Positions 1 to 64,000 of a stretch of DNA of 64,000 nucleotides are shown one piece after another. The stretch is from the NCBI RefSeq assembly GCF_900129025.1, contig NZ_FQUM01000004.1, forward strand, positions 1 through 64,000. The letters run 5' to 3'. Each line of letters starts with the position of its first letter. Position 1 is the stretch's first letter. Source of the DNA: Mariniphaga anaerophila. GTDB lineage: Bacteria; Bacteroidota; Bacteroidia; Bacteroidales; Prolixibacteraceae. The position numbers were made by a program, and so were the translations under genes. The notes beneath the pieces were generated by a model. It worked only from the letters and a program-made list of their open reading frames with translations, searched no databases and had not been told where the DNA came from.

Positions 1-2
1 TT

Positions 3-3000
3 TGCTTCGGAGAAACGGCTACTGTTACTCTTTCTGCTCAGGGCGGAACTGGTGCTTACGCTTACACTTTCAACGGAACTACAAACTCTACAGGAGTATT
101 TGAGAATATAGCCGCTGGAACTGATTACGCCTGGAGCGTGACTGACGAAAACAGCTGCGAAGATTCCGGTTCTATCGATGTAACTCAGCCCGAAGATTTA
201 CTCTGCTCAACAGAGCAGGATAGTCCGGTTACTATTTTTGGAGAAAGCAACGGAGTTGCAACAGTTACTGTCTCCGGTGGTGTTGAACCTTACTCATACC
301 TCTGGGACAACAACGAAACAACTGCTACTGCATCTCAACTCAACGCCGGAACACATTCAGTTACAATTACTGATGGCAACGGTTGCGAGACTTCATGTGA
401 GGTTACTATTACTGAACCCGGACAACTTTCCTGTTCTGTAGTAATGGACAGCCAGGTTGTTTGCTTTGACGAGGCGAACGGACAAGCAACCGTTTCGGTT
501 ACTGGCGGGGTTCAGCCCTACTCATACCTCTGGGACAACGGTGAAACAACTGCTACTGCTACTCAACTTAATGCAGGAACACACGAGGTTACTGTAACAG
601 ATACCAACGGAGCCGAAACTACCTGCAATGTGATTATCACTCAGCCGGAAGTTCTTGAAGCCAGCGCGGAAGTTACTGCTGAAATTAAATGTTTCGATGG
701 AACGGCTACTGTCACTCTTTCTGCTCAGGGCGGAACTGGTGCTTACTCTTTCACTTTCAACGGAACGACAAACTCTACAGGAGTATTTGAGAATATAGCT
801 GCTGGAACTGATTACGCCTGGAGCGTGAAAGACGCAAACAGCTGCGAAGATTCTGGTTCTATAGACGTGACCCAGCCTGCTCTTCTCGAAGCAGAAGCAA
901 ATGTTACTGCGGCAATCAAATGTTTCGATGGAACGGCTACTGTTACTCTTTCTGCTCAGGGCGGAACTGGTGTCTACTCTTACACTTTCAACGAAACGAC
1001 AAACTCTACAGGAGTATTTGAAAACATAGCCGCTGGAACTGATTACGCCTGGAGCGTAACTGACGAAAACAGCTGCGAAGATTCTGGTTCTATTGATGTG
1101 ACTCAGCCTACTCTTCTCGAAGCAGAAGCAAATGTTACTGCGGCAATCAAATGTTTCGATGGAACGGCTACTGTTACTCTTTCTGCTCAGGGCGGAACTG
1201 GTGCTTACGCTTACACTTTCAACGGAACTACAAACTCTACAGGAGTATTTGAGAATATAGCCGCTGGAACTGATTACGCCTGGAGCGTGACTGACGAAAA
1301 CAGCTGCGAAGATTCCGGTTCTATCGATGTAACTCAGCCCGAAGATTTACTCTGCTCAACAGAGCAGGATAGTCCGGTTACTATTTTTGGTGCAAGCGAC
1401 GGAGTTGCAACAGTTACTGTTTCCGGCGGTGTTGAACCTTACTCATACCTCTGGGACAATAACGAAACAACTGCTACTGCATCTCAACTCAACGCTGGAC
1501 TACACTCTGTTACTGTTACTGACAACAACGGTTGCGAAACGTCATGCGAAGTTACTATTACTGAACCGGGACAACTTTCCTGTTCTGTAGTAATGGACAG
1601 CCAGGTTGTTTGCTTTGACGAATCGAATGGACAAGCAACCGTTTCGGTTACTGGTGGGGTTCAGCCTTACTCATACGAATGGGACAACGGGGAAACAACT
1701 GCTACTGCTACTCAACTTAATGCAGGAATACACGAGGTTACTGTAACAGATAACAACAGAGCCAAAACTACCTGCAATGTGATTATCACTCAGCCGGAAG
1801 TTCTTGAAGCCAGCGCGGAAGTTACTGCTGAAATCCTTTGCTTCGGAGAAACGGCTACTGTTACTCTTTCTGCTCAGGGCGGAACTGGTGCTTACGCTTA
1901 CACTTTCAACGGAACTACAAACTCTACAGGAGTATTTGAAAACATAGCTGCTGGAAACGGTTACGCCTGGAGCGTGACTGACGAAAACAGCTGCGAAGAT
2001 TCTGGTTCTATTGATGTAACTCAGCCTACTCTTCTTGAAGCAGAAGCAAATGTTACTGCAGAAATCAAATGTTTCGATGGAACGGCTACTGTTACTCTTT
2101 CTGCTCAAGGCGGAACTGGTGCTTACGCTTACACTTTCAACGGAACGACAAACACTACAGGAGTATTTGAAAACATAGCTGCTGGAACTAATTACGCTTG
2201 GAGCGTAACTGACAAAAACAGCTGCGAAGATTCCGGTTCTATTGATGTAACTCAGCCCGAAGATCTACTCTGCTCAACAGAGCAGGATAGTCCTGTTACT
2301 ATTTTTGGTGCAAGCGACGGAGCTGCAACAGTTACTGTCTCCGGTGGTGTTGAACCTTACTCATACCTCTGGGACAATAACGAAACAACTGCTACTGCAT
2401 CTCAACTCAACGCCGGAACACATTCAGTTACAATCACTGACGGCAACGGTTGCAAAACGTCATGCGAAGTTACTATTACTGAACCCGGACAACTTTCCTG
2501 TTCTGTAGTAATGGACAGCCAGGTTGTTTGCTTTGGCGAGGATAACGGACAAGCAACCGTTTCGGTTACTGGTGGGGTTCAGCCTTACTCATACCTCTGG
2601 GACAACGGTGAAACAACTGCTACTGCATCTCAACTTAATGCAGGAACACACGAAGTTACTGTAACAGATGCCAACGGAGCCAAAACTACCTGCAATGTGA
2701 TTATCACTCAGCCGGAAGTTCTTGAAGCCAGCGCGGAAGTTACTGCTGAAATCCTTTGCTTCGGAGAAACGGCTACTGTTACTCTTTCTGCTCAGGGCGG
2801 AACTGGTGCTTACTCTTACACTTTCAACGGAACGACAAACTCTACAGGAGTATTTGAAAATATAGCTGCTGGAACTGATTACGCCTGGAGCGTGACTGAC
2901 GAAAACAGCTGCGAAGATTCTGGCTCTATTGATGTAACTCAGCCTACTCTTCTCGAAGCAGAAGCAAATGTTACTGCGGCAATCAAATGTTTCGATGGAA

Positions 3001-6000
3001 CGGCTACTGTTACTCTTTCTGCTCAGGGCGGAACTGGTGTTTACGCTTACACTTTCAACGGAACAACAAACTCTACAGGAGTATTTGAGAATATAGCTGC
3101 TGGAACTGATTACGCCTGGAGCGTAACTGACGAAAACAGCTGCGAAGATTCCGGTTCTATTGATGTGACTCAGCCTGCATTACTCTCAATCGAAATCACA
3201 AATAAAACAGATGTGATATGTAGCAGTGATGCTGACGGAGCAATTGACATTACCGTTTCAGGAGGCACACTCCCCTACTCTTTCGAATGGACCAAAGACG
3301 GTGAAAGCTATGCTTCAACAGAAGATCTTACGGACTTGTCTTCCGGAGTTTACACAGTTACAGTTACCGACGGAAACGAATGTTCTTCCACAGAAACTGT
3401 TACCATTAATGTGTTAGACACCGAAGCGCCGATTCTGGTCGGACAGATTCCACAGGGAGAAACAGCAATGAACCTTTGCTTTACTGAAATCCCGGAAGGA
3501 CCGACTGAAGAGCAAATCGCCTCACTTTTCACTGACAACTACGATGGAGTAAATGTTAGCAAAACAGGTACTCCCGAAGGTGAAAATTGCAACTGGACGG
3601 TAACCTACAATTATACAATTACAGACGACTGCGGTAACGAAGCAGAGCCTGTTTCAGTTACTTACCAGGGAGGAGACACCGATGCGCCGGTATTTACCTG
3701 CAACAGCATCAGTATAAATATCAGAACTAACGGAATATACATTCTTTCCAATACAGACATCAGCAGGCTGACCGGAGAAGTAACCGACAACTGCACTTCA
3801 GAAGAAGACATCACAATAGATGTAAATCCGCGCAGGTTCTCGTGTGAAGATGTTGGCAAAGACGTAGTGGTGACTATTACGGCAACAGACCTTTGTGGAA
3901 ACGTTAGCGAATGTGAAACGACTGTCGCGGTAAGAGACAACCGTCCGCCGGAAATTTTATGTCCGGGAGACATAGTTGTATCTAACGACGAAGGCAGCAA
4001 CGGAGCTGTTGTAAACTTCGAAGCAACTGCAACCGACAACTGCTCAGCTACCGTTACATACAGTCACCAACCCGGAAGCGAATTCCCAATCGGAACTACG
4101 CTGGTTACAGCAACTGCAACCGACCCGTCTGGTAATACTTCAAACTGTACATTCAACATAACAGTTACCGATGGAGAATCTCCGGAACTGATTTGTCCTG
4201 ATGATATTACAGTTTCAAACGACGAAGGAGAATGCGGAGCAATTGTTTTCTTCGAAGCTCAAGCAAGCGATAACACATCAAATGTTACCGTCACATACAG
4301 CCACGAGCCGGGAAGCTTGTTCCCTGTTGGTACAACAACTGTTACTATTACAGCTGCAGATGACGACAACAACACAGTTACCTGCTCATTCGATATCACA
4401 GTAACCGATGACGAAGCTCCGTTCATTTCCTGCACGGAAGACATTGAAGTTGCTGCCGACGCAGGCATGTGCGAAGCGACGGTTCAAATTCCTGCCTTGG
4501 TTGAAGTGGGCGACAACTGCAATTACAGTTACGCAAACGACTTTAACGAAGGAATTGATGCCAGCGGCACTTACCCAATCGGAACAACGGTTGTTACCTG
4601 GACGGTTACTGATGAGTCGGGCAATTCTGCTACTTGTTCTATGACGGTAACAGTAACAGACGAAGAAGACCCGTTCATCTCTTGCACGGAAGACATTGAA
4701 GTTACTGCCGAGGCTGGAGAATGCGAAGCAGACGTTTTGGTTCCTGCTCTCGCTGAAGTTGGCGACAACTGCAATTTCACTTATACCAACGACTTTAACG
4801 GAGGCACCGATGCCAGCGGTACTTACCCGGTAGGTACCACAGTTGTTACGTGGACTGTTACTGACGGATCGGGCAACACGGCTACTTGTTCTGTAACGGT
4901 AACTGTTATTGCTGCACCGGTTGCGGTTGACGATGAAACATCAACAAGCTACAATTCACCGGTTGATATCGCAATTCTCGAAAATGATATGGATTGTAAA
5001 AACAGCCTTGACCCGAATTCTGTTACCGTAACAGAAGACCCTGCGAACGGAACAGTAACATTCGACAGCGAAACAGGAATGGCTACTTATACTCCGGCTA
5101 CCGGATTTACCGGAACCGACACATTTACCTATTCGGTATGTAACGAAGACGGATTGTGTGACGACGCGGTTGTTACCATTAATATTGGGGCTCCGGGCAA
5201 TTATCCGCCGGTTGCCATTAACGACATCAACCACACCTTTGCTAACTTGCAGGTAAATGGTTGGGTAATGACCAACGATTACGACCCGGACGGAGACGAC
5301 CTCACTGTTTCCACAGAACTCATTTCAAATCCGGAAAACGGAACAGTTGAGCTGCGAGCTGACGGTTCGTACACCTACACTCCGAATTCAGGATTTACCG
5401 GGAAAGACAGTTTTGAATACCAGGTTTGCGATCCCGACGGGTTGTGTGACGAAGCTGTGGTTACAATATCTGTAATTGAAGAACGGGCTGAAGAAAATCG
5501 TCCACCGGTTGCCATCGAAGACAATTATAAAGGAATGATAAATGTTCCTGTTACCGGCAACTTACTGGCAAACGATTACGACCCGGACAAAGACAATATT
5601 GAAATAACGGTTACTCCTGTAACATCACCAAACTCGGGAATACTGGAAATCAATACCGATGGAACGTTCAGTTTCTATCCTGAAAATGATTTTACCGGTG
5701 ATGTAACATTCACCTACAGAATCTGCGACGACGGAACACCTTCGTTGTGCGATGAAGCAACAGTTACTATTAAAATCAGAACCGACATAAACGGCATAGG
5801 TGGCGAAAATGCCAACACCACTGTTGGAGTTGACGATGCTTTCTATGTTGAGGAAGGTTCTGTATTTGAAAGCGACGTTTCGCAAAACGACTATGATCCG
5901 GAAGGCGACAACCAGGTTAATTTCACCCTGCTTGTTCCGCCATCAAACGGAACCATGGCATTGTTCCCCAATGGGACTTTCTCTTTCGAGCCTTATTCGG

Positions 6001-6455
6001 GATTCACCGGCAACGACTTCTTTATATACGAAGTTTGCGACGATGGAGACCCAACGGCATGTGACCGGGCTACAGCATACATTATTGTTGAAGAACCGGC
6101 AACAGATGAAGAAGAAGGAGGTGGCGGTGAACAGGAGCCCGAATGTGAAATGTTTATACCGGAAGGGTTCTCACCGAACAACGATGGTATTAACGACTAC
6201 TTTAACATCCTTTGTTTCGACGACTATCCGAATGCAAAACTGGAGGTTTACAACCGCTGGGGAGTTCTGCTCTACGAACAGGAAAACTACGGAAACTCCG
6301 ACGACTGGGGGTCAGTTGATGCATGGTGGGACGGAACATCGAACAGGAAATGGACTGTTGGCAAAGAAAAACTGCCAATGGGTACATACTTCTACATTCT
6401 CTACTTAAATGATGGAAGCGAACCAATTACGGGCTCAGTTTTCCTTAACAGATAA
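3..6455 (+). CDS. SprB-like giant surface adhesin, 3' part (5' end outside window)
   Basis: The open frame runs in from the left edge, so the true start is missing; at least 2150 residues are visible. Order by nucleotide: SprB-type repeats of 75-78 residues to about 3176; one more divergent SprB-like unit to about 3420; several HYR-type modules with DNC and CPxDI motifs from about 3680 to 4910; four cadherin-like tandem modules containing NDxDPxGD and GFTGxDxFxY motifs from about 4915 to 6090; then an acidic/Gly linker and a C-terminal gliding-motility/CHU_C domain (FSPNNDGIND, YNRWGVLLY, GTYFYIL). That C-terminal domain is the type B sorting signal of type IX secretion, so the protein is expected to be exported and held on the surface. 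PorP/SprF and OmpA-like genes follow directly, the usual partners of SprB-like adhesins. Adhesion or gliding is inferred from family knowledge; the ligand is unknown. Confidence 0.9.
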   Translation, partial: CFGETATVTLSAQGGTGAYAYTFNGTTNSTGVFENIAAGTDYAWSVTDENSCEDSGSIDVTQPEDLLCSTEQDSPVTIFGESNGVATVTVSGGVEPYSYLWDNNETTATASQLNAGTHSVTITDGNGCETSCEVTITEPGQLSCSVVMDSQVVCFDEANGQATVSVTGGVQPYSYLWDNGETTATATQLNAGTHEVTVTDTNGAETTCNVIITQPEVLEASAEVTAEIKCFDGTATVTLSAQGGTGAYSFTFNGTTNSTGVFENIAAGTDYAWSVKDANSCEDSGSIDVTQPALLEAEANVTAAIKCFDGTATVTLSAQGGTGVYSYTFNETTNSTGVFENIAAGTDYAWSVTDENSCEDSGSIDVTQPTLLEAEANVTAAIKCFDGTATVTLSAQGGTGAYAYTFNGTTNSTGVFENIAAGTDYAWSVTDENSCEDSGSIDVTQPEDLLCSTEQDSPVTIFGASDGVATVTVSGGVEPYSYLWDNNETTATASQLNAGLHSVTVTDNNGCETSCEVTITEPGQLSCSVVMDSQVVCFDESNGQATVSVTGGVQPYSYEWDNGETTATATQLNAGIHEVTVTDNNRAKTTCNVIITQPEVLEASAEVTAEILCFGETATVTLSAQGGTGAYAYTFNGTTNSTGVFENIAAGNGYAWSVTDENSCEDSGSIDVTQPTLLEAEANVTAEIKCFDGTATVTLSAQGGTGAYAYTFNGTTNTTGVFENIAAGTNYAWSVTDKNSCEDSGSIDVTQPEDLLCSTEQDSPVTIFGASDGAATVTVSGGVEPYSYLWDNNETTATASQLNAGTHSVTITDGNGCKTSCEVTITEPGQLSCSVVMDSQVVCFGEDNGQATVSVTGGVQPYSYLWDNGETTATASQLNAGTHEVTVTDANGAKTTCNVIITQPEVLEASAEVTAEILCFGETATVTLSAQGGTGAYSYTFNGTTNSTGVFENIAAGTDYAWSVTDENSCEDSGSIDVTQPTLLEAEANVTAAIKCFDGTATVTLSAQGGTGVYAYTFNGTTNSTGVFENIAAGTDYAWSVTDENSCEDSGSIDVTQPALLSIEITNKTDVICSSDADGAIDITVSGGTLPYSFEWTKDGESYASTEDLTDLSSGVYTVTVTDGNECSSTETVTINVLDTEAPILVGQIPQGETAMNLCFTEIPEGPTEEQIASLFTDNYDGVNVSKTGTPEGENCNWTVTYNYTITDDCGNEAEPVSVTYQGGDTDAPVFTCNSISINIRTNGIYILSNTDISRLTGEVTDNCTSEEDITIDVNPRRFSCEDVGKDVVVTITATDLCGNVSECETTVAVRDNRPPEILCPGDIVVSNDEGSNGAVVNFEATATDNCSATVTYSHQPGSEFPIGTTLVTATATDPSGNTSNCTFNITVTDGESPELICPDDITVSNDEGECGAIVFFEAQASDNTSNVTVTYSHEPGSLFPVGTTTVTITAADDDNNTVTCSFDITVTDDEAPFISCTEDIEVAADAGMCEATVQIPALVEVGDNCNYSYANDFNEGIDASGTYPIGTTVVTWTVTDESGNSATCSMTVTVTDEEDPFISCTEDIEVTAEAGECEADVLVPALAEVGDNCNFTYTNDFNGGTDASGTYPVGTTVVTWTVTDGSGNTATCSVTVTVIAAPVAVDDETSTSYNSPVDIAILENDMDCKNSLDPNSVTVTEDPANGTVTFDSETGMATYTPATGFTGTDTFTYSVCNEDGLCDDAVVTINIGAPGNYPPVAINDINHTFANLQVNGWVMTNDYDPDGDDLTVSTELISNPENGTVELRADGSYTYTPNSGFTGKDSFEYQVCDPDGLCDEAVVTISVIEERAEENRPPVAIEDNYKGMINVPVTGNLLANDYDPDKDNIEITVTPVTSPNSGILEINTDGTFSFYPENDFTGDVTFTYRICDDGTPSLCDEATVTIKIRTDINGIGGENANTTVGVDDAFYVEEGSVFESDVSQNDYDPEGDNQVNFTLLVPPSNGTMALFPNGTFSFEPYSGFTGNDFFIYEVCDDGDPTACDRATAYIIVEEPATDEEEGGGGEQEPECEMFIPEGFSPNNDGINDYFNILCFDDYPNAKLEVYNRWGVLLYEQENYGNSDDWGSVDAWWDGTSNRKWTVGKEKLPMGTYFYILYLNDGSEPITGSVFLNR
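192..3176 (+). repeat. Higher-order coding repeat array (A-B-C-D units)
   Basis: Four related unit types alternate. A begins EDLLCSTEQ, B LSCSVVMDSQ, C LEASAEV and D LEAEANV. The order is A-B-C-D-D, then A-B-C-D, then A-B-C-D, with a partial unit before position 192. A units start near 192, 1341 and 2259, giving periods of 1149 and 918 bp; the difference of 231 bp is exactly one extra 77-residue D unit. DNA identity between equivalent units is very high, including synonymous positions, which points to recent duplication or gene conversion. Confidence 0.9.
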
Positions 6456-6486
6456 ATAGTTGTTTAATTCTGAAAAAAGCAAGACA

Positions 6487-7425
6487 ATGAAATTCAAATT
6501 AAATATCAAAAAAGGGTTGGGGATTCTGGTTCTGTTAATTGTAACCAATGTATCCTTTGGACAACAAGATCCAATGTACACACAATACTTTTTTACAACG
6601 CAGACAATAAACCCTGCCTACGCAGGAACATGGAACTCGTTAGGTTTTATGGCACTTACCCGCCAGCAGTGGACTGGCTGGAACGGTGCCCCAAAAACCT
6701 ACACCTTTTCCATGCAGGCACCCATGAAAAACGAAAAAGTGGCCCTGGGGCTGAATGTAATTAACGATAAAATTTTCAAAACCAAACAATTTGGGATTTG
6801 GGGAGACTACTCATACAAACTTAAAATGAATGCCACCACAAATCTGAGGATGGGTTTGAAAGCCGGGTTTACAAATTACTCCAATGATTTAACGAAATAC
6901 GACATCATTGATAATACCGACCCGGCATTTCAGGGCGACTTAGACAACAAGTTTATTCCCAACTTTGGTGTCGGGTTCTTTCTGCACAACCCGAGGTATT
7001 ACATTGGCTTTTCTATACCGAAAATGCTACACAGCGAAATTCAGGAAGACAATCCGAACAATTATACGCTGGAAGCAGAAGTCCGCCACTACTTTCTGCA
7101 GGGTGGTTTTGTTTTCGACTTAAACGAAAGCCTGAAATTCAAACCTACTTTTATGGCAAAAGCCACGCAGGGAGCTCCTCCGCAACTCGACCTTTCAGCC
7201 AATTTCCTCCTCATGGAAAGGCTTTGGCTGGGCGCGATGTACAGAACCAGCGATGCAGTAGGTGCAATCGTTCAGGTTATTCTGGGCAACAGCCTGCGTG
7301 TGGGATATTCTTATGATTATTCTACAACCAAGTTGCAAAACTACCACGGCGGAACCCACGAGATTATGGTTTCATACGAACTCCGGTCTTTAAAAGAACT
7401 GGTAACCTCGCCACGATATTTCTAA
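6487..7425 (+). CDS. PorP/SprF family type IX secretion system membrane protein
   Basis: A 312-residue outer-membrane protein of the PorP/SprF family. It has a signal peptide ending near VSFGQ, followed by the typical QDPMYTQYFF and INPAYAG start of the mature protein, and ends in beta-strand-rich sequence (LRVGYSYDYS, GTHEIMVSYEL) as expected for a barrel of this family. The frame can be read from an upstream TTG at 6460, but the ATG at 6487 puts the signal peptide at the N-terminus and is preferred. It lies 31 bp after the adhesin. SprF-type proteins are needed for export or anchoring of the cognate SprB-type adhesin, so this copy probably serves the upstream gene. Confidence 0.9.
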   Translation: MKFKLNIKKGLGILVLLIVTNVSFGQQDPMYTQYFFTTQTINPAYAGTWNSLGFMALTRQQWTGWNGAPKTYTFSMQAPMKNEKVALGLNVINDKIFKTKQFGIWGDYSYKLKMNATTNLRMGLKAGFTNYSNDLTKYDIIDNTDPAFQGDLDNKFIPNFGVGFFLHNPRYYIGFSIPKMLHSEIQEDNPNNYTLEAEVRHYFLQGGFVFDLNESLKFKPTFMAKATQGAPPQLDLSANFLLMERLWLGAMYRTSDAVGAIVQVILGNSLRVGYSYDYSTTKLQNYHGGTHEIMVSYELRSLKELVTSPRYF

Positions 7426-7490
7426 TCATGTGTAAAATCAATGCAACAATGAATAAAATTGATATTTCAAAATATTTAAATACCGGAAAC

Positions 7491-9035
7491 ATGAAACGAC
7501 TGCTACTCTTCACATTAAGTTTGATGCCGCTTTTTTCGCTGGCACAGGCAAACGACAGTTTTCTGGAAAATACTACCATTATTGTAGAAAAAACCCAAAT
7601 CAACTCTGCCACGAGCGATTTTGGGCCGGCCTTTGTCGACGGCGGGTTGTGGTTTTCTACCTACACGCTGCAGGAGAACCAGAAATCGAAGAAAAACAAG
7701 AGCACGCTTTATTACGAGTTGTACGAAACGCCTGTTGATGCAAAGGGTAATCTGCTATCCACAGAAAAAGAGCTGACGCTGGAAGAAGAGCGGGCCGGAT
7801 ACAACGCAGGTCCGGTTTCGTACTGCGAAGCCACCAACGAACTTTTTGTTACGGTAAATAACTACCAGGATCCGGACATTGAAAATATTGTGTTCCAAAA
7901 AGCAAATATCCCGTTGAAAATTATCATTCTGAAAAAATCGGAAAACAACTGGATTAACGCGGGAGAAGTTCCGTTTAACAACTCCACATATTCGGTTGCC
8001 CACCCGGCAATTTCAGTTACGGGAGACACGCTTATTTTTGTATCCGACATTCCGGAAAAAGGAAAGGGCGGCACCGACTTGTACATGTCGGTTAGAGAAA
8101 ACGGAAAATGGGGCGAGATGATCAACCTGGGCGACAAAATAAATACCGATGGTAATGAAATGTTCCCCTATTTTCATAAAGGAAAATACCTGTTTTTTGC
8201 GTCCAACGGAAAAACTGACAGCACGGGCGGACTTGACATTTACTATGCAGAACAATCAGCAAACGGTTTTAACCAACCCGTTAATATGAAAGAGTTGAAC
8301 TCTGCCGCCGACGATTTCGGACTGGTTGTGCATCAGGACGAAGAAACCGGATATTTTGTTTCTCAACGAGAAGGTGGCCAGGGTGACGATGATATTTACA
8401 AAGTACTGTTTGAAGGCCAGTTCGATTTGGAATTGCTTGTTTTGGATAAGCACACCGAGGAACCTATTCCCAACGTAAAAGTAGATTTTAGCGACGGGAA
8501 AACGGCTTTCACCAATAGCGAAGGCACAATTAACCGGGAACTGGAAAAAGCAACTGATTACACGGCCACAACCGATGTTACCGAATACATGAACGGCTCG
8601 GTTTCTTTCTCCACAAAGAATATGCATTTCGGCAGCTTAAAAGCGGTAATTTACCTGGAGAAAGTAGAAGTGGGACAAAAATTTGTATTGGAAAATATTT
8701 ATTACGATTTCGACAAATCGGACATTTTGCCCGAATCGGAAGTGGAATTAAACAAACTGGTAAAAGTACTGGAAGACAACCCGAAATGGAAAATCGAACT
8801 GGGTTCGCATACCGACAGCCGGGGCTCAAGTACATACAACGAAAAGTTGAGCCAGAGACGTTCCGAATCGGCAGTTGGTTACATCATCTCGCAGGGCATT
8901 TCAGAATCCAGAATAATTGCCCGCGGCTACGGCGAAACGCAATTGGTAAACGAATGTGCCGACGGCGTTCAGTGTACCGAAGAACAGCACCGGCAAAACA
9001 GAAGAACAGAGTTTACTATTCTTGAATTGGAATAA
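7491..9035 (+). CDS. OmpA family protein with PD40-like repeats (PorE-like, SprB-associated)
   Basis: A 514-residue envelope protein. After a signal peptide (MKRLLLFTLS...SLAQA) come WD40/PD40-like segments (STYSVAHPAIS, GGTDLYMSVREN, GGLDIYYAEQ, GDDDIYKV), a short carboxypeptidase-regulatory-like beta domain (EEPIPNVKVDFSDG) and a C-terminal OmpA domain (YYDFDKSDILPES, SHTDSRGSSTYNEKLSQRRS, NRRTEF) that should bind peptidoglycan. An upstream in-frame ATG at 7428 would add 21 residues before the signal peptide, so the ATG at 7491 is chosen. The PorE TPR region is absent. With the two genes before it, it forms the adhesin/PorP/OmpA set; a role in tethering the export or attachment complex to the cell wall is inferred. 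Confidence 0.87.
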   Translation: MKRLLLFTLSLMPLFSLAQANDSFLENTTIIVEKTQINSATSDFGPAFVDGGLWFSTYTLQENQKSKKNKSTLYYELYETPVDAKGNLLSTEKELTLEEERAGYNAGPVSYCEATNELFVTVNNYQDPDIENIVFQKANIPLKIIILKKSENNWINAGEVPFNNSTYSVAHPAISVTGDTLIFVSDIPEKGKGGTDLYMSVRENGKWGEMINLGDKINTDGNEMFPYFHKGKYLFFASNGKTDSTGGLDIYYAEQSANGFNQPVNMKELNSAADDFGLVVHQDEETGYFVSQREGGQGDDDIYKVLFEGQFDLELLVLDKHTEEPIPNVKVDFSDGKTAFTNSEGTINRELEKATDYTATTDVTEYMNGSVSFSTKNMHFGSLKAVIYLEKVEVGQKFVLENIYYDFDKSDILPESEVELNKLVKVLEDNPKWKIELGSHTDSRGSSTYNEKLSQRRSESAVGYIISQGISESRIIARGYGETQLVNECADGVQCTEEQHRQNRRTEFTILELE

Positions 9036-9089
9036 AAATATTACAAATAGCTTTTCATGAGAAGGTTCTCATAACAGTGCAAACAAAAA

Positions 9090-9136
9090 CGGATTTTCGT
9101 GCGATCTCCTTGTAAAGGAAATTGTACGGAAATCCG
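9090..9136 (+). repeat. Long inverted repeat (22-nt arms, 3-nt loop)
   Basis: Arms at 9090-9111 and 9115-9136 pair in 21 of 22 positions: 18 Watson-Crick pairs, three G-U wobbles as + strand RNA, and one C-A mismatch. The loop is GTA. No T-run follows, so this is not an ordinary intrinsic terminator. It lies 54 bp after the OmpA-family gene. Confidence 0.75.
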
Positions 9137-9265
9137 AATTAAAACTCCCCTCTTCCTCATCACACGACACAACGCATTATACTTCCACTTACCCAACTTA
9201 ATAAGGCATAGCGACTGGACAATTAATCAAAAACAAAAGACTTTAAGCTTATTCAATTCTTTTGA

Positions 9266-9433
9266 AAAAAAGATTTTGAAAAGTATATTGCCATCCCATT
9301 CAAGACTGACTACCAATATAATATTTTCATAGATTTAAATATTGGTCAATCAAAAGTAAAGAATGTGTTGGTAGATTTTGGGTCTAATGGCTCTGTCAAC
9401 ATTTTGTATAAGCAATGGCAAGGAACGTGCTAA
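9266..9433 (+). pseudogene. Possible relic of a secreted aspartyl-protease-like gene
   Basis: A 55-codon frame without a start codon reads KYIAIPFKTDYQYNIFIDL then VLVDFGSNGSVNILY before a stop at 9431. The layout resembles the N-terminal lobe of retropepsin-like aspartyl proteases of Bacteroidota, with DFGS where DTGS/DTGA is usual. A stop lies just upstream next to a run of seven A, which could be a frameshift. It is short and the match was judged by eye, so it is tentative. Confidence 0.3.
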
Positions 9434-9553
9434 ATATCAAGGTTTATAAACTGCTCAAACGGCATAGCGTTTTAACAGGAAACTAACACGCAATCTGCCA
9501 CTACTCATACAGTTTACCGATGGCTGCAACTCTATGAAAGAACAGGCAAAAAG

Positions 9554-9763
9554 TTACGACTTCTTCTTTTTATCAAACCATTTTACGACCGACACATAAA
9601 AAATAGCTTGCGGAAAAGTAACGGCGTAATTAAACCCGAAACGACTAAACAAATCGAACAAAAAATCAGATGACCCAAAACTAACAATCAAACTATTGAC
9701 CAAACAAAGCGGTGTGGCTATTAAAACCACAAACCGCAATGTCATTTTAAAATCTTTACTCAT
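9554..9763 (-). CDS. DUF2798 small membrane protein
   Basis: A 69-residue protein with two hydrophobic segments (FVVLIATPLCLVNSLIV and FNYAVTFPQAIFYVSVV) and a basic C-terminus, matching the size and pattern of the DUF2798 family. The chosen ATG at 9763 overlaps the end of the preceding isochorismatase-fold gene (ATGAGTAA overlap), suggesting translational coupling; a TTG at 9769 is an alternative start. The function of the family is not known. Confidence 0.7.
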   Translation of the reverse strand: MSKDFKMTLRFVVLIATPLCLVNSLIVSFGSSDFLFDLFSRFGFNYAVTFPQAIFYVSVVKWFDKKKKS

Positions 9764-10409
9764 TGACAAATTCTTTTGTTGTCAGATGCTTCCCAAAATG
9801 GTGGACAATTTCATTTAACACATAATCTTGTTGAGTTCGGTTAAACGCCGATGTTCCATCAGAAATCAGAAAGGTATTATAACCTTTGTCGTGGGCGTCA
9901 CGCAAGGTGCTTTCTACGCAGACGTGAGTAGCATACCCTACTAAATAAAGATTTTCGATTTTATTGTTTCGCAAATAAGCATCTAAATTGGAACCTGTAA
10001 ATCCACTCGCCCCTACTCGTCCGGTAACCACAAATTCGCCCTCGATTGGTTTTACGGGTTCATAAAACTGTGAGCCAAATTCGTTAATCGGGAACGTTCC
10101 AGCATTCTGAATAGCTTTACGCAAACCACTTTTGCCGTTTGCTAATTCGGGATAACCTTTCTCAAAACGCAATCCCACGTGAAGGACTTCAATATTGTTT
10201 TTTCGTGCATAGTCCAACGCTTTTTCAATATTTGCAATAGAATTCTTCATCATTTCTTTGTCTTTTACCAAAGCCTTGTAAAGTTTTCCGTCTTCGTGCA
10301 TCCACTCGTTTTGGGTTTCGATAAGGACTAAAGCTGATTTTTCTTTTGTTTGTGCCTGTATTTGGCCCATACTTAAAAATGTTAGAAGGATTAAAATTGT
10401 TGTTTTCAT
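9756..10409 (-). CDS. Exported isochorismatase-fold cysteine hydrolase-like protein
   Basis: A 217-residue protein with a signal peptide (MKTTILILLTFLSMGQIQAQ), so a periplasmic location is likely; most family members are cytoplasmic. The isochorismatase fold is recognised from ALVLIETQNEW, the GxxGSNLDAYLR region and LVGYATHVCVESTLRDA, where Cys164 is the nucleophile position. The usual Asp of the D-K-C triad is Glu31, and the Lys position appears to be Arg131, so catalysis is uncertain. It overlaps the DUF2798 gene downstream and follows a secreted unknown by 25 bp, so the three probably form one transcript. The substrate cannot be told. Confidence 0.8.
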   Translation of the reverse strand: MKTTILILLTFLSMGQIQAQTKEKSALVLIETQNEWMHEDGKLYKALVKDKEMMKNSIANIEKALDYARKNNIEVLHVGLRFEKGYPELANGKSGLRKAIQNAGTFPINEFGSQFYEPVKPIEGEFVVTGRVGASGFTGSNLDAYLRNNKIENLYLVGYATHVCVESTLRDAHDKGYNTFLISDGTSAFNRTQQDYVLNEIVHHFGKHLTTKEFVNE

Positions 10410-10434
10410 ATTTGTTTTGCTCTAAAAAATTGAA

Positions 10435-11058
10435 TTATTTGTTTCCGGTTAGCCAACTGTCGTGCAACCATTTTTCGGTAATGCGTTTATGTTCGCTGTT
10501 GTTCCATTTTATATTACGCTCGAACGTGATTACAGAGCCGTCAAAGCCAACGATTACCCACGCATAGTCATTTTTCGAAGCACGATAACATTTGTATTTC
10601 ATTCCTGCAATCGTGGTTTTCACTCCGTTGACCAAAATTTCTTCATCGTGTCTTTCTATCCAAAGGTTTTTCAGGCTATTGGCCAAAAATTTATCCAAAC
10701 TCAATAAAAAATCTTTGGCTATTTCTTCGGTTTCCGATTTTGAAAGCATTTTTAAGTTTGAATACCTTTTATCCATATTGGTAAATCCCAAAATCTGTTT
10801 TTCTTTTTCTGAAATGACGAAAGAAAAATGCTCCCCCTCCAAGCCTTTGTTCCCGTCTTTCTCAAACCGAAAAACATACGCTGATGCATTGTCAGCTTTT
10901 ACCTTACTTACGGATTGAAATTGATAATCCGTGGGAATTTTGATAACCTTTTCAAATGCCGTGAGATACGGTTTTGCTTCTTCCATAGAAACTTGTTGTG
11001 CTACTAAATTGGTTGTTGTCATTATTATTATACTTAAAATTAAAATTGCTGTTTTCAT
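10435..11058 (-). CDS. Secreted protein of unknown function
   Basis: A 207-residue protein with a clear signal peptide (MKTAILILSIIIMTTTNLVAQQ). The mature part has alternating beta/alpha character (AYVFRFEKDG, HFSFVISEKEKQILGF, YAWVIVGFDGSVITFERN) faintly like PepSY or YcdB-type modules, but I do not recognise the family. It is the first gene of the three-gene - strand unit that continues with the isochorismatase-fold and DUF2798 genes, and it is divergent from the MerR regulator at 11161, which may control it. Confidence 0.7.
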   Translation of the reverse strand: MKTAILILSIIIMTTTNLVAQQVSMEEAKPYLTAFEKVIKIPTDYQFQSVSKVKADNASAYVFRFEKDGNKGLEGEHFSFVISEKEKQILGFTNMDKRYSNLKMLSKSETEEIAKDFLLSLDKFLANSLKNLWIERHDEEILVNGVKTTIAGMKYKCYRASKNDYAWVIVGFDGSVITFERNIKWNNSEHKRITEKWLHDSWLTGNK

Positions 11059-11085
11059 ACTTCTATTGTTTTATATATTCAATTA

Positions 11086-11136
11086 TTGCAAATTATTTAC
11101 ATTTGCAAAACAAGGACAAATATTTTATATTTGCAA
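11086..11136 (+). promoter_or_regulatory. MerR-gene promoter with ATTTGCAA operator-like repeats
   Basis: TTG (11103-11105), a 20-bp spacer and TATATTTG (11126-11133) fit the Bacteroidota promoter form. TTGCAAAT (11086-11093) and ATTTGCAA (11101-11108) form a perfect 8-7-8 inverted repeat over the -33 region, and a third ATTTGCAA (11129-11136) overlaps the -7 box. It sits in the divergent region between the MerR gene and the secreted-protein operon. Control by the adjacent MerR protein is inference. Confidence 0.6.
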
Positions 11137-11160
11137 CATAAATTGTAAATAAATTACAAT

Positions 11161-11484
11161 ATGAATAAAAAGGAAACAGAAATAGACTTGTCTTTTGACT
11201 TCGATTTTTTAGATAAATTGGTTGTGGGAATCGGCGAAGTTTCGCAGATTACAGGCATTCCGACAAGACAAATCCGCTATTGGGAAGACAAAGGTATTAT
11301 CACTAGTCTAACCGAAGAAGAGGGAAAAAACAGACGATACGATTACAAAAACATCAAAAAAATGTTGCTCGTAAAAGAACTTTTGGACGAGGGTTACACT
11401 TTGGACGCTTCGGCTGAAAAAGTAAAAAAACGTATCGAATTGATTGAAAAAACGCTGACTAAACTAAAAAAGGGCAGCAGCTAA
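11161..11484 (+). CDS. MerR family transcriptional regulator
   Basis: A 107-residue protein with an N-terminal winged helix-turn-helix of MerR type (VGIGEVSQITGIPTRQIRYWEDKGII, then NRRYDYKNIKKMLLVKELLDEGYTLDAS) and a C-terminal helix that may form the dimer coiled coil (KKRIELIEKTLTKLKK). There is no effector domain or Cys cluster, so a metal or redox ligand is not indicated. It is divergently transcribed from the secreted unknown/isochorismatase/DUF2798 unit across a 102-bp gap with operator-like repeats, and it may regulate that unit and itself. Confidence 0.88.
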   Translation: MNKKETEIDLSFDFDFLDKLVVGIGEVSQITGIPTRQIRYWEDKGIITSLTEEEGKNRRYDYKNIKKMLLVKELLDEGYTLDASAEKVKKRIELIEKTLTKLKKGSS

Positions 11485-11519
11485 CACCGGTCATGTGCCA
11501 TGTGGCAGAACTCGAAACA

Positions 11520-12266
11520 ATGAAATATAGAGAAAATAAAATAGATGGATTTTTGTCCAATTTCATTCAATGTTTTTGGGAATATGACAATCTAACAAAA
11601 GATGTTAATTATATCATTTTACCTGACGGGCATTTTGATTTGATTTTTGAAATTAGGAATAATGAACTATCGAATGTTTCTCTGACCGGAGTCTGGACAA
11701 AGCCAATCAAGGTGCATATTGACAGAGATATAAAACTGATTGGAATTCGATTTAAACTAATTGCAGTAGAGTACATTTTCAAACAGTCAATTAAAAATAT
11801 TCTGAATACAACAACAGATTTGCCGACAAACTTTTTTGGAGTAAAAAATCTTTCTTTTAACGACTTTGACTCTTTAACAAATTACCTTTTAGAGAAAATC
11901 AACTACGGCTTAAAAAACCTTAAGGAGATTGATAATAGAAAGTTCAAATTATTTGAGCTACTCTACGAAAACAAAGGGAATCTAAAAGTAAATGAATTGG
12001 CAGAAAAAGTATTTTGGAGCAGCCGTCAGATTAACAGATATTTCAATCAAAAGTTTGGTTTTTCATTAAAGACATTCTCAAATATTTTGAAGTGTAATTC
12101 TTCCTACTTCGAAATTGCAAGCGGACAACTATTTCCACAACAATATTATTTCGACCAGGCACATTTTATAAAGGAAGTAAAAAAATATACCGGTTCAACG
12201 CCCGGAGAACTGCATAAAAACAAAAACGACCGATTTTTACAATTATCAACACTTTTAACTTCATAA
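11520..12266 (+). CDS. AraC family transcriptional regulator
   Basis: A 248-residue protein. The N-terminal part (FLSNFIQCFWEYDN, ILPDGHFDLIFEI, GVWTKPIKV, IGIRFKLIAVEYIF) is the sensor-like domain found in many AraC-type regulators with a DUF6597-like N-terminus. The C-terminus has the two helix-turn-helix units of AraC (LKVNELAEKVFWSSRQINRYFNQKFGFSL written in parts; YYFDQAHFIKEVKKYTGSTPGELHK). The frame opens at 11493, but the ATG at 11520 begins the recognisable domain and is preferred. It follows the MerR gene by 35 bp. The effector is unknown. Confidence 0.85.
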   Translation: MKYRENKIDGFLSNFIQCFWEYDNLTKDVNYIILPDGHFDLIFEIRNNELSNVSLTGVWTKPIKVHIDRDIKLIGIRFKLIAVEYIFKQSIKNILNTTTDLPTNFFGVKNLSFNDFDSLTNYLLEKINYGLKNLKEIDNRKFKLFELLYENKGNLKVNELAEKVFWSSRQINRYFNQKFGFSLKTFSNILKCNSSYFEIASGQLFPQQYYFDQAHFIKEVKKYTGSTPGELHKNKNDRFLQLSTLLTS

Positions 12267-12300
12267 CTTTGAGCTTATTAACTAATTAAAAGGATTAAAA

Positions 12301-12723
12301 ATGAAAGTAAATAAGTTAACACCAAATTTTGAAGTAAAAGACATAAAAGAAACTGTAAACTTCTATCAAACAGTTTTAGGATTTTCTCTTGTGATGGCTG
12401 TTCCTGAAACCCAAGACGGGATTGAACAAGCTCTCGCAGACAACAAAGAGTATGTATATGCCTTAGTGTCGAAAGATACAGTAGAAATGATGTTCCAACG
12501 AAGCGATAGTTTTAAAAGTGATGTAAAGATGGCAAAAGACATTCCTTTTGGTGCCTCGGTTTCTTTCTATATGGAAATTGATGGGTTGGACAGTTTCTAT
12601 AATGAAATCAAAGATAAAGTTTCAGAAATTACAGAGCCAAAACAGGCTTGGTATGGCATGAAAGAGTTTTACACAAAAGACCCAAACGGCTATATTCTTG
12701 GATTTGCTGAAAAGACAGAATAA
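12301..12723 (+). CDS. VOC family (glyoxalase/bleomycin-resistance fold) protein
   Basis: A 140-residue single-domain VOC protein: LTPNFEVKDIKETVNFYQTVLGF at the start, VEMMFQRSDSF in the middle and the closing FYTKDPNGYILGFAEK motif. The usual metal-ligand positions are only partly conserved, so it may bind a ligand rather than catalyse. It is one of several small single-domain genes on the + strand here; the AGGA at 12291 lies 6 bp before the start. Substrate unknown. Confidence 0.82.
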   Translation: MKVNKLTPNFEVKDIKETVNFYQTVLGFSLVMAVPETQDGIEQALADNKEYVYALVSKDTVEMMFQRSDSFKSDVKMAKDIPFGASVSFYMEIDGLDSFYNEIKDKVSEITEPKQAWYGMKEFYTKDPNGYILGFAEKTE

Positions 12724-12734
12724 TAAGTTATAAT

Positions 12735-13088
12735 ATGGATATCGAAAAATATAGACAGTTTTGCTTGTCTTTGAAAGAGGCAACCGAAGGAACACCTTTT
12801 GATGAAAAAACATTGGTGTTTTCGATAAAGGGAAAAATGTTTAGCTCAACCAATATTGAAACATTTGAGCTAATCAACGTGAAATGTGAGCCTGAAAAAT
12901 CTATCGAATTGAGAGAACAGTTTGAGGCTGTGATACCCGGATATTATATGAACAAAAAACATTGGAATAGCATAAAAATGGATAATACCATTTCAGACCA
13001 ACAGATTCAAGAATGGATTGAAAATTCATACAAACTTGTCGTTTCAACTCTTCCCAAAAAAGTGCAGAAAGAATTAGGAATTGAATAA
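12735..13088 (+). CDS. MmcQ/YjbR family protein
   Basis: A 117-residue protein with the YjbR/MmcQ pattern: FCLSLKEATEGTPFDEKTLVFSIKGKMFSS near the start (given in parts: LSLKEATEGTPF, VFSIKGKMF), INVKCEPEKSIELREQF in the middle, and the typical PGYYMNKKHWNSI followed by WIENSYKLVVSTLPKKVQ. The family has a double-wing, DNA-binding-like fold, but its role is not settled. It starts 11 bp after the VOC gene, so they are likely co-transcribed. Confidence 0.85.
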   Translation: MDIEKYRQFCLSLKEATEGTPFDEKTLVFSIKGKMFSSTNIETFELINVKCEPEKSIELREQFEAVIPGYYMNKKHWNSIKMDNTISDQQIQEWIENSYKLVVSTLPKKVQKELGIE

Positions 13089-13179
13089 AAACGGCAAACA
13101 AGATTGCACATAAAAAAAATACCGAACGATAGAGATACACACGGAAATAAAACTTGACAAATTAGAAAACAACAGAGGC

Positions 13180-13632
13180 ATGGTTAAAATTGAAAAAATT
13201 GTTGAAAATAAGAAACAGTTTCTCGACCTTTTGTTGTTGGCAGACGAGCAGGAAAATATGATTGACAAGTATCTTCCCAATGGAGATTTGTTTGCTTTAT
13301 ATGACGATGATTTGAAAAGCATTTGCGTTGTGGTTCCGATAAATAACGAAACCTGCGAGCTGAAAAACATAGCAACCTACAAGAAATATCAAAGCAAAGG
13401 ATACGGTAGAACATTGGTAAAATTTATTTCTGACTTCTACAAAAACGACTACAAAACAATGCTTGTCGGAACAGGAGAAACGCCGTCAATCCTGTCGTTT
13501 TATAAAAGTTGTGGATTTGAACAGGCATACCTGGTGAAAAATTTCTTTACAGATAATTACGACCACCCTATTTTTGAGGGCAACGTACAACTTGTTGATA
13601 TGATTTATCTTAAAAAGAATTTAAAAAAATAG
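13180..13632 (+). CDS. GNAT family N-acetyltransferase
   Basis: A 150-residue single GNAT domain. The acetyl-CoA-binding motif A is [21 protein letters not shown], followed by [30 protein letters not shown] (seen as [17 protein letters not shown]) and a conserved DMIYLKK end. It lies 91 bp after the YjbR-like gene. The acceptor substrate (small molecule, peptide or protein N-terminus) cannot be read from sequence. Confidence 0.85.
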
Positions 13633-13684
13633 CAGGAGTGTATTACAAACGAAAACGCTGAACAAACGCACACATCGCTAACAC

Positions 13685-13750
13685 TGTTTATGAAACACAG
13701 CCGGTTGAGTGCGTTTACGAACCATCTCAGCCCGCTCTGTTTTATAAACA
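13685..13750. repeat. Imperfect palindrome, 25-bp arms (attC-like candidate)
   Basis: The left arm at 13685-13709 and right arm at 13726-13750 are complementary at 21 of 25 positions around a 16-nt loop. It lies between the stop of the GNAT gene and the start of the YdeI-like gene. The flank on the left reads cgctaacac. The fold resembles palindromic recombination sites such as integron attC, but a clean GTTRRRY core is not present on the right side, so the identity is open. Confidence 0.6.
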
Positions 13751-13772
13751 CACCCATTGAGTAATTAAAAAA

Positions 13773-14339
13773 ATGACAGAAATAAAAACCAAATATTTCG
13801 CAAACAGGCAGGATTGGAGAGAGTGGCTCGAAAATAATTTTGAGACACAGGATAATATCTGGTTGGAGTATCCCAAAAAAGAAACTGGAAAAAAAAGAAT
13901 TTTGTATAACGATGCCGTTGAGGAAGCTTTGTGTTTCGGGTGGATTGACACAACGGTCAAATCATTGAACAACGAAACTACAATACAACGGTTTTGTAAA
14001 AGAAGGGGCAACTCAACCTATTCGCAAGCCAATAAGGAGCGGCTGAACTGGCTGCTTGAAAATGGGCTGATTCACGATTCGATAGTCGACGACATAGAAA
14101 AAGTAGTAACCGAAAAATTTGTATTTCCGACAGATATTATTCAACGTTTAAAAACAGACAAAAGCACTTGGGAAAACTTTCAGAAAATGTCTGCCCCGTA
14201 TAAACGAATCAGAATTGCATATATCGAAAGTGCCAGAAAAAGGCCTGACGAATTTGAAAAGCGGCTGCACAATTTTTTCCAGAAGACCAAAGAGAACAAA
14301 CAGATAAAAGGATTCGGGGGAATTGAAAAATATTATTGA
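13773..14339 (+). CDS. YdeI/OmpD-associated family protein
   Basis: A 188-residue protein of the YdeI/OmpD-associated (bacteriocin-protection-like) family. It shows the typical start (FANRQDWREWLENNF, IWLEYPKKETGKKRILYNDA), the hallmark VEEALCFGWIDTTVKSL, FCKRRGNSTYSQANKERLNWL, and the C-terminal YKRIRIAYIESARKRPDEFEKR helix ending with a short tail. Proposed roles for the family, such as stress or antimicrobial-peptide tolerance, are weakly established. It is the last + strand gene of the small-gene run and is preceded by the long palindrome. Confidence 0.85.
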   Translation: MTEIKTKYFANRQDWREWLENNFETQDNIWLEYPKKETGKKRILYNDAVEEALCFGWIDTTVKSLNNETTIQRFCKRRGNSTYSQANKERLNWLLENGLIHDSIVDDIEKVVTEKFVFPTDIIQRLKTDKSTWENFQKMSAPYKRIRIAYIESARKRPDEFEKRLHNFFQKTKENKQIKGFGGIEKYY

Positions 14340-14513
14340 GAAGGTACTCTGTCGGACTTTCCAATGTCAGCGAGAATCCGGGTATTCAATCACTCAGTTA
14401 TCACAAGTTAACCCTTGCGTTGAATTTGAAATAATAATAGTAAGTGGCAACGCACGCGCGGGAAAATGTATAGCGGGACTGCCCATTTTTTCTGAACAGC
14501 CCCAAATACTAAA

Positions 14514-15728
14514 TCAGGGAACAAAACGATCTTTATTGGCAAACGGAGTACAGAATACAGCATCAAACGCTTCGTGTAGGTTGGTCACAATTGAAGCATT
14601 TTGCGAACGCATGTACTTAATCCCCTTAAGCCGATCCGTAAATACCAAACATGAGTCTTCAATTCCGCAATTCTCAATAATATAGTGCTCAACACTTTTC
14701 TGACGAATTGTATCGGCAGGTTTAATCACAACCTTGAACCCAAGCGGACTAACAGGGTCTATCTCCATTTCAGGAGTATTACGGCCTAAATGAGTGAAGC
14801 CAATTGCACAATAATCTTCTCTACTTGCAAGATGTTGTCCCATCGGGACAGATGTTAATTCTCCTGCAAAGGAAACAGGAGTCTTTTGTAAATGATTATT
14901 ATGTGCCAGAAGTACCATTTTAATTTTCGGATTAGCCTGAATAATTCTACTCACTGCTCCTGCCATATATGAATCCCGCACAGAAGTATCGCCCTCTGCA
15001 CAAACGCCGTTAAAAAGCGCATGCACTCCCCGTAAAGTTTCCAATATATGCTCTACGGTTATAATCAGCTCCATAGTTTTCTGCACTATATTGCTGTTAC
15101 TTTGGTTACTCAGCATCGGAGCAAGAGCCAAAATGCGCAATTTCAACCTCACAATTTCAGAAAAAACTTTATCTCTGCTGTTAGCAGAAAGATTTCCCCA
15201 TTTTTCAGCGGAAATAACCGCAGACTCACCATCAACAGTTTCCAATATTTGAAACAACAGCTGAACATGCGACTTCATTGGAGGATCCACTAATTGAATA
15301 CAAGACGCAAGCTCTTCTATATCTTCTCGCGGGCTCAAAGTGTTGGGCAAATCAATTCCTATTAGTTGTACTTTTTTCCCGGTTAAGTGAAGGTAAGATT
15401 TCAACCAAATCAAAAATGAACCATACAATGCGTACGTTAAAGAATTCGAAAAAAGCTTAAGTTCCTTTGCTCCGGAATTTGAGTTGAGCCACTCCGACAG
15501 TTTGCCGGCCTGAATAGTTCCGCATTCTAAACCGACAGCATTGAAACCGTGGTTCTCAATTAAATATTGAACAAAGCCACATCTGGCCGATGAAAACTCC
15601 GATACAAAATGAGCCCCTTCTCCAATTCCAACGATTCGTGCGTTGTTTACAATTGAAGATACATTTTTAAACGCGCAGAAATTATCTTCATTACTGTTTA
15701 ATCGAGTTTTAACTTTATTAGGTGTCAT
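14514..15728 (-). CDS. Erythromycin esterase-like family protein
   Basis: A 404-residue protein of the Ere-like hydrolase family. Conserved features: IVGIGEGAHFVSEF (Glu37 and His40, the family's catalytic Glu/His), AVGLECG (Glu68), the KVQLIGIDLPN segment and LLAHNNHLQK with two further His. The length is close to EreA/EreB. The upstream frame starts with TTG at 15743; the ATG at 15728 is preferred. Family members open macrolide lactones, but many chromosomal homologues act on other esters or have unknown substrates, so macrolide resistance is not claimed. The C-terminal half is unusually diverged. Confidence 0.75.
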   Translation of the reverse strand: MTPNKVKTRLNSNEDNFCAFKNVSSIVNNARIVGIGEGAHFVSEFSSARCGFVQYLIENHGFNAVGLECGTIQAGKLSEWLNSNSGAKELKLFSNSLTYALYGSFLIWLKSYLHLTGKKVQLIGIDLPNTLSPREDIEELASCIQLVDPPMKSHVQLLFQILETVDGESAVISAEKWGNLSANSRDKVFSEIVRLKLRILALAPMLSNQSNSNIVQKTMELIITVEHILETLRGVHALFNGVCAEGDTSVRDSYMAGAVSRIIQANPKIKMVLLAHNNHLQKTPVSFAGELTSVPMGQHLASREDYCAIGFTHLGRNTPEMEIDPVSPLGFKVVIKPADTIRQKSVEHYIIENCGIEDSCLVFTDRLKGIKYMRSQNASIVTNLHEAFDAVFCTPFANKDRFVP

Positions 15729-16171
15729 ATTCTTTATTTTCAAATTAATATAATAATCAGATATACTTCGTTTTGCTCGAATCTAGTTCTACTAACCAGA
15801 CAATTATTTTCTCCAGTCAAACTCTATTCCTCCCATCCAGCAAATGGCTTTGCCAAACAGTATAAAAATCGCCTTACGAGGTTAATCAAACGTAATAACT
15901 CGCGGCATTACCGATAAAGAAAAACATTACCAATTTTAACTTGTAGGATTTGGACAGAAAATGATTCAGAGCTACCTGTCGATTCAGATGTCTACCAAGG
16001 TCTGGAGAAGTACATAATTTGAAAATTTTAAAAATATATTAAGTGTAAAAATAGATGTTTTTCTTATACCAACAACAAAAACAAATAATTCATCACCCTT
16101 TTTAGAACTAACATCAAACTTATATTTATTACTTTTATTCTCCTTAAGTTGAAAAACCAAAAACTCTAAAA
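15729..16171. other. Intergenic stretch, nothing recognised
   Basis: This 443-bp AT-rich gap lies between divergent genes (Ere-like on -, DUF5808 on +). No frame with protein-like composition, no strong hairpin and no clear TAnnTTTG box with a paired TTG was found. It presumably carries the promoters of both flanking genes. Confidence 0.5.
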
Positions 16172-16384
16172 ATGAGAACCAGAATAAACAAGGAGATGCT
16201 CGAGTCCATGGGCAAAAACCCCAACAATTGGAAAGGGATATTTTACGTCAATCGCAAAGACCCCAGATTAATCGTTCCGAAACAGAATCCGGCGATGGGG
16301 TGGACTTTCAATTTTGCAAGTCCGTACGCATATATAACCCTTATTGGAATTATTCTGATAGCAATTGCATCCAAATATTTTTGA
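16172..16384 (+). CDS. DUF5808 domain small membrane protein
   Basis: A 70-residue protein with NPNNWKGIFYVNRKDPRLIVPK followed by MGWTFNFASP and one C-terminal membrane helix (YITLIGIILIAIASKYF). This is the DUF5808 layout, a short domain found alone or at the end of DUF1648-type membrane proteins. It ends 10 bp before the alpha/beta hydrolase start, so the two are likely one transcript. Function unknown. Confidence 0.75.
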   Translation: MRTRINKEMLESMGKNPNNWKGIFYVNRKDPRLIVPKQNPAMGWTFNFASPYAYITLIGIILIAIASKYF

Positions 16385-16394
16385 CAACAGAAAC

Positions 16395-17360
16395 ATGAAA
16401 ACCCTCATTTTCTTAATTGCGCTGAGCGTTCTGTCATTGGGGCTGTCTGCACAAGGTGGGCTCGACACAGCTTTTACGACCTCTGAAATAGTATTAAAAA
16501 CTTCAACCGGAGATATTCATGGAACGCTAACAATCCCAAATCATTCAAAAGTTTCTAAAGTCGTTCTTATTGTTGCCGGCTCCGGCCCAACCGACAGAAA
16601 CTGCAACTCGTCGCTGGGCATCCACACCGATGCCTACAAAATGTTATCCCGCGATTTTGCAAAAAACGGTATTGCTTCGTTAAGATTTGACAAACGGGGA
16701 ATTGGTGAAAGCCGGCAGGCAATGACCGGCGAAAGTGAATTACGATTTGAAACTTATGTAACCGACGTTGTTAGTTGGATTTCTCTTTTAAAATCAGATA
16801 AACGTTTTTCGTCGATTGTACTGCTTGGGCACAGCGAAGGTTCGTTAATCGGGATGATAGCTGCAGGACAAACAAACGTGGCAGGGTTTATTTCAATTTC
16901 AGGAGCAGGAAAGCCGGCTGATAAAATTCTGCAGGAGCAACTCCAAAAGCAACTACCACCTCAGTTACTCCAACAATCAAATTTAATACTCGACAGCCTG
17001 AAAGCCGGAAAAACAGTATCGAACGTAAATCCCGCGCTGGCAACTCTTTTTCGTCCCAGCGTTCAACCGTACATGATTTCGTGGATAAAATACGACCCCA
17101 CCACAGAAATTGGAAAGCTGAAAATTCCGGCTCTGATTATTCAAGGCACAACTGATTTACAGGTTTCAGAAGAAGATGCCAAATTACTTTCGGCATCAAA
17201 ACCGGACGCAGAGCTGTTGATAGTTGAGAACATGAACCATGTTCTGAAAGAGGCGGGCGAAGAAATTCAGCAGAACATGGCAACATACCGAAACCCGGAT
17301 CTGCCACTAAAACCGGGGCTGGCTGAAGAAATTGTCAGCTTTATTAAAATGCTAAAGTAA
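16395..17360 (+). CDS. Secreted alpha/beta hydrolase
   Basis: A 321-residue exported hydrolase. Signal peptide MKTLIFLIALSVLSLGLSAQ; oxyanion-hole region IVAGSGPTDRN; LRFDKRGIGES; nucleophile elbow LLGHSEGSLIGM (Ser in GHSEG); probable acid Asp in IIQGTTDLQVSEEDA; catalytic His in NMNHVLKEAG. This pattern is common among Bacteroidota alpha/beta hydrolases with small ester substrates. The frame opens at a TTG (16365), but the ATG at 16395 begins the signal peptide. It follows DUF5808 by 10 bp. The substrate is unknown. Confidence 0.88.
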   Translation: MKTLIFLIALSVLSLGLSAQGGLDTAFTTSEIVLKTSTGDIHGTLTIPNHSKVSKVVLIVAGSGPTDRNCNSSLGIHTDAYKMLSRDFAKNGIASLRFDKRGIGESRQAMTGESELRFETYVTDVVSWISLLKSDKRFSSIVLLGHSEGSLIGMIAAGQTNVAGFISISGAGKPADKILQEQLQKQLPPQLLQQSNLILDSLKAGKTVSNVNPALATLFRPSVQPYMISWIKYDPTTEIGKLKIPALIIQGTTDLQVSEEDAKLLSASKPDAELLIVENMNHVLKEAGEEIQQNMATYRNPDLPLKPGLAEEIVSFIKMLK

Positions 17361-17767
17361 ATACGCAAAATCTTACCGGCGTCAGCCAGGGGGGACAATT
17401 CAATCCCAAAAGTCTACTAAAAATTATCTGTTCAAATTTTCAGACCAGGGACTTTGAATAAGGTTAATTTGAATTATGAAGCAGTCTTAATTGTTGTGCA
17501 TATTTGCATATGCAGCCGCTACTAATAAGTAAACCCAATTACTGAACGTTCAAAAAACTTGAGGACATTCAGTAACCCACATAATTGTTAGTCATTCCTT
17601 TTTGTGAATTTTGAATGACGGAAATTCATGTTCGTTTCATATATTTACATGAGGGTAAGGCAAAAATAAAAGCCGTTGACCCAATCGATGGAATAAATTT
17701 TCGGAGTCGTTCGTACTGTATTCCATGGCCAAACATATAATTTTAAAAGTTGAATAAAGCTAATACG
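17361..17767. other. Intergenic stretch with one copy of a dispersed repeat
   Basis: This 407-bp gap has no gene-like frame. Its notable content is the 101-bp dispersed repeat at 17542-17642 and a small inverted repeat TGCATATTTGCATATGCA near 17498. No terminator with a T-run is visible after the hydrolase. Confidence 0.6.
17542..17642. repeat. Dispersed 101-bp repeat, copy 1
   Basis: It aligns without gaps to 33972-34072 at 90 of 101 positions (89%). Two potential hairpins are kept in both copies: CTGAAyGT with ACATTCAG at the left end, and TGAATTTT with rAAATTCA near the right end. It is far from any transposase. This copy lies 125 bp upstream of the DUF4386 gene. Confidence 0.85.
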
Positions 17768-18469
17768 ATGAAAACACAAAGTCAAGCCGCAGATATTTCA
17801 ATGAAAAGTGCTGCTGTTATCGCAGGGGTTTCGCTTTTGCTAATGGCCGTTTTAGCCCCGGTTGCAAACTTCTCTATTCTTCAAATCCTGATTGTCCCCG
17901 ACAATGCTGCAGAAACGGTAAACAATATCACGGCAAATATCGGAGCATTCCGTATGGCCATAGTTTTATTTCTGGCAGTTGCAGTTCTTGACATCGTTGT
18001 AGCATGGTCGTTGTACATTTTTCTTAAACCTCAAAACAAAAGCCTCTCGTTGCTCACTGGATGGTTGAGAGTAGTGTATGCAACAATCTTTTTAGTTGCT
18101 GCTACTCATCTTATTAATGTTCTGCAACTCTTAAGCGGAGCCGATTATTTGTCTGCATTCACCAACAGCCAGTTACAAACGCAGGCAATGTTATCAATAA
18201 CGGCTTTCAATCAGGGATGGGAATTCGGCCTTATTATTTTTGGATTTCATCTCTTGCTGCTCGGATACCTGCTGTTAAAAGCCGGGTACATGCGCAAAAT
18301 TTTGGGTATTTTAATACTGCTGGCCGGGCTGGGCTATATAATTGACGGGGCGGGAAAAATACTTCTTCCCGATTACAACCTTAGCATTAGTATGTTCACG
18401 TTTATTGGAGAAGTAATACTTATTTTTTGGCTGTTAATAGCCGGAAGAAAACTAACAGTTACACAATAA
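17768..18469 (+). CDS. DUF4386 family membrane protein
   Basis: A 233-residue integral membrane protein with about six to seven hydrophobic helices (AAVIAGVSLLLMAVLAPVA, FRMAIVLFLAVAVLDIVVAW, VVYATIFLVAATHLI, GLIIFGFHLLLLGYLL, ILGILILLAGLGYII, GEVILIFWLLIAG) and the AFNQGWEFGLIIFGFH motif of the DUF4386 family. An upstream TTG at 17750 is in frame, but the ATG at 17768 is preferred. Function is unknown for the family. It is convergent with the symporter gene. Confidence 0.82.
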   Translation: MKTQSQAADISMKSAAVIAGVSLLLMAVLAPVANFSILQILIVPDNAAETVNNITANIGAFRMAIVLFLAVAVLDIVVAWSLYIFLKPQNKSLSLLTGWLRVVYATIFLVAATHLINVLQLLSGADYLSAFTNSQLQTQAMLSITAFNQGWEFGLIIFGFHLLLLGYLLLKAGYMRKILGILILLAGLGYIIDGAGKILLPDYNLSISMFTFIGEVILIFWLLIAGRKLTVTQ

Positions 18470-18535
18470 CCGGAGAAAAACAGGAACAGCAGCAGAAAAT
18501 GGCTCCCTGTACGAAAATTAGCTCTTCCTGCTCAA

Positions 18536-18676
18536 CAGGGACGGATTTTTTTTAGCAGGACGAACAAAAAGTGATACAGGGAGGCCAAAAAAACCAAACA
18601 GGACGGGTAAAAATCCTACAGGGACGCATAAAAATTAAACAGGGCGACGAAAAACCTTACAGGACGGCATTTTTTG
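18536..18676. repeat. Short tandem array, seven units of 20-22 bp
   Basis: CAGG starts recur at 18536, 18556, 18577, 18599, 18619, 18640 and 18660 (spacings 20, 21, 22, 20, 21, 20). Each unit reads roughly CAGGGACGnnnAAAAAnnnnA with a fixed CAGG(G)nCG head and A-rich middle; the first and last have T in the middle. The last unit starts at the base next to the symporter stop codon (18657-18659) and runs into its last codons. TCCCTGT at 18504-18510 is an inverted partner of the first unit. Spacing of about two helical turns would place heads on one face of the DNA. Confidence 0.8.
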
Positions 18677-20069
18677 TTGGTGCTTTGTACACAAAGCTAA
18701 CCAGCATATAAACGATTAACGAGGCCATAATACCAAATATATTAGCATCAAGTTCCAGCGGTAACCTTGCATTCGAAACTAATAAAGTCAGCGTAGTAAC
18801 GCCACCTGCAACCATCGAGGCAAAAGCAGCTTTTGAATTCGGGGTTCTCGCAAACAACGCAACTAACACCGGAATAAACATACCCGACACCATAAAAGCG
18901 TAAGAGTGGAGCATTAGCTCCAACACGTTTGTCATTTTTAACGCAATTATCAATGCTAAAACTCCAATAACAAAAGTAAGCAACTGCGACTGACGAAGTC
19001 CCCGCTTTTTAAAAACATCAATAAGCATGTTCCCTGATGCTGCCATTAAACAACTATCTGCTGTTGACATTATTGCTGAAAAATAGGCAGACAATACAAT
19101 TCCTAAGAAACCTATCGGGAGAACATTTTTCAGCAATAACGGCAATCCCATTTCTGCATCAATATTAGCCATCGAAAATCCGGGGAGTTGACCGTTCTCT
19201 ACCGCTACTCTGGCAAACATCCCAAGTATAACGCCTACAAATGCCATTACCGGATATTCAAACAGGCCGGCAATAAACCAGCCTCGTTTTGCTGTTTTCG
19301 CACTTTTTGCAGCATAAATCCGCTGGTACAGTGTCATCCCGATAAACCAAATTGGAATAATTGTAAACATCCAGTTTACCATTTGCTGCCACGATATTGA
19401 AGTAAGACTAAAGAACGAAGGTGCGAGCGTAGTTTTAATGGTTTCATATCCGCCAATATTTATATAAGCAAACGGTAGTCCCACAAATATTAATCCTGTC
19501 ATTAAGACTATCCACTGAACCGTATCAGTATAAATTACAGCTTTTAACCCTCCCAACACCGTATATACAATTGCCACTACTCCCATAATCAGCAGCGCCT
19601 GATTTACCGATAAAGCAGCAAAAGTTGACGATGCCAGTTTGGCCCCCGCAAGAAGCTGAGAACTTGTGAACCCGGTATAGCCGATGGCTGATATAATTCC
19701 GGCCACAATTGCAACACGTTTATTGAAAGTATGCTCCAAAAACTGGGGAAAAGAGAGAAACCCTTTCCTTCGTGCCAAATCATATACTTTGGGAATAAGA
19801 AGAACTCCGCTTAACCACGCCCCTACTAATCCGGTAAATAACAGCCAACTTCCCGAAAGTCCCATAATAAAACCTAAACCTCCCAGGCCTATTGAAAACC
19901 CTCCTCCAACATCAGTTGCCACAACAGACAGGCCTATGTGTACACTACTTAACTTTCTTCCGCCAACATAATAATCGTCTGTACTGCTGTTCTTCTTCAT
20001 AAAGTAGAAGCCAACACCAAGCATCACAAAAAGATAGGAACAAAAAATCGCAATATCAATCCAACTCAT
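18657..20069 (-). CDS. Sodium:solute symporter family (SLC5-like) transporter
   Basis: A 470-residue polytopic protein with about 13 membrane helices typical of sodium:solute symporters: WIDIAIFCSYLFVMLGVGFYF then DYYVGGRKLS, GGGFSIGLGGLGFI, GFTSSQLLAGAKLASS, the motif LGGLKAVIYTDTVQW and AYFSAIMSTADSCLMAASGN. The last motif and the sodium-site region are intact, so it should be functional. The transported substrate cannot be assigned by sequence alone, and no catabolic gene lies beside it. It is convergent with DUF4386, and its stop codon abuts the 20-22 bp array. Confidence 0.9.
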   Translation of the reverse strand: MSWIDIAIFCSYLFVMLGVGFYFMKKNSSTDDYYVGGRKLSSVHIGLSVVATDVGGGFSIGLGGLGFIMGLSGSWLLFTGLVGAWLSGVLLIPKVYDLARRKGFLSFPQFLEHTFNKRVAIVAGIISAIGYTGFTSSQLLAGAKLASSTFAALSVNQALLIMGVVAIVYTVLGGLKAVIYTDTVQWIVLMTGLIFVGLPFAYINIGGYETIKTTLAPSFFSLTSISWQQMVNWMFTIIPIWFIGMTLYQRIYAAKSAKTAKRGWFIAGLFEYPVMAFVGVILGMFARVAVENGQLPGFSMANIDAEMGLPLLLKNVLPIGFLGIVLSAYFSAIMSTADSCLMAASGNMLIDVFKKRGLRQSQLLTFVIGVLALIIALKMTNVLELMLHSYAFMVSGMFIPVLVALFARTPNSKAAFASMVAGGVTTLTLLVSNARLPLELDANIFGIMASLIVYMLVSFVYKAPTKNAVL

Positions 20070-20212
20070 AAAATCAAACAGGTTTTTAATTATTAACTGT
20101 ACGTGCTATACCACCTGCTCTATTTTTTAAATTTTTATGGGGGCGTCAGAATATTAATTATACATTTAAGTATATTATCAACTGTTATTTGCTAAAATAA
20201 AAAAAGTTACTG

Positions 20213-20824
20213 ATGAACAAAAACTTCTTTGAATCTCCGTTTAAAGGAAAACAATTGAAAGAGATAACTACCAACCCGAATATTATTGTGGGCGACTACA
20301 GCTACTATTCAGGATATTACAGCGGCCACTCTTTTGACGATTGCGCCAGGTACCTGATGCCCGACCGCAATGATGTGGACAAGTTGCGCATCGGCCGTTT
20401 TTGTTCCATCGCCGACGGAGCCATTTTTATGATGGCTGGAAATCAGGGACACCGGCACGACTGGGTAAGTTCTTTCCCGTTCTTTTACCAGGGGTTTGAT
20501 TCCGCTGAAGACGCCTATCAAAAAGCCGGCGACACGGTTATCGGAAACGACGTATGGATAGGTGCAAACGCGATAATTATGCCGGGCATAAACATTGGCA
20601 ATGGGGCTGTTATCGCCACCTCATCCATTGTAACAAAAAATGTTGACGCTTATACAATTGTTGGCGGTAATCCGGCTCGGCCAATAAAAAAGAGGTTTGC
20701 CGACCACGAAATTGCTCTCTTATTAAAATTGAAATGGTGGGATTGGGACATTGAAAAAATAAAAGCCAATATGAGTTTACTGTGTTCAAACAAAATTCAG
20801 GAATTGTACGAAAAAAATCAGTAA
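20213..20824 (+). CDS. catB: CatB-type (xenobiotic) chloramphenicol O-acetyltransferase family protein
   Basis: A 203-residue left-handed beta-helix acetyltransferase. The N-terminus ([39 protein letters not shown] in parts), [22 protein letters not shown] with the catalytic His at about 80, the FPFFYQGF cap, [16 protein letters not shown] and the C-terminal [14 protein letters not shown] match type B chloramphenicol acetyltransferases closely in length and order. Related Vat enzymes acetylate streptogramin A. It is a good candidate for acetylating an antibiotic-like alcohol, but actual resistance is not shown by sequence. It is monocistronic, divergent from the symporter. Confidence 0.87.
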
Positions 20825-20946
20825 CAGAAATGCAACAACAACGCAGTACACGAAAAAACAGTTTTTATCCGCAGTTTTTAATTCCATTTCGTACTTTAGA
20901 TTTTAATTTAAATGAAGAGTAATCTTTGAAATAAAGAAGGAACACT

Positions 20947-22104
20947 ATGAACAGCAAACGAGTATTTGTTTCCGGCTGTTTCGACCTGCTACACAGCGGC
21001 CATGTCGCTTTTTTTAAAGAAGCGGCGCAGTACGGCAATTTATATGTGGGAATCGGCTCCGACAACACCATTGAAGAACTGAAAGGGCGCCCGACAATAA
21101 ACAGTGAGCAGGAACGCCTGTACATGGTAAAAGCAGTACGTTACGTAACAGACGCTTTTATCAATTCGGGACACGGCATAATGGATTTTGAAGCAGACCT
21201 GCGGCAGCTACGGCCCGATGTTTTCGTGGTAAACGAAGACGGCTATTCTCCGGCAAAAAAAACACTTTGCCGGGAGCTGGGCATTGAGCTTAAAGTATTG
21301 GAACGCATTCCCGATGCCGGACTGCCGGCTCGCTCCACCACTTCAATCAGAAGCTCGGGAGTTTGTGCACTCCCCTACCGCATCGATTTGGCCGGCACAT
21401 GGATTGACCAGCCTTACGTTTCAAAATATTATCCGGGGTGGGCAATTACTCTGTCGCTGGAACCGGTTATCGAATACAACGAAAGGTGTGGCATGAGCAC
21501 TTCGACCCGAAATGCCGCAAAAAAAATATGGCCACACAGCCTGCCGCTTGGGAAACCCGAAAAACTGGCAGAAATGCTGTTTAAGTTTGAAAATAATCCC
21601 GGGTCGCAAATCATTTCAGGAGCACAGGATTCCATCGGCATTTGCATGCCCGGACTGGTGCGCCACTATTACGACAATGCATTCTGGCCACAAAAAATTG
21701 AATCGGTACACGACAACGATATCCTCGACTGGCTGGAACAGCACATATACATGGTACTGCTGTGGCCTCGCCCGCAGGGCCTCAGTTTGCTGGACAATAC
21801 CAACATCAACACCGAAAATGTAAAACAACTGGCAGATGCTGCCGAAAAGGCATGGGACGCCATCCTAAAAAAAGATTTAAAAGCGTTTGCTTCGGCATAC
21901 CTCGATTCGTTTAACGCGCAAACCACGCTTTTCCCGGCAATGATAAATCCGGAAATTGAAAAAGTAATTGAAAGCTACAAGCCGGAAGCGCTGGCATGGA
22001 AACTGGCAGGAGCCGGTGGCGGCGGCTATCTTATTCTGGTTTCGGAAAAACCGTTGCGTGGTGCCATGCACATAAAAATAAGAAGGAAAGACTCGGGGAT
22101 ATAA
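20947..22104 (+). CDS. Fusion of nucleotidyltransferase and GHMP-kinase-like domains
   Basis: A 385-residue two-domain protein. Residues 1-135 are a cytidylyltransferase-like domain (FVSGCFDLLHSGHVAFF with HxGH at 16-19, GIGSD, RSTTSIRSS near 129-137). Residues about 138-385 resemble a GHMP sugar kinase: LPYRIDLAGTWIDQP, GMSTSTRNAA at 182-191 in the place of the GLGSSSA loop, ISGAQDSIGICMPGL, and the C-terminal KLAGAGGGGYLILV. This suggests phosphorylation and nucleotide activation of one sugar in a single protein, as separate enzymes do in GDP-heptose synthesis, though the sugar is unknown. GAAGGAA just before the ATG is a plausible ribosome-binding site. The guanylate-kinase-like gene follows by 121 bp. 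Confidence 0.78.
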   Translation: MNSKRVFVSGCFDLLHSGHVAFFKEAAQYGNLYVGIGSDNTIEELKGRPTINSEQERLYMVKAVRYVTDAFINSGHGIMDFEADLRQLRPDVFVVNEDGYSPAKKTLCRELGIELKVLERIPDAGLPARSTTSIRSSGVCALPYRIDLAGTWIDQPYVSKYYPGWAITLSLEPVIEYNERCGMSTSTRNAAKKIWPHSLPLGKPEKLAEMLFKFENNPGSQIISGAQDSIGICMPGLVRHYYDNAFWPQKIESVHDNDILDWLEQHIYMVLLWPRPQGLSLLDNTNINTENVKQLADAAEKAWDAILKKDLKAFASAYLDSFNAQTTLFPAMINPEIEKVIESYKPEALAWKLAGAGGGGYLILVSEKPLRGAMHIKIRRKDSGI

Positions 22105-22225
22105 TTCTACAATTGGCGAAATTATCAGACAGAGTTGAATAGCATTTCTATCCGATTCTGAAAAGCCAGCCCCGTGTGAAATTGCATTAGTAAAAAACAG
22201 CAACTGCTACAATAATATTTTATTT

Positions 22226-22978
22226 ATGAATACTCAAAAACATCGCCTGGTCGTTTTTTCAGGGCCTTCGTGTGTCGGGAAAAGCCCGCTGGCAAAAGCA
22301 CTGGCAAAATTTTACCCGGAACTGCACCGGGGCATGCGGCCATTAGTACTGTACAACAGCCGGGCTGCCCGTCCGGGTGAAACCAACGGCAAAGACTACC
22401 ATTTCCGTCCCCGGACAGAAATTGAACAAATGAGAAACCTCGACCACTTTATAGTAATGGATGTTCGTGGCGATTTACAGGCACTCGACCTCCGGGAACT
22501 TGCAGAGAACCTAAAGCAGAGCGATGTGCTTTTTGAAGGCAATCCGTTTGTGGGAAAAGCATTGTTAACGCATCCGTTGTTGGAAGGAACCAACCGCCTG
22601 AGCATTTTTATGTCGCCCCTTTCCGGAGAAGAGCTTGCCTTTTTGAAGTCGGTAACTCCGGCAGTTTCGTTATCGGACTTTACAACCGATGTGATGCGCA
22701 GAAAACTGCTTCGCCGGACGCGCAAACAAAAAGGAGAGCTTTCAATAAAAGACCTGGAAAATATTGAAAAAAGGGCTTCGAGTGCTTTTTCCGAATTGCA
22801 GGACGCACATTACTTCCGGCACATTATAGCCAACCACGATGGCGAAGACAGCGACAACTGGGACGCTTTTTACTATCCGATTGGCGATGCCCGAAAGGCT
22901 CTGCTCTCTTTTGCCAAATTGCTTAAAGGCGAAAATCCGGAAAGTGTCGAAAATTGGGAAAAATCATTATTGGAATAA
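22226..22978 (+). CDS. Guanylate-kinase-like P-loop protein
   Basis: A 250-residue protein with a Walker A motif VVFSGPSCVGKSPLAK (GPSCVGKS, residues 13-20) and the guanylate-kinase signature RAARPGETNGKDYHF (46-60), including the Arg pair and GExxGxDYxF. It is longer than the usual 190-210 residues, and the C-terminal part is not canonical. It may be a diverged nucleoside-monophosphate kinase or act with the fused kinase/nucleotidyltransferase upstream. A standard Gmk is not implied, because a housekeeping gmk would be expected elsewhere. The downstream side is closed by the terminator at 23073-23118. Confidence 0.75.
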   Translation: MNTQKHRLVVFSGPSCVGKSPLAKALAKFYPELHRGMRPLVLYNSRAARPGETNGKDYHFRPRTEIEQMRNLDHFIVMDVRGDLQALDLRELAENLKQSDVLFEGNPFVGKALLTHPLLEGTNRLSIFMSPLSGEELAFLKSVTPAVSLSDFTTDVMRRKLLRRTRKQKGELSIKDLENIEKRASSAFSELQDAHYFRHIIANHDGEDSDNWDAFYYPIGDARKALLSFAKLLKGENPESVENWEKSLLE

Positions 22979-23072
22979 ACAGACAGGAATAAATGAAACA
23001 AGGTTATCCAACCAAAAAAGAATCAACTGAGTTTCATTTCCAGACATCGTAAACCGACTAATTTTTCGTCAC

Positions 23073-23118
23073 AAAAAAACCGGATAAATCGCAACTCGAC
23101 TTATCCGGTTTTTTTTTT
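23073..23118. terminator. Bidirectional intrinsic terminator
   Basis: AACCGGATAA (23078-23087) pairs perfectly with TTATCCGGTT (23101-23110), with A residues before and a run of T to 23118. It lies between the convergent guanylate-kinase-like and DUF3078 genes and can end both. Confidence 0.88.
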
Positions 23119-23137
23119 ATCAAAAGGAAATATACTT

Positions 23138-25141
23138 CTAATGTTTTCTTCGGGTGCGGGTAACCTGCTTACTTAGTTTGTAAGTAAAACCAACCGTAAT
23201 AAACTCCCTGATTTGCAACTTTGGCTTTGGAGCCAAAGGATTTCCGTTGGCATCTTCCGCCGGAAACAACACCTTTTCATCGTATATAAAATGAACCAGC
23301 ATGCGCATGTTAATGTGGTCGGTCAACTGCATTACCAACTGGTTTTCCCAGTTAAAATCCAGGTTGCCAAACGGGTGGAGATAATTGATAAACATTTTGT
23401 ACTTGGTTTCATAAGTAATTTCGGGCGTAATATTCTTTCGCCAGAAGATATCTGTATTCAACCCCGGCTCCCAGTAGCTGCGTTTGCCTTCGTCGATTCC
23501 GTATTTTGTCTGGTCAATTTTAACCGTATCTTTCACAAACACATTTTTTGCGGTAAGTGGCGAAAGCAGCAAACTAAAGTTGTTGTTGGGTTTATAGTCG
23601 AGCCCCAGCTTAAAAAATGTCCGGGCAGGCGCCATAAAAGCAGAAATAGGATCCGGATTAGCCGACGTGGGGTATTTGTACCCGTTGAAAAACTGTGTTT
23701 CAAAGTTAAACTCAGTACTGTAATACCACTTTTTAAAAGCGCTTACACCAAAACGCGAAGTTATTTCAAACTTATCGTCATTCTTCTGTGTTTCGGCTCC
23801 TTCTCCACCGGGTCTGATGTAACCGTTGCGTATCTCACCCGAGTTCTCCCACTTTACTTTTCCATCGTGCCGCGCATAGTTGGCGTACCCCTTCAAAATA
23901 ATCTGAAGCGAAAGGGCGCTCTGTCCGCCTTTTTTCCAATTTTCGAGGTAGGTTTGCGTAAATCCCACCGAGCCGTCGCCCCCAATCCTCCACGGAGTAA
24001 GCACCTGGTATTTTTCCTTCACTCCTGTCAGGCCCGAAACACCACGGTTCAGCGTACTGAAATCAAACCCTTTTGTTTCCCTCGGTTTAAACCGGCTGAA
24101 TGTCACACCATCATCAATAAGCAGTTGCATCGTACGCTTATCCACACTTTTTACCATCAGCCTCAACGAATCGTTTTGTTCATTTTTCAGCCACACCCGC
24201 GAGAAATAAGGGCTGGAGTTCCGAAGCAGAATTGATGACTCTTCGCCCAACAGGTTAGTCATTGAAACCCTTGTTGTATCCACAAAGTCGGCATATTCAG
24301 CCAGCTCACCAACTACCATCGCTATGGAATCGTTCACCGCTGCCATTACTGCATCGTTATAAATTCTCAACACCTGGTAGTTATTGAAATTGACCGAATC
24401 GACAAGGCGCTGTTTCTGCCAGGCAAATTCTTCCTGATAGCGTCTGTTCCGGTAATCCTGAACAATAGAATCGCGGTAAACATTCACCACCGAATCGTTG
24501 TAAGCCATCCGTTGTTGTTCAATTAAGCTTTGTTTTAGGCTGTCGAGTTTCAAAAACCGCCTGAAATCGGTTGGCGACTGCATCAGCGAATCAGGAATTA
24601 CATCGGGCAACTGCAGGCTGTCGGGCAACTGAAAAACACCCTGTTCCATCAAACGCGCACCTTCACCCGGAGGAATTGCGCCGGCTTTCTCTTCAATACC
24701 CATAATCAGGTCAACAGGCACGGTAATCTCTTCGCTAAAAAATTTATTTTTGAGATGAGCATCTACTGTTTGGAGCCTTTTTTGAACTTCGCCCTCGGGT
24801 AAATATCCCGGAACAGAGAGGCTGTCGGGAACATCCTCCGGCAACCGGAAGACAAACGTATGCGAACTGTCTCTGAGTGATTCATCCAATGAACTCAATA
24901 TGGAATCGAGGGGTTCCTTTTCAATAAAATGAATTAATCCCTTCACCTTTTCTCCTGTCTCCGGATGTGAAATATGCCAGGTTTTATCCTGCCCAAAATA
25001 CCTTTCGAGTATTTGTATTCCCATTTCGAGTGACCGGGTATTGTCCTCTTCCCTGTTCAGGCTCTGAGACAATGCAGGATTGCCGTAGGCGAACAAAAAG
25101 GAAAGGAACAAAACAAGAAGTTTACTTTTTCCTGAAAACAT
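23138..25141 (-). CDS. DUF3078 domain outer-membrane/periplasmic protein
   Basis: A 667-residue protein with a signal peptide (LLVLFLSFLFAYGNPALSQ). The first 330 residues are charged and largely helical (RYQEEFAWQKQRLVDSVN). The last 270 residues carry the DUF3078 region: GFTQTYLENWKKGGQSALSL, KVKWENSGEIRNGYIRPGG, FFKLGLDYKPNNNFSLLLSPL and a C-terminal strand-rich end (REFITVGFTYKLSKQ) consistent with a beta-barrel. DUF3078 proteins are widespread in Bacteroidota with no settled function. It is monocistronic, between the terminator and a TAnnTTTG-type -7 box at 25176-25183. Confidence 0.8.
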   Translation of the reverse strand: MFSGKSKLLVLFLSFLFAYGNPALSQSLNREEDNTRSLEMGIQILERYFGQDKTWHISHPETGEKVKGLIHFIEKEPLDSILSSLDESLRDSSHTFVFRLPEDVPDSLSVPGYLPEGEVQKRLQTVDAHLKNKFFSEEITVPVDLIMGIEEKAGAIPPGEGARLMEQGVFQLPDSLQLPDVIPDSLMQSPTDFRRFLKLDSLKQSLIEQQRMAYNDSVVNVYRDSIVQDYRNRRYQEEFAWQKQRLVDSVNFNNYQVLRIYNDAVMAAVNDSIAMVVGELAEYADFVDTTRVSMTNLLGEESSILLRNSSPYFSRVWLKNEQNDSLRLMVKSVDKRTMQLLIDDGVTFSRFKPRETKGFDFSTLNRGVSGLTGVKEKYQVLTPWRIGGDGSVGFTQTYLENWKKGGQSALSLQIILKGYANYARHDGKVKWENSGEIRNGYIRPGGEGAETQKNDDKFEITSRFGVSAFKKWYYSTEFNFETQFFNGYKYPTSANPDPISAFMAPARTFFKLGLDYKPNNNFSLLLSPLTAKNVFVKDTVKIDQTKYGIDEGKRSYWEPGLNTDIFWRKNITPEITYETKYKMFINYLHPFGNLDFNWENQLVMQLTDHINMRMLVHFIYDEKVLFPAEDANGNPLAPKPKLQIREFITVGFTYKLSKQVTRTRRKH

Positions 25142-25175
25142 AGTTTAAAGTTTTTTACAGCTTTTTGACTAAACG

Positions 25176-25196
25176 CAAAAATAACATTTATGTTAT
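25176..25196 (-). promoter_or_regulatory. Probable -7 box and palindrome upstream of the DUF3078 gene
   Basis: On the - strand TATTTTTG (25183-25176) fits TAnnTTTG. It overlaps a perfect inverted repeat, ATAACAT-TT-ATGTTAT (25181-25196), that could be an operator. No well-spaced -33 TTG was found (nearest spacing 16). Confidence 0.4.
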
Positions 25197-25359
25197 CCAC
25201 AAAAAAAAATTCAAATTCAAAAGTGCATATTTAACCTTTCGGTTATTTAATGCAGCTTTGCCGATATTTTTTGTTGGGCATTTCTGCTCCTCCAAAAAAC
25301 AGACCGTTGTTTCAAAACAGGCTGCCTCAGATTTTTCTCATTTCAAGATGAACATTATT

Positions 25360-25989
25360 TCAAAAACCGTAGTTACCTTCAACCAAAAGCACTTTTATAC
25401 GCTGAGCATCGAACTGCCCCTGAATTACTGTGTAATAATTACAAATTTTCTCCGACGATTTACAATCCATGCAACGACCGGTTTTCACACAAGGCGTTTT
25501 TTTGTTTAGCCGCCGCGCATCAATCGGTGCTGCAATATTTTTAATGCGTTCGATTGCCGCCACGTCATTCTCCACAATTTTGTTGGTGCTACAAACAAGA
25601 AACACGCGTTTAGGGCCGAATATTATTGGCGCTACCCTGCTACCATTACCATCCAAATTAAAAATTTTTCCTTCGAGGGAAAGCGCATTTACTCCACTAA
25701 AAAAAATATCTGCAAAAAAATTGTCCCGGTAAAGTTTTTCCTTTTCATCCTTTGTAATGTCTGTTTTGTACTTGTCGAGAAACCGAATATCACTATTTCT
25801 CAGAAGTGAATAAACTCCTAATTGCTCAAGCGTTTTTGAATCACCTACACCTACAGTGCCTCCCGGCTTTAGAACATCAGATATAAAATCTGCCAGCTGC
25901 CCGGTGGAACAAAAACACATCAACTCTATACGGTTTTTCTTCAGCGACTTTTTCAACTGTTCTATTTTCTCTGCACTCATATCAAACAT
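25360..25989 (-). CDS. LUD domain (LutC-like) protein
   Basis: A 209-residue LUD-domain protein (formerly DUF162). Conserved features: TVGVGDSKTLEQLGV, IFFSGVNALSLEGKIFNLDGNGSR (as FSGVNALSLEG and NLDGNGSRVAP) and VCSTNKIV. The C-terminus has a Cys-rich tail, CVKTGRCMDCKSSEKICNYY, seen in many stand-alone LUD proteins. LutC-type proteins take part in lactate oxidation, but this class is often alone and of unknown role, and no lutA/lutB is nearby. A second ATG at 25980 is an alternative start. Confidence 0.85.
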   Translation of the reverse strand: MFDMSAEKIEQLKKSLKKNRIELMCFCSTGQLADFISDVLKPGGTVGVGDSKTLEQLGVYSLLRNSDIRFLDKYKTDITKDEKEKLYRDNFFADIFFSGVNALSLEGKIFNLDGNGSRVAPIIFGPKRVFLVCSTNKIVENDVAAIERIKNIAAPIDARRLNKKTPCVKTGRCMDCKSSEKICNYYTVIQGQFDAQRIKVLLVEGNYGF

Positions 25990-26426
25990 TCTTTAGTACA
26001 ACGCCTGGTCAGGACTTACACTTCGCAAACACACCGGGAAGACGACTAGTTTCAATAAACGTTTACAGAAGTAGAGTCTGCAACAGTTCTAAACCCCATG
26101 AGCCGGTGTGCTGCAAAAATAAGTATATTCAAGACGATAGCCAATCATTGCTTTACGTAGAAAAATGCTCCTCTTTGGCATTATTCGCTATTTCAACGTT
26201 CAATTGCTGATTGCTTCCAATTAACCGAAACTCAGATCTGTTTAACAAAACAAATTATTTACAAAGGTTGATGCGACACAGATAAACGACGATTTTTGAA
26301 ACGACAGATAGTCTGTTCTCTTTCGACAAAAATTACGAAATTCATAATAAATCGTTCTAAATTCCAAAGTATGTATACTTTAATAAGAAAAAATAAGTTC
26401 TTTAAACAAAATTATATTCGACAACT
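25990..26426. other. Intergenic stretch between divergent genes
   Basis: In 437 bp no gene-like frame was found. A small palindrome AAAGTATGTATACTTT lies near 26367-26382, and TATATTCG near 26411, one base off TAnnTTTG, may serve the downstream + strand gene. Confidence 0.5.
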
Positions 26427-27017
26427 ATGAAATCGCTACTAATAATCGTTGCTGTCTGCATCTTTTCATATACGGCAGTAAGTCAAAGTGCCCAGAACGG
26501 AGTGGAGACGAAAATCACAAAAATAAATGCTCTGTACCCTTCGTTCGAGCAGGAGTTTCGGGTCTCTCCGCAAACCACATGGGGATATCGCGCAGGATTA
26601 AATACCTTTTTGGAGTATGGCAACTCCAGGTATTATAGTCTATACGACAACCACACACAGACAAAAACCAGGTATTTTGAGTTCATCCCGACAGCAGAAA
26701 TTTATTACCGGTGGTATTATCGAATATTGAAACGCCAGGAAAAAGGGAAGAAAACAATCAATAACAGTTCGGGGTATTTTTTTGCAGGCGCCGAAATTAT
26801 GACTCCCGGAATAAAAGTACAAACAGTTAATAACGAAGGGCTAAACGAAGTTTTATCGGGAGTTTATGCGGGATGGGGATTCAGAAAGACATTCGGGAGC
26901 AGGGTTGCTTTCGACTTTAACATACGTTATGCGGTACTCATGCAGAATGTCGACAAAGTGGATTTCACCAACATTATTCCCGGCATCAGGCTTGGTTATA
27001 TCCTAAACAAAAAATAA
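26427..27017 (+). CDS. Secreted, probably outer-membrane beta-barrel protein of unknown function
   Basis: A 196-residue protein with a signal peptide (SLLIIVAVCIFSYTAVSQ). The mature part alternates aromatic and hydrophobic residues as in small barrels (FEQEFRVSPQTTWGYRAGL, FEFIPTAEIYYRWYY, GYFFAGAEIM, SGVYAGWGFRKTFG, FDFNIRYAVLMQ) and ends in IIPGIRLGYIL. It resembles short outer-membrane proteins of the DUF3575 kind, but I cannot place it firmly. It is monocistronic. Confidence 0.65.
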   Translation: MKSLLIIVAVCIFSYTAVSQSAQNGVETKITKINALYPSFEQEFRVSPQTTWGYRAGLNTFLEYGNSRYYSLYDNHTQTKTRYFEFIPTAEIYYRWYYRILKRQEKGKKTINNSSGYFFAGAEIMTPGIKVQTVNNEGLNEVLSGVYAGWGFRKTFGSRVAFDFNIRYAVLMQNVDKVDFTNIIPGIRLGYILNKK

Positions 27018-27280
27018 AATGTAGAGCCAATAAACAACAGAAGGCAGGCCTGCGCAAAAAGTTACTCTAAAATTTCTTTTGTTAAATTACGATTCCAACT
27101 CCTCAACAGATTGCCAAATACCGGGAGCTGTATTTCTACACAGACACAAAGCCAGTCGCCTCCATTGCAGTTTTCCGTGTGAAATGCTTTTTCGCTTCAT
27201 GACTTTTGTCATATATATTAAATCTTCACATATGTGCGTTAATTTCTTTCTATTTTAAATCAGAACGGCCATTTTAAAAG

Positions 27281-27288
27281 TAATTTTG
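27281..27288 (+). promoter_or_regulatory. Probable -7 box for citrate synthase
   Basis: TAATTTTG matches TAnnTTTG and sits 27 bp before the ATG; the -33 region is only T-rich. Transcription would start near 27294, leaving a leader of about 20 nt. Confidence 0.45.
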
Positions 27289-27314
27289 AACCGGATAACC
27301 ATCAAAAATTTATT

Positions 27315-28682
27315 ATGAGCAAGTCAGGAATACCATCAGTTGTGAAGAATTTATCCGAATCAGTTGAGAAAGCTTCAAAGATAGACCCTACCCTTTTTGA
27401 AAAGTTTAATGTAAAACGCGGCCTACGTAATGCAGACCACTCTGGGGTTTTGGTTGGCCTCACCAATATCGGCGATGTTGTGGGGTACAAAAAGGAAGGA
27501 GATGTATTAGTTCCCACCGAAGGAAAACTTTTTTACCGGGGAATTGACGTGGAAGAGCTGGTGAATGGGGCAACAGAACAGAAGCGCCACGGATTTGACG
27601 AGGTGACCTACCTGCTGCTGTCCGGGAAATTACCCTCGGGAAATGAGTTGGGCAGTTTTATGGAATACATGGGTGCACTGCGTAAACTTCCGGATGGATT
27701 CACAAACAGCATGATACTCGCCAACAAGGGTGAAAACATCATGAATATTCTGGCCAGAACTGTTCTAGCATTATACACCCTTGACGATAACGCAGAAGAC
27801 ATTTCTACCGGAAACCTGGTTGATCAGTCGCTGAACCTGATCGCAAAATTCCCTACCATTATTGCGTACTCGTACCATTCCATGCGCCATTTTTACCAGA
27901 ACAAAACATTATCAATACGCCATCCCAACCCTGACTTAAGCACGGCAGAAAATTTTCTGATGATGATGAAAGGGGAAGGAAAATACACCCGTCTGGAAGC
28001 CGACATTCTCGACCTCGCGCTCATTCTGCACGCTGAGCACGGTGGCGGTAACAACTCAACATTTACCATCAGGGTTACCAGTTCAACCCACACCGACACC
28101 TATTCGGCAGTTGCGTCGGCGCTGGGCTCCCTTAAAGGGCCATTGCACGGTGGAGCCAACCACAAAGTGCTGTGCATGATGGACAACATAAAAAAGAATG
28201 TGAAACACTGGGACGACAAACAAGAGGTTTCCGATTACCTCATTAAAATACTGAATAAACAGGCCAACGATTTATCCGGAAAAATTTACGGTATCGGGCA
28301 TGCTGTTTACACCATTTCAGACCCGAGAGCAAAACTGTTGAAAAAGCAGGCCCGGGAACTGGCAAAGGAAAAAGGACGGCTTGAAGAATACGAGCTGTAC
28401 GAAATGATAGAAAACCTTGCACCCCAGATTTTTTATGATTACAAGGGTGACAAAGTAGCCAAACGTGTATGTGCCAACGTCGATTTCTATTCCGGATTTG
28501 TTTACAACTGCATTGGCATAAAAGAACCATTATACACGCCGTTATTTGCGATGTCAAGAATTTCGGGGTGGTGTGCACACCGTCTGGAAGAACTCACTTT
28601 CGGGTCAGGAAGAATTATTCGTCCGGCCTACAAAAATGTTTTTCCGTTGCAAAACTACATCTCGTTGGATGACCGGAATTAA
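27315..28682 (+). CDS. gltA: Citrate synthase
   Basis: A 455-residue citrate synthase of the long Bacteroidota type. Evidence: VPTEGKLFYRGIDVEELV, the DEVTYLLLSGKLPS helix, active-site region LILHAEHGGGNNSTF (His), LGSLKGPLHGGANHKVL, GIGHAVYTISDPRAKLL (catalytic His) and VCANVDFYSGFVY (catalytic Asp), then a C-terminus with RISGWCAHRLEEL and RIIRPAYKN. It condenses acetyl-CoA with oxaloacetate in the TCA cycle. A 2-methylcitrate activity cannot be excluded from sequence. The gene stands alone and is followed by a strong hairpin. Confidence 0.93.
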   Translation: MSKSGIPSVVKNLSESVEKASKIDPTLFEKFNVKRGLRNADHSGVLVGLTNIGDVVGYKKEGDVLVPTEGKLFYRGIDVEELVNGATEQKRHGFDEVTYLLLSGKLPSGNELGSFMEYMGALRKLPDGFTNSMILANKGENIMNILARTVLALYTLDDNAEDISTGNLVDQSLNLIAKFPTIIAYSYHSMRHFYQNKTLSIRHPNPDLSTAENFLMMMKGEGKYTRLEADILDLALILHAEHGGGNNSTFTIRVTSSTHTDTYSAVASALGSLKGPLHGGANHKVLCMMDNIKKNVKHWDDKQEVSDYLIKILNKQANDLSGKIYGIGHAVYTISDPRAKLLKKQARELAKEKGRLEEYELYEMIENLAPQIFYDYKGDKVAKRVCANVDFYSGFVYNCIGIKEPLYTPLFAMSRISGWCAHRLEELTFGSGRIIRPAYKNVFPLQNYISLDDRN

Positions 28683-28720
28683 TTGCTGATAACTAATATC
28701 GTTCTGAAAATTTCCGACAA

Positions 28721-28775
28721 AGAAACACAGTCCCGGGAAACAGGTTCCTCCTGATTTTTCCGGGACTGTGTTTCT
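28721..28775 (+). terminator. Terminator-like hairpin after citrate synthase
   Basis: A perfect 16-bp stem (28721-28736 with 28760-28775, core CACAGTCCCGG/CCGGGACTGTG) closes a 23-nt loop. It is followed by TTTCTT only inside the stem end and no long T-run, so it may work as a terminator or as an mRNA 3' stabiliser. Confidence 0.7.
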
Positions 28776-28953
28776 TACAGAACATAACACTGATACTTAA
28801 AAACGCTGAAGGGGTAAAAGGCTTTTGTAGCTATCAAAAAGAAAGTGGTAATCTCCTGAATTTCATCCTCATTTTTTATTTCCTAAAAAAAATTTTTACT
28901 ACCTTGAAGCCGAATTACAGAAAGGAGTGTTGATAAATCTTAGCTTTTAATTT

Positions 28954-29385
28954 ATGGAAACTTTTGTCAAGTTAATCCACCAGGCAAACATGACATTTCT
29001 TCCAACCAAACTTCCGGTCCAGTTTTACGGCTTGCCAGACGGGAAAGTCTATCTGATTTTCTCCCGATTTTACGGTGTTAAATACAACAGAACCGACGTT
29101 GAGTATGTGTTGGCAGAGCATAAAGAGTTTTCGTTTGATTACGAAAAAAACAGGTTGATTCCGCTAAACAGCAGCAGAAAAAACACTCCTGTATACAACG
29201 AAATGGTAGACAAGCCGGATCCTAAAATCAAAATTCTGAAAATATATCGAAATTTTACATCGCTTGGCCAGGCATCTATATTGCTCAACGAAAAGGCAAA
29301 AAAAATGCTGGAACATATCGATGACCAGGAGAAAAGCACAGTTTGTGAAATTTCTTCTGATTCCAAAGAACTGGCCTCTGCCTGA
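28954..29385 (+). CDS. Hypothetical protein
   Basis: A 143-residue soluble protein that I do not recognise. It has no signal peptide or membrane segment. The composition is gene-like (LPVQFYGLPDGKVYLIFSRF, FSFDYEKNRLIPLNS, IKILKIYRNFTSLGQASILL), and the charged tail suggests a small cytoplasmic protein. AAAGGAG at 28920 is too far (27 bp) from the ATG to be its ribosome site. It is monocistronic, between the citrate synthase hairpin and a convergent gene. Confidence 0.6.
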   Translation: METFVKLIHQANMTFLPTKLPVQFYGLPDGKVYLIFSRFYGVKYNRTDVEYVLAEHKEFSFDYEKNRLIPLNSSRKNTPVYNEMVDKPDPKIKILKIYRNFTSLGQASILLNEKAKKMLEHIDDQEKSTVCEISSDSKELASA

Positions 29386-29476
29386 TCTTTCGCACCATCA
29401 ATTTCTCATTCGAATAGCACTCCTCCACCCTTTTCTGCAGAAGGCTGTTTTTAGGCACACAAAAAACCAGTGTTTA

Positions 29477-30052
29477 TCAATGCTCCACCCAGGCGCACGG
29501 CCCCATTTTAAAATTAGAAAAAGCAGCTTCGAAACTTGAGTCCAGAGGGCTGCAGGCATAAATACCAACTCCGGCATTCTGAACCGATTTGTGCAGATGC
29601 GCAATTCGCATTTGCCTAAACGCTTCACTCTGTGCGGCATTTTCCACTAAAATATCCTGTCCTCTAAGGCTGAGCCGATAATTCATTTTATGCACAGGAA
29701 ACGGGATGTCGGTGGTCGCCCAATCCGAAAATCCCAGATTGGTAACAACCGACCCCAGCCGCGCAAACTGTTCATTCTCGTGCTCTATTGAAACTTTCAC
29801 CCAGTTTTCGTCATCGATATAAAGCAGCACACCACACTGGTCGTAACGATTTCGGGTGTTAAACGCAGTTTTTACGCTGAACGTAAAATCGCCTGTAATT
29901 TTTGTCAGCCACGCCGGAGCATTGGAATTGCTAAATTCGTAATATGTGCGTTGCCAAAAATCTGTTTCAGAATCGGTCTGAACGGTCAGAATCCCTTCAT
30001 TTAACTCATATTTTCGGGGTGGATTAATCCAGTAAAAATGGTCGGGATTCAT
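29477..30052 (-). CDS. DUF1349 domain protein
   Basis: A 191-residue concanavalin-like beta-sandwich protein of the DUF1349 family: FYWINPPRKYEL, TDFWQRTYYEFSNSNAPAWL, GDFTFSVKTAFNTRNRYDQCGVLLYIDDENWVKVSIEHE (seen in parts: DQCGVLLYIDDENWVK), and the C-terminal GVGIYACSPLDSSFEAAFSNF. No signal peptide is visible, so it is probably cytoplasmic. Family members are thought to bind carbohydrates. It follows the YhcH lipoprotein gene by 9 bp and belongs to the same - strand transcript. Confidence 0.85.
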   Translation of the reverse strand: MNPDHFYWINPPRKYELNEGILTVQTDSETDFWQRTYYEFSNSNAPAWLTKITGDFTFSVKTAFNTRNRYDQCGVLLYIDDENWVKVSIEHENEQFARLGSVVTNLGFSDWATTDIPFPVHKMNYRLSLRGQDILVENAAQSEAFRQMRIAHLHKSVQNAGVGIYACSPLDSSFEAAFSNFKMGPCAWVEH

Positions 30053-30061
30053 TGCTACAGT

Positions 30062-30673
30062 TTAGTTAATTCTGACTTTCACCACAATCTTCCTGATGGT
30101 TTCATTATCGCCGGCTTTTACCGTAGGACGGTGTGCATCATCAGGGAAAAACAGAAAAAACACCCCGGGCTTAGCAATCCGGTAGTTCTCGTCATCTGCA
30201 GTTAAAAACATAATGTCTTTTTCGTCGTCGTAGGGTGTTACAACGGTTGTTTTATCCAATGGCAAAACGCCAATTTTTTCCTGCCCGGAAACGAGGTACT
30301 GAATATCTGCGTATTTTTTATGCGCCTCAAACAAAACATCTTCCTCATTTCTGGAAACATATTCGTCAACATTTACAAATAAATCAGCGCCTTCCAGTTC
30401 ATACCGTCCTTTATCCAACTCTGCCAGGTTTTGCTCACTCAAAAACCGAAATGCTTTATCCCAGCGTTCCTGGTTTTCAAAGTACAAACGGGCAAACTCT
30501 TTCTGGTTCACCGACTCATCCGGACTGGCGCTCCATCCCTGTTTCCACTCACCTTTACCAAACCATTCGCCAAGTTCTTTATCGCTCCATCCGTCCGGAT
30601 TTTTTCCTGACTTGGAATTACATGCTACCACCATAATACCTATCGTAAAAATTAAAATTAATTGGGTTTTCAT
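30062..30673 (-). CDS. YhcH/YjgK/YiaL family protein, lipoprotein form
   Basis: A 203-residue protein with a lipoprotein-type signal (MKTQLILIFTIGIMVVAC, Cys18) and an added 40-residue N-terminal segment before the DUF386 beta-barrel: LDKGRYELEGADLFVNVDEY, FEAHKKYADIQYLVSGQEKIGV (as AHKKYADIQYLVSG), FFLFFPDDAHRPTV with the conserved His, and RKIVVKVRI. YhcH/YiaL proteins usually are cytoplasmic and 150 residues; they are linked to sugar isomerisation or sialic acid use. Export to the periplasm or outer membrane is unusual and fits its glycosidase neighbour. Confidence 0.87.
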   Translation of the reverse strand: MKTQLILIFTIGIMVVACNSKSGKNPDGWSDKELGEWFGKGEWKQGWSASPDESVNQKEFARLYFENQERWDKAFRFLSEQNLAELDKGRYELEGADLFVNVDEYVSRNEEDVLFEAHKKYADIQYLVSGQEKIGVLPLDKTTVVTPYDDEKDIMFLTADDENYRIAKPGVFFLFFPDDAHRPTVKAGDNETIRKIVVKVRIN

Positions 30674-30738
30674 TAGTTTTAGTTTGTTATTGTTAAAAAT
30701 GAAATCAAATATCGTGATTTATTTTTACTCCGTCCCTT

Positions 30739-32025
30739 CTAATTTTGATTTTGTGCCCACTCCCTAAACATTTCAATTGCTTTGGCAAGCACCCCTGCCG
30801 AGCCGCGGAATGTACCCGATCCCTTCGGTTCGTTATTAACAGTGTACCATTCATAAAAGCCATCATTTTCCTTCACACGCTTTACCATGGGCTGCATTAG
30901 TTCGTATGCTTCTTCGATAAATCCGTTTTTAATGAGCTGCTGAATGGTGCGGCCGCCAAACCAGGTCCAATCGCCGCCATTTTGATATCCGTACGGGTAC
31001 ATAATTTCATTTTTGAAGAAGCCTTCGGGATAAGGCGGGTACATGGTTAGTCCGATGGAGGCAGCTCCTGATGCTTTTACGTTTTCCTTCATTTTTTCGA
31101 CAGAAGCTTTAATCTCGTCTTTCGAAAGCAATCCTGCTTCAATGGCGATGGTTGTTCCTCCATGATAAAAAATTTCGTCCTCATTAAAGTCTTCCGGAAA
31201 AGGAGAACCATTGAGGTAAATGTGCGGAATGAATTTCTGACGGGTTTCATCCCAAAGATGCTTCCTGCAATTTTCTGAAACCTGCCGGTGTACCTGCTGC
31301 CACTTTCCCTTTTTTTCGGGAAGAAGCTCCATCAGGTTATCGAGGGCAACCAAAAACATAGCATTATCGTAGATATCAATCGCATAATGCGTGTGTTCAT
31401 TCAGGTAAACACCCCAGTCGTGCTCAGGCTGTACATCACCCCAGTCGGCGGTAGTGGCACCCCACAGCAACCCGTATTCTTTTTGGAAGCGGTGTTCCAT
31501 CAAAAAATCCATTGCCCATTCCATTCGAACGGCCACTGTTTTATCTCCTACCCTTTTCTCTAATATAGAATTATCGCCGGTGGCCTGCACATATTTATAA
31601 ACCGTCTGAATCAGCGACGATTCCTGATCGGTTTCCACGGTATTTTTATGTCCGGCATAGCGCGGTTCCAAATCTGAAAAAATATAATCGTATCCACTGC
31701 CTGCTTTGTCTGCCGGAATAAATCCATCTATGATGTTGCCATCGTTTCCCTGCATTCTGAAAAACACCAGCAGGTTTTCCCGCAGCACCTCCAGATTAAA
31801 AACTTCAGCCGAGAGCTCTATAAAAGTATTGTAATCGCGAATCCAGACTTCTCCGTACCCGTCGCCTGCATTAAATCCCGTTTGCACAATTTCAAGCGCT
31901 TTTTCTTTCACAAACGGGAAATACTCATTGGAAAGAATCTGCTTCCTCAGTTCTTCATTCTCATCAGTACGGGAAACACACGCCGAAATTCCGGCGATCA
32001 AAATCAGCAAAAACAAGTTTTTCAT
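30739..32025 (-). CDS. Six-hairpin (alpha/alpha)6-barrel glycoside hydrolase, lipoprotein
   Basis: A 428-residue exported enzyme. The ATG at 32025 gives the lipoprotein signal MKNLFLLILIAGISAC; the open frame extends to 32079, but those residues are not signal-like. The body is a helical-hairpin glycosidase: GDGYGEVWIRDYNTFIEL, TVETDQESSLIQTVYKYV, GLLWGATTADWGDVQPEHDW, IYDNAMFLVALDNLMEL, GGDWTWFGGRTIQQLI and GSGTFRGSAGVLAKAIEMF. This looks like the MGH1/trehalase-like clan, but I cannot assign a GH number. WIRDY and the Glu/Asp in GEVWIRD and DWGD are likely in the active site. It is the first gene of a small glycan unit with YhcH and DUF1349. Confidence 0.75.
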   Translation of the reverse strand: MKNLFLLILIAGISACVSRTDENEELRKQILSNEYFPFVKEKALEIVQTGFNAGDGYGEVWIRDYNTFIELSAEVFNLEVLRENLLVFFRMQGNDGNIIDGFIPADKAGSGYDYIFSDLEPRYAGHKNTVETDQESSLIQTVYKYVQATGDNSILEKRVGDKTVAVRMEWAMDFLMEHRFQKEYGLLWGATTADWGDVQPEHDWGVYLNEHTHYAIDIYDNAMFLVALDNLMELLPEKKGKWQQVHRQVSENCRKHLWDETRQKFIPHIYLNGSPFPEDFNEDEIFYHGGTTIAIEAGLLSKDEIKASVEKMKENVKASGAASIGLTMYPPYPEGFFKNEIMYPYGYQNGGDWTWFGGRTIQQLIKNGFIEEAYELMQPMVKRVKENDGFYEWYTVNNEPKGSGTFRGSAGVLAKAIEMFREWAQNQN

Positions 32026-32190
32026 TTTGTCGGATTTAACATGGTGTATGCAAATAAAAGCTAAAACCTTCAGAAACAAAAATTGAATTGTTCTCCATTC
32101 AACAGGTTGTATGCAAAAACCTCATCAAAATAAAAGCAGTTCATTTGCATCCTCCACAAATAAGCACTGGTACTCCGGAAGTCCGCCAAC

Positions 32191-32225
32191 AAAAAAGCCT
32201 GTCTCGGTTTCCCAAAACAGGCTTT
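32191..32225 (-). terminator. Intrinsic terminator after ilvC
   Basis: AAAGCCTGT (32225-32217 on the - strand) pairs perfectly with ACAGGCTTT (32202-32194), followed by a T-run (32196-32191). It closes the ilv operon. Confidence 0.87.
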
Positions 32226-32273
32226 ATTATTTTTTTGTAAAGATATATTTTCAATATCCTTTCGGACTGAAAA

Positions 32274-33320
32274 TTACTTACCCGGACGAAGTTTTCTTAC
32301 TGCTGCGCCGGCCTGCCACAATTCAGATTCGCGCATTTCGGTAAGCTCTGCATTCAGGCTGACTTTATAATCAGCTCCTGAAGTAGAATCCAACACACGT
32401 TTGGTTTCTGCTCCTGATTTTACGCTTTCATACAGGTCGTTAAATACCGGAAGTGTAGCTTCGCGGAATTTATGGCGCCAGTCGAGGGCACCACGCTGTG
32501 CAGTGGCGCTACAGTTGGCGTACATCCAGTCCATACCGTTCTGGTCAACCAAACGGATAAGGCTCTGTGTAAGCTCTTCCACAGTTTCGTTAAATGCTTC
32601 AGACGGGCTGTGTCCGTTATCGCGCAGCACTTTGTACTGTGCTTCGATAATTCCTGCCAGCGCTCCCATCAAAACACCACGTTCGCCGGTAAGATCTGAA
32701 AATACTTCGTTTTCGAAAGTAGTTGGGAAAAGGTAACCTGATCCGATGGCAATTCCCAATGCAAGAGTACGTTCCTCTGCTTTTCCGGTGAAGTTCTGGA
32801 ATACGGCGTAGCTTGAGTTAATACCGTGTCCTGCCAAAAAGTTAGTACGAACGCTGGCGCCTGAGCCTTTTGGCGCAACCATTATTACGTCGATGTTTTT
32901 CGGAGGAATAACACCTGTTTGCTCATTATAAGTAACTGAAAAACCATGAGAGAAGTACAATGCGTTTCCTTCATCCAGGCATGGTTTTAACTTAGGCCAA
33001 AGGATGCGCTGTGCTGCATCTGATACCAGGTACTGAATAATTGTACCTTTTTTTGCTGCTTCTTCAACAGGAAAAAGCGTTTCGCCGGGAACAAAACCAT
33101 CGCGAACTGCTTTGTCCCAATCTTCTTTAAACTCAGGTGCTTGTCCGATAATGACATTAAACCCGTTGTCTTTCATATTCAGTGCCTGAGCCGGTCCCTG
33201 AACACCGTAGCCGATAATGGCAATTACTTCATCTTTTAATACTTCACGTGCTTTTTCTACAGGAAATTCTTCGCGGAGGACTACTTTTTCTGTTACTCCG
33301 CCAAAGTTAATTTGTGCCAT
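32274..33320 (-). CDS. ilvC: Ketol-acid reductoisomerase (NADP+)
   Basis: A 348-residue enzyme of the isoleucine/valine pathway, converting acetolactate or acetohydroxybutyrate to dihydroxyacids. Evidence: the Rossmann start IGYGVQGPAQALNMKDNGF, VIMVAPKGSGASVRTNF, GIAIGSGYLFPTTFENEVFSDLTGERGVLMGALAG (with the Mg ligand region EVFSDLTGER) and the second half with NETVEELTQSLIRL and QRGALDW. Length and order match class I enzymes with the Bacteroidota-type GVQGP motif. It is the last gene of the operon, 87 bp after ilvN. Confidence 0.95.
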   Translation of the reverse strand: MAQINFGGVTEKVVLREEFPVEKAREVLKDEVIAIIGYGVQGPAQALNMKDNGFNVIIGQAPEFKEDWDKAVRDGFVPGETLFPVEEAAKKGTIIQYLVSDAAQRILWPKLKPCLDEGNALYFSHGFSVTYNEQTGVIPPKNIDVIMVAPKGSGASVRTNFLAGHGINSSYAVFQNFTGKAEERTLALGIAIGSGYLFPTTFENEVFSDLTGERGVLMGALAGIIEAQYKVLRDNGHSPSEAFNETVEELTQSLIRLVDQNGMDWMYANCSATAQRGALDWRHKFREATLPVFNDLYESVKSGAETKRVLDSTSGADYKVSLNAELTEMRESELWQAGAAVRKLRPGK

Positions 33321-33407
33321 AACTTTTTGATTATTGTTATAAATTCTAAACTTCTGATTTAAAACCGTGCAAATTTATCATTTTTTTGCCAGTTTTTGTT
33401 ATGATTT

Positions 33408-33950
33408 TTAATCCATGCTTTCCAGCAAGGCGTCTCTCTCTTTTAAAAACTCCGAAAGCCGTTCTATGGGGTCGCGGGTAATTGCCACCCGACCCGAACG
33501 TATAAACTGCATTACCTTAAATTTGTTCAGCTCTTCGAACAACGCCTGGGTTTCTTCTTTGTGCCCGGTTTTCTCAATAACGATATAATCGCGGGTAATC
33601 TCCAGAATACGAGCGCCTGAGTTCCTAACCACTTTTTCAATGGTATCGTCCTCATAAACAGCTTCTGTAGGAACTTTATACAGTGCAATCTCCTGGTAAA
33701 TCATCTCCTCGTTGGTGTGGTAGAATGCTTTCAGAACATCAATCTGTTTTTCGATTTGACGAACAATTTTCACTACCTGTTCTTTGGTCGATTTTACCAC
33801 GATTGTAAATTTAAAAACCCCCTGAATAGCCGATTCTGAAACGGTTAAACTTTCAATGTTAACTTTTCGTCGGGTAAAAACAATGGTTATCCTGGTGAGT
33901 AAACCAATGTGGTTCTCCGAGTATACTGTTATGATGTGTTCTTTTTTCAT
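33408..33950 (-). CDS. ilvN: Acetolactate synthase small (regulatory) subunit
   Basis: A 180-residue regulatory subunit with an N-terminal ACT domain (KKEHIITVYSENHIGLLTRI, VFTRRKVNIESLTVSES), a linker, and a C-terminal IlvN/ALS-ss-like domain (YEDDTIEKVVRNSGARILEI, KTGHKEETQALFEELNKF). It should bind valine and give feedback control to IlvB. The frame can be read from 33998, but those 16 codons come from the 101-bp dispersed repeat; the ATG at 33950 starts the conserved protein. The 147-bp gap to ilvB is long for this operon because of that repeat. Confidence 0.92.
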   Translation of the reverse strand: MKKEHIITVYSENHIGLLTRITIVFTRRKVNIESLTVSESAIQGVFKFTIVVKSTKEQVVKIVRQIEKQIDVLKAFYHTNEEMIYQEIALYKVPTEAVYEDDTIEKVVRNSGARILEITRDYIVIEKTGHKEETQALFEELNKFKVMQFIRSGRVAITRDPIERLSEFLKERDALLESMD

Positions 33951-33971
33951 CTGTATAAAATTTTTTGATTT

Positions 33972-34072
33972 CTGAATGTTCAAAAAATTTGAAGACATTC
34001 AGGAACTCACATAAATTTTAATCATTCCTGTTTGTGAATTTTGAATAACGAAAATTCATGTTCGTTTCATAT
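33972..34072. repeat. Dispersed 101-bp repeat, copy 2, inside the ilv operon
   Basis: It matches copy 1 (17542-17642) at 90 of 101 positions without gaps. It fills most of the ilvB-ilvN gap (33951-34097). CTGAATGT/ACATTCAG and TGAATTTT/AAAATTCA are both perfect inverted pairs here. It would be transcribed in the ilv mRNA as its reverse complement. Confidence 0.87.
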
Positions 34073-34097
34073 GATTTAAACGTTGAATGTTAAACTA

Positions 34098-35795
34098 CTA
34101 GGGTTCGAGCATTACTTCAGAAACCGAAGCCCCGGTGGGAACCATCGGAAAAACATTGTCTTCTTTCTCAATTACCACTTCCAAGAGGTAAGGACCATTG
34201 TGGTCGATCATTTGTTGGATACTCTTTTCGAGATCTTCGCGGGCTTCTACTTTGTGTCCGTCAATTCCGAACCCTTTTCCGATAGTTATAAAATCGGGGT
34301 TCTGAAGCTCGGTAAACGAATACCTTTTTTCGAAGAAAAGCTGCTGCCATTGGCGCACCATCCCAAGGAAATTATTATTCAACACGATAATTTTTACCGG
34401 CAGCTTGTTCTGCGCTATGGTTCCCAGTTCCTGCAAAGTCATCTGAAATCCACCGTCGCCAATTACGGCAACAACGGTACGGCCCGGTGCTCCAAGCTGC
34501 GCGCCGATACTGGCCGGCAAACCAAAGCCCATTGTGCCAAGTCCGCCGGAAGTGACGTTACTACGCGGATGACGAAACTTGAAATACCGGGAAGCAATCA
34601 TTTGATGCTGGCCAACATCGGTAACCAAAATGGCTTCGTGATTGGTTTTATCGCCTGCAACACGTATTACTTCGCCCATGGTAAGGCCAGGTTTCTCGGG
34701 GAAAAGATCTTTTTTTATGATTTTTTCGTCTTCAATCTGATAACACTCCCTAAAACGGTTCACCCATTCGTCGTGCCGATTGGGCTCAACATTGTCGGTA
34801 AGCATTTTCAACGTTTTTTTTGCATTCCCCAGAACCGGAACATCGGCCACTTTTATCTTGTTGATTTCTGCCGGATCAACTTCAAGGTGAATAATTTTTG
34901 CATTTGGAGCATAAGCCGATACTTTTCCGGTAACCCTGTCGTCGAAACGCATTCCAACGCCAATAATTACATCGGCCTCATTGGTAAGCAGATTGGGGCC
35001 GTAATTGCCATGCATACCAAGCATACCTACATTTAACGGATGATCGGTTGGCAGCGCAGAAAGGCCCAATAAAGTCCAGGCAGCAGGAATTCCGGTTTTT
35101 TCAACAAAAGCTTTCAACTCTTCCTCAGCTCTTGCAATAAGCACTCCCTGCCCAAAAAGCAATAACGGTTTTTTAGCAGCGTCAATAATTTCAGCAGCTT
35201 CCTTTATTTTAAAAGGATCGATTTGAGGCTCGGGAACATAACTCCTTATTTTCCGGCATTTTTTGTATTCAAACTCTAGCTCGCCGAACTGTGCATCTTT
35301 GGTAATATCGAGCAACACTGGGCCGGGGCGACCAGACTGCGCCACATAAAAAGCCTGTGCAATGGCTCCCGGAATTTCTTCGGGAGAAGTAACCTGAAAA
35401 CTCCACTTGGTAATCGGCATAGAAATGCCCAACACATCCGACTCCTGAAAAGCGTCTGTTCCCAAAAGCGGAGAAGCAACCTGCCCTGTAATGCATACCA
35501 GCGGAGTTGAGTCTATCATTGCATCGGCAATGCCGGTAATAAGATTAGTAGCTCCTGGACCTGAAGTAGCAAAGCAAACTCCGGCTTTCCCGGTTATCCG
35601 GGCGTAGCCTTCGGCTGCGTGAACAGCACCTTGTTCATGACGGGTGAGAATGTGTTTTACATTTCTGTCGTAGTCGTACAACGCATCGTAAATGGGCATA
35701 ATTGCCCCGCCCGGATACCCAAAAATGGTATCAACGCCTTCCTCCAGCAAAGAAAGGATTACGGCCTGCGAACCTGAAACTTTTCTCTTTGTCAT
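34098..35795 (-). CDS. ilvB: Acetolactate synthase large (catalytic) subunit
   Basis: A 565-residue thiamine-diphosphate enzyme, the first shared step of Ile/Val synthesis. N-terminal domain: FGYPGGAIMPIYDAL, LTRHEQGAVHAAEGYAR (catalytic Glu), GVCFATSGPGATNLITG. Middle domain: KPLLLFGQGVLIARAEEEL. C-terminal ThDP domain: SGGLGTMGFGLPASIGAQLG and the GDGGFQMTLQEL...NNNFLGMVRQWQ binding motif. Length is as expected for biosynthetic ALS. It is second in the operon, 29 bp after ilvD. Confidence 0.95.
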   Translation of the reverse strand: MTKRKVSGSQAVILSLLEEGVDTIFGYPGGAIMPIYDALYDYDRNVKHILTRHEQGAVHAAEGYARITGKAGVCFATSGPGATNLITGIADAMIDSTPLVCITGQVASPLLGTDAFQESDVLGISMPITKWSFQVTSPEEIPGAIAQAFYVAQSGRPGPVLLDITKDAQFGELEFEYKKCRKIRSYVPEPQIDPFKIKEAAEIIDAAKKPLLLFGQGVLIARAEEELKAFVEKTGIPAAWTLLGLSALPTDHPLNVGMLGMHGNYGPNLLTNEADVIIGVGMRFDDRVTGKVSAYAPNAKIIHLEVDPAEINKIKVADVPVLGNAKKTLKMLTDNVEPNRHDEWVNRFRECYQIEDEKIIKKDLFPEKPGLTMGEVIRVAGDKTNHEAILVTDVGQHQMIASRYFKFRHPRSNVTSGGLGTMGFGLPASIGAQLGAPGRTVVAVIGDGGFQMTLQELGTIAQNKLPVKIIVLNNNFLGMVRQWQQLFFEKRYSFTELQNPDFITIGKGFGIDGHKVEAREDLEKSIQQMIDHNGPYLLEVVIEKEDNVFPMVPTGASVSEVMLEP

Positions 35796-35824
35796 ATTTC
35801 AACTTTTTTAGATTTCATGAATGA

Positions 35825-37657
35825 TTAGTCTATCAAACGAACCGCTCCCATGTCGGCTGAAGAAACCAGGCTGGCATAAGCTTTTAACGCTTTTGAAATT
35901 TGCCTGTCGCGCTGGGTTGGCTGAAAAGCCTCTTTCCCTTTCGCTTCTTCTGCTTTTCTGCGTTTTTCCATTTCCTCATCAGAAATAAGCAGATTGATGG
36001 ATCGATTTGTTATGTCTATTTCAATTTTATCGTTGTTCTGAACCAGTCCAATAGCGCCTCCGGCAGCGGCTTCCGGAGAAACATGCCCGATGGATAATCC
36101 GGAAGTACCCCCGGAAAAACGTCCGTCGGTAATCAGCGCACAGTATTTATCCAACTGCATGGATTTGAGGTAAGACGTGGGATACAGCATTTCCTGCATT
36201 CCCGGGCCTCCTTTTGGTCCCTCGTAACGAATAACAACCACGTCGCCTTTTTGTACGGCGTCGCCCAAAATGCCGTTTACAGCATCTTCCTGCGAATCGA
36301 AAACTTTAACGGTACCGGTAAATTTAAAAATGGAAGAATCTACGCCGGCAGTTTTAACAATACACCCGCTTTCGGCAATATTCCCGTAAAGCACCGCCAG
36401 GCCTCCGTCTTTGTTATAGGCGTGCTCCAAATTCCTAATACACCCGTTCTGACGATCGGCATCCAAATCAGTGTAATAATTTTCCTGCGAGGCCAGAGTC
36501 AGATTTCTCTTGCCATCGCCGGGAGATGAAAGATACCGTTGCTTGGCATCTTCAGAAACGTTGCTATTCATGATATCATAAGCATCAATCGCTTCCTTCA
36601 ACGTTCTGCCGTCGATACGGTTAACCGATGTTTCCATAAGTCCTGCACGGTCGAGTTCAGCCAAAATTCCCAGAATACCTCCTGCTCTGTTTACGTCCTG
36701 AACATGGTAATGCGAGCTTGGTGCCACTTTACACAAGTTAGGCGTAACACGCGAGAGCCGGTCAATGTCTTTCATGGTAAACTCCACTCCTGCCTCGTGA
36801 GCAATTGCCAGCAGGTGCAACACTGTATTGGTTGATCCGCCCATGGCAATATCGAGTTTCATTGCGTTCAGAAATGAATCGCGAGTAGCAATGCTTCTTG
36901 GAAGAACAGAATCATCACCTTCGAAATAATATTTTTTGGTGGCTGAAATTATTTTTTCAACAGCTTCTTCGAATAATTTTTTGCGGTTGGCATGGGTTGC
37001 AACTATTGTTCCGTTTCCGGGAAGCGCCAGACCTATGGCCTCTGCAAGGCAGTTCATTGAGTTAGCAGTAAACATTCCGGAACACGAACCGCAGGTTGGA
37101 CAGGCATTTTGTTCAATTATTGAAAGATCCTGATCTGAAACAGACTTGTCGGCTGCCATAACCATGGCATCCACCAGGTCGTAATGTTTTCCGCCAATTT
37201 CTCCGGCTTCCATTGGTCCTCCCGAAACAAATACCGAAGGAATATTCAAGCGCATAGCAGCCATCATCATTCCAGGAGTAATTTTATCGCAATTGGAAAT
37301 GCAAACCATGGCATCTACTTTGTGGCCGTTACACATGTATTCTACGCTATCGGCAATCACATCGCGCGAGGGAAGCGAATAGAGCATCCCGTCGTGTCCC
37401 ATGGCAATTCCGTCGTCGATAGCAATTGTATTGAATTCGGCTGCAAAAAAACCTTGTTTTTCGATTAAACTCTTTAAGTATTGTCCGATTTGGTGAAGGT
37501 GGGCATGCCCGGGTACAAACTGCGTAAATGAATTAACAATAGCAATTACCGGACGTCCAAAATGTTCTTCTTTCATGCCGTTGGCCCGCCAAAGGCTCCT
37601 TGCTCCTGCCATCCGGCGACCCTGTGTAGTGGTGTTACTACGTAATGGAATTTGCAT
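35825..37657 (-). CDS. ilvD: Dihydroxy-acid dehydratase
   Basis: A 610-residue iron-sulfur dehydratase, acting after IlvC in the pathway. Evidence: [21 protein letters not shown] and [20 protein letters not shown] carry the Fe-S Cys ligands; [46 protein letters not shown] and [23 protein letters not shown] complete the family signature. It is the first gene of ilvD-ilvB-ilvN-ilvC, and the long leader before it (37658-37917) holds the attenuator. No leu genes or ilvA are within the window. Confidence 0.95.
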
Positions 37658-37685
37658 ACTTTTTAGTCTTTTAATTCGTATTTTT

Positions 37686-37721
37686 TATTAAAAAAGCCTT
37701 CCCCGTTTTCGGGAAAGGCTT
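37686..37721 (-). terminator. Attenuator terminator of the ilv operon
   Basis: On the - strand AAGCCTTTCCC (37721-37711), loop GAAAAC, then GGGGAAGGCTT (37704-37694) form an 11-bp stem with one G-U pair, followed by a run of T. It lies between the leader peptide and ilvD, 28 bp upstream of the ilvD ATG. Its 5' arm is also the partner of the antiterminator. Confidence 0.87.
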
Positions 37722-37763
37722 GTCCGTATCTTATACAACTACATATAAATCTATCCTTTCCCG
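37710..37763 (-). promoter_or_regulatory. Antiterminator pairing of the ilv attenuator
   Basis: CGGGAAAGG at 37763-37755, inside the last codons of the leader peptide, is perfectly complementary (9 bp) to CCTTTCCCG at 37718-37710, which is the 5' arm of the terminator. The two folds exclude each other, as in classical ribosome-mediated attenuation. Confidence 0.77.
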
Positions 37764-37819
37764 GTATTTCCAGAAATGACCACGAGAATGACTAGAATGT
37801 ATGTAGAAAATATTTTCAT
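37751..37819 (-). CDS. ilv leader peptide
   Basis: A 22-codon frame (ATG at 37819, TAG at 37751) encoding MKIFSTYILVILVVISGN plus four residues. Eight consecutive codons specify Ile-Leu-Val-Ile-Leu-Val-Val-Ile, exactly the three end products of the pathway, and the codons end just before the antiterminator segment. When charged Ile, Leu or Val tRNA is scarce, a ribosome stalled in this run would leave CGGGAAAGG free to pair with the terminator arm and allow readthrough; when charged tRNA is ample the ribosome reaches the stop and covers it. This is too short for usual gene finders. Confidence 0.82.
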   Translation of the reverse strand: MKIFSTYILVILVVISGNTGKG

Positions 37820-37923
37820 CCGTTTCTATTTAAAAACTTTAATGGCAACTCTCGAAAACCACACAGCATACAATCATGCTTCTTTGTAGTGATTATCACC
37901 GTGCTTGTTTCATCATGTGTTGG

Positions 37924-37952
37924 CAAATGTAAAAACAATATTTAAAAATCAA
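37924..37952 (-). promoter_or_regulatory. ilv operon promoter
   Basis: On the - strand TTG (37952-37950), an 18-bp spacer and TACATTTG (37931-37924) match the Bacteroidota promoter form. Transcription would start near 37917, giving a 98-nt leader before the leader-peptide ATG. Two other tiny frames (MMKQAR and MIVCCVVFESCH) lie in that leader and are not called. Confidence 0.75.
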
Positions 37953-38072
37953 AATGAATTGAAAGTAAAAATCCATTTTTTCTTCTAGATTTAAGTTTTA
38001 CATTAACTTTTAGTTTAAATATGAATAATTTGGGCAAGGGAATTTTGAGAGAAGGAACTGAAGATAAAACAC

Positions 38073-38105
38073 AAAAAAAGGGTCTAGCCTTTTGGTGCTA
38101 AACCC
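38073..38105 (-). terminator. Second intrinsic terminator after the glycan locus
   Basis: On the - strand GGGTTTAGC (38105-38097) pairs with GCTAGACCC (38088-38080) with one G-U pair, followed by seven T. It lies behind the first terminator at 38140-38192, a tandem arrangement that would protect the ilv operon promoter region from readthrough. Confidence 0.75.
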
Positions 38106-38139
38106 TGGAATATAAATTCAGTTTGTATTAAACGACCTC

Positions 38140-38192
38140 AAAAAAGCCCTCGTCGATGCTGCTGGAGTATTTCCACGAGGGAAGGGTTTTTT
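38140..38192. terminator. Intrinsic terminator at the end of the glycan locus
   Basis: CCCTCGT (38147-38153) pairs with ACGAGGG (38175-38181), with T/A runs on both outer sides. On the - strand it follows the enolase-superfamily gene by 12 bp. Confidence 0.82.
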
Positions 38193-38203
38193 AAATCTTT
38201 CAT

Positions 38204-39607
38204 TTACATTTTGTTTTTGAACATCTCCATGTAATGTGGCGAGTCGGTCAGGATGCCGCCGCTTTTATTGTAAAAATCATCCCCTAAATCAAACACACCG
38301 TCTACAGTTTTTCGCCATGGTGCATCGGTATACGGATGGTAGCTTTCCATCTGCTTCCAGTTTTTATAATTCTGGTGGCCGTTGGTTTCCATCAGGCCTG
38401 TTCCCAAACCAGGGAACGGATCCAGGCGGGCTACAACATTTTTATTCCAGTCAATCAATATCGGGTTTACCGTAAGATCGGCGCAGAAACACGGCACATT
38501 ATACTGCTTTGCTACATTGGCCATTTTCAGGGTCATGCTCAAGGTTTTGGCTATAGCTTTGAGCGCAATGGCTTTGTACCCCATTTCAATTCGTTCAATG
38601 GTATAAGCATCGGTATGGGCACTCTCGTCTGCTGCCAACCGCAACGGAATATCGCTTACATCAACTTTCAACTCTTCCGGAAACGGTTCCTCAATCACTG
38701 CAATCTGGTCAAAAGCCCCTATCTTTTTTGCATGGTCGATTAAACGCATCAGTGTCTCTTTCTTCTCATAACGCCCGTTGGCATCAAAATAATAAGGTAA
38801 TTTTCCACTCTCGGAGTGCGTGGTGCGGTAATGGCCAATAGCATTATGTATCTCTGTCAGGCGGGCTTTGTCTTTTTCCAGCATCTCCTCCTGCGTACCG
38901 GGCTGCCCTATTTTTATTTTCATAAAAAAATAACCATCTTCCACCGCTTGTTTTATCTCTGAAACCGGGATGGAATAAGCCATCAACGGAATACTGGCAA
39001 CCGTTTTACTCTTGTGAGAAACGGCAGGACGCAACTCTTCCGGAATCATCTCATCGAAAGTACTAAACCCGTTTTCTTTGGCATAAAGCATCCACAATGC
39101 ATTGTCTACTCCTACAAGGGCATTCAATGCAAATGTCTCTCTCAGGTGAGGATTGCCGGTAATCTTTTTCCCGTATTCCAGTACTTCTTTCCACATCCCG
39201 TTGAGTGTTTCCACCGGATTGGTAAATGACTGCCCTTTTAACATCTGAAGGGCATATTCGGTCATGGCATACATAATAGTATTACCACCGCTCTCCGAGT
39301 ACCGGGCAAAAACATCGGCATCTGACCAAAGTACATTTTGTGTACACAACCCTACTTTTGAAAGTCCCGAATCACTTTTCAGGAAGGCAGCTGTTTGCCA
39401 TATCTCACTCATGTAACCGCCCTTAAAACCAAAGGGGCGAATCAACGGCTCCCGTTCAAAATTCGAGCTCACTTCACTTATCCGGATAGTTTTCATCTGT
39501 TTATCTTTTTTAACTGATGCCAATACGCCAGGGCTGCCAAGCAACATGGAACCTCCTGTGGCGATCAAACTATTTTTTATAAATATACGTCTTGAATTAT
39601 CTTTCAT
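38204..39607 (-). CDS. Enolase-superfamily (mandelate racemase/muconate lactonizing-like) enzyme, Tat-exported
   Basis: A 467-residue enzyme with a Tat-type signal (NSRRIFIKNSLIATGGSMLLG). Enolase-superfamily features: KIKIG with Lys230/232, metal ligands Asp275 (YFDANGRY), Glu306/307 (IEEPF) and Asp327-Glu328 (LAADESAH), and Lys350 (AIALKAIAK) on the other face of the barrel. This fits proton abstraction next to a carboxylate, that is, a sugar-acid dehydratase or epimerase. It is the last gene of the glycan locus, 97 bp after the TIM-barrel gene. A role in processing a uronate or aldonate made by the neighbouring oxidoreductase is inferred. Confidence 0.82.
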   Translation of the reverse strand: MKDNSRRIFIKNSLIATGGSMLLGSPGVLASVKKDKQMKTIRISEVSSNFEREPLIRPFGFKGGYMSEIWQTAAFLKSDSGLSKVGLCTQNVLWSDADVFARYSESGGNTIMYAMTEYALQMLKGQSFTNPVETLNGMWKEVLEYGKKITGNPHLRETFALNALVGVDNALWMLYAKENGFSTFDEMIPEELRPAVSHKSKTVASIPLMAYSIPVSEIKQAVEDGYFFMKIKIGQPGTQEEMLEKDKARLTEIHNAIGHYRTTHSESGKLPYYFDANGRYEKKETLMRLIDHAKKIGAFDQIAVIEEPFPEELKVDVSDIPLRLAADESAHTDAYTIERIEMGYKAIALKAIAKTLSMTLKMANVAKQYNVPCFCADLTVNPILIDWNKNVVARLDPFPGLGTGLMETNGHQNYKNWKQMESYHPYTDAPWRKTVDGVFDLGDDFYNKSGGILTDSPHYMEMFKNKM

Positions 39608-39704
39608 CGTATTAAAAATTGATTATTTCCAGTGGCATGATATGAAACTCATACATATCCTGTTGTCCTTTTGGATGTGTTTACTTCCTACCCCCATTTC
39701 ACAA

Positions 39705-40664
39705 TTAAACCAGTTGGTATTTTTCCAGGTACGTGCTGATAAAATCCACATCCTTTTTCAACTTAGCAACCAATATTTTTTGTTGCTCCAAAAGGGATAA
39801 ATTTTCCTCATCCCTGGTCAGCAACGGATACTCGGCATGCAGCGTTATCGGGGCTGCTATTTTCAAATCTTTAACCATCCCGAAAAAACGGTCAAAATCC
39901 ACAATTCCCTCACCCAGCGGGGTACTGACGACCCTGGCTTTTCCATTTTCAACTTTCCACACAAAATCTTTTATGGCCAGCGAACCAATATGCTTATGCA
40001 AAAGTTGCAGGGCAATTACCCAGGAAGCGCTTGCTTCGGTTACAGCATGGCGAATGTCGAACTGGCTGCTAATGATGCAAACCGGCTTCGCGTTGATTAA
40101 CTCCCATACATCCCACATGGCGGCACCAACCCGAATGCCCGAATGGTTCTGGTATCCTCCCTGGATTCCTGCTTCTCCATTAATTGCCGCAAGCGCCGAC
40201 AGTTTTCTTTTTATCTGCTCCAGAGACTTCGGTATTCCTGTCGCAAAATCATAATCGTAATAACCCAGCCTGTAATGTTTTACACCAAACTGAGCTGCCG
40301 TAGTTAATATTTTCTTACTGAAAGCATCCTCGGCATCGGTGATGGCTGTCACCATCATTTCGGTGGACAGGCCGTGTTTCCTCCCTGTTTCAATCACCCG
40401 GGGCAAATCGTCCTGAACTCTCTCGGGAATTACCCGTCCCCTGGGGCGAACGGTCAAATCGAAACCGTCGACACCGGCCATTGCCAATGATTCTGACATA
40501 AATTCCAGTTCATAGGTATCCAGCGGCTTGGTAAAAAAAGAGATGGGATAACGGCTTTTCTCCATGCTGCCTGCCCCGGCTGCCAAGGCTCCTGAAAAAG
40601 GAATGCCCGCTGCTGCAACAGCCATCCCTTTTATAAATTTTCTGCGATTATATGGCATTCTCAT
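39705..40664 (-). CDS. Sugar phosphate isomerase/epimerase-like TIM-barrel protein, Tat-exported
   Basis: A 319-residue protein with a Tat-type signal (YNRRKFIKGMAVAAAGIPFSG) and an AP-endonuclease-2-like TIM barrel: AGVDGFDLTVRPRG, AQFGVKHYRLGYYDYDF, GYQNHSGIRVGAAMWDV, SSQFDIRHAVTEASASW, LAIKDFVWK and the metal-region ITLHAEYPLL. Such proteins often isomerise or epimerise sugars or their oxidised forms. Its ATG overlaps the stop of the oxidoreductase gene by one base (TAATG), so the two are translationally coupled and probably act in sequence. Confidence 0.82.
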   Translation of the reverse strand: MRMPYNRRKFIKGMAVAAAGIPFSGALAAGAGSMEKSRYPISFFTKPLDTYELEFMSESLAMAGVDGFDLTVRPRGRVIPERVQDDLPRVIETGRKHGLSTEMMVTAITDAEDAFSKKILTTAAQFGVKHYRLGYYDYDFATGIPKSLEQIKRKLSALAAINGEAGIQGGYQNHSGIRVGAAMWDVWELINAKPVCIISSQFDIRHAVTEASASWVIALQLLHKHIGSLAIKDFVWKVENGKARVVSTPLGEGIVDFDRFFGMVKDLKIAAPITLHAEYPLLTRDEENLSLLEQQKILVAKLKKDVDFISTYLEKYQLV

Positions 40665-42061
40665 TATAGTTTCCAGGGTTTCCGGTATTCGTAATGCAGC
40701 ATCTCGTTGGCCGCTTTGCTGTTAACAAAACGTTCGGCATCTGCATCCCATTGCAGCCGTTCGCCGGTGGCCAGTGCAATGTTGGCCAGGTGGGCAAAAC
40801 TGGTGGAGCGATGGCCGTCTTCCAGTGTACACAGCGGAGCTTCCCGGTTTTTCACGCAATCCAGAAAATTCCGAATCAAGGCTCCGGTGCTTCCGCCACT
40901 GCTTCCGTCGCTGAGCAGGTTGTCTTTTTGCACATACTCTTCGGCCTCGGTCAGTTTATCCCAGCGCTGAAACTGCCCTGCCCTTGCCGGAACAATAGAG
41001 TAGCCTCTTTCACTGGCATAAACAGTTGCTTTGGTTCCCCGCAGTTCAATTTCTCCCTGAGGAATGGCACCGCCACTGCTGGCTTCGTAAATGGCAAAAG
41101 AGATAATCATCCCCGATGCAAATTCAAAAGTAACCTGCATGGTATCGGGAATGTCACCGTCGTGGTCAAGCACGTATTTTCCGCCATGAGCGCTGATTGA
41201 AACAGGAGCTGTTTCGCCAACCATCCATCGGATAACGTCCATATAATGCACACCCCAGTTCCCCATTTGCGAAGAATAATCCTGCCACCAACGGAACATG
41301 TAGGGTGCAATATTGTATTGATAATCCCGGTATGCACGCGGGCCAAGCCACATGTCCCAGTTAAAATCTTTAGGAGGCGTTTCCGGGTTTAATTTACCAA
41401 TACCGTTTGGAAACATATTACTGACACGTGCAGCCCTGGCCACCGTTACTTTCCCCAGTTTTCCGCCGGATATTTCAGCGGCCAGTCGCTGATAACTGGC
41501 AGACCCCCTGCGATTCAAGCCCACAGCAACAATCTGTTTCCCGGAAGCTTCAGCCTCAACCATTTTCCGGCCTTCGTAAATCGTCTGTGTCAGTGGTTTT
41601 TCCACGTAAATATCTTTGCCGGCTTCAATGGCATGGACTGTTTGAAGCGCATGCCAATGGTCGGGAGTTGCGATACAAACAGCATCGATGTCTTTGTCGT
41701 CCAGCAACTCGCGATAATCTTTATAAATTTTGGGAGGGCGCGGAAAATTTTCGCCCATTTTCGGAATCTGACTGTTCATTGTTTCCAGGTAACGAGGGCT
41801 GACTGCTCCCCGATCCCGGGTCAGATACGGTTCGTAAATGTCGCACAGAGCGGCAACTTCGCAATCTTTGTTTTGCATAAACAGGTTTAGCAGCTGTGAG
41901 CCGCGGTTACCTACCCCGATAAATCCCATGCGAATTTTTTCGTTCGACCCCAAAATACTTCCGCTAAAAGGAGAAGCGATTACCCGGCTGCCCAGCGCTG
42001 CCCCCGTAGCAGTAATTGCCGTCTGTTTAATAAATGTTCGTCTGGTTTGATGATTTTTCAT
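40664..42061 (-). CDS. Gfo/Idh/MocA family oxidoreductase, Tat-exported
   Basis: A 465-residue NAD(P)-linked oxidoreductase. The ATG at 42061 gives a Tat signal (NHQTRRTFIKQTAITATGAA); the frame continues up to 42100 without such features. Rossmann motif RMGFIGVGNRGSQLL, DAVCIATPDHWHALQ, the EKPLTQTIYEGRKMV (EKP) motif, VHYMDVIRWMVGE, and a C-terminal GFO_IDH_MocA substrate domain. Family members oxidise or reduce sugar hydroxyls, and Tat-exported ones carry the cofactor with them. It is coupled by a 1-bp overlap to the TIM-barrel gene and follows the alginate-lyase-family gene by 70 bp. Confidence 0.88.
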   Translation of the reverse strand: MKNHQTRRTFIKQTAITATGAALGSRVIASPFSGSILGSNEKIRMGFIGVGNRGSQLLNLFMQNKDCEVAALCDIYEPYLTRDRGAVSPRYLETMNSQIPKMGENFPRPPKIYKDYRELLDDKDIDAVCIATPDHWHALQTVHAIEAGKDIYVEKPLTQTIYEGRKMVEAEASGKQIVAVGLNRRGSASYQRLAAEISGGKLGKVTVARAARVSNMFPNGIGKLNPETPPKDFNWDMWLGPRAYRDYQYNIAPYMFRWWQDYSSQMGNWGVHYMDVIRWMVGETAPVSISAHGGKYVLDHDGDIPDTMQVTFEFASGMIISFAIYEASSGGAIPQGEIELRGTKATVYASERGYSIVPARAGQFQRWDKLTEAEEYVQKDNLLSDGSSGGSTGALIRNFLDCVKNREAPLCTLEDGHRSTSFAHLANIALATGERLQWDADAERFVNSKAANEMLHYEYRKPWKL

Positions 42062-42131
42062 CTGTATAAAAATTTCTGTTTTTAGTCTTTTGTCTGTCAT
42101 TTCAACACCGATTGATCAAGCGGCAAAACAC

Positions 42132-43367
42132 TTAATCAACATCGCACTCGGGCTCTACCAGCAATCGCCAGTCGCTTTCCATTCTTTTCTGAAATGTATT
42201 TTTCCACAAATCCAGATACGCCTCATCTTTATAAATACAAACCGCCCTTCTCACCAATAATCCCAGATTATTCTCGAAATTTTCCCAGCTCGAAATTTCT
42301 TCGTAGGGCCAGTCTTCTTCATGACCGATAAACCCAACTAAATAATCAAGTGCTTTTTGCAGGGAGCCGCCTTTTGGATTGACATAGTCGAAAATGTCTA
42401 CGCCCACAGTCTGTGCAAACCTGCCGGCATTAAAAAAGTTACGCAAATTCCCCACAGAATAGCCGTAAGCCCGGGTTCTAATTAACTCTTCCGGCTGGCG
42501 GCCGTCTGCCTCAATCATAGGGTCAATTCTACGATGCGGAATTTCTTCGGCTTTTTTCCGGATATAGTCATTCTTTCCCAGGAAATAAGCAATAGCGGAT
42601 GACTGCACGTCAAAAGCCACCGAATGGTTATTTTTGTAATCCTCTTCCTGCTTTCCAAACTCGCCTTCCGACAACCAGATAAAATATTCTTCGAACCAGT
42701 TTTTAAGCCCCGTTTTCTCGTGAGCAGAAAGCGCCCCCGAAGCTTCAATCAGGGCAATGGCATCAACTAGCGTTACAAACGAGTATCCGTCTATTATTCC
42801 AATAAAACGGCCGTCGGTAATTCCAGGAATGGATTGCCCGTAATTCAAATGAGGATTCATAAGAGTTTCAGGATCTAAAAACCAAACCCGCAATAATTCA
42901 GCAGCTTTTTCGGCATACTCCTTTTTGTCGGTAAAAAACCACGCAATCGACAACGACCGCATTGCATTCGTTAGTTTCCCCAACTGTGTTCTATCCAGTT
43001 TTGCACCCTCAGGATTTACTTCGCCATCCCTGCGAATGTATGGCAATCCGTCGGGAGTATCCGGGTTTGGCCACCAATACGGCCCCATACTCATGTAGTC
43101 GTGTTTTGAACCACCGGGAGGAACCAGGTCTTTAAAAGTTACCGAATAAACGCCATCTCTCATTGCCTGATCCGCGTCCAGAATCAACAAATCTAAAGCT
43201 GCGGAATAATCGGGGTTCCCATCTTCCAGACCTTTTTTCACCTGCTGCATCCAGGAATAATCCCAACTACCAAGTTTCACATCTTGCGGCACTTTATCTT
43301 TACCACCGGTACACCCGGAAAGACAAATGGTTACAACCAACAGGAATAATAATGCTTTTAACTTCAT
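42132..43367 (-). CDS. Alginate lyase-family (PF05426; PL38-like) lipoprotein, copy 2
   Basis: A 411-residue exported protein with a lipoprotein signal (LFLLVVTICLSGC, Cys19). The (alpha/alpha)-barrel lyase domain is marked by YMSMGPYWWPNPDTPDGLPY, IRRDGEVNPE, MNPHLNYGQSIPGI, and KNNHSVAFDVQ with the Asn-Asn-His at 246-248 (likely neutraliser/His of the family), and RTRAYGYSVGNLRNFFNAG. It resembles the group of bacterial lyases that includes PL38 enzymes acting on alginate or glucuronan. It is a clear paralogue of the gene at 49176. The polymer it cuts cannot be fixed by sequence. Confidence 0.85.
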   Translation of the reverse strand: MKLKALLFLLVVTICLSGCTGGKDKVPQDVKLGSWDYSWMQQVKKGLEDGNPDYSAALDLLILDADQAMRDGVYSVTFKDLVPPGGSKHDYMSMGPYWWPNPDTPDGLPYIRRDGEVNPEGAKLDRTQLGKLTNAMRSLSIAWFFTDKKEYAEKAAELLRVWFLDPETLMNPHLNYGQSIPGITDGRFIGIIDGYSFVTLVDAIALIEASGALSAHEKTGLKNWFEEYFIWLSEGEFGKQEEDYKNNHSVAFDVQSSAIAYFLGKNDYIRKKAEEIPHRRIDPMIEADGRQPEELIRTRAYGYSVGNLRNFFNAGRFAQTVGVDIFDYVNPKGGSLQKALDYLVGFIGHEEDWPYEEISSWENFENNLGLLVRRAVCIYKDEAYLDLWKNTFQKRMESDWRLLVEPECDVD

Positions 43368-43686
43368 CTGCTTAAATTTTTAAGTTTCAACTGGCAAAAA
43401 ATGAAATTCGCATGAGTCTTTTTTCATTACTTTACGTATGACTTCCATCCTCATGCTCATTTCATAATAGCAATACTTTAAAAAGCTAAATTGACTTACT
43501 CGCCGTGTGCAGTCCGGCATTGAGACAGAAATGATTTCATCGGGGACAATTTAGCTTAACTCCCTTCAGAAACATTTTCACTCTGCCTTTCAGGCATAAA
43601 TGCCTTCGTTTTTAAATTAAATAACAGAACGTATAATCATGAAAACCTTGTTATGCTGCAAAAAATATCGCTGCAAACGTTACACT
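43368..43686. other. Intergenic stretch inside the glycan locus
   Basis: This 319-bp gap is much longer than others in the locus. It holds no gene-like frame, and its main feature is the structured region at 43478-43557 described separately. Confidence 0.6.
43478..43557 (-). promoter_or_regulatory. Multibranched structured element or long-loop terminator
   Basis: AAGCTAAATTG (43483-43493) and CAATTTAGCTT (43547-43557) form a perfect 11-bp stem enclosing smaller hairpins (GCCG with CGGC, and GAAAT-G-ATTTC). On the - strand the 3' arm runs straight into TTTTT, so it may be a terminator or a processing structure between the DUF4038 and second alginate-lyase-family genes. Confidence 0.55.
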
Positions 43687-45420
43687 CTACTGCACCAATT
43701 GCAGAACGAAAACCCAATCCTCGTCTTCTGGCGCCGGCCTGTCGGGAAGTGCAAACTCAGGTTCTTTTATTTCCTCAGTATCTAAATTGATGAAAACTCC
43801 CGAACGCGGATTATACCAGCAGCCCTTGTATTTACCGTACTGTATTTCAGTTATTTCAATGGCATTGGAACTATTTTCCCGGGGAATGTAGCACACATAC
43901 AATTCTCCGGGAATTAATGCCATATGTGGCGGTGTGATATCTATGTCCGTCGGCAAAATATTTTCGTCTCCGTTTACACGTAAAAAATGCCGCCCGGGCA
44001 CCAGTTTCCACCACTCGTATTTGTCGAAAAAACGGCGGACATACTCCATCTGACTGCCTCCACCGTAAGCAATTGCTTCCCACCACGGCAGCGAAAAATC
44101 AGTCATTTTTTCAACCGGATGAAAAGGATCTGAAAACTGCCAAACACCCCAGGCGCCATATCCGTAGCCGGCAGAACCATTAAGTAAAGCGCTCCACGGT
44201 TGCCACCTGGAGTGATAAACATGCAGCGTATCCATATATCTTTCGTAGTATCCTTCGGAAAGGAAAACCGGTTTTACCGGAGTGAGCGCATAGAGTTCTA
44301 GCGAACGGCCTGCTGCGTTAAACAACTCGGTTACCCGCTGCCCGGACTGAATCCAGTTGTGATCCAGCCACGAAGAATTATGATAAGCCCTCGACGACTG
44401 GGTGTTGTGATTCTCAGGAAACCGGGTTATGTTGGAACTGGGATGTAACGAAATTGGCTTATTGTAACTGTTATGACGCTGCGCCACTTCTCCTATCTGG
44501 TTATAACTATCAAAATCCCAGCCGCAATCTCTGAATGCGTATTGATACTCTCCGCCGGCAGCAAACAATCCGCTGTAGGCGCCATATCGGGTCATTAGAT
44601 AAGCCACCAGCCTTTTTGCCCATTCGAGTTCCATAAAGCATTTGCGTTTTCCGAACCAGGCTGCGGGCATTGCAGTAACCAAACCGGCATTCCATATTTC
44701 ATCCATCCGCAAATCGAGGTACTTAAAAAACTCAGGATTCAATTTTTTTTCGGCCAGCGTATTAAAAGGAAACCCTCCTTCATTTTCCTGGCAATCGATG
44801 TCCTGAGTATCTCCGGTTCCGCGCATAAACTTCATAAGAATAGTAGTAAACCCCTTGGATTTTCGGTCTTGCAAATATTGAAAAAAGGGTCCGTCTCCAT
44901 CTTCGCCTAACCCGCACCTGAGGGTGTTATTTGCCCAGTCGGTATCTCCCAGCAAAAAAAACGGTGTTCCGTCTGAATACACAAAATATCTCCCGTTTTC
45001 ACTAATTTCTATTCGCCCGTGGTAGTTCGGATTGTAAGCCAGTTGATCGGGCGTTGGCGTTTCGGCAAAAAATTTCCCTTCTTTTTTGTCCAGCCCCGAA
45101 TCTGCTGATTCTGTTGAATAAACCCACTCGCCGGCCAGCGTTGGCGAAAAACGCAGAACCCAATTGTTTTCCCCGTCCCAAAATCCTTTCAGCCTAATTT
45201 TATTGCCGGTTTCAGAATGAATAAAAGTTGCTTCAACCGGAAAGTCGAACCATTCATAACTCTTTTCTGCTGTTAAAACAACATCGGCAATTTCGAAAAC
45301 AGTAAACGGTGTTTCGTCACTGCCTCCCGAAAAATTCCGGGCAGATGCACAATGCACTCCGGAGAATACCGTAAGTATTCCCAATACAATAAAAAGCTGA
45401 AGTTCTTTTTTTAGTTCCAT
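43687..45420 (-). CDS. DUF5060/DUF4038 (apiosidase-like) secreted glycoside hydrolase candidate
   Basis: A 577-residue protein. The ATG at 45420 gives a signal peptide (LFIVLGILTVFSGVHCASA); 45441 is an alternative start. Residues about 30-115 form the DUF5060 beta-sandwich (VLTAEKSYEWFDFPVEATF, LKGFWDGENNWVLRFSP, GEWVYST). Then follows a DUF4038 TIM barrel: YFVYSDGTPFFLLGDTDWANN, KGFTTILMKFMRG, MDEIWNAGLVTAMPAAWFG, LFAAGGEYQYAF (candidate acid Glu), SLHPSSN, and PVFLSEGYYERY (candidate nucleophile Glu). A short C-terminal beta domain follows. Exo-type action on oligosaccharides from the lyases is inferred. Confidence 0.82.
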   Translation of the reverse strand: MELKKELQLFIVLGILTVFSGVHCASARNFSGGSDETPFTVFEIADVVLTAEKSYEWFDFPVEATFIHSETGNKIRLKGFWDGENNWVLRFSPTLAGEWVYSTESADSGLDKKEGKFFAETPTPDQLAYNPNYHGRIEISENGRYFVYSDGTPFFLLGDTDWANNTLRCGLGEDGDGPFFQYLQDRKSKGFTTILMKFMRGTGDTQDIDCQENEGGFPFNTLAEKKLNPEFFKYLDLRMDEIWNAGLVTAMPAAWFGKRKCFMELEWAKRLVAYLMTRYGAYSGLFAAGGEYQYAFRDCGWDFDSYNQIGEVAQRHNSYNKPISLHPSSNITRFPENHNTQSSRAYHNSSWLDHNWIQSGQRVTELFNAAGRSLELYALTPVKPVFLSEGYYERYMDTLHVYHSRWQPWSALLNGSAGYGYGAWGVWQFSDPFHPVEKMTDFSLPWWEAIAYGGGSQMEYVRRFFDKYEWWKLVPGRHFLRVNGDENILPTDIDITPPHMALIPGELYVCYIPRENSSNAIEITEIQYGKYKGCWYNPRSGVFINLDTEEIKEPEFALPDRPAPEDEDWVFVLQLVQ

Positions 45421-45509
45421 TGTTTTATCTGCAATATTCATTTTTTCAAAACTTTCTCAACCACGAAAAACGAAGAGCCCTCCAGTCTCAACTTTCAAAA
45501 ACAGAACCT

Positions 45510-48011
45510 TTAATCGGCCTGAAAAAAGTCCTTTTTAAACTCCATGTTTTTACCGGAAGTTACGCCGGCAGCTTTAACCTGCGAAGCGCCGCTTTCTTTC
45601 CACAGAATAAGATTATTGCCCAACCGCAAGGCCAGACCGCCTTCTGCATCTATCATTTCTGCCTGCAAAACAGACTCATCCACAGAAGCTAGATTATCAA
45701 TGTTTTTTATTTCGAGCTGATGGCGAGGCGTGGTTGGGAAATCCGGCATTTTAACCGGCTCGCCTGAAAACTGATCCACTTTCATTACAGTAACAAACCG
45801 CATCGATTTTTCCGGATTGGTTGTTGAAGCCGTTAAATGAAACTGGTTACGCCACTTGGTCGAATCTTCCAGTTGCGGGGTAAATCCGGAATGTTGAATA
45901 AAATCGACTTGTTGCGGAGCAAGAAACCGGGTAGCAAGAGAAACATTTCCCGAACGGTTTACCATCACCAGGTTTTCTTTGTCTACCTGAATTTCGGTGG
46001 GCCCGTGGAGCAACCATTGAAACGTTGATTTTTCTCCGCTGGTTTTCAGGTCATCAACAATCACAACATAATCGGGCCGAATATACAACATGTGCCGATG
46101 AAACCTTTCCAAACGATCGCCATAAGCCTGCGTTGCATCACCTGCCGTATAAACAAAATCGCCATTGTCTTCATAATTTATGATTTTACCTTTTGATGCG
46201 CTATTGCGAATCACCTGCCCCTCGTTATCCACCAAAATGCTGTTATGTGCCTTGGTGTGCCACATCCATTCTGAATGATGAGGACAACCGTATAACTGGC
46301 GCGAGCCCGTGCTCATTGCCAAAGGTTCTCCGTACCCTTCTATAACAAAGGCATTCTGGCAAGCAAAATTATGACTAAGCGCTCCGAAAGGATTGCTCTG
46401 GAAAAGCACCGATACATTGTTTTCCGGTTCGGCCATGTTGCTGTGCATTACCACGAGCCCAATATCATTAAATACCCGGGATTGCGGAATATCCGACGGA
46501 ACCTTCGCCTCTACTTTCGGTTGGTCGTATAAAAAAGCATCGCGTCCGGTTGGATGGCCGGCTCCGGTTGCCCCGGCATGCCACAGAAAATAAGGATTGG
46601 AATAGAGCGACCCCAGTTTATACAGCATCCTTCCCACGTTCTCGTTAACAGGAAGCTCGTGTAAATCTCCGAACGATTGGGTTGGCCTGTTCGGGAAAGC
46701 AGCGTAAAATCCATAATAACCGGTGTTACTAAAAAACGGTTTATCTTTTAAAGGGATGCCAAATTTATCCAACTGCGCAACTACCCTAAAAATTTTATCC
46801 ATATAACCACGCCAGTAATGAATGCCTTCGCTCCATCCGCCTTCGGTGTATCCCCAGGCCGGGTACATGCTCCATAAAAGTTTCAATGTATAATTTAGCC
46901 AGTCGGAAACCTCAGGCGCTTCGTGCGCCAACGCAATGCTGCCTTCCACCACAAAACCAATCATTCGTCCCTGGTGACTTGCAAACGGACGTGTTTCCAT
47001 GGGCCTTGCGCGGTGAACCTTATAGCTGATCTGATGCAGGCGGGCGGTCAGAACTTCAGTACATTTCTCCTTTTCCTCTTTTGTTAGCACCGGGTAAACC
47101 CAATCGAAAACAGGAGAACAGTTCTCTATTATATCCATTCCCAACTCATCGGGGCCAACGCTGGTAGAAGGCCCTTCAACATCCCATTCCATAAAATGCA
47201 ACAAACGGCGTTTGGCTTCCATTGCAAAACGCTCTTCGCCTGTATAAATATATGCCAGCGCACTGGTAACCATCCGCTGAGTGTACGGCCGCATTGTGCG
47301 CCACTCGTTTACATACGCGTAACGCGGATTTTCAGACTTTGCCCACGGTTCGGGTTCAGCCCAAAGCGGTTCGTCCATTTCCAGAATTGCTTCGGCTTCT
47401 GTAACGGTTGCTTCTGTAATAGCGGTGAAGCGGCCCTCTTTATCGTTCCTGATATCGTCAACCAACTCAGGAGTAAAATGAAGCCGTGGCCGTTCTTTGG
47501 GAATCTGCGCTATCACCTCATCTACCGGAATAAAAGGAAAAGCAACTGCATTTTCCGGAATTTCGAATAAACGGGTACGCCCAAACTTTTCGCCAGAATT
47601 GTTACTGTAACCATAGCGCCAATACCACTTTCCTGAATTAATTGTTTCGGTAGGAATATGGACTGTCATTGTTAAATCGCGAATGGTTGTGGTTTTAGCC
47701 GACTCAAAACCGGGAGACTGGGAATATTGCAAGATGTAGCTGTCTACTCCTTCCAGCGGCAGCCAGATAAAAGCCGGCGGATTGGATGCCAGAACTTCTT
47801 CGTCGCGCGGAGAATAATTTACCTCATCTGCCAGCGGTTGCCGGTCCAGCTCCTGGGCACACAGCTCATGAATATTAAACAAAGACATCAACAATAAAAA
47901 AATCACGATGCCTCTGAATGTGTTTTGAATTCGGCGTTGTATGGGGAGGCTGCGCAAAACAAAGCAGAAATCTGCCTGTGATAAAGCCTGCAAAATTTGT
48001 TTTAGTTTCAT
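45510..48011 (-). CDS. Heparinase II/III family protein with DUF4962 domain
   Basis: An 833-residue exported protein. The chosen ATG at 48011 precedes a long signal region ending FLLLMSLFNIHELCAQ; an in-frame ATG lies at 48056. Order: a DUF4962 N-terminal part (DEVNYSPRDEEVLASNPPAF, WYWRYGYSNNSGEKF), an (alpha/alpha)6 domain (RMVTSALAYIYTGEERFAM, RPFASHQGRMIGFVVEGSIAL, GGWSEGIHYWRGYM) and a beta-sandwich Hepar_II_III domain (SNPFGALSHNFACQNAFVI, HTKAHNSILVDNEGQ, HRHMLYIRPDYVVIVDDL). Family enzymes cut uronic-acid polysaccharides by elimination; Tyr/His in the helical part and His in SHNF are the probable catalytic region. It follows the MBL-fold gene by 73 bp. Confidence 0.85.
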   Translation of the reverse strand: MKLKQILQALSQADFCFVLRSLPIQRRIQNTFRGIVIFLLLMSLFNIHELCAQELDRQPLADEVNYSPRDEEVLASNPPAFIWLPLEGVDSYILQYSQSPGFESAKTTTIRDLTMTVHIPTETINSGKWYWRYGYSNNSGEKFGRTRLFEIPENAVAFPFIPVDEVIAQIPKERPRLHFTPELVDDIRNDKEGRFTAITEATVTEAEAILEMDEPLWAEPEPWAKSENPRYAYVNEWRTMRPYTQRMVTSALAYIYTGEERFAMEAKRRLLHFMEWDVEGPSTSVGPDELGMDIIENCSPVFDWVYPVLTKEEKEKCTEVLTARLHQISYKVHRARPMETRPFASHQGRMIGFVVEGSIALAHEAPEVSDWLNYTLKLLWSMYPAWGYTEGGWSEGIHYWRGYMDKIFRVVAQLDKFGIPLKDKPFFSNTGYYGFYAAFPNRPTQSFGDLHELPVNENVGRMLYKLGSLYSNPYFLWHAGATGAGHPTGRDAFLYDQPKVEAKVPSDIPQSRVFNDIGLVVMHSNMAEPENNVSVLFQSNPFGALSHNFACQNAFVIEGYGEPLAMSTGSRQLYGCPHHSEWMWHTKAHNSILVDNEGQVIRNSASKGKIINYEDNGDFVYTAGDATQAYGDRLERFHRHMLYIRPDYVVIVDDLKTSGEKSTFQWLLHGPTEIQVDKENLVMVNRSGNVSLATRFLAPQQVDFIQHSGFTPQLEDSTKWRNQFHLTASTTNPEKSMRFVTVMKVDQFSGEPVKMPDFPTTPRHQLEIKNIDNLASVDESVLQAEMIDAEGGLALRLGNNLILWKESGASQVKAAGVTSGKNMEFKKDFFQAD

Positions 48012-48084
48012 CTCACTTAAATTGTTTGTTTTATTCACATTCGATGTAACTCTCAATGAATTTCAAAATTCACACAGATTAAAT

Positions 48085-49149
48085 TCAATCTGTTTTTTTG
48101 AAATAGTGGTACTTCTCGCCCCAGGCCGTAATAATATAAGGATACGGCATCGGATCCAGCCGCTCATGGTATTTCCAGCTTCCGTGCCTGCTGTGTATTC
48201 CATGCCCCAGTTCATTCTCGTGCCCGGTGAGAACCAGTTTCGGATTGAAACCGTAAATGGCGCTTTGATGCATGTACGAATTATACATGAACACATCTAT
48301 TTGATGATTTTGTTTGATACTGTTTATCCACAACGTATCCTGAGGATTTCGCCCAAGATTTTGGTCTCCGTTGTGGGAAATGCACAACCCGTCGGGAGTA
48401 TAAATTACAGGTACGTTGTTTAACAAATCGCCCTGATGCCCCGGGTAAACAACAACTTTCAGCACCTTCTCGCCGTCTCCACACCGCAATGTCTGAAGTT
48501 TTTGCGAATCACGCGCAAGATGTTTCAATTGGTTATAAAACGAACTTCCCTCAAAAATACCGGGCGGAATCACCACAGGTTTTCCCTGATCTATAAAATG
48601 CTGAATTACCCAGCCGTCAGCATGGTCAACATGTTCGTGACTAACAAACATTACATCGCAGCAGTCGATAATCCTGCGCAACTCCGGTTTTGTGTCGCTC
48701 ACAAAGTTATCGAACCGCAAAGCCGGCCTTATTAAATCGAACCCGATTGTAATGTCCTTTGTTTTTGCCACAAAGCTGTGGCTGTATAGTTTCCAGATTA
48801 CCACCCCTTCTTCAACCCTGGTGTTTTCCACTTCAGCAGCCATTTTCTCAATTCTGTTTTGCAAAAAATTTTGCACCGGCAAACGCTGAGGCGCGTAAAC
48901 ATCGTTGCTAATCAGGTCCAGTAAATTCATTGCCAGGGTGCGTTCCAGAGGCTCAGGAAACTGAGGAGGGATGCTGTTTAAAACATCATCAACAGTTTTC
49001 AAAATATAAGCAGCCTGCCGGTTTCGCAGAATATCCTGTGGTTGGGTAAGTGTGGAATCAATTTGCACATACTCTTGTCCGAAAGACGCCGGACTAATTA
49101 TGAACAATAAAACGGCCAGGTACCAGACTTTGATATTTACTTTTCCCAT
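48085..49149 (-). CDS. Secreted MBL-fold metallohydrolase
   Basis: A 354-residue protein with a signal peptide (VWYLAVLLFIISPASFGQ). The metallo-beta-lactamase fold is shown by FVSHEHVDHADG (HxHxDH, residues 171-176), a downstream VVYPGHQGD (His), SHNGDQNLGR (Asp) and VLTGHENELGH (last His), so both zinc sites look complete. A 110-residue N-terminal extension precedes the fold. In this position, between two lyase-type genes and in their operon, a lactonase or esterase role on modified uronates is plausible, but the substrate is unknown. Confidence 0.82.
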   Translation of the reverse strand: MGKVNIKVWYLAVLLFIISPASFGQEYVQIDSTLTQPQDILRNRQAAYILKTVDDVLNSIPPQFPEPLERTLAMNLLDLISNDVYAPQRLPVQNFLQNRIEKMAAEVENTRVEEGVVIWKLYSHSFVAKTKDITIGFDLIRPALRFDNFVSDTKPELRRIIDCCDVMFVSHEHVDHADGWVIQHFIDQGKPVVIPPGIFEGSSFYNQLKHLARDSQKLQTLRCGDGEKVLKVVVYPGHQGDLLNNVPVIYTPDGLCISHNGDQNLGRNPQDTLWINSIKQNHQIDVFMYNSYMHQSAIYGFNPKLVLTGHENELGHGIHSRHGSWKYHERLDPMPYPYIITAWGEKYHYFKKTD

Positions 49150-49175
49150 GACGTATTTTTTTGTTTTTCTACATC

Positions 49176-50411
49176 TTACAGAAACAACGGGTATAATAAT
49201 ACTTCCAGATCGGTTGACGGTTCGGCCACTGAGCGGAACGCATTCACATACTTTTCTTCGCCGGTTTTTACAGCACCAATCAGATAATTTAGCTTTAGTA
49301 CGCCAATTGCATCATCAATATTCGATATTTGCTGATGGGTCCAGCTTTCGTCTCCAGCAAAATATGGCAGTAAATAATCCATGGCTTTTTGTATCCCCCG
49401 TCCGTCGGGGGTTTCAAAATTCCACAAGTCCACGCCAACATTTTGGGCCATATTTGCCAGATAAATAAAACCCCTCGTATTCATACCACTGTACGAAAGC
49501 GACCTTGTTCGCGCTATTTCCAGCGGTTGACTTCCGTCGGGTTCAATCTGGTTGGCAATGCGCCTGCTCTTCACCTCTTCAAGCACTGTTTTTGCCATTT
49601 CGGTTTTATCGAGGAACAATGCAATTCCTGCCACCTGTACATCGTACCAGGTTGCGTGGTTATTTTTTGTATTGGCTTCATCAATTCCGTTTTTACTGGA
49701 AATGAGCCATTCCAGATACTGTTCAAACCATTCGTGAATTGCCATTTTTGTTTCAGCATCAAATTTATTCCGGCCCTCCAGAATCTGAATCGGAGAAATT
49801 AATTTGTCGATATAGTGAAAATCGATAATCCCGATTCCACGCCCCTCGCAAATACCCGGGATAGCCTGAGCATAGTCGAGGTTCGGGTTCATTTTTGTGG
49901 CAATATTTACAAACCAAGTTTCCAAAAGCTCAACTGCTTTGTCTGCATATTTGTCATCTCCGGTAAAGTAAAATGCCCAGGTTAGCGACTCAACATTTGC
50001 CATGAATTTACTTTTCATCCCTGTATCAACATTGTCGCCCCTTGTTTCCGGATTAATTTCGCCGTCTCTTCTTATGTAAGGCAATCCGTCTGCTTTCGAC
50101 GGGTCGGGCCACCAATACGGCCCCATGCTATAGTAATCGTGTTTATCGCCGCTTGCCGGAACTTTCTTTTTATGAACGACACTAAGCTCTTCGTTGTCGG
50201 TTACAGCAATCTGAGCTTTTTCAATCAACTCGTTATACGCCGCTTCAAAACAAGCGTCGTTTTTGGCCAGGTGCTCTTTTACTTTTTCAATTTCGCAAAA
50301 GTCAACAAAAACACCATCAATTTTTTGAGCCTCGGCTGGAGCCTGCGAGTTGCCGCAATTGCAAAGCATCGCCCCGGCCATTATTACGAAAAAGGAATAA
50401 TGGAATTTCAT
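49176..50411 (-). CDS. Alginate lyase-family (PF05426; PL38-like) lipoprotein, copy 1
   Basis: A 411-residue paralogue of the gene at 42132, with the same length and motif order. It has a lipoprotein-type signal (VIMAGAMLCNC, Cys17 or Cys19), YYSMGPYWWPDPSKADGLPY, IRRDGEINPE, MNPNLDYAQAIPGI, TKNNHATWYDVQ with Asn-Asn-His at 250-252, and RTRSLSYSGMNTRGFIYLANMA. The two copies differ enough to suggest different sub-sites or linkages rather than recent duplication. It is the first enzyme after susD, separated from it by a 117-bp gap with a long hairpin. Confidence 0.85.
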   Translation of the reverse strand: MKFHYSFFVIMAGAMLCNCGNSQAPAEAQKIDGVFVDFCEIEKVKEHLAKNDACFEAAYNELIEKAQIAVTDNEELSVVHKKKVPASGDKHDYYSMGPYWWPDPSKADGLPYIRRDGEINPETRGDNVDTGMKSKFMANVESLTWAFYFTGDDKYADKAVELLETWFVNIATKMNPNLDYAQAIPGICEGRGIGIIDFHYIDKLISPIQILEGRNKFDAETKMAIHEWFEQYLEWLISSKNGIDEANTKNNHATWYDVQVAGIALFLDKTEMAKTVLEEVKSRRIANQIEPDGSQPLEIARTRSLSYSGMNTRGFIYLANMAQNVGVDLWNFETPDGRGIQKAMDYLLPYFAGDESWTHQQISNIDDAIGVLKLNYLIGAVKTGEEKYVNAFRSVAEPSTDLEVLLYPLFL

Positions 50412-50437
50412 TTTTATTTAGTTCACAGGTGTACTAT

Positions 50438-50490
50438 TTGGGCAAAACCAAAGCGATGTTTTACTAAACAGCACTTTCGGCTTTGCCCAA
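50438..50490 (-). promoter_or_regulatory. Long hairpin between susD and the enzyme genes
   Basis: TTGGGCAAA (50490-50482 on the - strand) pairs with TTTGCCCAA (50446-50438). Inside, CCGAAAG pairs with CTTTGG around one bulge and TGTTT with AAACA around an AGTA loop. No T-run follows, so it is more likely an mRNA stabiliser or processing site than a full terminator. Confidence 0.6.
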
Positions 50491-50528
50491 TAAATCTCAA
50501 CTTAAATCAATCCTGAAATCAGTATATT

Positions 50529-52310
50529 TTACCATCCCGGGTTTTGACCCAACTCAGGATTCTGGCTCAATACATTGATAGGAAGAGGCCACAGGTAATG
50601 TTTGCTTTCATCGAAAACAGGGTTTTCGTAACTGGTTCCCTTGTACACATCGAGGTATGTTTTTCCTGAAACAGGATCTACCGATGTTGGGATTGCAGCT
50701 CCCGCGTAGCGAGCTTCTGCAGCTTCATCCCAAAAAAGTCCCATGGAAGGAGTTTCCAGTTTTTTACCTTGTTTCCAGCGTCTCAGGTCGTCGTAACGAA
50801 ATCCTTCGAGGAACAATTCGATGCGGCGTTCGCGACGAATTTCCACGAGAAGAGGAGATACTCCGTCGTTCACATAGCGCGGGTCAACCGGAATGTTGTC
50901 CAGTTTCATGTGAGGCATGCCCACCCTGTCGCGTAACTTATTGATAGTTATATCAAGGTCTCCCTGAGTAAGAGCACCCAGCTCGGCCCTGGCTTCAGCA
51001 TAGTTTAACAAACCTTCAGCCAGACGGAGAATGACCGCCGGAGTTGTTGAAGTATTGTTTTGGTTGTGCTGAATATCCATTGTCCGCTCAAATATTTTTA
51101 TCACATGATAACCGCTTACCACAGTCGGGCCAACATTCCCGGTCATCCCGTCAATCCACGGACCTTTTGATATCGCGTCGTTGTATTGTATCTGGTAGTA
51201 CAAGCCATCGTCAGGATGTAAAATAGTTTGCCGCAAACGCGGATCCCTATTCTCAAAAACATCTTCGATTTGAGCATCGCCCTGATACAGCGGCGACAAT
51301 GTGATCGGCAGCCCGTCGGTGCACAAATAATCTTCAACAAAACTTTTTGTTGCGCATCCGTGCAATTCGCGCCAGTAACCCATTGTACTGTTCATTTTAA
51401 TTCCGTAAACAAACTTTTCCCAGTAAATAACTTCCGAGATACCGGTAAGATCAAGCATTCTGTGGTATGCGTTGTAATCGTGCAATTTGTCGCCGGTGCT
51501 GTAAATGCTGTACGGACTTCCGTCGATCAAGGCTTTGGATGCTATTGCCGCCTGTTGCAACCACATATCAGGATTTGTTCCTCCGTGGTATTTTCTCCAG
51601 GTTCCTTCAAAAAGGCAAACTCTTGATTTCAGCAACAATGCAGCCCACTTGTTCAACCTTCCGGGAGCATTTCCATCGCCCCAGTCGGCAGGCAATTTTT
51701 CGCATGCAAAGTCCAGGTCAGCAAGTACTTTCTCCATCACTTGTTCTCTCGGAGTACGAGCCATGTACAACTCTTCCGAATCTACATTCAGTTCTTTATC
51801 AACATAAGGCACATCACCAAATTTCGATACTTTGTCTGCATAAAACAAACCTCTGAAAAGCCTTGCTTCCGCTTTATATTTATCAATTGTTGACTGAGCT
51901 GCGTCGGCTTTGTCGTAGTTGGCAATACCGATGTTAACTGCCCGCAAAAACTCCCAGCCGGTGTATCCCCACGGCCTTGGCGTTGTGGTGGCAAAATGTT
52001 TACCCGAACGCACTACCAAATAATCGGGAGCCGACCTGGTTGTAACAGCAGCAGTATTGTCTGAGAAGAAATCCAGATACCAGATATCGTAATTTTGTCC
52101 TGAAGGATGGCCTTTAAGAAAAGGAACATTTCCTCCGTTGTGGACGAGGTAATACAAATTATTATTGTACGCCTGTAAATCGTTTTCAGTATTCCAGAAA
52201 GTCTCCATACTAATTCTGTCTAACGGATACCTTTCCAGAAACTCGTTGTTGCAACTTGTCAGGAATAAGATTGCAATCAATATTTTTATTTCTATTCTTA
52301 TATTTTTCAT
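50529..52310 (-). CDS. SusD/RagB family nutrient-binding outer-membrane lipoprotein
   Basis: A 593-residue lipoprotein (ILIAILFLTSC, lipidated Cys) of the SusD family: FLERYPLDRISMETFWNTENDL at the start, GYTGWEFLRAVNIGIANYD, AEARLFRGLFYADKVSKFGDVPYVDKEL (in parts), RLAEGLLNYAEARAELGAL, LVEIRRERRIELFLEGFRYDDLRRWK and the LWPLPINVLSQNPELGQNPGW end. It forms the lid of the SusC transporter and binds oligosaccharides at the cell surface. It starts 17 bp after susC. No SusE/F-like surface binding protein follows. Confidence 0.94.
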   Translation of the reverse strand: MKNIRIEIKILIAILFLTSCNNEFLERYPLDRISMETFWNTENDLQAYNNNLYYLVHNGGNVPFLKGHPSGQNYDIWYLDFFSDNTAAVTTRSAPDYLVVRSGKHFATTTPRPWGYTGWEFLRAVNIGIANYDKADAAQSTIDKYKAEARLFRGLFYADKVSKFGDVPYVDKELNVDSEELYMARTPREQVMEKVLADLDFACEKLPADWGDGNAPGRLNKWAALLLKSRVCLFEGTWRKYHGGTNPDMWLQQAAIASKALIDGSPYSIYSTGDKLHDYNAYHRMLDLTGISEVIYWEKFVYGIKMNSTMGYWRELHGCATKSFVEDYLCTDGLPITLSPLYQGDAQIEDVFENRDPRLRQTILHPDDGLYYQIQYNDAISKGPWIDGMTGNVGPTVVSGYHVIKIFERTMDIQHNQNNTSTTPAVILRLAEGLLNYAEARAELGALTQGDLDITINKLRDRVGMPHMKLDNIPVDPRYVNDGVSPLLVEIRRERRIELFLEGFRYDDLRRWKQGKKLETPSMGLFWDEAAEARYAGAAIPTSVDPVSGKTYLDVYKGTSYENPVFDESKHYLWPLPINVLSQNPELGQNPGW

Positions 52311-52327
52311 TTTCAGATATTTTTACG

Positions 52328-55300
52328 TTAGAACATTACTTTTATACCCAAAGAATATGTACGTTGCATAAAATATTCCTGATCTGTAGTATAAATGTAT
52401 TCAGGATCCAACGGTTTATGTATTTTGGAGTATTCCCATACATTGAACCCAGACAGGTAAACCTGAGCTTTCTCCAATCCAATCCGCCCGATTAAGTTCT
52501 GGGGCAGGTCGTAATTCAGAGTTATGTTTTTCAACCGTATATACGACGCATTTTGCAAGTACCTTGTCTGAGGCATAAAATTCATTGCAGGCGTAGAAAC
52601 CCTCATAAATCTCGGCCTTGGGAACAAAGCATCTCTGTTGTCTTCGCTCCACGATTCTTCGGCCCACCATTTTTCAAATCCGTCGGTTATGTATGGCCAA
52701 AAATCTCTGTGATTGCTGGTGGACGGGAAATAATCCCTGAACAGCCCCTGGAAAAACAGATTCAGCGACCAGTCTTTATAGGTAACCTGCGGGTTAATAC
52801 CAAATGAATAGCGGGCAGAGCTATTGCCGATAATCATCTGGTCACCCGGATCACTTAAAGTGTTGGCTCCCGGAGAAATTTCCTTATCACCATCTAAATC
52901 TGCATATTGCACGTCTCCGGCCTGCCATCCTGTTCCCAGTTTTGCCTGGCTTGGCGCTGCAGCAACTTCTTCGTCAGATTGGAAAAGGCCAACAGTTTTG
53001 TACCCCCAAATCTCGCCAATTTTCTGTCCTACGTAGTAATCACTCAACGAACCGGTCGGGTTTTCGTACTTGGTTATTTCAGCCTGGTTGTCGGCTAACG
53101 CTAAATTGATGCTGTAGCTCAAATCACGGTTTACGCGGTTCCGCCAGGTAACAGAAACTTCCCAACCTTTTGTCCTCAAATCAGCAGCATTGGCGTCAGG
53201 CGCACTGGTTCCGAGAATAACAGGGAATGTCTGTTTCATTAACATATCCTTGGTATCGCGAATATAGAAGTCGGTATTAACTTCCAGCTTTTGGTTAAAC
53301 AAAGCAAAATCCACACCTACGTTTCTGGTAGTTACCGTTTCCCATGTTAAACTTGAACTCACCAGCCCCGGAGGACTAACATAAGAAATCTGGTCGTTGG
53401 CGAAAATGTGCGGCCTGAGCCCCATTCCCATTGTAGAAATGTAAGGATAATAGTTGCTTCCGAGCAGCTGATTTCCCAGAGAACCATAAGATGCTCTTAG
53501 CATGAGGTTGTCGAGCCAGTTGCTTGCCACGCCCATGAAGTTTTCGTTAGACAGTCTCCAACCGACAGACACGGAAGGGAAGAATCCCATTCGGCTATCT
53601 GTGGGGAAACGAGATGTTAAGTCGTAACGGCCATTGGTTTCCACCAGGTATTTATCGCGAAAGATGTAGTTAAGCCTGTAAAATGCTCCGCGCAAGCTGG
53701 TCTGTGATTTTCCTCCGGCAGTTTGCTGGTCGCCCAAAGTAGCATTCAGGTCGCGAATAGAAGAAGTTGCCATTTCATAAGCAAGCGCCCGAATGTACTG
53801 GTTTCTTCCCCATTCCTGATTGAACCCGACCATTGCCTTGACATAATGATCTTCGAACTGATCGAGTACATATTCTCCGTAAGTATTAAATACATAATAC
53901 CGGTTGTAGTCAGCCCTGTTCTGCATATAAGTAGGCTGGCTCTGCCCATATTGAAGATAGAAATTCAGCAGGTTTGTTCCCACCATAGGAATCTCAGTCT
54001 GCTGGTTTTCTGTCATCTTATTGTAAATCTGGTAAGAGAAATCACTCCTAATACGCAGCCCTTTCAACGGAGTTAAAGTTGCACCCTGTGTTAACCACAG
54101 ATCATACGCATCGTACAAATCCCTTCCTCCATTGTGGGCAAACGGAGCATTTCGTGCACCGACAAAATACATCCCTATATACTGTGCCCAATCATCGTGG
54201 TCGCCAGGTTCAAGGTAATACGGAAGATCCGGGAATTTCACCGGAGTATCAGGAGTCAGCCGGACGATGGTATTCAAAGCCCTGTCGTTGGCATAAAAAT
54301 GCGGCTCGTCGTTAAACTCGGCATTCAGAACAATTTTTGGGTCCAAGCTCAACCAGTCTGTCAATTTAAAATCAGCTTTTAACAGTACATTAAACCTGTC
54401 GTAATCCAAATTCGATTCTTTATTTTTCAGGTATCCTTTTTTATTCATGTACCCAAGAGAAAAATAGTAGGAAGCTTTTTCCGATGCTCCTGAAATATTC
54501 AAATCATACTTTTGTTGCGGTGCGAAATCGGCAAGCATATAATTCAAAAAATCGGTATTGCCGTTGTAGTACATTTGTCCGTTTAAAACGGTCCACTCAT
54601 TTTCAGAAGTTGGATTATCGTAATAATTCTTCAACATAGCCATTCTTGTATCGTTTATCCAAACGCGCCCAACATCTTCATACAAACTCTGGCGCTGCTG
54701 AGCGTATTCGTAACTCGACGATATCAAATCCATGTGGAAGATGGGTTTTGACAATGAAGTCTCGGAACTCAACTGGATTTTGAGGCCTTCTTTACCTTTT
54801 TTGGTTTCAACAAGAACAACCCCAAACGCAGCACGAGCTCCGTAAACTGCTGCAGACGATGCGTCTTTCAGTACGTTTACAGTAGCAATATCGTTAGGAT
54901 TTACCAAATCCAAATCCATCGGAACACCATCAACCAATACAAGCGGGCTACCACCATTGATGGACTCAAAACCACGAATATTAAATTCGGCTCTGGCAGT
55001 TGGGTCACCCGAACGGATACTAACGTTCAGGTTAGGAATAACACCAACCAAACCATGCCCGGTAGAAGCAATCGGCCGGTTTTCCAACCTCTCGGCATTA
55101 GCAATTCCGACAGCACCTGTTAAATTGGCCTTTTTCTGAGTACCGTACCCAATTGCAACCACTTCGTCCAGCCCAATTGTTTCTTCTTCCATAGATATGT
55201 TAATGGAAGTTTTGTTCCCTACAACCACTTCCTGGGCTTTCATCCCCACAAACGAGAATACCAATGTAGCTCCGTCGGGCACATTTGCTAATGTATATTC

Positions 55301-55795
55301 TCCATCAGCGTCGGTAATTGTTCCCTGGGTAGTACCTTTTATAACTACGGTAACCCCGGGTAGCGGCAAATTTCTGGGGTCGGTTACCTTTCCGGAAACC
55401 GCTTTTGCCTGATCAGACAAACGCTCTTCGTTAAATGTTGTCAGCACAATCTGACGATCGTAAACATGATAATTCACACTCGTCCCGGAAAACAATTTTT
55501 CCAGAATGATCTCGATGGGTTTCTCACGAACATTAATGTCCACCTGTCGTTCAACATCCAACAACTTTTGGTTGAAAAGGAAGTAAAATTCACTTTGATT
55601 CTCTATCTCATTGAGCACATCAATGACTTTTGAACCATTCATTTTCAAGGTTAATTTTGTTGACTGGGAATACCCGGAGGTAGCCCAGGCATGTGACAAG
55701 CACAAAAACAGAAAAAAAGCACTTAACCGCATAATTTTCCACGTTTTAGTTTTGATGCAAAATAGCAACGCATCACGAATCCATTTTTTTTTCAT
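52328..55795 (-). CDS. SusC/RagA family TonB-linked outer-membrane transporter
   Basis: An 1155-residue TonB-dependent transporter. After the signal region come an STN domain (about 50-115: LTLKMNGSKVIDVLNEIENQ, FYFLFNQKLLDV), a CarboxypepD_reg-like domain (VSGKVTDPRNLPLPGVTVVIKG), the SusC-type box VAIGYGTQKKANLTGAV at the plug start, NIRGFESINGGSPLVLVDGVPMD in the plug, and a beta-barrel ending in aromatic MQRTYSLGIKVMF. The STN domain indicates signalling to the FecR/ECF pair next door, so the imported glycan fragment probably induces the locus. It is the main porter of the locus. Confidence 0.95.
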   Translation of the reverse strand: MKKKWIRDALLFCIKTKTWKIMRLSAFFLFLCLSHAWATSGYSQSTKLTLKMNGSKVIDVLNEIENQSEFYFLFNQKLLDVERQVDINVREKPIEIILEKLFSGTSVNYHVYDRQIVLTTFNEERLSDQAKAVSGKVTDPRNLPLPGVTVVIKGTTQGTITDADGEYTLANVPDGATLVFSFVGMKAQEVVVGNKTSINISMEEETIGLDEVVAIGYGTQKKANLTGAVGIANAERLENRPIASTGHGLVGVIPNLNVSIRSGDPTARAEFNIRGFESINGGSPLVLVDGVPMDLDLVNPNDIATVNVLKDASSAAVYGARAAFGVVLVETKKGKEGLKIQLSSETSLSKPIFHMDLISSSYEYAQQRQSLYEDVGRVWINDTRMAMLKNYYDNPTSENEWTVLNGQMYYNGNTDFLNYMLADFAPQQKYDLNISGASEKASYYFSLGYMNKKGYLKNKESNLDYDRFNVLLKADFKLTDWLSLDPKIVLNAEFNDEPHFYANDRALNTIVRLTPDTPVKFPDLPYYLEPGDHDDWAQYIGMYFVGARNAPFAHNGGRDLYDAYDLWLTQGATLTPLKGLRIRSDFSYQIYNKMTENQQTEIPMVGTNLLNFYLQYGQSQPTYMQNRADYNRYYVFNTYGEYVLDQFEDHYVKAMVGFNQEWGRNQYIRALAYEMATSSIRDLNATLGDQQTAGGKSQTSLRGAFYRLNYIFRDKYLVETNGRYDLTSRFPTDSRMGFFPSVSVGWRLSNENFMGVASNWLDNLMLRASYGSLGNQLLGSNYYPYISTMGMGLRPHIFANDQISYVSPPGLVSSSLTWETVTTRNVGVDFALFNQKLEVNTDFYIRDTKDMLMKQTFPVILGTSAPDANAADLRTKGWEVSVTWRNRVNRDLSYSINLALADNQAEITKYENPTGSLSDYYVGQKIGEIWGYKTVGLFQSDEEVAAAPSQAKLGTGWQAGDVQYADLDGDKEISPGANTLSDPGDQMIIGNSSARYSFGINPQVTYKDWSLNLFFQGLFRDYFPSTSNHRDFWPYITDGFEKWWAEESWSEDNRDALFPRPRFMRVSTPAMNFMPQTRYLQNASYIRLKNITLNYDLPQNLIGRIGLEKAQVYLSGFNVWEYSKIHKPLDPEYIYTTDQEYFMQRTYSLGIKVMF

Positions 55796-55886
55796 ACATT
55801 TGAATCATTAAGTAGTTAAATAATAAAAACAAAACTCTCACTGCTTGATTTACAGGAGGATGCCGCAAACACCCTCCTGTTCTTTT

Positions 55887-56942
55887 TTAATGAAAGGCTT
55901 TAAGCCTTTTCCGATCTAACTTAACTAAAACCACCTTTTTTTGGCATATATTTTCATGGTCGGTAACACGAGGCAGAATTTCGTATTTGTAGGGAGTTGT
56001 TACTGCCATAATTTTCAACACTTCTTCCAGAGGTTCGTCAACAAATGTAGCGTGGAAGGTATATTCGAGTAATTCTTCATCTTCAACCCTTATATCGGCA
56101 TTGTACCAACGCCCCAGGCGCTCGGCAACCTGTTGCATGTTCTCATTCCGGAAAACCAGCTTTCCCTCTGTCCAGCCGATATACTGTGATGCTATCACCT
56201 TTATAGTTTTGAAGGACATTGTTCTCTTATTCAACACCAGTTTTTCATCCGGGTGTAACACATCGAGCTGCATCCCGTTTTTTGTATCCACAACTACTTC
56301 TCCCCGGGTCAGAATAACCTCTTCTTTTGAATCATCTTCGTAGGCCATTACGTTGAACTGTGTTCCCAGAACTCTGACATTTAAATTTGGAGTATGGACA
56401 ATAAAAGGATTTGTTTTATCTGAAACGACATTAAAAAACGCTTCTCCTGAAACCGTAACATCCCTGTCATCCATAAACGGAACAGGATATTGCAACTTCG
56501 AGCCACTATTCAAAAAGCCGGTGGTGCCGTCAGGGAGCTGAAATTTTGTACGAACGCCCAGAGGGCATTGAATTTCTGCGTATGCATCGCCTCCAAAGTT
56601 CAGTTGTTCAATCTTTTCATCCTGAAAATAAAACAGCAACAAGAAAGACAACAAAAGGGGAACAAAAAATATGGCAGCGATTTTTTGGAGAACGAACAAA
56701 AAACCTGAATTCCCTTTTCGTTTCTCCTCAAGACTAATCCGGTAATGAATTTTCTCCAGCAAATGTTCAACATTTTCTTCGGGAAGTTCAGTTGAAGAAA
56801 ACTGAGTCCAATGCTCTAGAAGGTACCTATTTAAGTTTTTTCGATGTTCTAAACTTCCAAAAATGGATTTTACATCCAGGTAGTCCTTTCTGGAATAGGT
56901 TCCATCAAAAAATCGGTTTAATATTTTCGGATCAAAATCCAT
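55887..56942 (-). CDS. FecR family anti-sigma factor
   Basis: A 351-residue inner-membrane signal protein. The cytoplasmic N-terminus (MDFDPKILNRFFDGTYSRKDY) binds the sigma factor; one membrane helix lies near residue 85-105 (FLFVLQKIAAIFFVPLLLSF); then the FecR domain (YAEIQCPLGVRTKFQLPDGT, FLNSGSKLQYP, VSGEAFFNV, VRVLGTQFNVMAY) and a C-terminal DUF4974 domain (GKLVFRNENMQQVAERLGRWY, FHATFVDEPLEEVLKIM) that contacts the SusC STN domain. It should hold the sigma factor inactive until SusC senses ligand. Confidence 0.94.
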   Translation of the reverse strand: MDFDPKILNRFFDGTYSRKDYLDVKSIFGSLEHRKNLNRYLLEHWTQFSSTELPEENVEHLLEKIHYRISLEEKRKGNSGFLFVLQKIAAIFFVPLLLSFLLLFYFQDEKIEQLNFGGDAYAEIQCPLGVRTKFQLPDGTTGFLNSGSKLQYPVPFMDDRDVTVSGEAFFNVVSDKTNPFIVHTPNLNVRVLGTQFNVMAYEDDSKEEVILTRGEVVVDTKNGMQLDVLHPDEKLVLNKRTMSFKTIKVIASQYIGWTEGKLVFRNENMQQVAERLGRWYNADIRVEDEELLEYTFHATFVDEPLEEVLKIMAVTTPYKYEILPRVTDHENICQKKVVLVKLDRKRLKAFH

Positions 56943-57048
56943 TCAACACTTTCTTAGTTTCAGTTCACATTAAGTAATATCGACTACTCCTTAAAATCCC
57001 CCAGTCAGAACAAATAAAAAATCGATTTTATTAAAATATCATTCGAAA

Positions 57049-57636
57049 TCAACACTTTACAAACATTAAAAAAAACAACATTGCTGAAATATTGTCCTCA
57101 CCCAATTGTCTGCGAATTGTTTTTAACGCTTCAGTCAGATGATTTTCCACCGTTTTTGGAGCAATATCCAAGAGCACTGCGATTTCTTTTAACGAAAGCC
57201 CTTCTTTTCTTCGTTTAACCAAAACATCTTTTTGGCGGGGAGGAAGCTCTTCAATAAGGCGTTCTACCTTTTCCAACAGAAGCTGATAGTTTAACCGCTC
57301 TTCATTGTCCGCAGAAAACTTAATGGATTCTTCGATTAACTTATCTTTATAGGCCCGATGCCGTGAAGCCCTTTCGAAATGGACCAAAATAATATGGTAG
57401 GCAATTTTGAACAGATATGCCTGAAACGACAAATCAGAATTAAGACTCTTTCGGTTCTTCCAGATACGTAAAAAAACTTCCTGCACAACTTCTTCTGACT
57501 CTTCTTTTGATTTTAGATAACCAAAAGTAAAGTGGTAAATACGGCTTCCGTAAAGAAAAAACAGTTTGTTAAATGCTTCTGTGTCTCCTTTTTTTAATGC
57601 CGTAATAAGTAATATCTCATTCTCCCCCTTATTCAA
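57049..57636 (-). CDS. ECF RNA polymerase sigma-70 factor (FecI-like)
   Basis: A 195-residue ECF sigma factor with region 2 (EAFNKLFFLYGSRIYHFTFGYL, SEEVVQEVFLRIWKNR) and region 4 (LPPRQKDVLVKRRKEGLSLKEIAVLL, APKTVENHLTEALKTI). There is no in-frame ATG or GTG before the conserved start, so the TTG at 57636 is the probable initiation codon; the nearest upstream stop is 15 bp before it. It is the first gene of the locus and with FecR and the STN-type SusC forms a transmembrane signalling chain. Confidence 0.92.
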   Translation of the reverse strand: MNKGENEILLITALKKGDTEAFNKLFFLYGSRIYHFTFGYLKSKEESEEVVQEVFLRIWKNRKSLNSDLSFQAYLFKIAYHIILVHFERASRHRAYKDKLIEESIKFSADNEERLNYQLLLEKVERLIEELPPRQKDVLVKRRKEGLSLKEIAVLLDIAPKTVENHLTEALKTIRRQLGEDNISAMLFFLMFVKC

Positions 57637-58022
57637 CTGCTTAAATAATTAATCGTTGATGTAATTCAAAGATAAAATTTTTCTCAATTTCCGAAATATT
57701 TCAGAACGTTTTTTCGCATTCGGCTTCTCTCCTTTTCAAAATGATACTTTCGTTGAATTGTCTTGACTTTTTGTTAATATTGCTTAACCTTCAAACACGC
57801 TAAAAGCACTGGAAGAGTAAAGCATTTATTGCGTGTTATCTACATTCTTTCATGCATTAAATATGCCGTCCGAATCAGGCGTTTTTTGCAGACAAAATGA
57901 GGCAAAAAAAAATATTTCGATCGAATCGCCCACAAATAATTACCCAATGAGTTTTTTTTAGAAAAAAGGTATTTAATTTGCTTCGTTAAACAGAATGTCA
58001 ATTTTTATGTTGGTTTTCGGAA
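57637..58022. other. Divergent intergenic region
   Basis: In 386 bp between the sigma factor (-) and arginine decarboxylase (+) there is no gene-like frame. It holds the sigma-gene -7 box at 57667-57674 and a near-match TATTTAATTTG at about 57969 that may serve the + strand gene. Confidence 0.6.
57667..57674 (-). promoter_or_regulatory. Probable -7 box of the sigma/FecR operon
   Basis: On the - strand TATCTTTG fits TAnnTTTG and lies 30 bp before the TTG start. No TTG at the usual -33 distance was found, so the promoter may be weak or controlled. Confidence 0.45.
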
Positions 58023-59432
58023 ATGAAGAATACATACCTTGATCTCATCGAGCAATCGTACTACTTTCCGCAGGAAGGATTTGACCTGCAGGATGGTAAC
58101 CTCACTTTCTACGGCGTTTCGCTAAAGTATCTCATCAATAAATATGGCACCCCCTTCCGGCTGATGTACCTGCCACGAATCGGGGACCAGATAAAAAAGG
58201 CCCGGAACCTTTTCAGGAGGGCCATGAAAGCTACCAACTATCAGGGTGATTATAATTACTGCTATTGTACCAAATGCAGTCACTTTCACCACGTAGTTAG
58301 CAAAGCTCTTCAATACAACGTCAACCTGGAGACATCCTCGTCGTTTGATATTGATCTGATTTTAAACCTGTACAAGCAGGGAAAAGTCGAAAAGAAACTA
58401 AAAATTGTTCATAACGGATATAAGACAGAAGAATACATCCGGAAAATTATCGAGCTTACAGACCTTGGGTTCAAAAACTCAACTATTGTTCTCGACAATA
58501 AAAATGAACTTAAAAAGATAATGAACTATGCCAAGGGGAAAAAAGTACAAATTGGCATAAGAAAAGCCATTGACGAAGAACCCCAAAGCGCATACTATAC
58601 CTCTCGTTTAGGAATCAGAGCGTCCGAAGTTCTCGATTTCTACAGAAACAATATTCAGGGCAAGGAGAACCTGGAACTTACAATGCTTCATTTCTTTGTT
58701 GACTCCGGAATTAAAGACACGTTGTACTACTGGGGTGAATTTCAAAAATCGGTTAAATTATACATTGAACTGAAAAAGGAATGCCCTACTCTGAGCGCCA
58801 TAAATTTAGGAGGAGGTTTTCCAATCCGCAGTCATCTGGGATTTGAATACGATTACGAATATATGATTCGGGAAATTGTAAACAACATTAAAGATGCTTG
58901 CAATGCAGAAGGCATTGAAGAACCTGACATTTATACCGAATTTGGCAAATACACGGTTGGCGAAAGCGGAGCAACCATTTTCTCGGTTCTGGAACAAAAA
59001 CAGCAAAACGATGCCGAATTGTGGTACATCATCGACAACAGTTTGATGAATACTATTCCGGACGCCTGGTCGATTTTTGAAAAATTTATTTTATTGCCCA
59101 TCAACAAATGGAATAACGAATATACGCGGGTTAACATAGGGGGAATTAGTTGCGACCATTCGGACTATTACAATTCCGAAGATCTTAATCAACAAATTAT
59201 GCTTCCACGTTATTCGTCGAGGGAAAAAGAGCCTCTTTACCTGGGCTTCTTTCATACCGGAGCATATCAGGATTCGATCAGCGGCTACGGCGGAATCAAG
59301 CACTGCCTCATTCCCGCACCGAAGCACGTAATTATAGACCGTGACGAAACCGGAAACTTTGTAGATTATGTTTACCGAACTGAACAGACCGTAGAAGACA
59401 TGTTCAAAATACTCGGATACAATATCCAATAA
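58023..59432 (+). CDS. speA: Arginine decarboxylase-type PLP enzyme
   Basis: A 469-residue alanine-racemase-fold decarboxylase. PLP-Lys region YNYCYCTKCSHFHHVVSKAL, NLETSSSFDIDLILNL, IVHNGYKTEEYI, RLGIRASEVLDFY, INLGGGFPIRSHLGFEYDYEY, IYTEFGKYTVGESGATIF and a substrate-site Cys in GGISCDHSDYYN; the active site needs both halves of the dimer. It matches the shorter Bacteroidota arginine decarboxylases used in polyamine synthesis. Lysine or other amino acids cannot be ruled out from sequence. It is monocistronic and ends at a bidirectional terminator shared with clpB. Confidence 0.82.
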   Translation: MKNTYLDLIEQSYYFPQEGFDLQDGNLTFYGVSLKYLINKYGTPFRLMYLPRIGDQIKKARNLFRRAMKATNYQGDYNYCYCTKCSHFHHVVSKALQYNVNLETSSSFDIDLILNLYKQGKVEKKLKIVHNGYKTEEYIRKIIELTDLGFKNSTIVLDNKNELKKIMNYAKGKKVQIGIRKAIDEEPQSAYYTSRLGIRASEVLDFYRNNIQGKENLELTMLHFFVDSGIKDTLYYWGEFQKSVKLYIELKKECPTLSAINLGGGFPIRSHLGFEYDYEYMIREIVNNIKDACNAEGIEEPDIYTEFGKYTVGESGATIFSVLEQKQQNDAELWYIIDNSLMNTIPDAWSIFEKFILLPINKWNNEYTRVNIGGISCDHSDYYNSEDLNQQIMLPRYSSREKEPLYLGFFHTGAYQDSISGYGGIKHCLIPAPKHVIIDRDETGNFVDYVYRTEQTVEDMFKILGYNIQ

Positions 59433-59437
59433 AAATA

Positions 59438-59471
59438 GAAAAGGCTTCGCAAATTGCGAAGCCTTTTTTAT
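59438..59471. terminator. Bidirectional intrinsic terminator
   Basis: AAAAGGCTTCGC (59439-59450) pairs perfectly with GCGAAGCCTTTT (59456-59467) around AAATT, with T/A runs on both sides. It ends the decarboxylase gene on + and clpB on -. Confidence 0.9.
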
Positions 59472-62060
59472 TTAATTCCTGAAAATCAGTTCGTTGTCTT
59501 CAACGTCAATTGTTATCATCTTGTTTTTATCTACCTGCCCGGCAAGAATTTTCTTCGACAAATCGTTTAGGATAAATCTCTGCAAAACCCTTTTTACCGG
59601 ACGAGCGCCAAAATTAGGATCGTAACTGGCAGCTGCCAACCAGTCGACACCTTTTTCGGTGAGGCTGATTTTTACGTCGGTGCCCGACAAACGTTTTACA
59701 ACCTGGTCGAACTGTAATTTTACAACTTTCCTGATATCAGCCCGGGAAAGCGGCGTAAACACTATTGTCTCATCAATCCTGTTTAAAAATTCCGGACGAA
59801 TGGTTTTTCGTAATAACTCCATCAGTTCCTTCTTTGTTTTTTCCAGCACTTCATCCTGATTTCCTCCGGTCAGATTTTCAAAGCCTTTCTGAATTAACTG
59901 CGAACCAAGGTTTGAAGTCATTATAATAATCGTGTTTTTGAAGTTAACCGTTCTCCCCTTGTTATCGGTTAACCTGCCATCGTCCAACACCTGCAGCAGT
60001 ACGTTAAACACATCCGGGTGCGCTTTTTCAATTTCGTCGAACAGCACCACAGAATAAGGTTTGTGCCGCACTGCTTCGGTCAACTGGCCACCTTCGTCGT
60101 ATCCTACATATCCCGGAGGGCTACCGATTAACCGGGTAACCGAGAACTTTTCCTGGTACTCAGACATGTCAATACGGGTCATCATATTTTCGTCGTTAAA
60201 CAGGTACTCGGCCAAAGCTTTTGCCAATTCTGTTTTTCCCACACCGGTTGACCCCAGAAAAATGAATGAACCAATCGGTCGTTTTTCATCCTGCAACCCG
60301 GCACGGCTGCGTCGAACGGCATCAGAAACAGCAGTTATTGCTTCATCCTGCCCTACCACGCGTTTGTGCAGTTCTTCTTCCATATGAAGCAGTTTTTCGC
60401 GTTCGCTTTGCAGCATTTTCGAAACCGGAATGCCGGTCCACCTTGCCACAACTTCAGCAATATCTTCAGAATCGACTTCTTCTTTGATCAGGTTTTCACC
60501 TCCTTTTGTTTTATGAAGCTCCTGTTTCAGCTTTTCAATTTCGGTTTCGGCTTCCTTTATTTTTCCATAACGAAGTTCGGCAACCCGATCGTATCTTCCC
60601 TGTCGTTCAGCCTCTTCAGCTTCATGCCGGTAATCTTCAATTTCTGCTTTCTTCTTCTGAATGGAATCAATAACAGATTTTTCGCTCTGCCATTTGGCTC
60701 GAAGGTGAGACTGTTCTTCTTTCAGATTGGAAATTTCTTTATTCAGAGATGCCATTTTTTTGTCATCTTTTTCTCGTTTTATGGCTTCCCGCTCAATCTC
60801 CAACTGTTTAATACGACGTTCAATTTCATCCAGCTCTTCAGGCACTGAGTCCATTTCCAAACGTAACTTGGCTGCGGCTTCATCCATCAGGTCGATTGCT
60901 TTATCGGGCAAAAACCGGTCTGAAATATAACGCTGCGACAATTCTACTGCAGAAATAATGGCGTCGTCTTTTATCCGCACTTTATGGTGGCTTTCGTACC
61001 GTTCTTTAATACCTCTTAAAATAGAAATGGCACTTAAAGTATCCGGTTCATTCACATGTACCACCTGGAAACGCCTTTCGAGCGCTTTATCTTTTTCAAA
61101 ATATTTCTGATATTCGCTAAAAGTAGTTGCACCAATGGCACGCAACTCACCACGGGCAAGTGCCGGTTTCAGGATATTGGCGGCATCCATTGCGCCTTCG
61201 CTTTTTCCTGCGCCTACCAAAGTATGAATTTCGTCGATAAACAGAATTACCTCCTCGTTGGAATGTACCACTTCATTTACAACAGCTTTTAGCCGTTCTT
61301 CAAACTCACCTTTGTATTTTGCTCCGGCGATTAAAGCTCCCATATCCAACGAAAACACCTGTTTTGTTTTCAGGTTTTCAGGAACGTCTCCCCGCACAAT
61401 CCGCTGTGCAAGCCCTTCTGCAATAGCAGTTTTTCCGGTTCCGGGTTCGCCAATCAAAAGCGGGTTGTTTTTTGTTCGCCTGGACAAAATTTGCAGAATA
61501 CGCCTTATCTCTTCGTCACGGCCAATAACCGGATCCAGTTTTCCGGAACGTGCCCGTTCATTCAGATTTACAGCAAACCTGTTTAACGAATTGAATCGGT
61601 CTTCGGCAGTCTGGCTGTCAACTTTTGAGCCTTTACGCAGTTCATCAATGGCTTTACGCAAGTCTTTTTTGGTAATCCCGTTATCTTTCATCAAACGGCT
61701 TGTTGAATCTCCTGCATCGAGCAATGCCAGCAAAACATGTTCTACAGAAACATACTGATCTCCCATTTCCTGAGCCTGTGCCAACGCTTTTTGCAACACA
61801 CGGTTGGTGGTGGTTGAAATGTATGGTTCGCCTCCGGTAACACGCGGATACGATTCAATAATTTTATCTACAGCCTGCTGAAAAACGGAAGTATTAACTC
61901 CCAGTTTTTTCAGTAAAAAGTCGAGCACATTTTCGGCTGAATGGGTTAATCCCTTTAAAACATGTGCAGGCTCAATGCTTTGCTGGTTGTTCCCCTGAGC
62001 AACCTGAAAAGCATGTTGAATCGCCTCCTGGGCTTTTATGGTAAAATTGTTTAAATTCAT
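59472..62060 (-). CDS. clpB: ATP-dependent disaggregase ClpB
   Basis: An 862-residue Hsp100 chaperone. N domain ([17 protein letters not shown]), first AAA+ domain with Walker [19 protein letters not shown] and Walker [10 protein letters not shown], a coiled-coil middle domain about 410-525 ([20 protein letters not shown]), second AAA+ domain with [18 protein letters not shown] and [29 protein letters not shown], then the C-terminal D2-small domain. The middle domain separates it from ClpA/ClpC. It resolves protein aggregates with DnaK. AAAGGAG upstream of the ATG is a good ribosome site, and TAGTTTG upstream is one base short of a full -7 box. Confidence 0.95.
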
Positions 62061-62205
62061 TTTTCTTCTCCTTTAAAAACTCTGACAGGGCTAAGCAAAC
62101 TACAATCCATAATCCACTCACAGCCAAAATGTCACAACCCACAAAAAAAAGGGTGAAATTTTTTCCACAAAAGGAACACGCCAATGAACTTCTGGCAGAA
62201 AACGA

Positions 62206-62240
62206 AAAAAAGGCCGGTTCCACTTGTTGAACCAGCCTCT
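62206..62240 (-). terminator. Intrinsic terminator after the CarboxypepD_reg gene
   Basis: On the - strand GGCTGGTTC (62237-62229) pairs with GAACCGGCC (62220-62212) with one G-U pair, followed by a run of T. Confidence 0.75.
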
Positions 62241-62263
62241 CAAAAAAAGGAATGAATCTCGCC

Positions 62264-62713
62264 CTAATCTATGTTATGAACCAAAAAACCATTATAACTA
62301 TCATCTTTCTTTTTTTTATTCTTTCGTGCCAACATGTGTTTAGCTTCCCGCCTGGCAACATTTGCCCGATGCTTGTTACCGGCAATTGTACTTCCTTCGG
62401 AAAAACTCCGGGGTTTTAAATTAACAGAAACGATGGTATCGGAAGCTGTCAAAAAAGTGGGAGCAGAATCCTCAAATCCGGCATTTGAGATTTTTAATTC
62501 CTGCTCCCCTTTTTTTAGCCAAAGCCTATAATACCCATCGCTGTTCGTTATTGTTCCTATTCCCGAATGAGCCTCGTAAACCGCTGCATTTTCAACAGGC
62601 TTGTCGGTAATGTAATTTTTCACATACCCGGAAACGGATACAAGCTGTGCTTTTATGGCTCGGGGAAATACAAAAAGAGTCCCCAAAAAAATCAAACTGA
62701 ACATCGTTTTCAT
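62264..62713 (-). CDS. Small exported CarboxypepD_reg-like domain protein
   Basis: A 149-residue protein with a signal peptide (SLIFLGTLFVFPRAIKAQ) and a single beta-sandwich of the carboxypeptidase-regulatory type: VSGYVKNYITDKPVENAAVYE, GTITNSDGYYRLWLKKGEQELKIS (in parts), VSVNLKPRSFSEGSTIAG. The lysine-rich tail (ARKNKKKKDD) is unusual. Such domains usually sit at the N-terminus of SusC-like or other outer-membrane proteins; here it stands alone. It lies 44 bp after the sorting-domain gene and may be co-transcribed with it. Confidence 0.82.
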   Translation of the reverse strand: MKTMFSLIFLGTLFVFPRAIKAQLVSVSGYVKNYITDKPVENAAVYEAHSGIGTITNSDGYYRLWLKKGEQELKISNAGFEDSAPTFLTASDTIVSVNLKPRSFSEGSTIAGNKHRANVARREAKHMLARKNKKKKDDSYNGFLVHNID

Positions 62714-62757
62714 CGTTTCTGTAAATCGTTTTCAAGTTATTTTATACCTATTCATTT

Positions 62758-64000
62758 TTACATCTTCACTATTTTTTGAGCATGAAGAACCTTTCCGTTT
62801 TCTGCTACCATAACCAGATAAATCCCTTTATTGACAGATGACAACTTTACCGGCAATACTCCTTCCTGCGGGTCGACTCCTTCATCTCGATAAACTAACC
62901 TTCCAGTAATATCGGTGATCGAAATGTCGACCAAACCGCCGATTTCAGACGAAGAGAACTTCAAATAAAGCCGGCTGTCAAACGGATTAGGAAACACATC
63001 TATTAAGTTCTGAGTATTCAGATTATCATCTATAAAATTGGCCTGAATCTGAAGATTATCAATTGCCCATCCCCAGCCGTTCAATGAATTATCCGAAGCC
63101 AGCCGAAACCGGAAAAGCACGGTATCTCCGTCTGCAAAACCGGTATTTTCAGTAAGTCGGATTACACGTTTCAAAAACATACTCTGATTGCCACTGGCTT
63201 GTGATAAATTATTTACAGTAGAGTTTACAAAGGCGGTATCCCAATATTGGTAAAAACCTGAGTCGTAACCAGGAACAAAAGGAAGCCAGGACAAACCTTG
63301 GTCCCTGCTTCCTTCTACAATTACAAAATCCCAAAACAGTTCTTCAGAAAAAACTGTCCCTTTTTCTCCAGGTTCTACAAGTACTACCTCATCAAAACTC
63401 ATTTCGCCACCATCTCGTAAAATAATTGGATGCTTTAACTCAGCAACAATATCGTATTTTTCATCTTTTAATGCCGACACCGGATAAGGGTTAGCCGTAT
63501 GCAAAACATTGTCGGCAAACCCGGGCAGCGGAGAAACAGAAAAATCAGCACCTACAAAATCAGACATTCCCGACTCAAAATCATTTGAATACGCCACAAC
63601 AGGTTTGGAAGGTTTAAAAACAGCCACCTGATAAAATCCTTCAGAAGGCAGATACTTTTTATTGCCGGCTGACGATTTATCTTCAGCCACAATTCGGTAT
63701 TCCACTTTTCCGGCATGGTAATCACCCATGTTTAAAGAAACAGACCCCGAGTATTTTTCCAGGCCAGTCAAACCAAGTTCAATGGCTGGCTGATCCATTT
63801 CATTCAGTTTATATTCTACCGTTACCTTTTTCACACCCAGATTATCGGTTGCTGAAGCCTTTACTATTAAGCTTTCCTGATTTTCGGGCAAAATTTTCAG
63901 CGGATTATGAGCAACCACAGGCGGTGTAAAATCCGGGCCTATTTTTAATGAAAAGACTTTAACCGGTGCAAAAGCTGGAAACTTGTAACTTTTGCCGCTT
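62758..64000 (-). CDS. Secreted protein with type A sorting domain, 3' part (5' end outside window)
   Basis: The frame runs off the right edge, so the start is missing; at least 414 residues are visible. A GTG at 63918 is internal. The visible part holds Ig/fibronectin-like beta domains (VKKVTVEYKLNEMDQPAIEL, AGKVEYRIVAEDKSSAGNK), a jelly-roll-like region (GWGWAIDNLQIQANF, typical of choice-of-anchor domains near secreted peptidases) and the C-terminal type IX secretion sorting domain (VFPNPFDSRLYLKF, ISITDITGRLVYRD, KGIYLVMVAENGKVLHAQKIVKM in parts). The N-terminal catalytic or adhesive domain is not in view. Confidence 0.82.
   Translation of the reverse strand, partial: SGKSYKFPAFAPVKVFSLKIGPDFTPPVVAHNPLKILPENQESLIVKASATDNLGVKKVTVEYKLNEMDQPAIELGLTGLEKYSGSVSLNMGDYHAGKVEYRIVAEDKSSAGNKKYLPSEGFYQVAVFKPSKPVVAYSNDFESGMSDFVGADFSVSPLPGFADNVLHTANPYPVSALKDEKYDIVAELKHPIILRDGGEMSFDEVVLVEPGEKGTVFSEELFWDFVIVEGSRDQGLSWLPFVPGYDSGFYQYWDTAFVNSTVNNLSQASGNQSMFLKRVIRLTENTGFADGDTVLFRFRLASDNSLNGWGWAIDNLQIQANFIDDNLNTQNLIDVFPNPFDSRLYLKFSSSEIGGLVDISITDITGRLVYRDEGVDPQEGVLPVKLSSVNKGIYLVMVAENGKVLHAQKIVKM

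Follow-up and report, generated by a model that had tools for sequence, protein, structure and literature searches.

Leader-peptide attenuators predicted upstream of ilvD in Mariniphaga anaerophila and in most of its sampled Bacteroidales relatives

The ilvDBNC operon of Mariniphaga anaerophila is preceded by a leader that, as judged by sequence comparison, very probably acts as a ribosome-mediated transcription attenuator sensing the charged tRNAs for isoleucine, leucine and valine. Comparison of related loci established a conserved leader frame, a restriction of its regulatory codons to Ile, Leu and Val (I/L/V), two covarying and mutually exclusive helices and a narrow spacing between these codons and segment 2, the 5' arm of the antiterminator. 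The operon lies on the minus strand of the window, by which we mean the whole 64,000-nucleotide stretch of DNA analysed here. Using NCBIfam models, its genes were identified as ilvD, dihydroxy-acid dehydratase (35825..37657; TIGR00110, 790.8 bits; NF009103, 1045.2 bits), ilvB, acetolactate synthase large subunit (34098..35795; TIGR00118, 733.7 bits), ilvN, acetolactate synthase small subunit (33408..33998; TIGR00119, 107.8 bits, cut-off 56.9) and ilvC, ketol-acid reductoisomerase (32274..33320; TIGR00465, 307.6 bits, cut-off 226.15). A terminator-like hairpin is located 3' of ilvC at 32225 on the minus strand. Another (38106-38079, minus strand) occurs 3' of the gene upstream of the ilv promoter region.

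The leader peptide ORF (MKIFSTYILVILVVISGNTGKG; 37751..37819, minus strand) was recognized from its sequence and from homologous leaders in relatives. It runs over 22 codons from an ATG at 37819 to a stop codon at 37751 and contains YILVILVVI, including eight consecutive regulatory codons, I L V I L V V I (37775..37798, minus strand), which were compared in seven genomes. Among 5000 dinucleotide shuffles of the 400-nt upstream region of the window, five contained an ATG frame whose I/L/V run was as good. The leader is preceded by a promoter predicted from the sequence and from aligned relatives (37924..37954, minus strand), with a TTTTG box at 37954-37950, an 18-nt spacer and TACATTTG at 37931-37924, which we take from the consensus to be -33 and -7 boxes of the Bacteroidota type. 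In seven aligned close relatives the -7 box reads TACATTTG in six and TACTTTTG in one. The first-pass annotation of this DNA had claimed just such a promoter, as well as a 22-codon leader with eight consecutive Ile/Leu/Val codons, and both are present. The -7 box and the leader ATG are 112 nt apart in the window. Of the seven close relatives, six have a distance of about 26-38 nt here and one has 67 nt. Alignment with these relatives delimits an extra 5' leader stretch at approximately 37840..37918 (minus strand), whose edges form an imperfect 15-nt direct repeat (73%) spaced 78 nt. When this stretch was searched as a repeat, no other full copy was found in the genome.

Folding and covariation point to an intrinsic terminator hairpin formed by segments 3 and 4 (37694..37721, minus strand). 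Read from 37721 to 37694, it comprises 12 pairs including one G.U, a 4-nt loop and a T-run, and folds at -20.1 kcal/mol (z -5.1); of the 11-bp terminator with T-run noted earlier, all but the stem length thus stands. Pairing and covariation assign segment 2 (CGGGAAAGG; 37755..37763, minus strand) to the last leader codons before the stop, and segment 3 (CCTTTCCCG; 37710..37718, minus strand) to both the antiterminator 3' arm and the terminator 5' arm. As had been proposed, positions 37763-37755 pair with 37718-37710 over 9 bp with perfect complementarity, and terminator and antiterminator are mutually exclusive because both use the 5' arm of the terminator. The antiterminator-containing fragment folds at -15.9 (z -3.2), and 1 of 200 shuffles was as good. 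Protector pairing between segments 1 and 2 is only weakly supported in ilvD units: over 88 related units the mean z is -0.52 (Wilcoxon p = 1.4e-4), nine units have a z above 1, and the unit in the window has a z of -0.29.

For the course of events we infer leader translation, ribosome stalling, the transcription start site and the amount of read-through. RNA polymerase would start near 37917 on the minus strand and copy the leader. With all three charged tRNAs plentiful, the ribosome would proceed to the leader stop codon and cover segment 2, upon which segment 3 would pair with segment 4, the terminator would form and the transcript would end near 37690. If any of the three charged tRNAs were short, the ribosome would stall in the I/L/V run with its front edge just before segment 2, which would then be free to pair with segment 3; no terminator would form, and ilvDBNC would be transcribed.

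The same arrangement is widespread upstream of ilvD. We compared 129 ilvD loci, consisting of 30 from relatives (one being that of the window), 80 named records, which are the best 80 of at least 595, and 19 more. Complete units of leader plus terminator numbered 88 and occurred in 79 of the 129 loci, counts that are not independent as the rows are related by descent. One such unit belongs to a Bacteroides record (L063). With leaders picked by their ILV score and the Bacteroidota label assigned by ourselves, an ILV run scoring at least 6 was present in 72 of 104 loci so labelled, and at a score of 5 in 82; the remaining 22 had no ILV leader even at score 5 within 400 nt. A score of at least 6 was reached in none of the 23 non-Bacteroidota loci with enough upstream sequence, in one of 104 reverse strands and in 20 of 2080 shuffles. 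Nine other sets of residues reached it in 0 to 6 of the 104 Bacteroidota-labelled loci. From these comparisons a chance origin of the ILV leader is untenable. The clear Bacteroidota leader reported by the first-pass annotation is real, but it is not a one-off, being common before ilvD in the sampled relatives. Putative promoters accompany the units as well: 76 of the 88 units have TAnnTTTG in the 160 nt preceding the leader ATG, compared to 10.8 expected from mononucleotide shuffles, and the nearest box lies 24-45 nt from the ATG in 57 of these 76.

Among the 639 run codons with a middle T, Phe occurred 3 times (12.6 expected) and Met 8 times (34.4 expected), and the frequencies of both in reverse-strand runs match expectation. 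As Phe and Met are avoided in leader runs, unlike in reverse strands, the signal is I/L/V and not merely hydrophobicity. A short frame with a hydrophobic run might also encode a functional hydrophobic microprotein, with the hairpin, which is strong by itself, acting as an ordinary partial terminator. However, the ends and lengths of the peptides vary while I/L/V identity and the position of the run are kept, and the antiterminator covaries with the terminator, leaving a microprotein barely conceivable as the function of the leader.

Covariation of the two helices was assessed in an alignment of 78 rows, taking from each locus the unit nearest to ilvD, except that L016 is represented by its distal unit, the other having yielded no terminator, and that L033 was omitted, its unit being identical to that of L022. 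In the antiterminator, 89.5% of the cells are paired, and changes on both sides occur in 8 of 10 pairs. For the terminator the values are 95.4% and 11 of 11 pairs, a figure that is favoured because terminators were a criterion for inclusion, which antiterminators were not. None of 500 shuffles reached the observed values of either helix, and sliding the pairing partner lowered pairing to 66% or less. The frame, the terminator and the antiterminator are hence conserved in relatives with compensatory change, in support of the attenuation originally suggested. Relatives without the ILV frame or the paired arms had been named beforehand as the outcome that would speak against it; when this comparison was run, both turned out to be kept.

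The terminator arms of the 88 units fall into classes, namely CCTTTCTC (45 units), CCATTCTC (14), CCTTTCCC (6) and others (23). Segment 2 fits its own arm class best in 33 of 45 (7 ties), 14 of 14 and 5 of 6 units (1 tie) of the three named classes, respectively. Its pairing has a p value above 0.05 in 16 of the 88 units, and an identical two-base mismatch, GAGATTGG against CCTTTCTC, recurs in 4 of the 78 aligned units. We also considered whether a CCTTTC arm is commonplace in terminators here and rejected this idea; one of nine strong terminators in the window has CCTTTC, and this is the attenuator itself. The commonest segment 2 core, AGAAAGG (e.g. in L052, L069 and L117), is complementary to the 3' end of Bacteroidota 16S rRNA, CCUUUCU, possibly by coincidence. 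This resemblance was set aside because the arms vary by class.

Conservation of the arm sequence itself, with CCTTTCTC in 45 of 88 units, might be a sign of sequence-specific recognition, as would be expected if a protein or metabolite switched the terminator and the alternative pairing and the leader frame were incidental. We regard such a switch as very unlikely: the conserved I/L/V codons with their avoidance of Phe and Met, the joint changes of the arms and the codon-to-arm spacing, which is held while the stop codon moves, all speak for a translating ribosome, and no Rfam family matched at the gathering score.

This spacing was determined for the 72 of 88 units with a segment 2 pairing p of at most 0.05. 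Counted from the first base of the last codon in the run, it amounts to 9-17 nt up to segment 2 (median 13, SD 1.8), with segment 2 chosen by pairing and searched only 3' of the run. For the window the value is 14 nt, counted from the start of the last Ile codon (37777-37775) to 37763. Segment 2 begins anywhere from 27 nt before to 4 nt after the last base of the stop codon (SD 6.7), and it overlaps this codon in 50 of the 72 units. Random placement of segment 2 in the spacer gave an SD of at least 8.9 in 2000 trials. When segment 2 was instead defined by alignment columns (77 units), which removes the choice by pairing only, the SD was 2.2 to the last run codon, 8.0 to the stop codon and 5.9 to the terminator. 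The natural reading, given the usual size of the ribosome footprint, is that a ribosome which stalls with its A site at the last regulatory codon may leave segment 2 uncovered immediately ahead of its leading edge, and would cover it on moving to the stop codon. Leader RNAs freed by attenuators act in trans in some bacteria, as does rnTrpL, and the terminated leader RNA (about 230 nt here) could likewise be mainly a trans-acting small RNA with attenuation as a secondary effect. The observed conservation is, however, explained by a cis switch, which makes a mainly trans-acting role highly improbable compared to attenuation of the operon.

Some loci carry more than one unit. Two complete ILV units in tandem precede ilvD in nine loci (L011, L012, L013, L015, L017, L021, L048, L051 and L065). 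The second unit lacks TAnnTTTG within 160 nt in eight of these, and in six of the nine a CCATTCT-type arm in the first unit is followed by a CCTTTCT-type arm in the second. Counterparts are also present before other operons in the genome of the window, which further weakens the notion of a one-off. Upstream of leuA (L205), a Leu/Ile leader (MSLKNNIALLSLIIGIILLIQKK) with the arms GAGAATGG and CCATTCTC has the same layout as the ilv unit, as has a His leader, HHGHH, upstream of hisG (L139). The region upstream of trpE (L176, -364 to -98) contains two Trp leaders in tandem, WLPWW and WWW, and a terminator comes after each of them. Among the genomes compared, leader and terminator were found together in 11 of 17 leuA loci (counting the best match per genome and excluding 13 weaker paralogue loci, L220-L232), in 11 of 16 trpE loci and in 14 of 16 hisG loci (leaving aside three loci, L146-L148, with weaker HisG matches). 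In seven of the 16 trpE loci there are two Trp leaders, both provided with a terminator. The distance from the last run codon to segment 2 is similarly narrow in the leu units (SD 2.1, median 13; 11 of 11 units used) and in the his units (SD 2.0, median 18; 12 of 14 units used, omitting L130 and L131, where segment 2 looked different). In the trp units, a search beginning 15 nt before the stop codon revealed no clear segment 2. Leaders of thrA (16 regions) and pheA (19 loci, often with a short upstream sequence) were searched and set aside; this search yielded one T-rich frame, in L242, and no thrA leader was evident in the genome of the window, also with a corrected start.

Beyond the close relatives, a wider search of the phylum covered 61 genomes, from which 34 upstream regions were taken. 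Four of these were judged to have an ILV leader with a terminator, two from the same class (L256 and L257) and two from another class of the phylum (L264 and L265), with ILV scores of 4.6 to 5.6. The trait thus looks patchy in distant members of the phylum, or our criteria miss it. Two further regions scored higher without having a terminator. L279 has an ILV score of 6.4, and L282, from a distant relative, one of 11.4. In L282 the ILV-rich frame is long, a strong hairpin lacking a T-run comes after it, and frame and hairpin occupy the reverse strand at about 349-214 nt from the end of the region taken.

Rfam gave no match at the gathering score in the window, T-boxes and riboswitches included, nor in nine loci with ilv, leu, trp or his leaders, where Leu_leader, His_leader, Trp_leader and the other leader families did not reach the gathering threshold. 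The best match below threshold, to the small RNA model ncr1575, was full-length with 38.8 bits against 60 needed (E = 0.00035). We dismissed it as likely due to chance, like those to PyrR (26.0) and Phe_leader (17.5). Taken together, sequence comparisons show conserved predicted amino acid attenuators in most of the sampled Bacteroidales relatives and in a few more distant members of the phylum, unseen by Rfam. Within this bacterial group, the device before ilvD seems to be an ordinary regulatory element, one that Rfam lacks.

A broader proposal can be offered tentatively, at somewhat less than even chances. Much of the Bacteroidota may share one minimal attenuator for ilv, leu and his, consisting of a leader, a segment 2 at the leader end and a terminator, with no need for a protector stem. 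Selection would keep segment 2 of this attenuator where the leading edge of a ribosome comes to rest when it stalls at the last regulatory codon, and some lineages would stack two such units sensing the same amino acids. If true, this design would imply close coupling of transcription and translation at Bacteroidota leaders. Attenuation of this kind works only if a ribosome follows RNA polymerase closely, so that the leaders would be ready reporters of this coupling in Bacteroidota, which are not known to rely on Shine-Dalgarno pairing. Covarying arms and a narrow codon-to-arm spacing also provide a search rule for similar leaders before other operons.

Enterobacterial ilv and leu operons are controlled by leader-peptide attenuators with regulatory codons. 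The ilvD unit resembles these in its short leader of I/L/V codons, its exclusive antiterminator and terminator and its position before a branched-chain operon. It differs from the enterobacterial and Rfam leaders in that segment 2 is located at or inside the end of the leader ORF, in its weak sign of a 1:2 protector stem and in an operon that begins with ilvD, and from the Rfam families also in having no match at the gathering score. Comparative genomics by Vitreschak et al. in 2004 and Lopatovskaya et al. in 2010 is reported to have included some predicted attenuators in Bacteroidetes, of the same mechanistic class as the ilvD unit. Because of these reported predictions, a Bacteroidota attenuator is not new in principle, and greater interest attaches to the spacing rule, the occurrence of tandem units and the distribution across the group. 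In the open-licence literature, which our search covered, no description of an ilv attenuator in Bacteroidota was found. A B. thetaiotaomicron transcriptome study notes sORFs resembling leader peptides in long 5' UTRs (PMC7366714). A 2013 Rfam-based survey suggested a possible origin of amino acid attenuators in gammaproteobacteria, with few transfers (PMC3766115); the minimal design, if true, would argue against such an origin and rare spread. Candidate leader peptides are described for actinobacterial ilvB, and these likewise combine with terminators before branched-chain genes outside Proteobacteria, although in another phylum and before another gene (PMC1262725). The closest likeness to the tandem units is found in Salmonella mgtCBR, where tandem leader-ORF attenuators respond to two signals, ATP and proline (PMC3641672). 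Two leader-ORF attenuators per transcript are thus common to both systems, whereas, unlike in mgtCBR, the two tandem ilv units share I/L/V runs and the two trp units share Trp codons.
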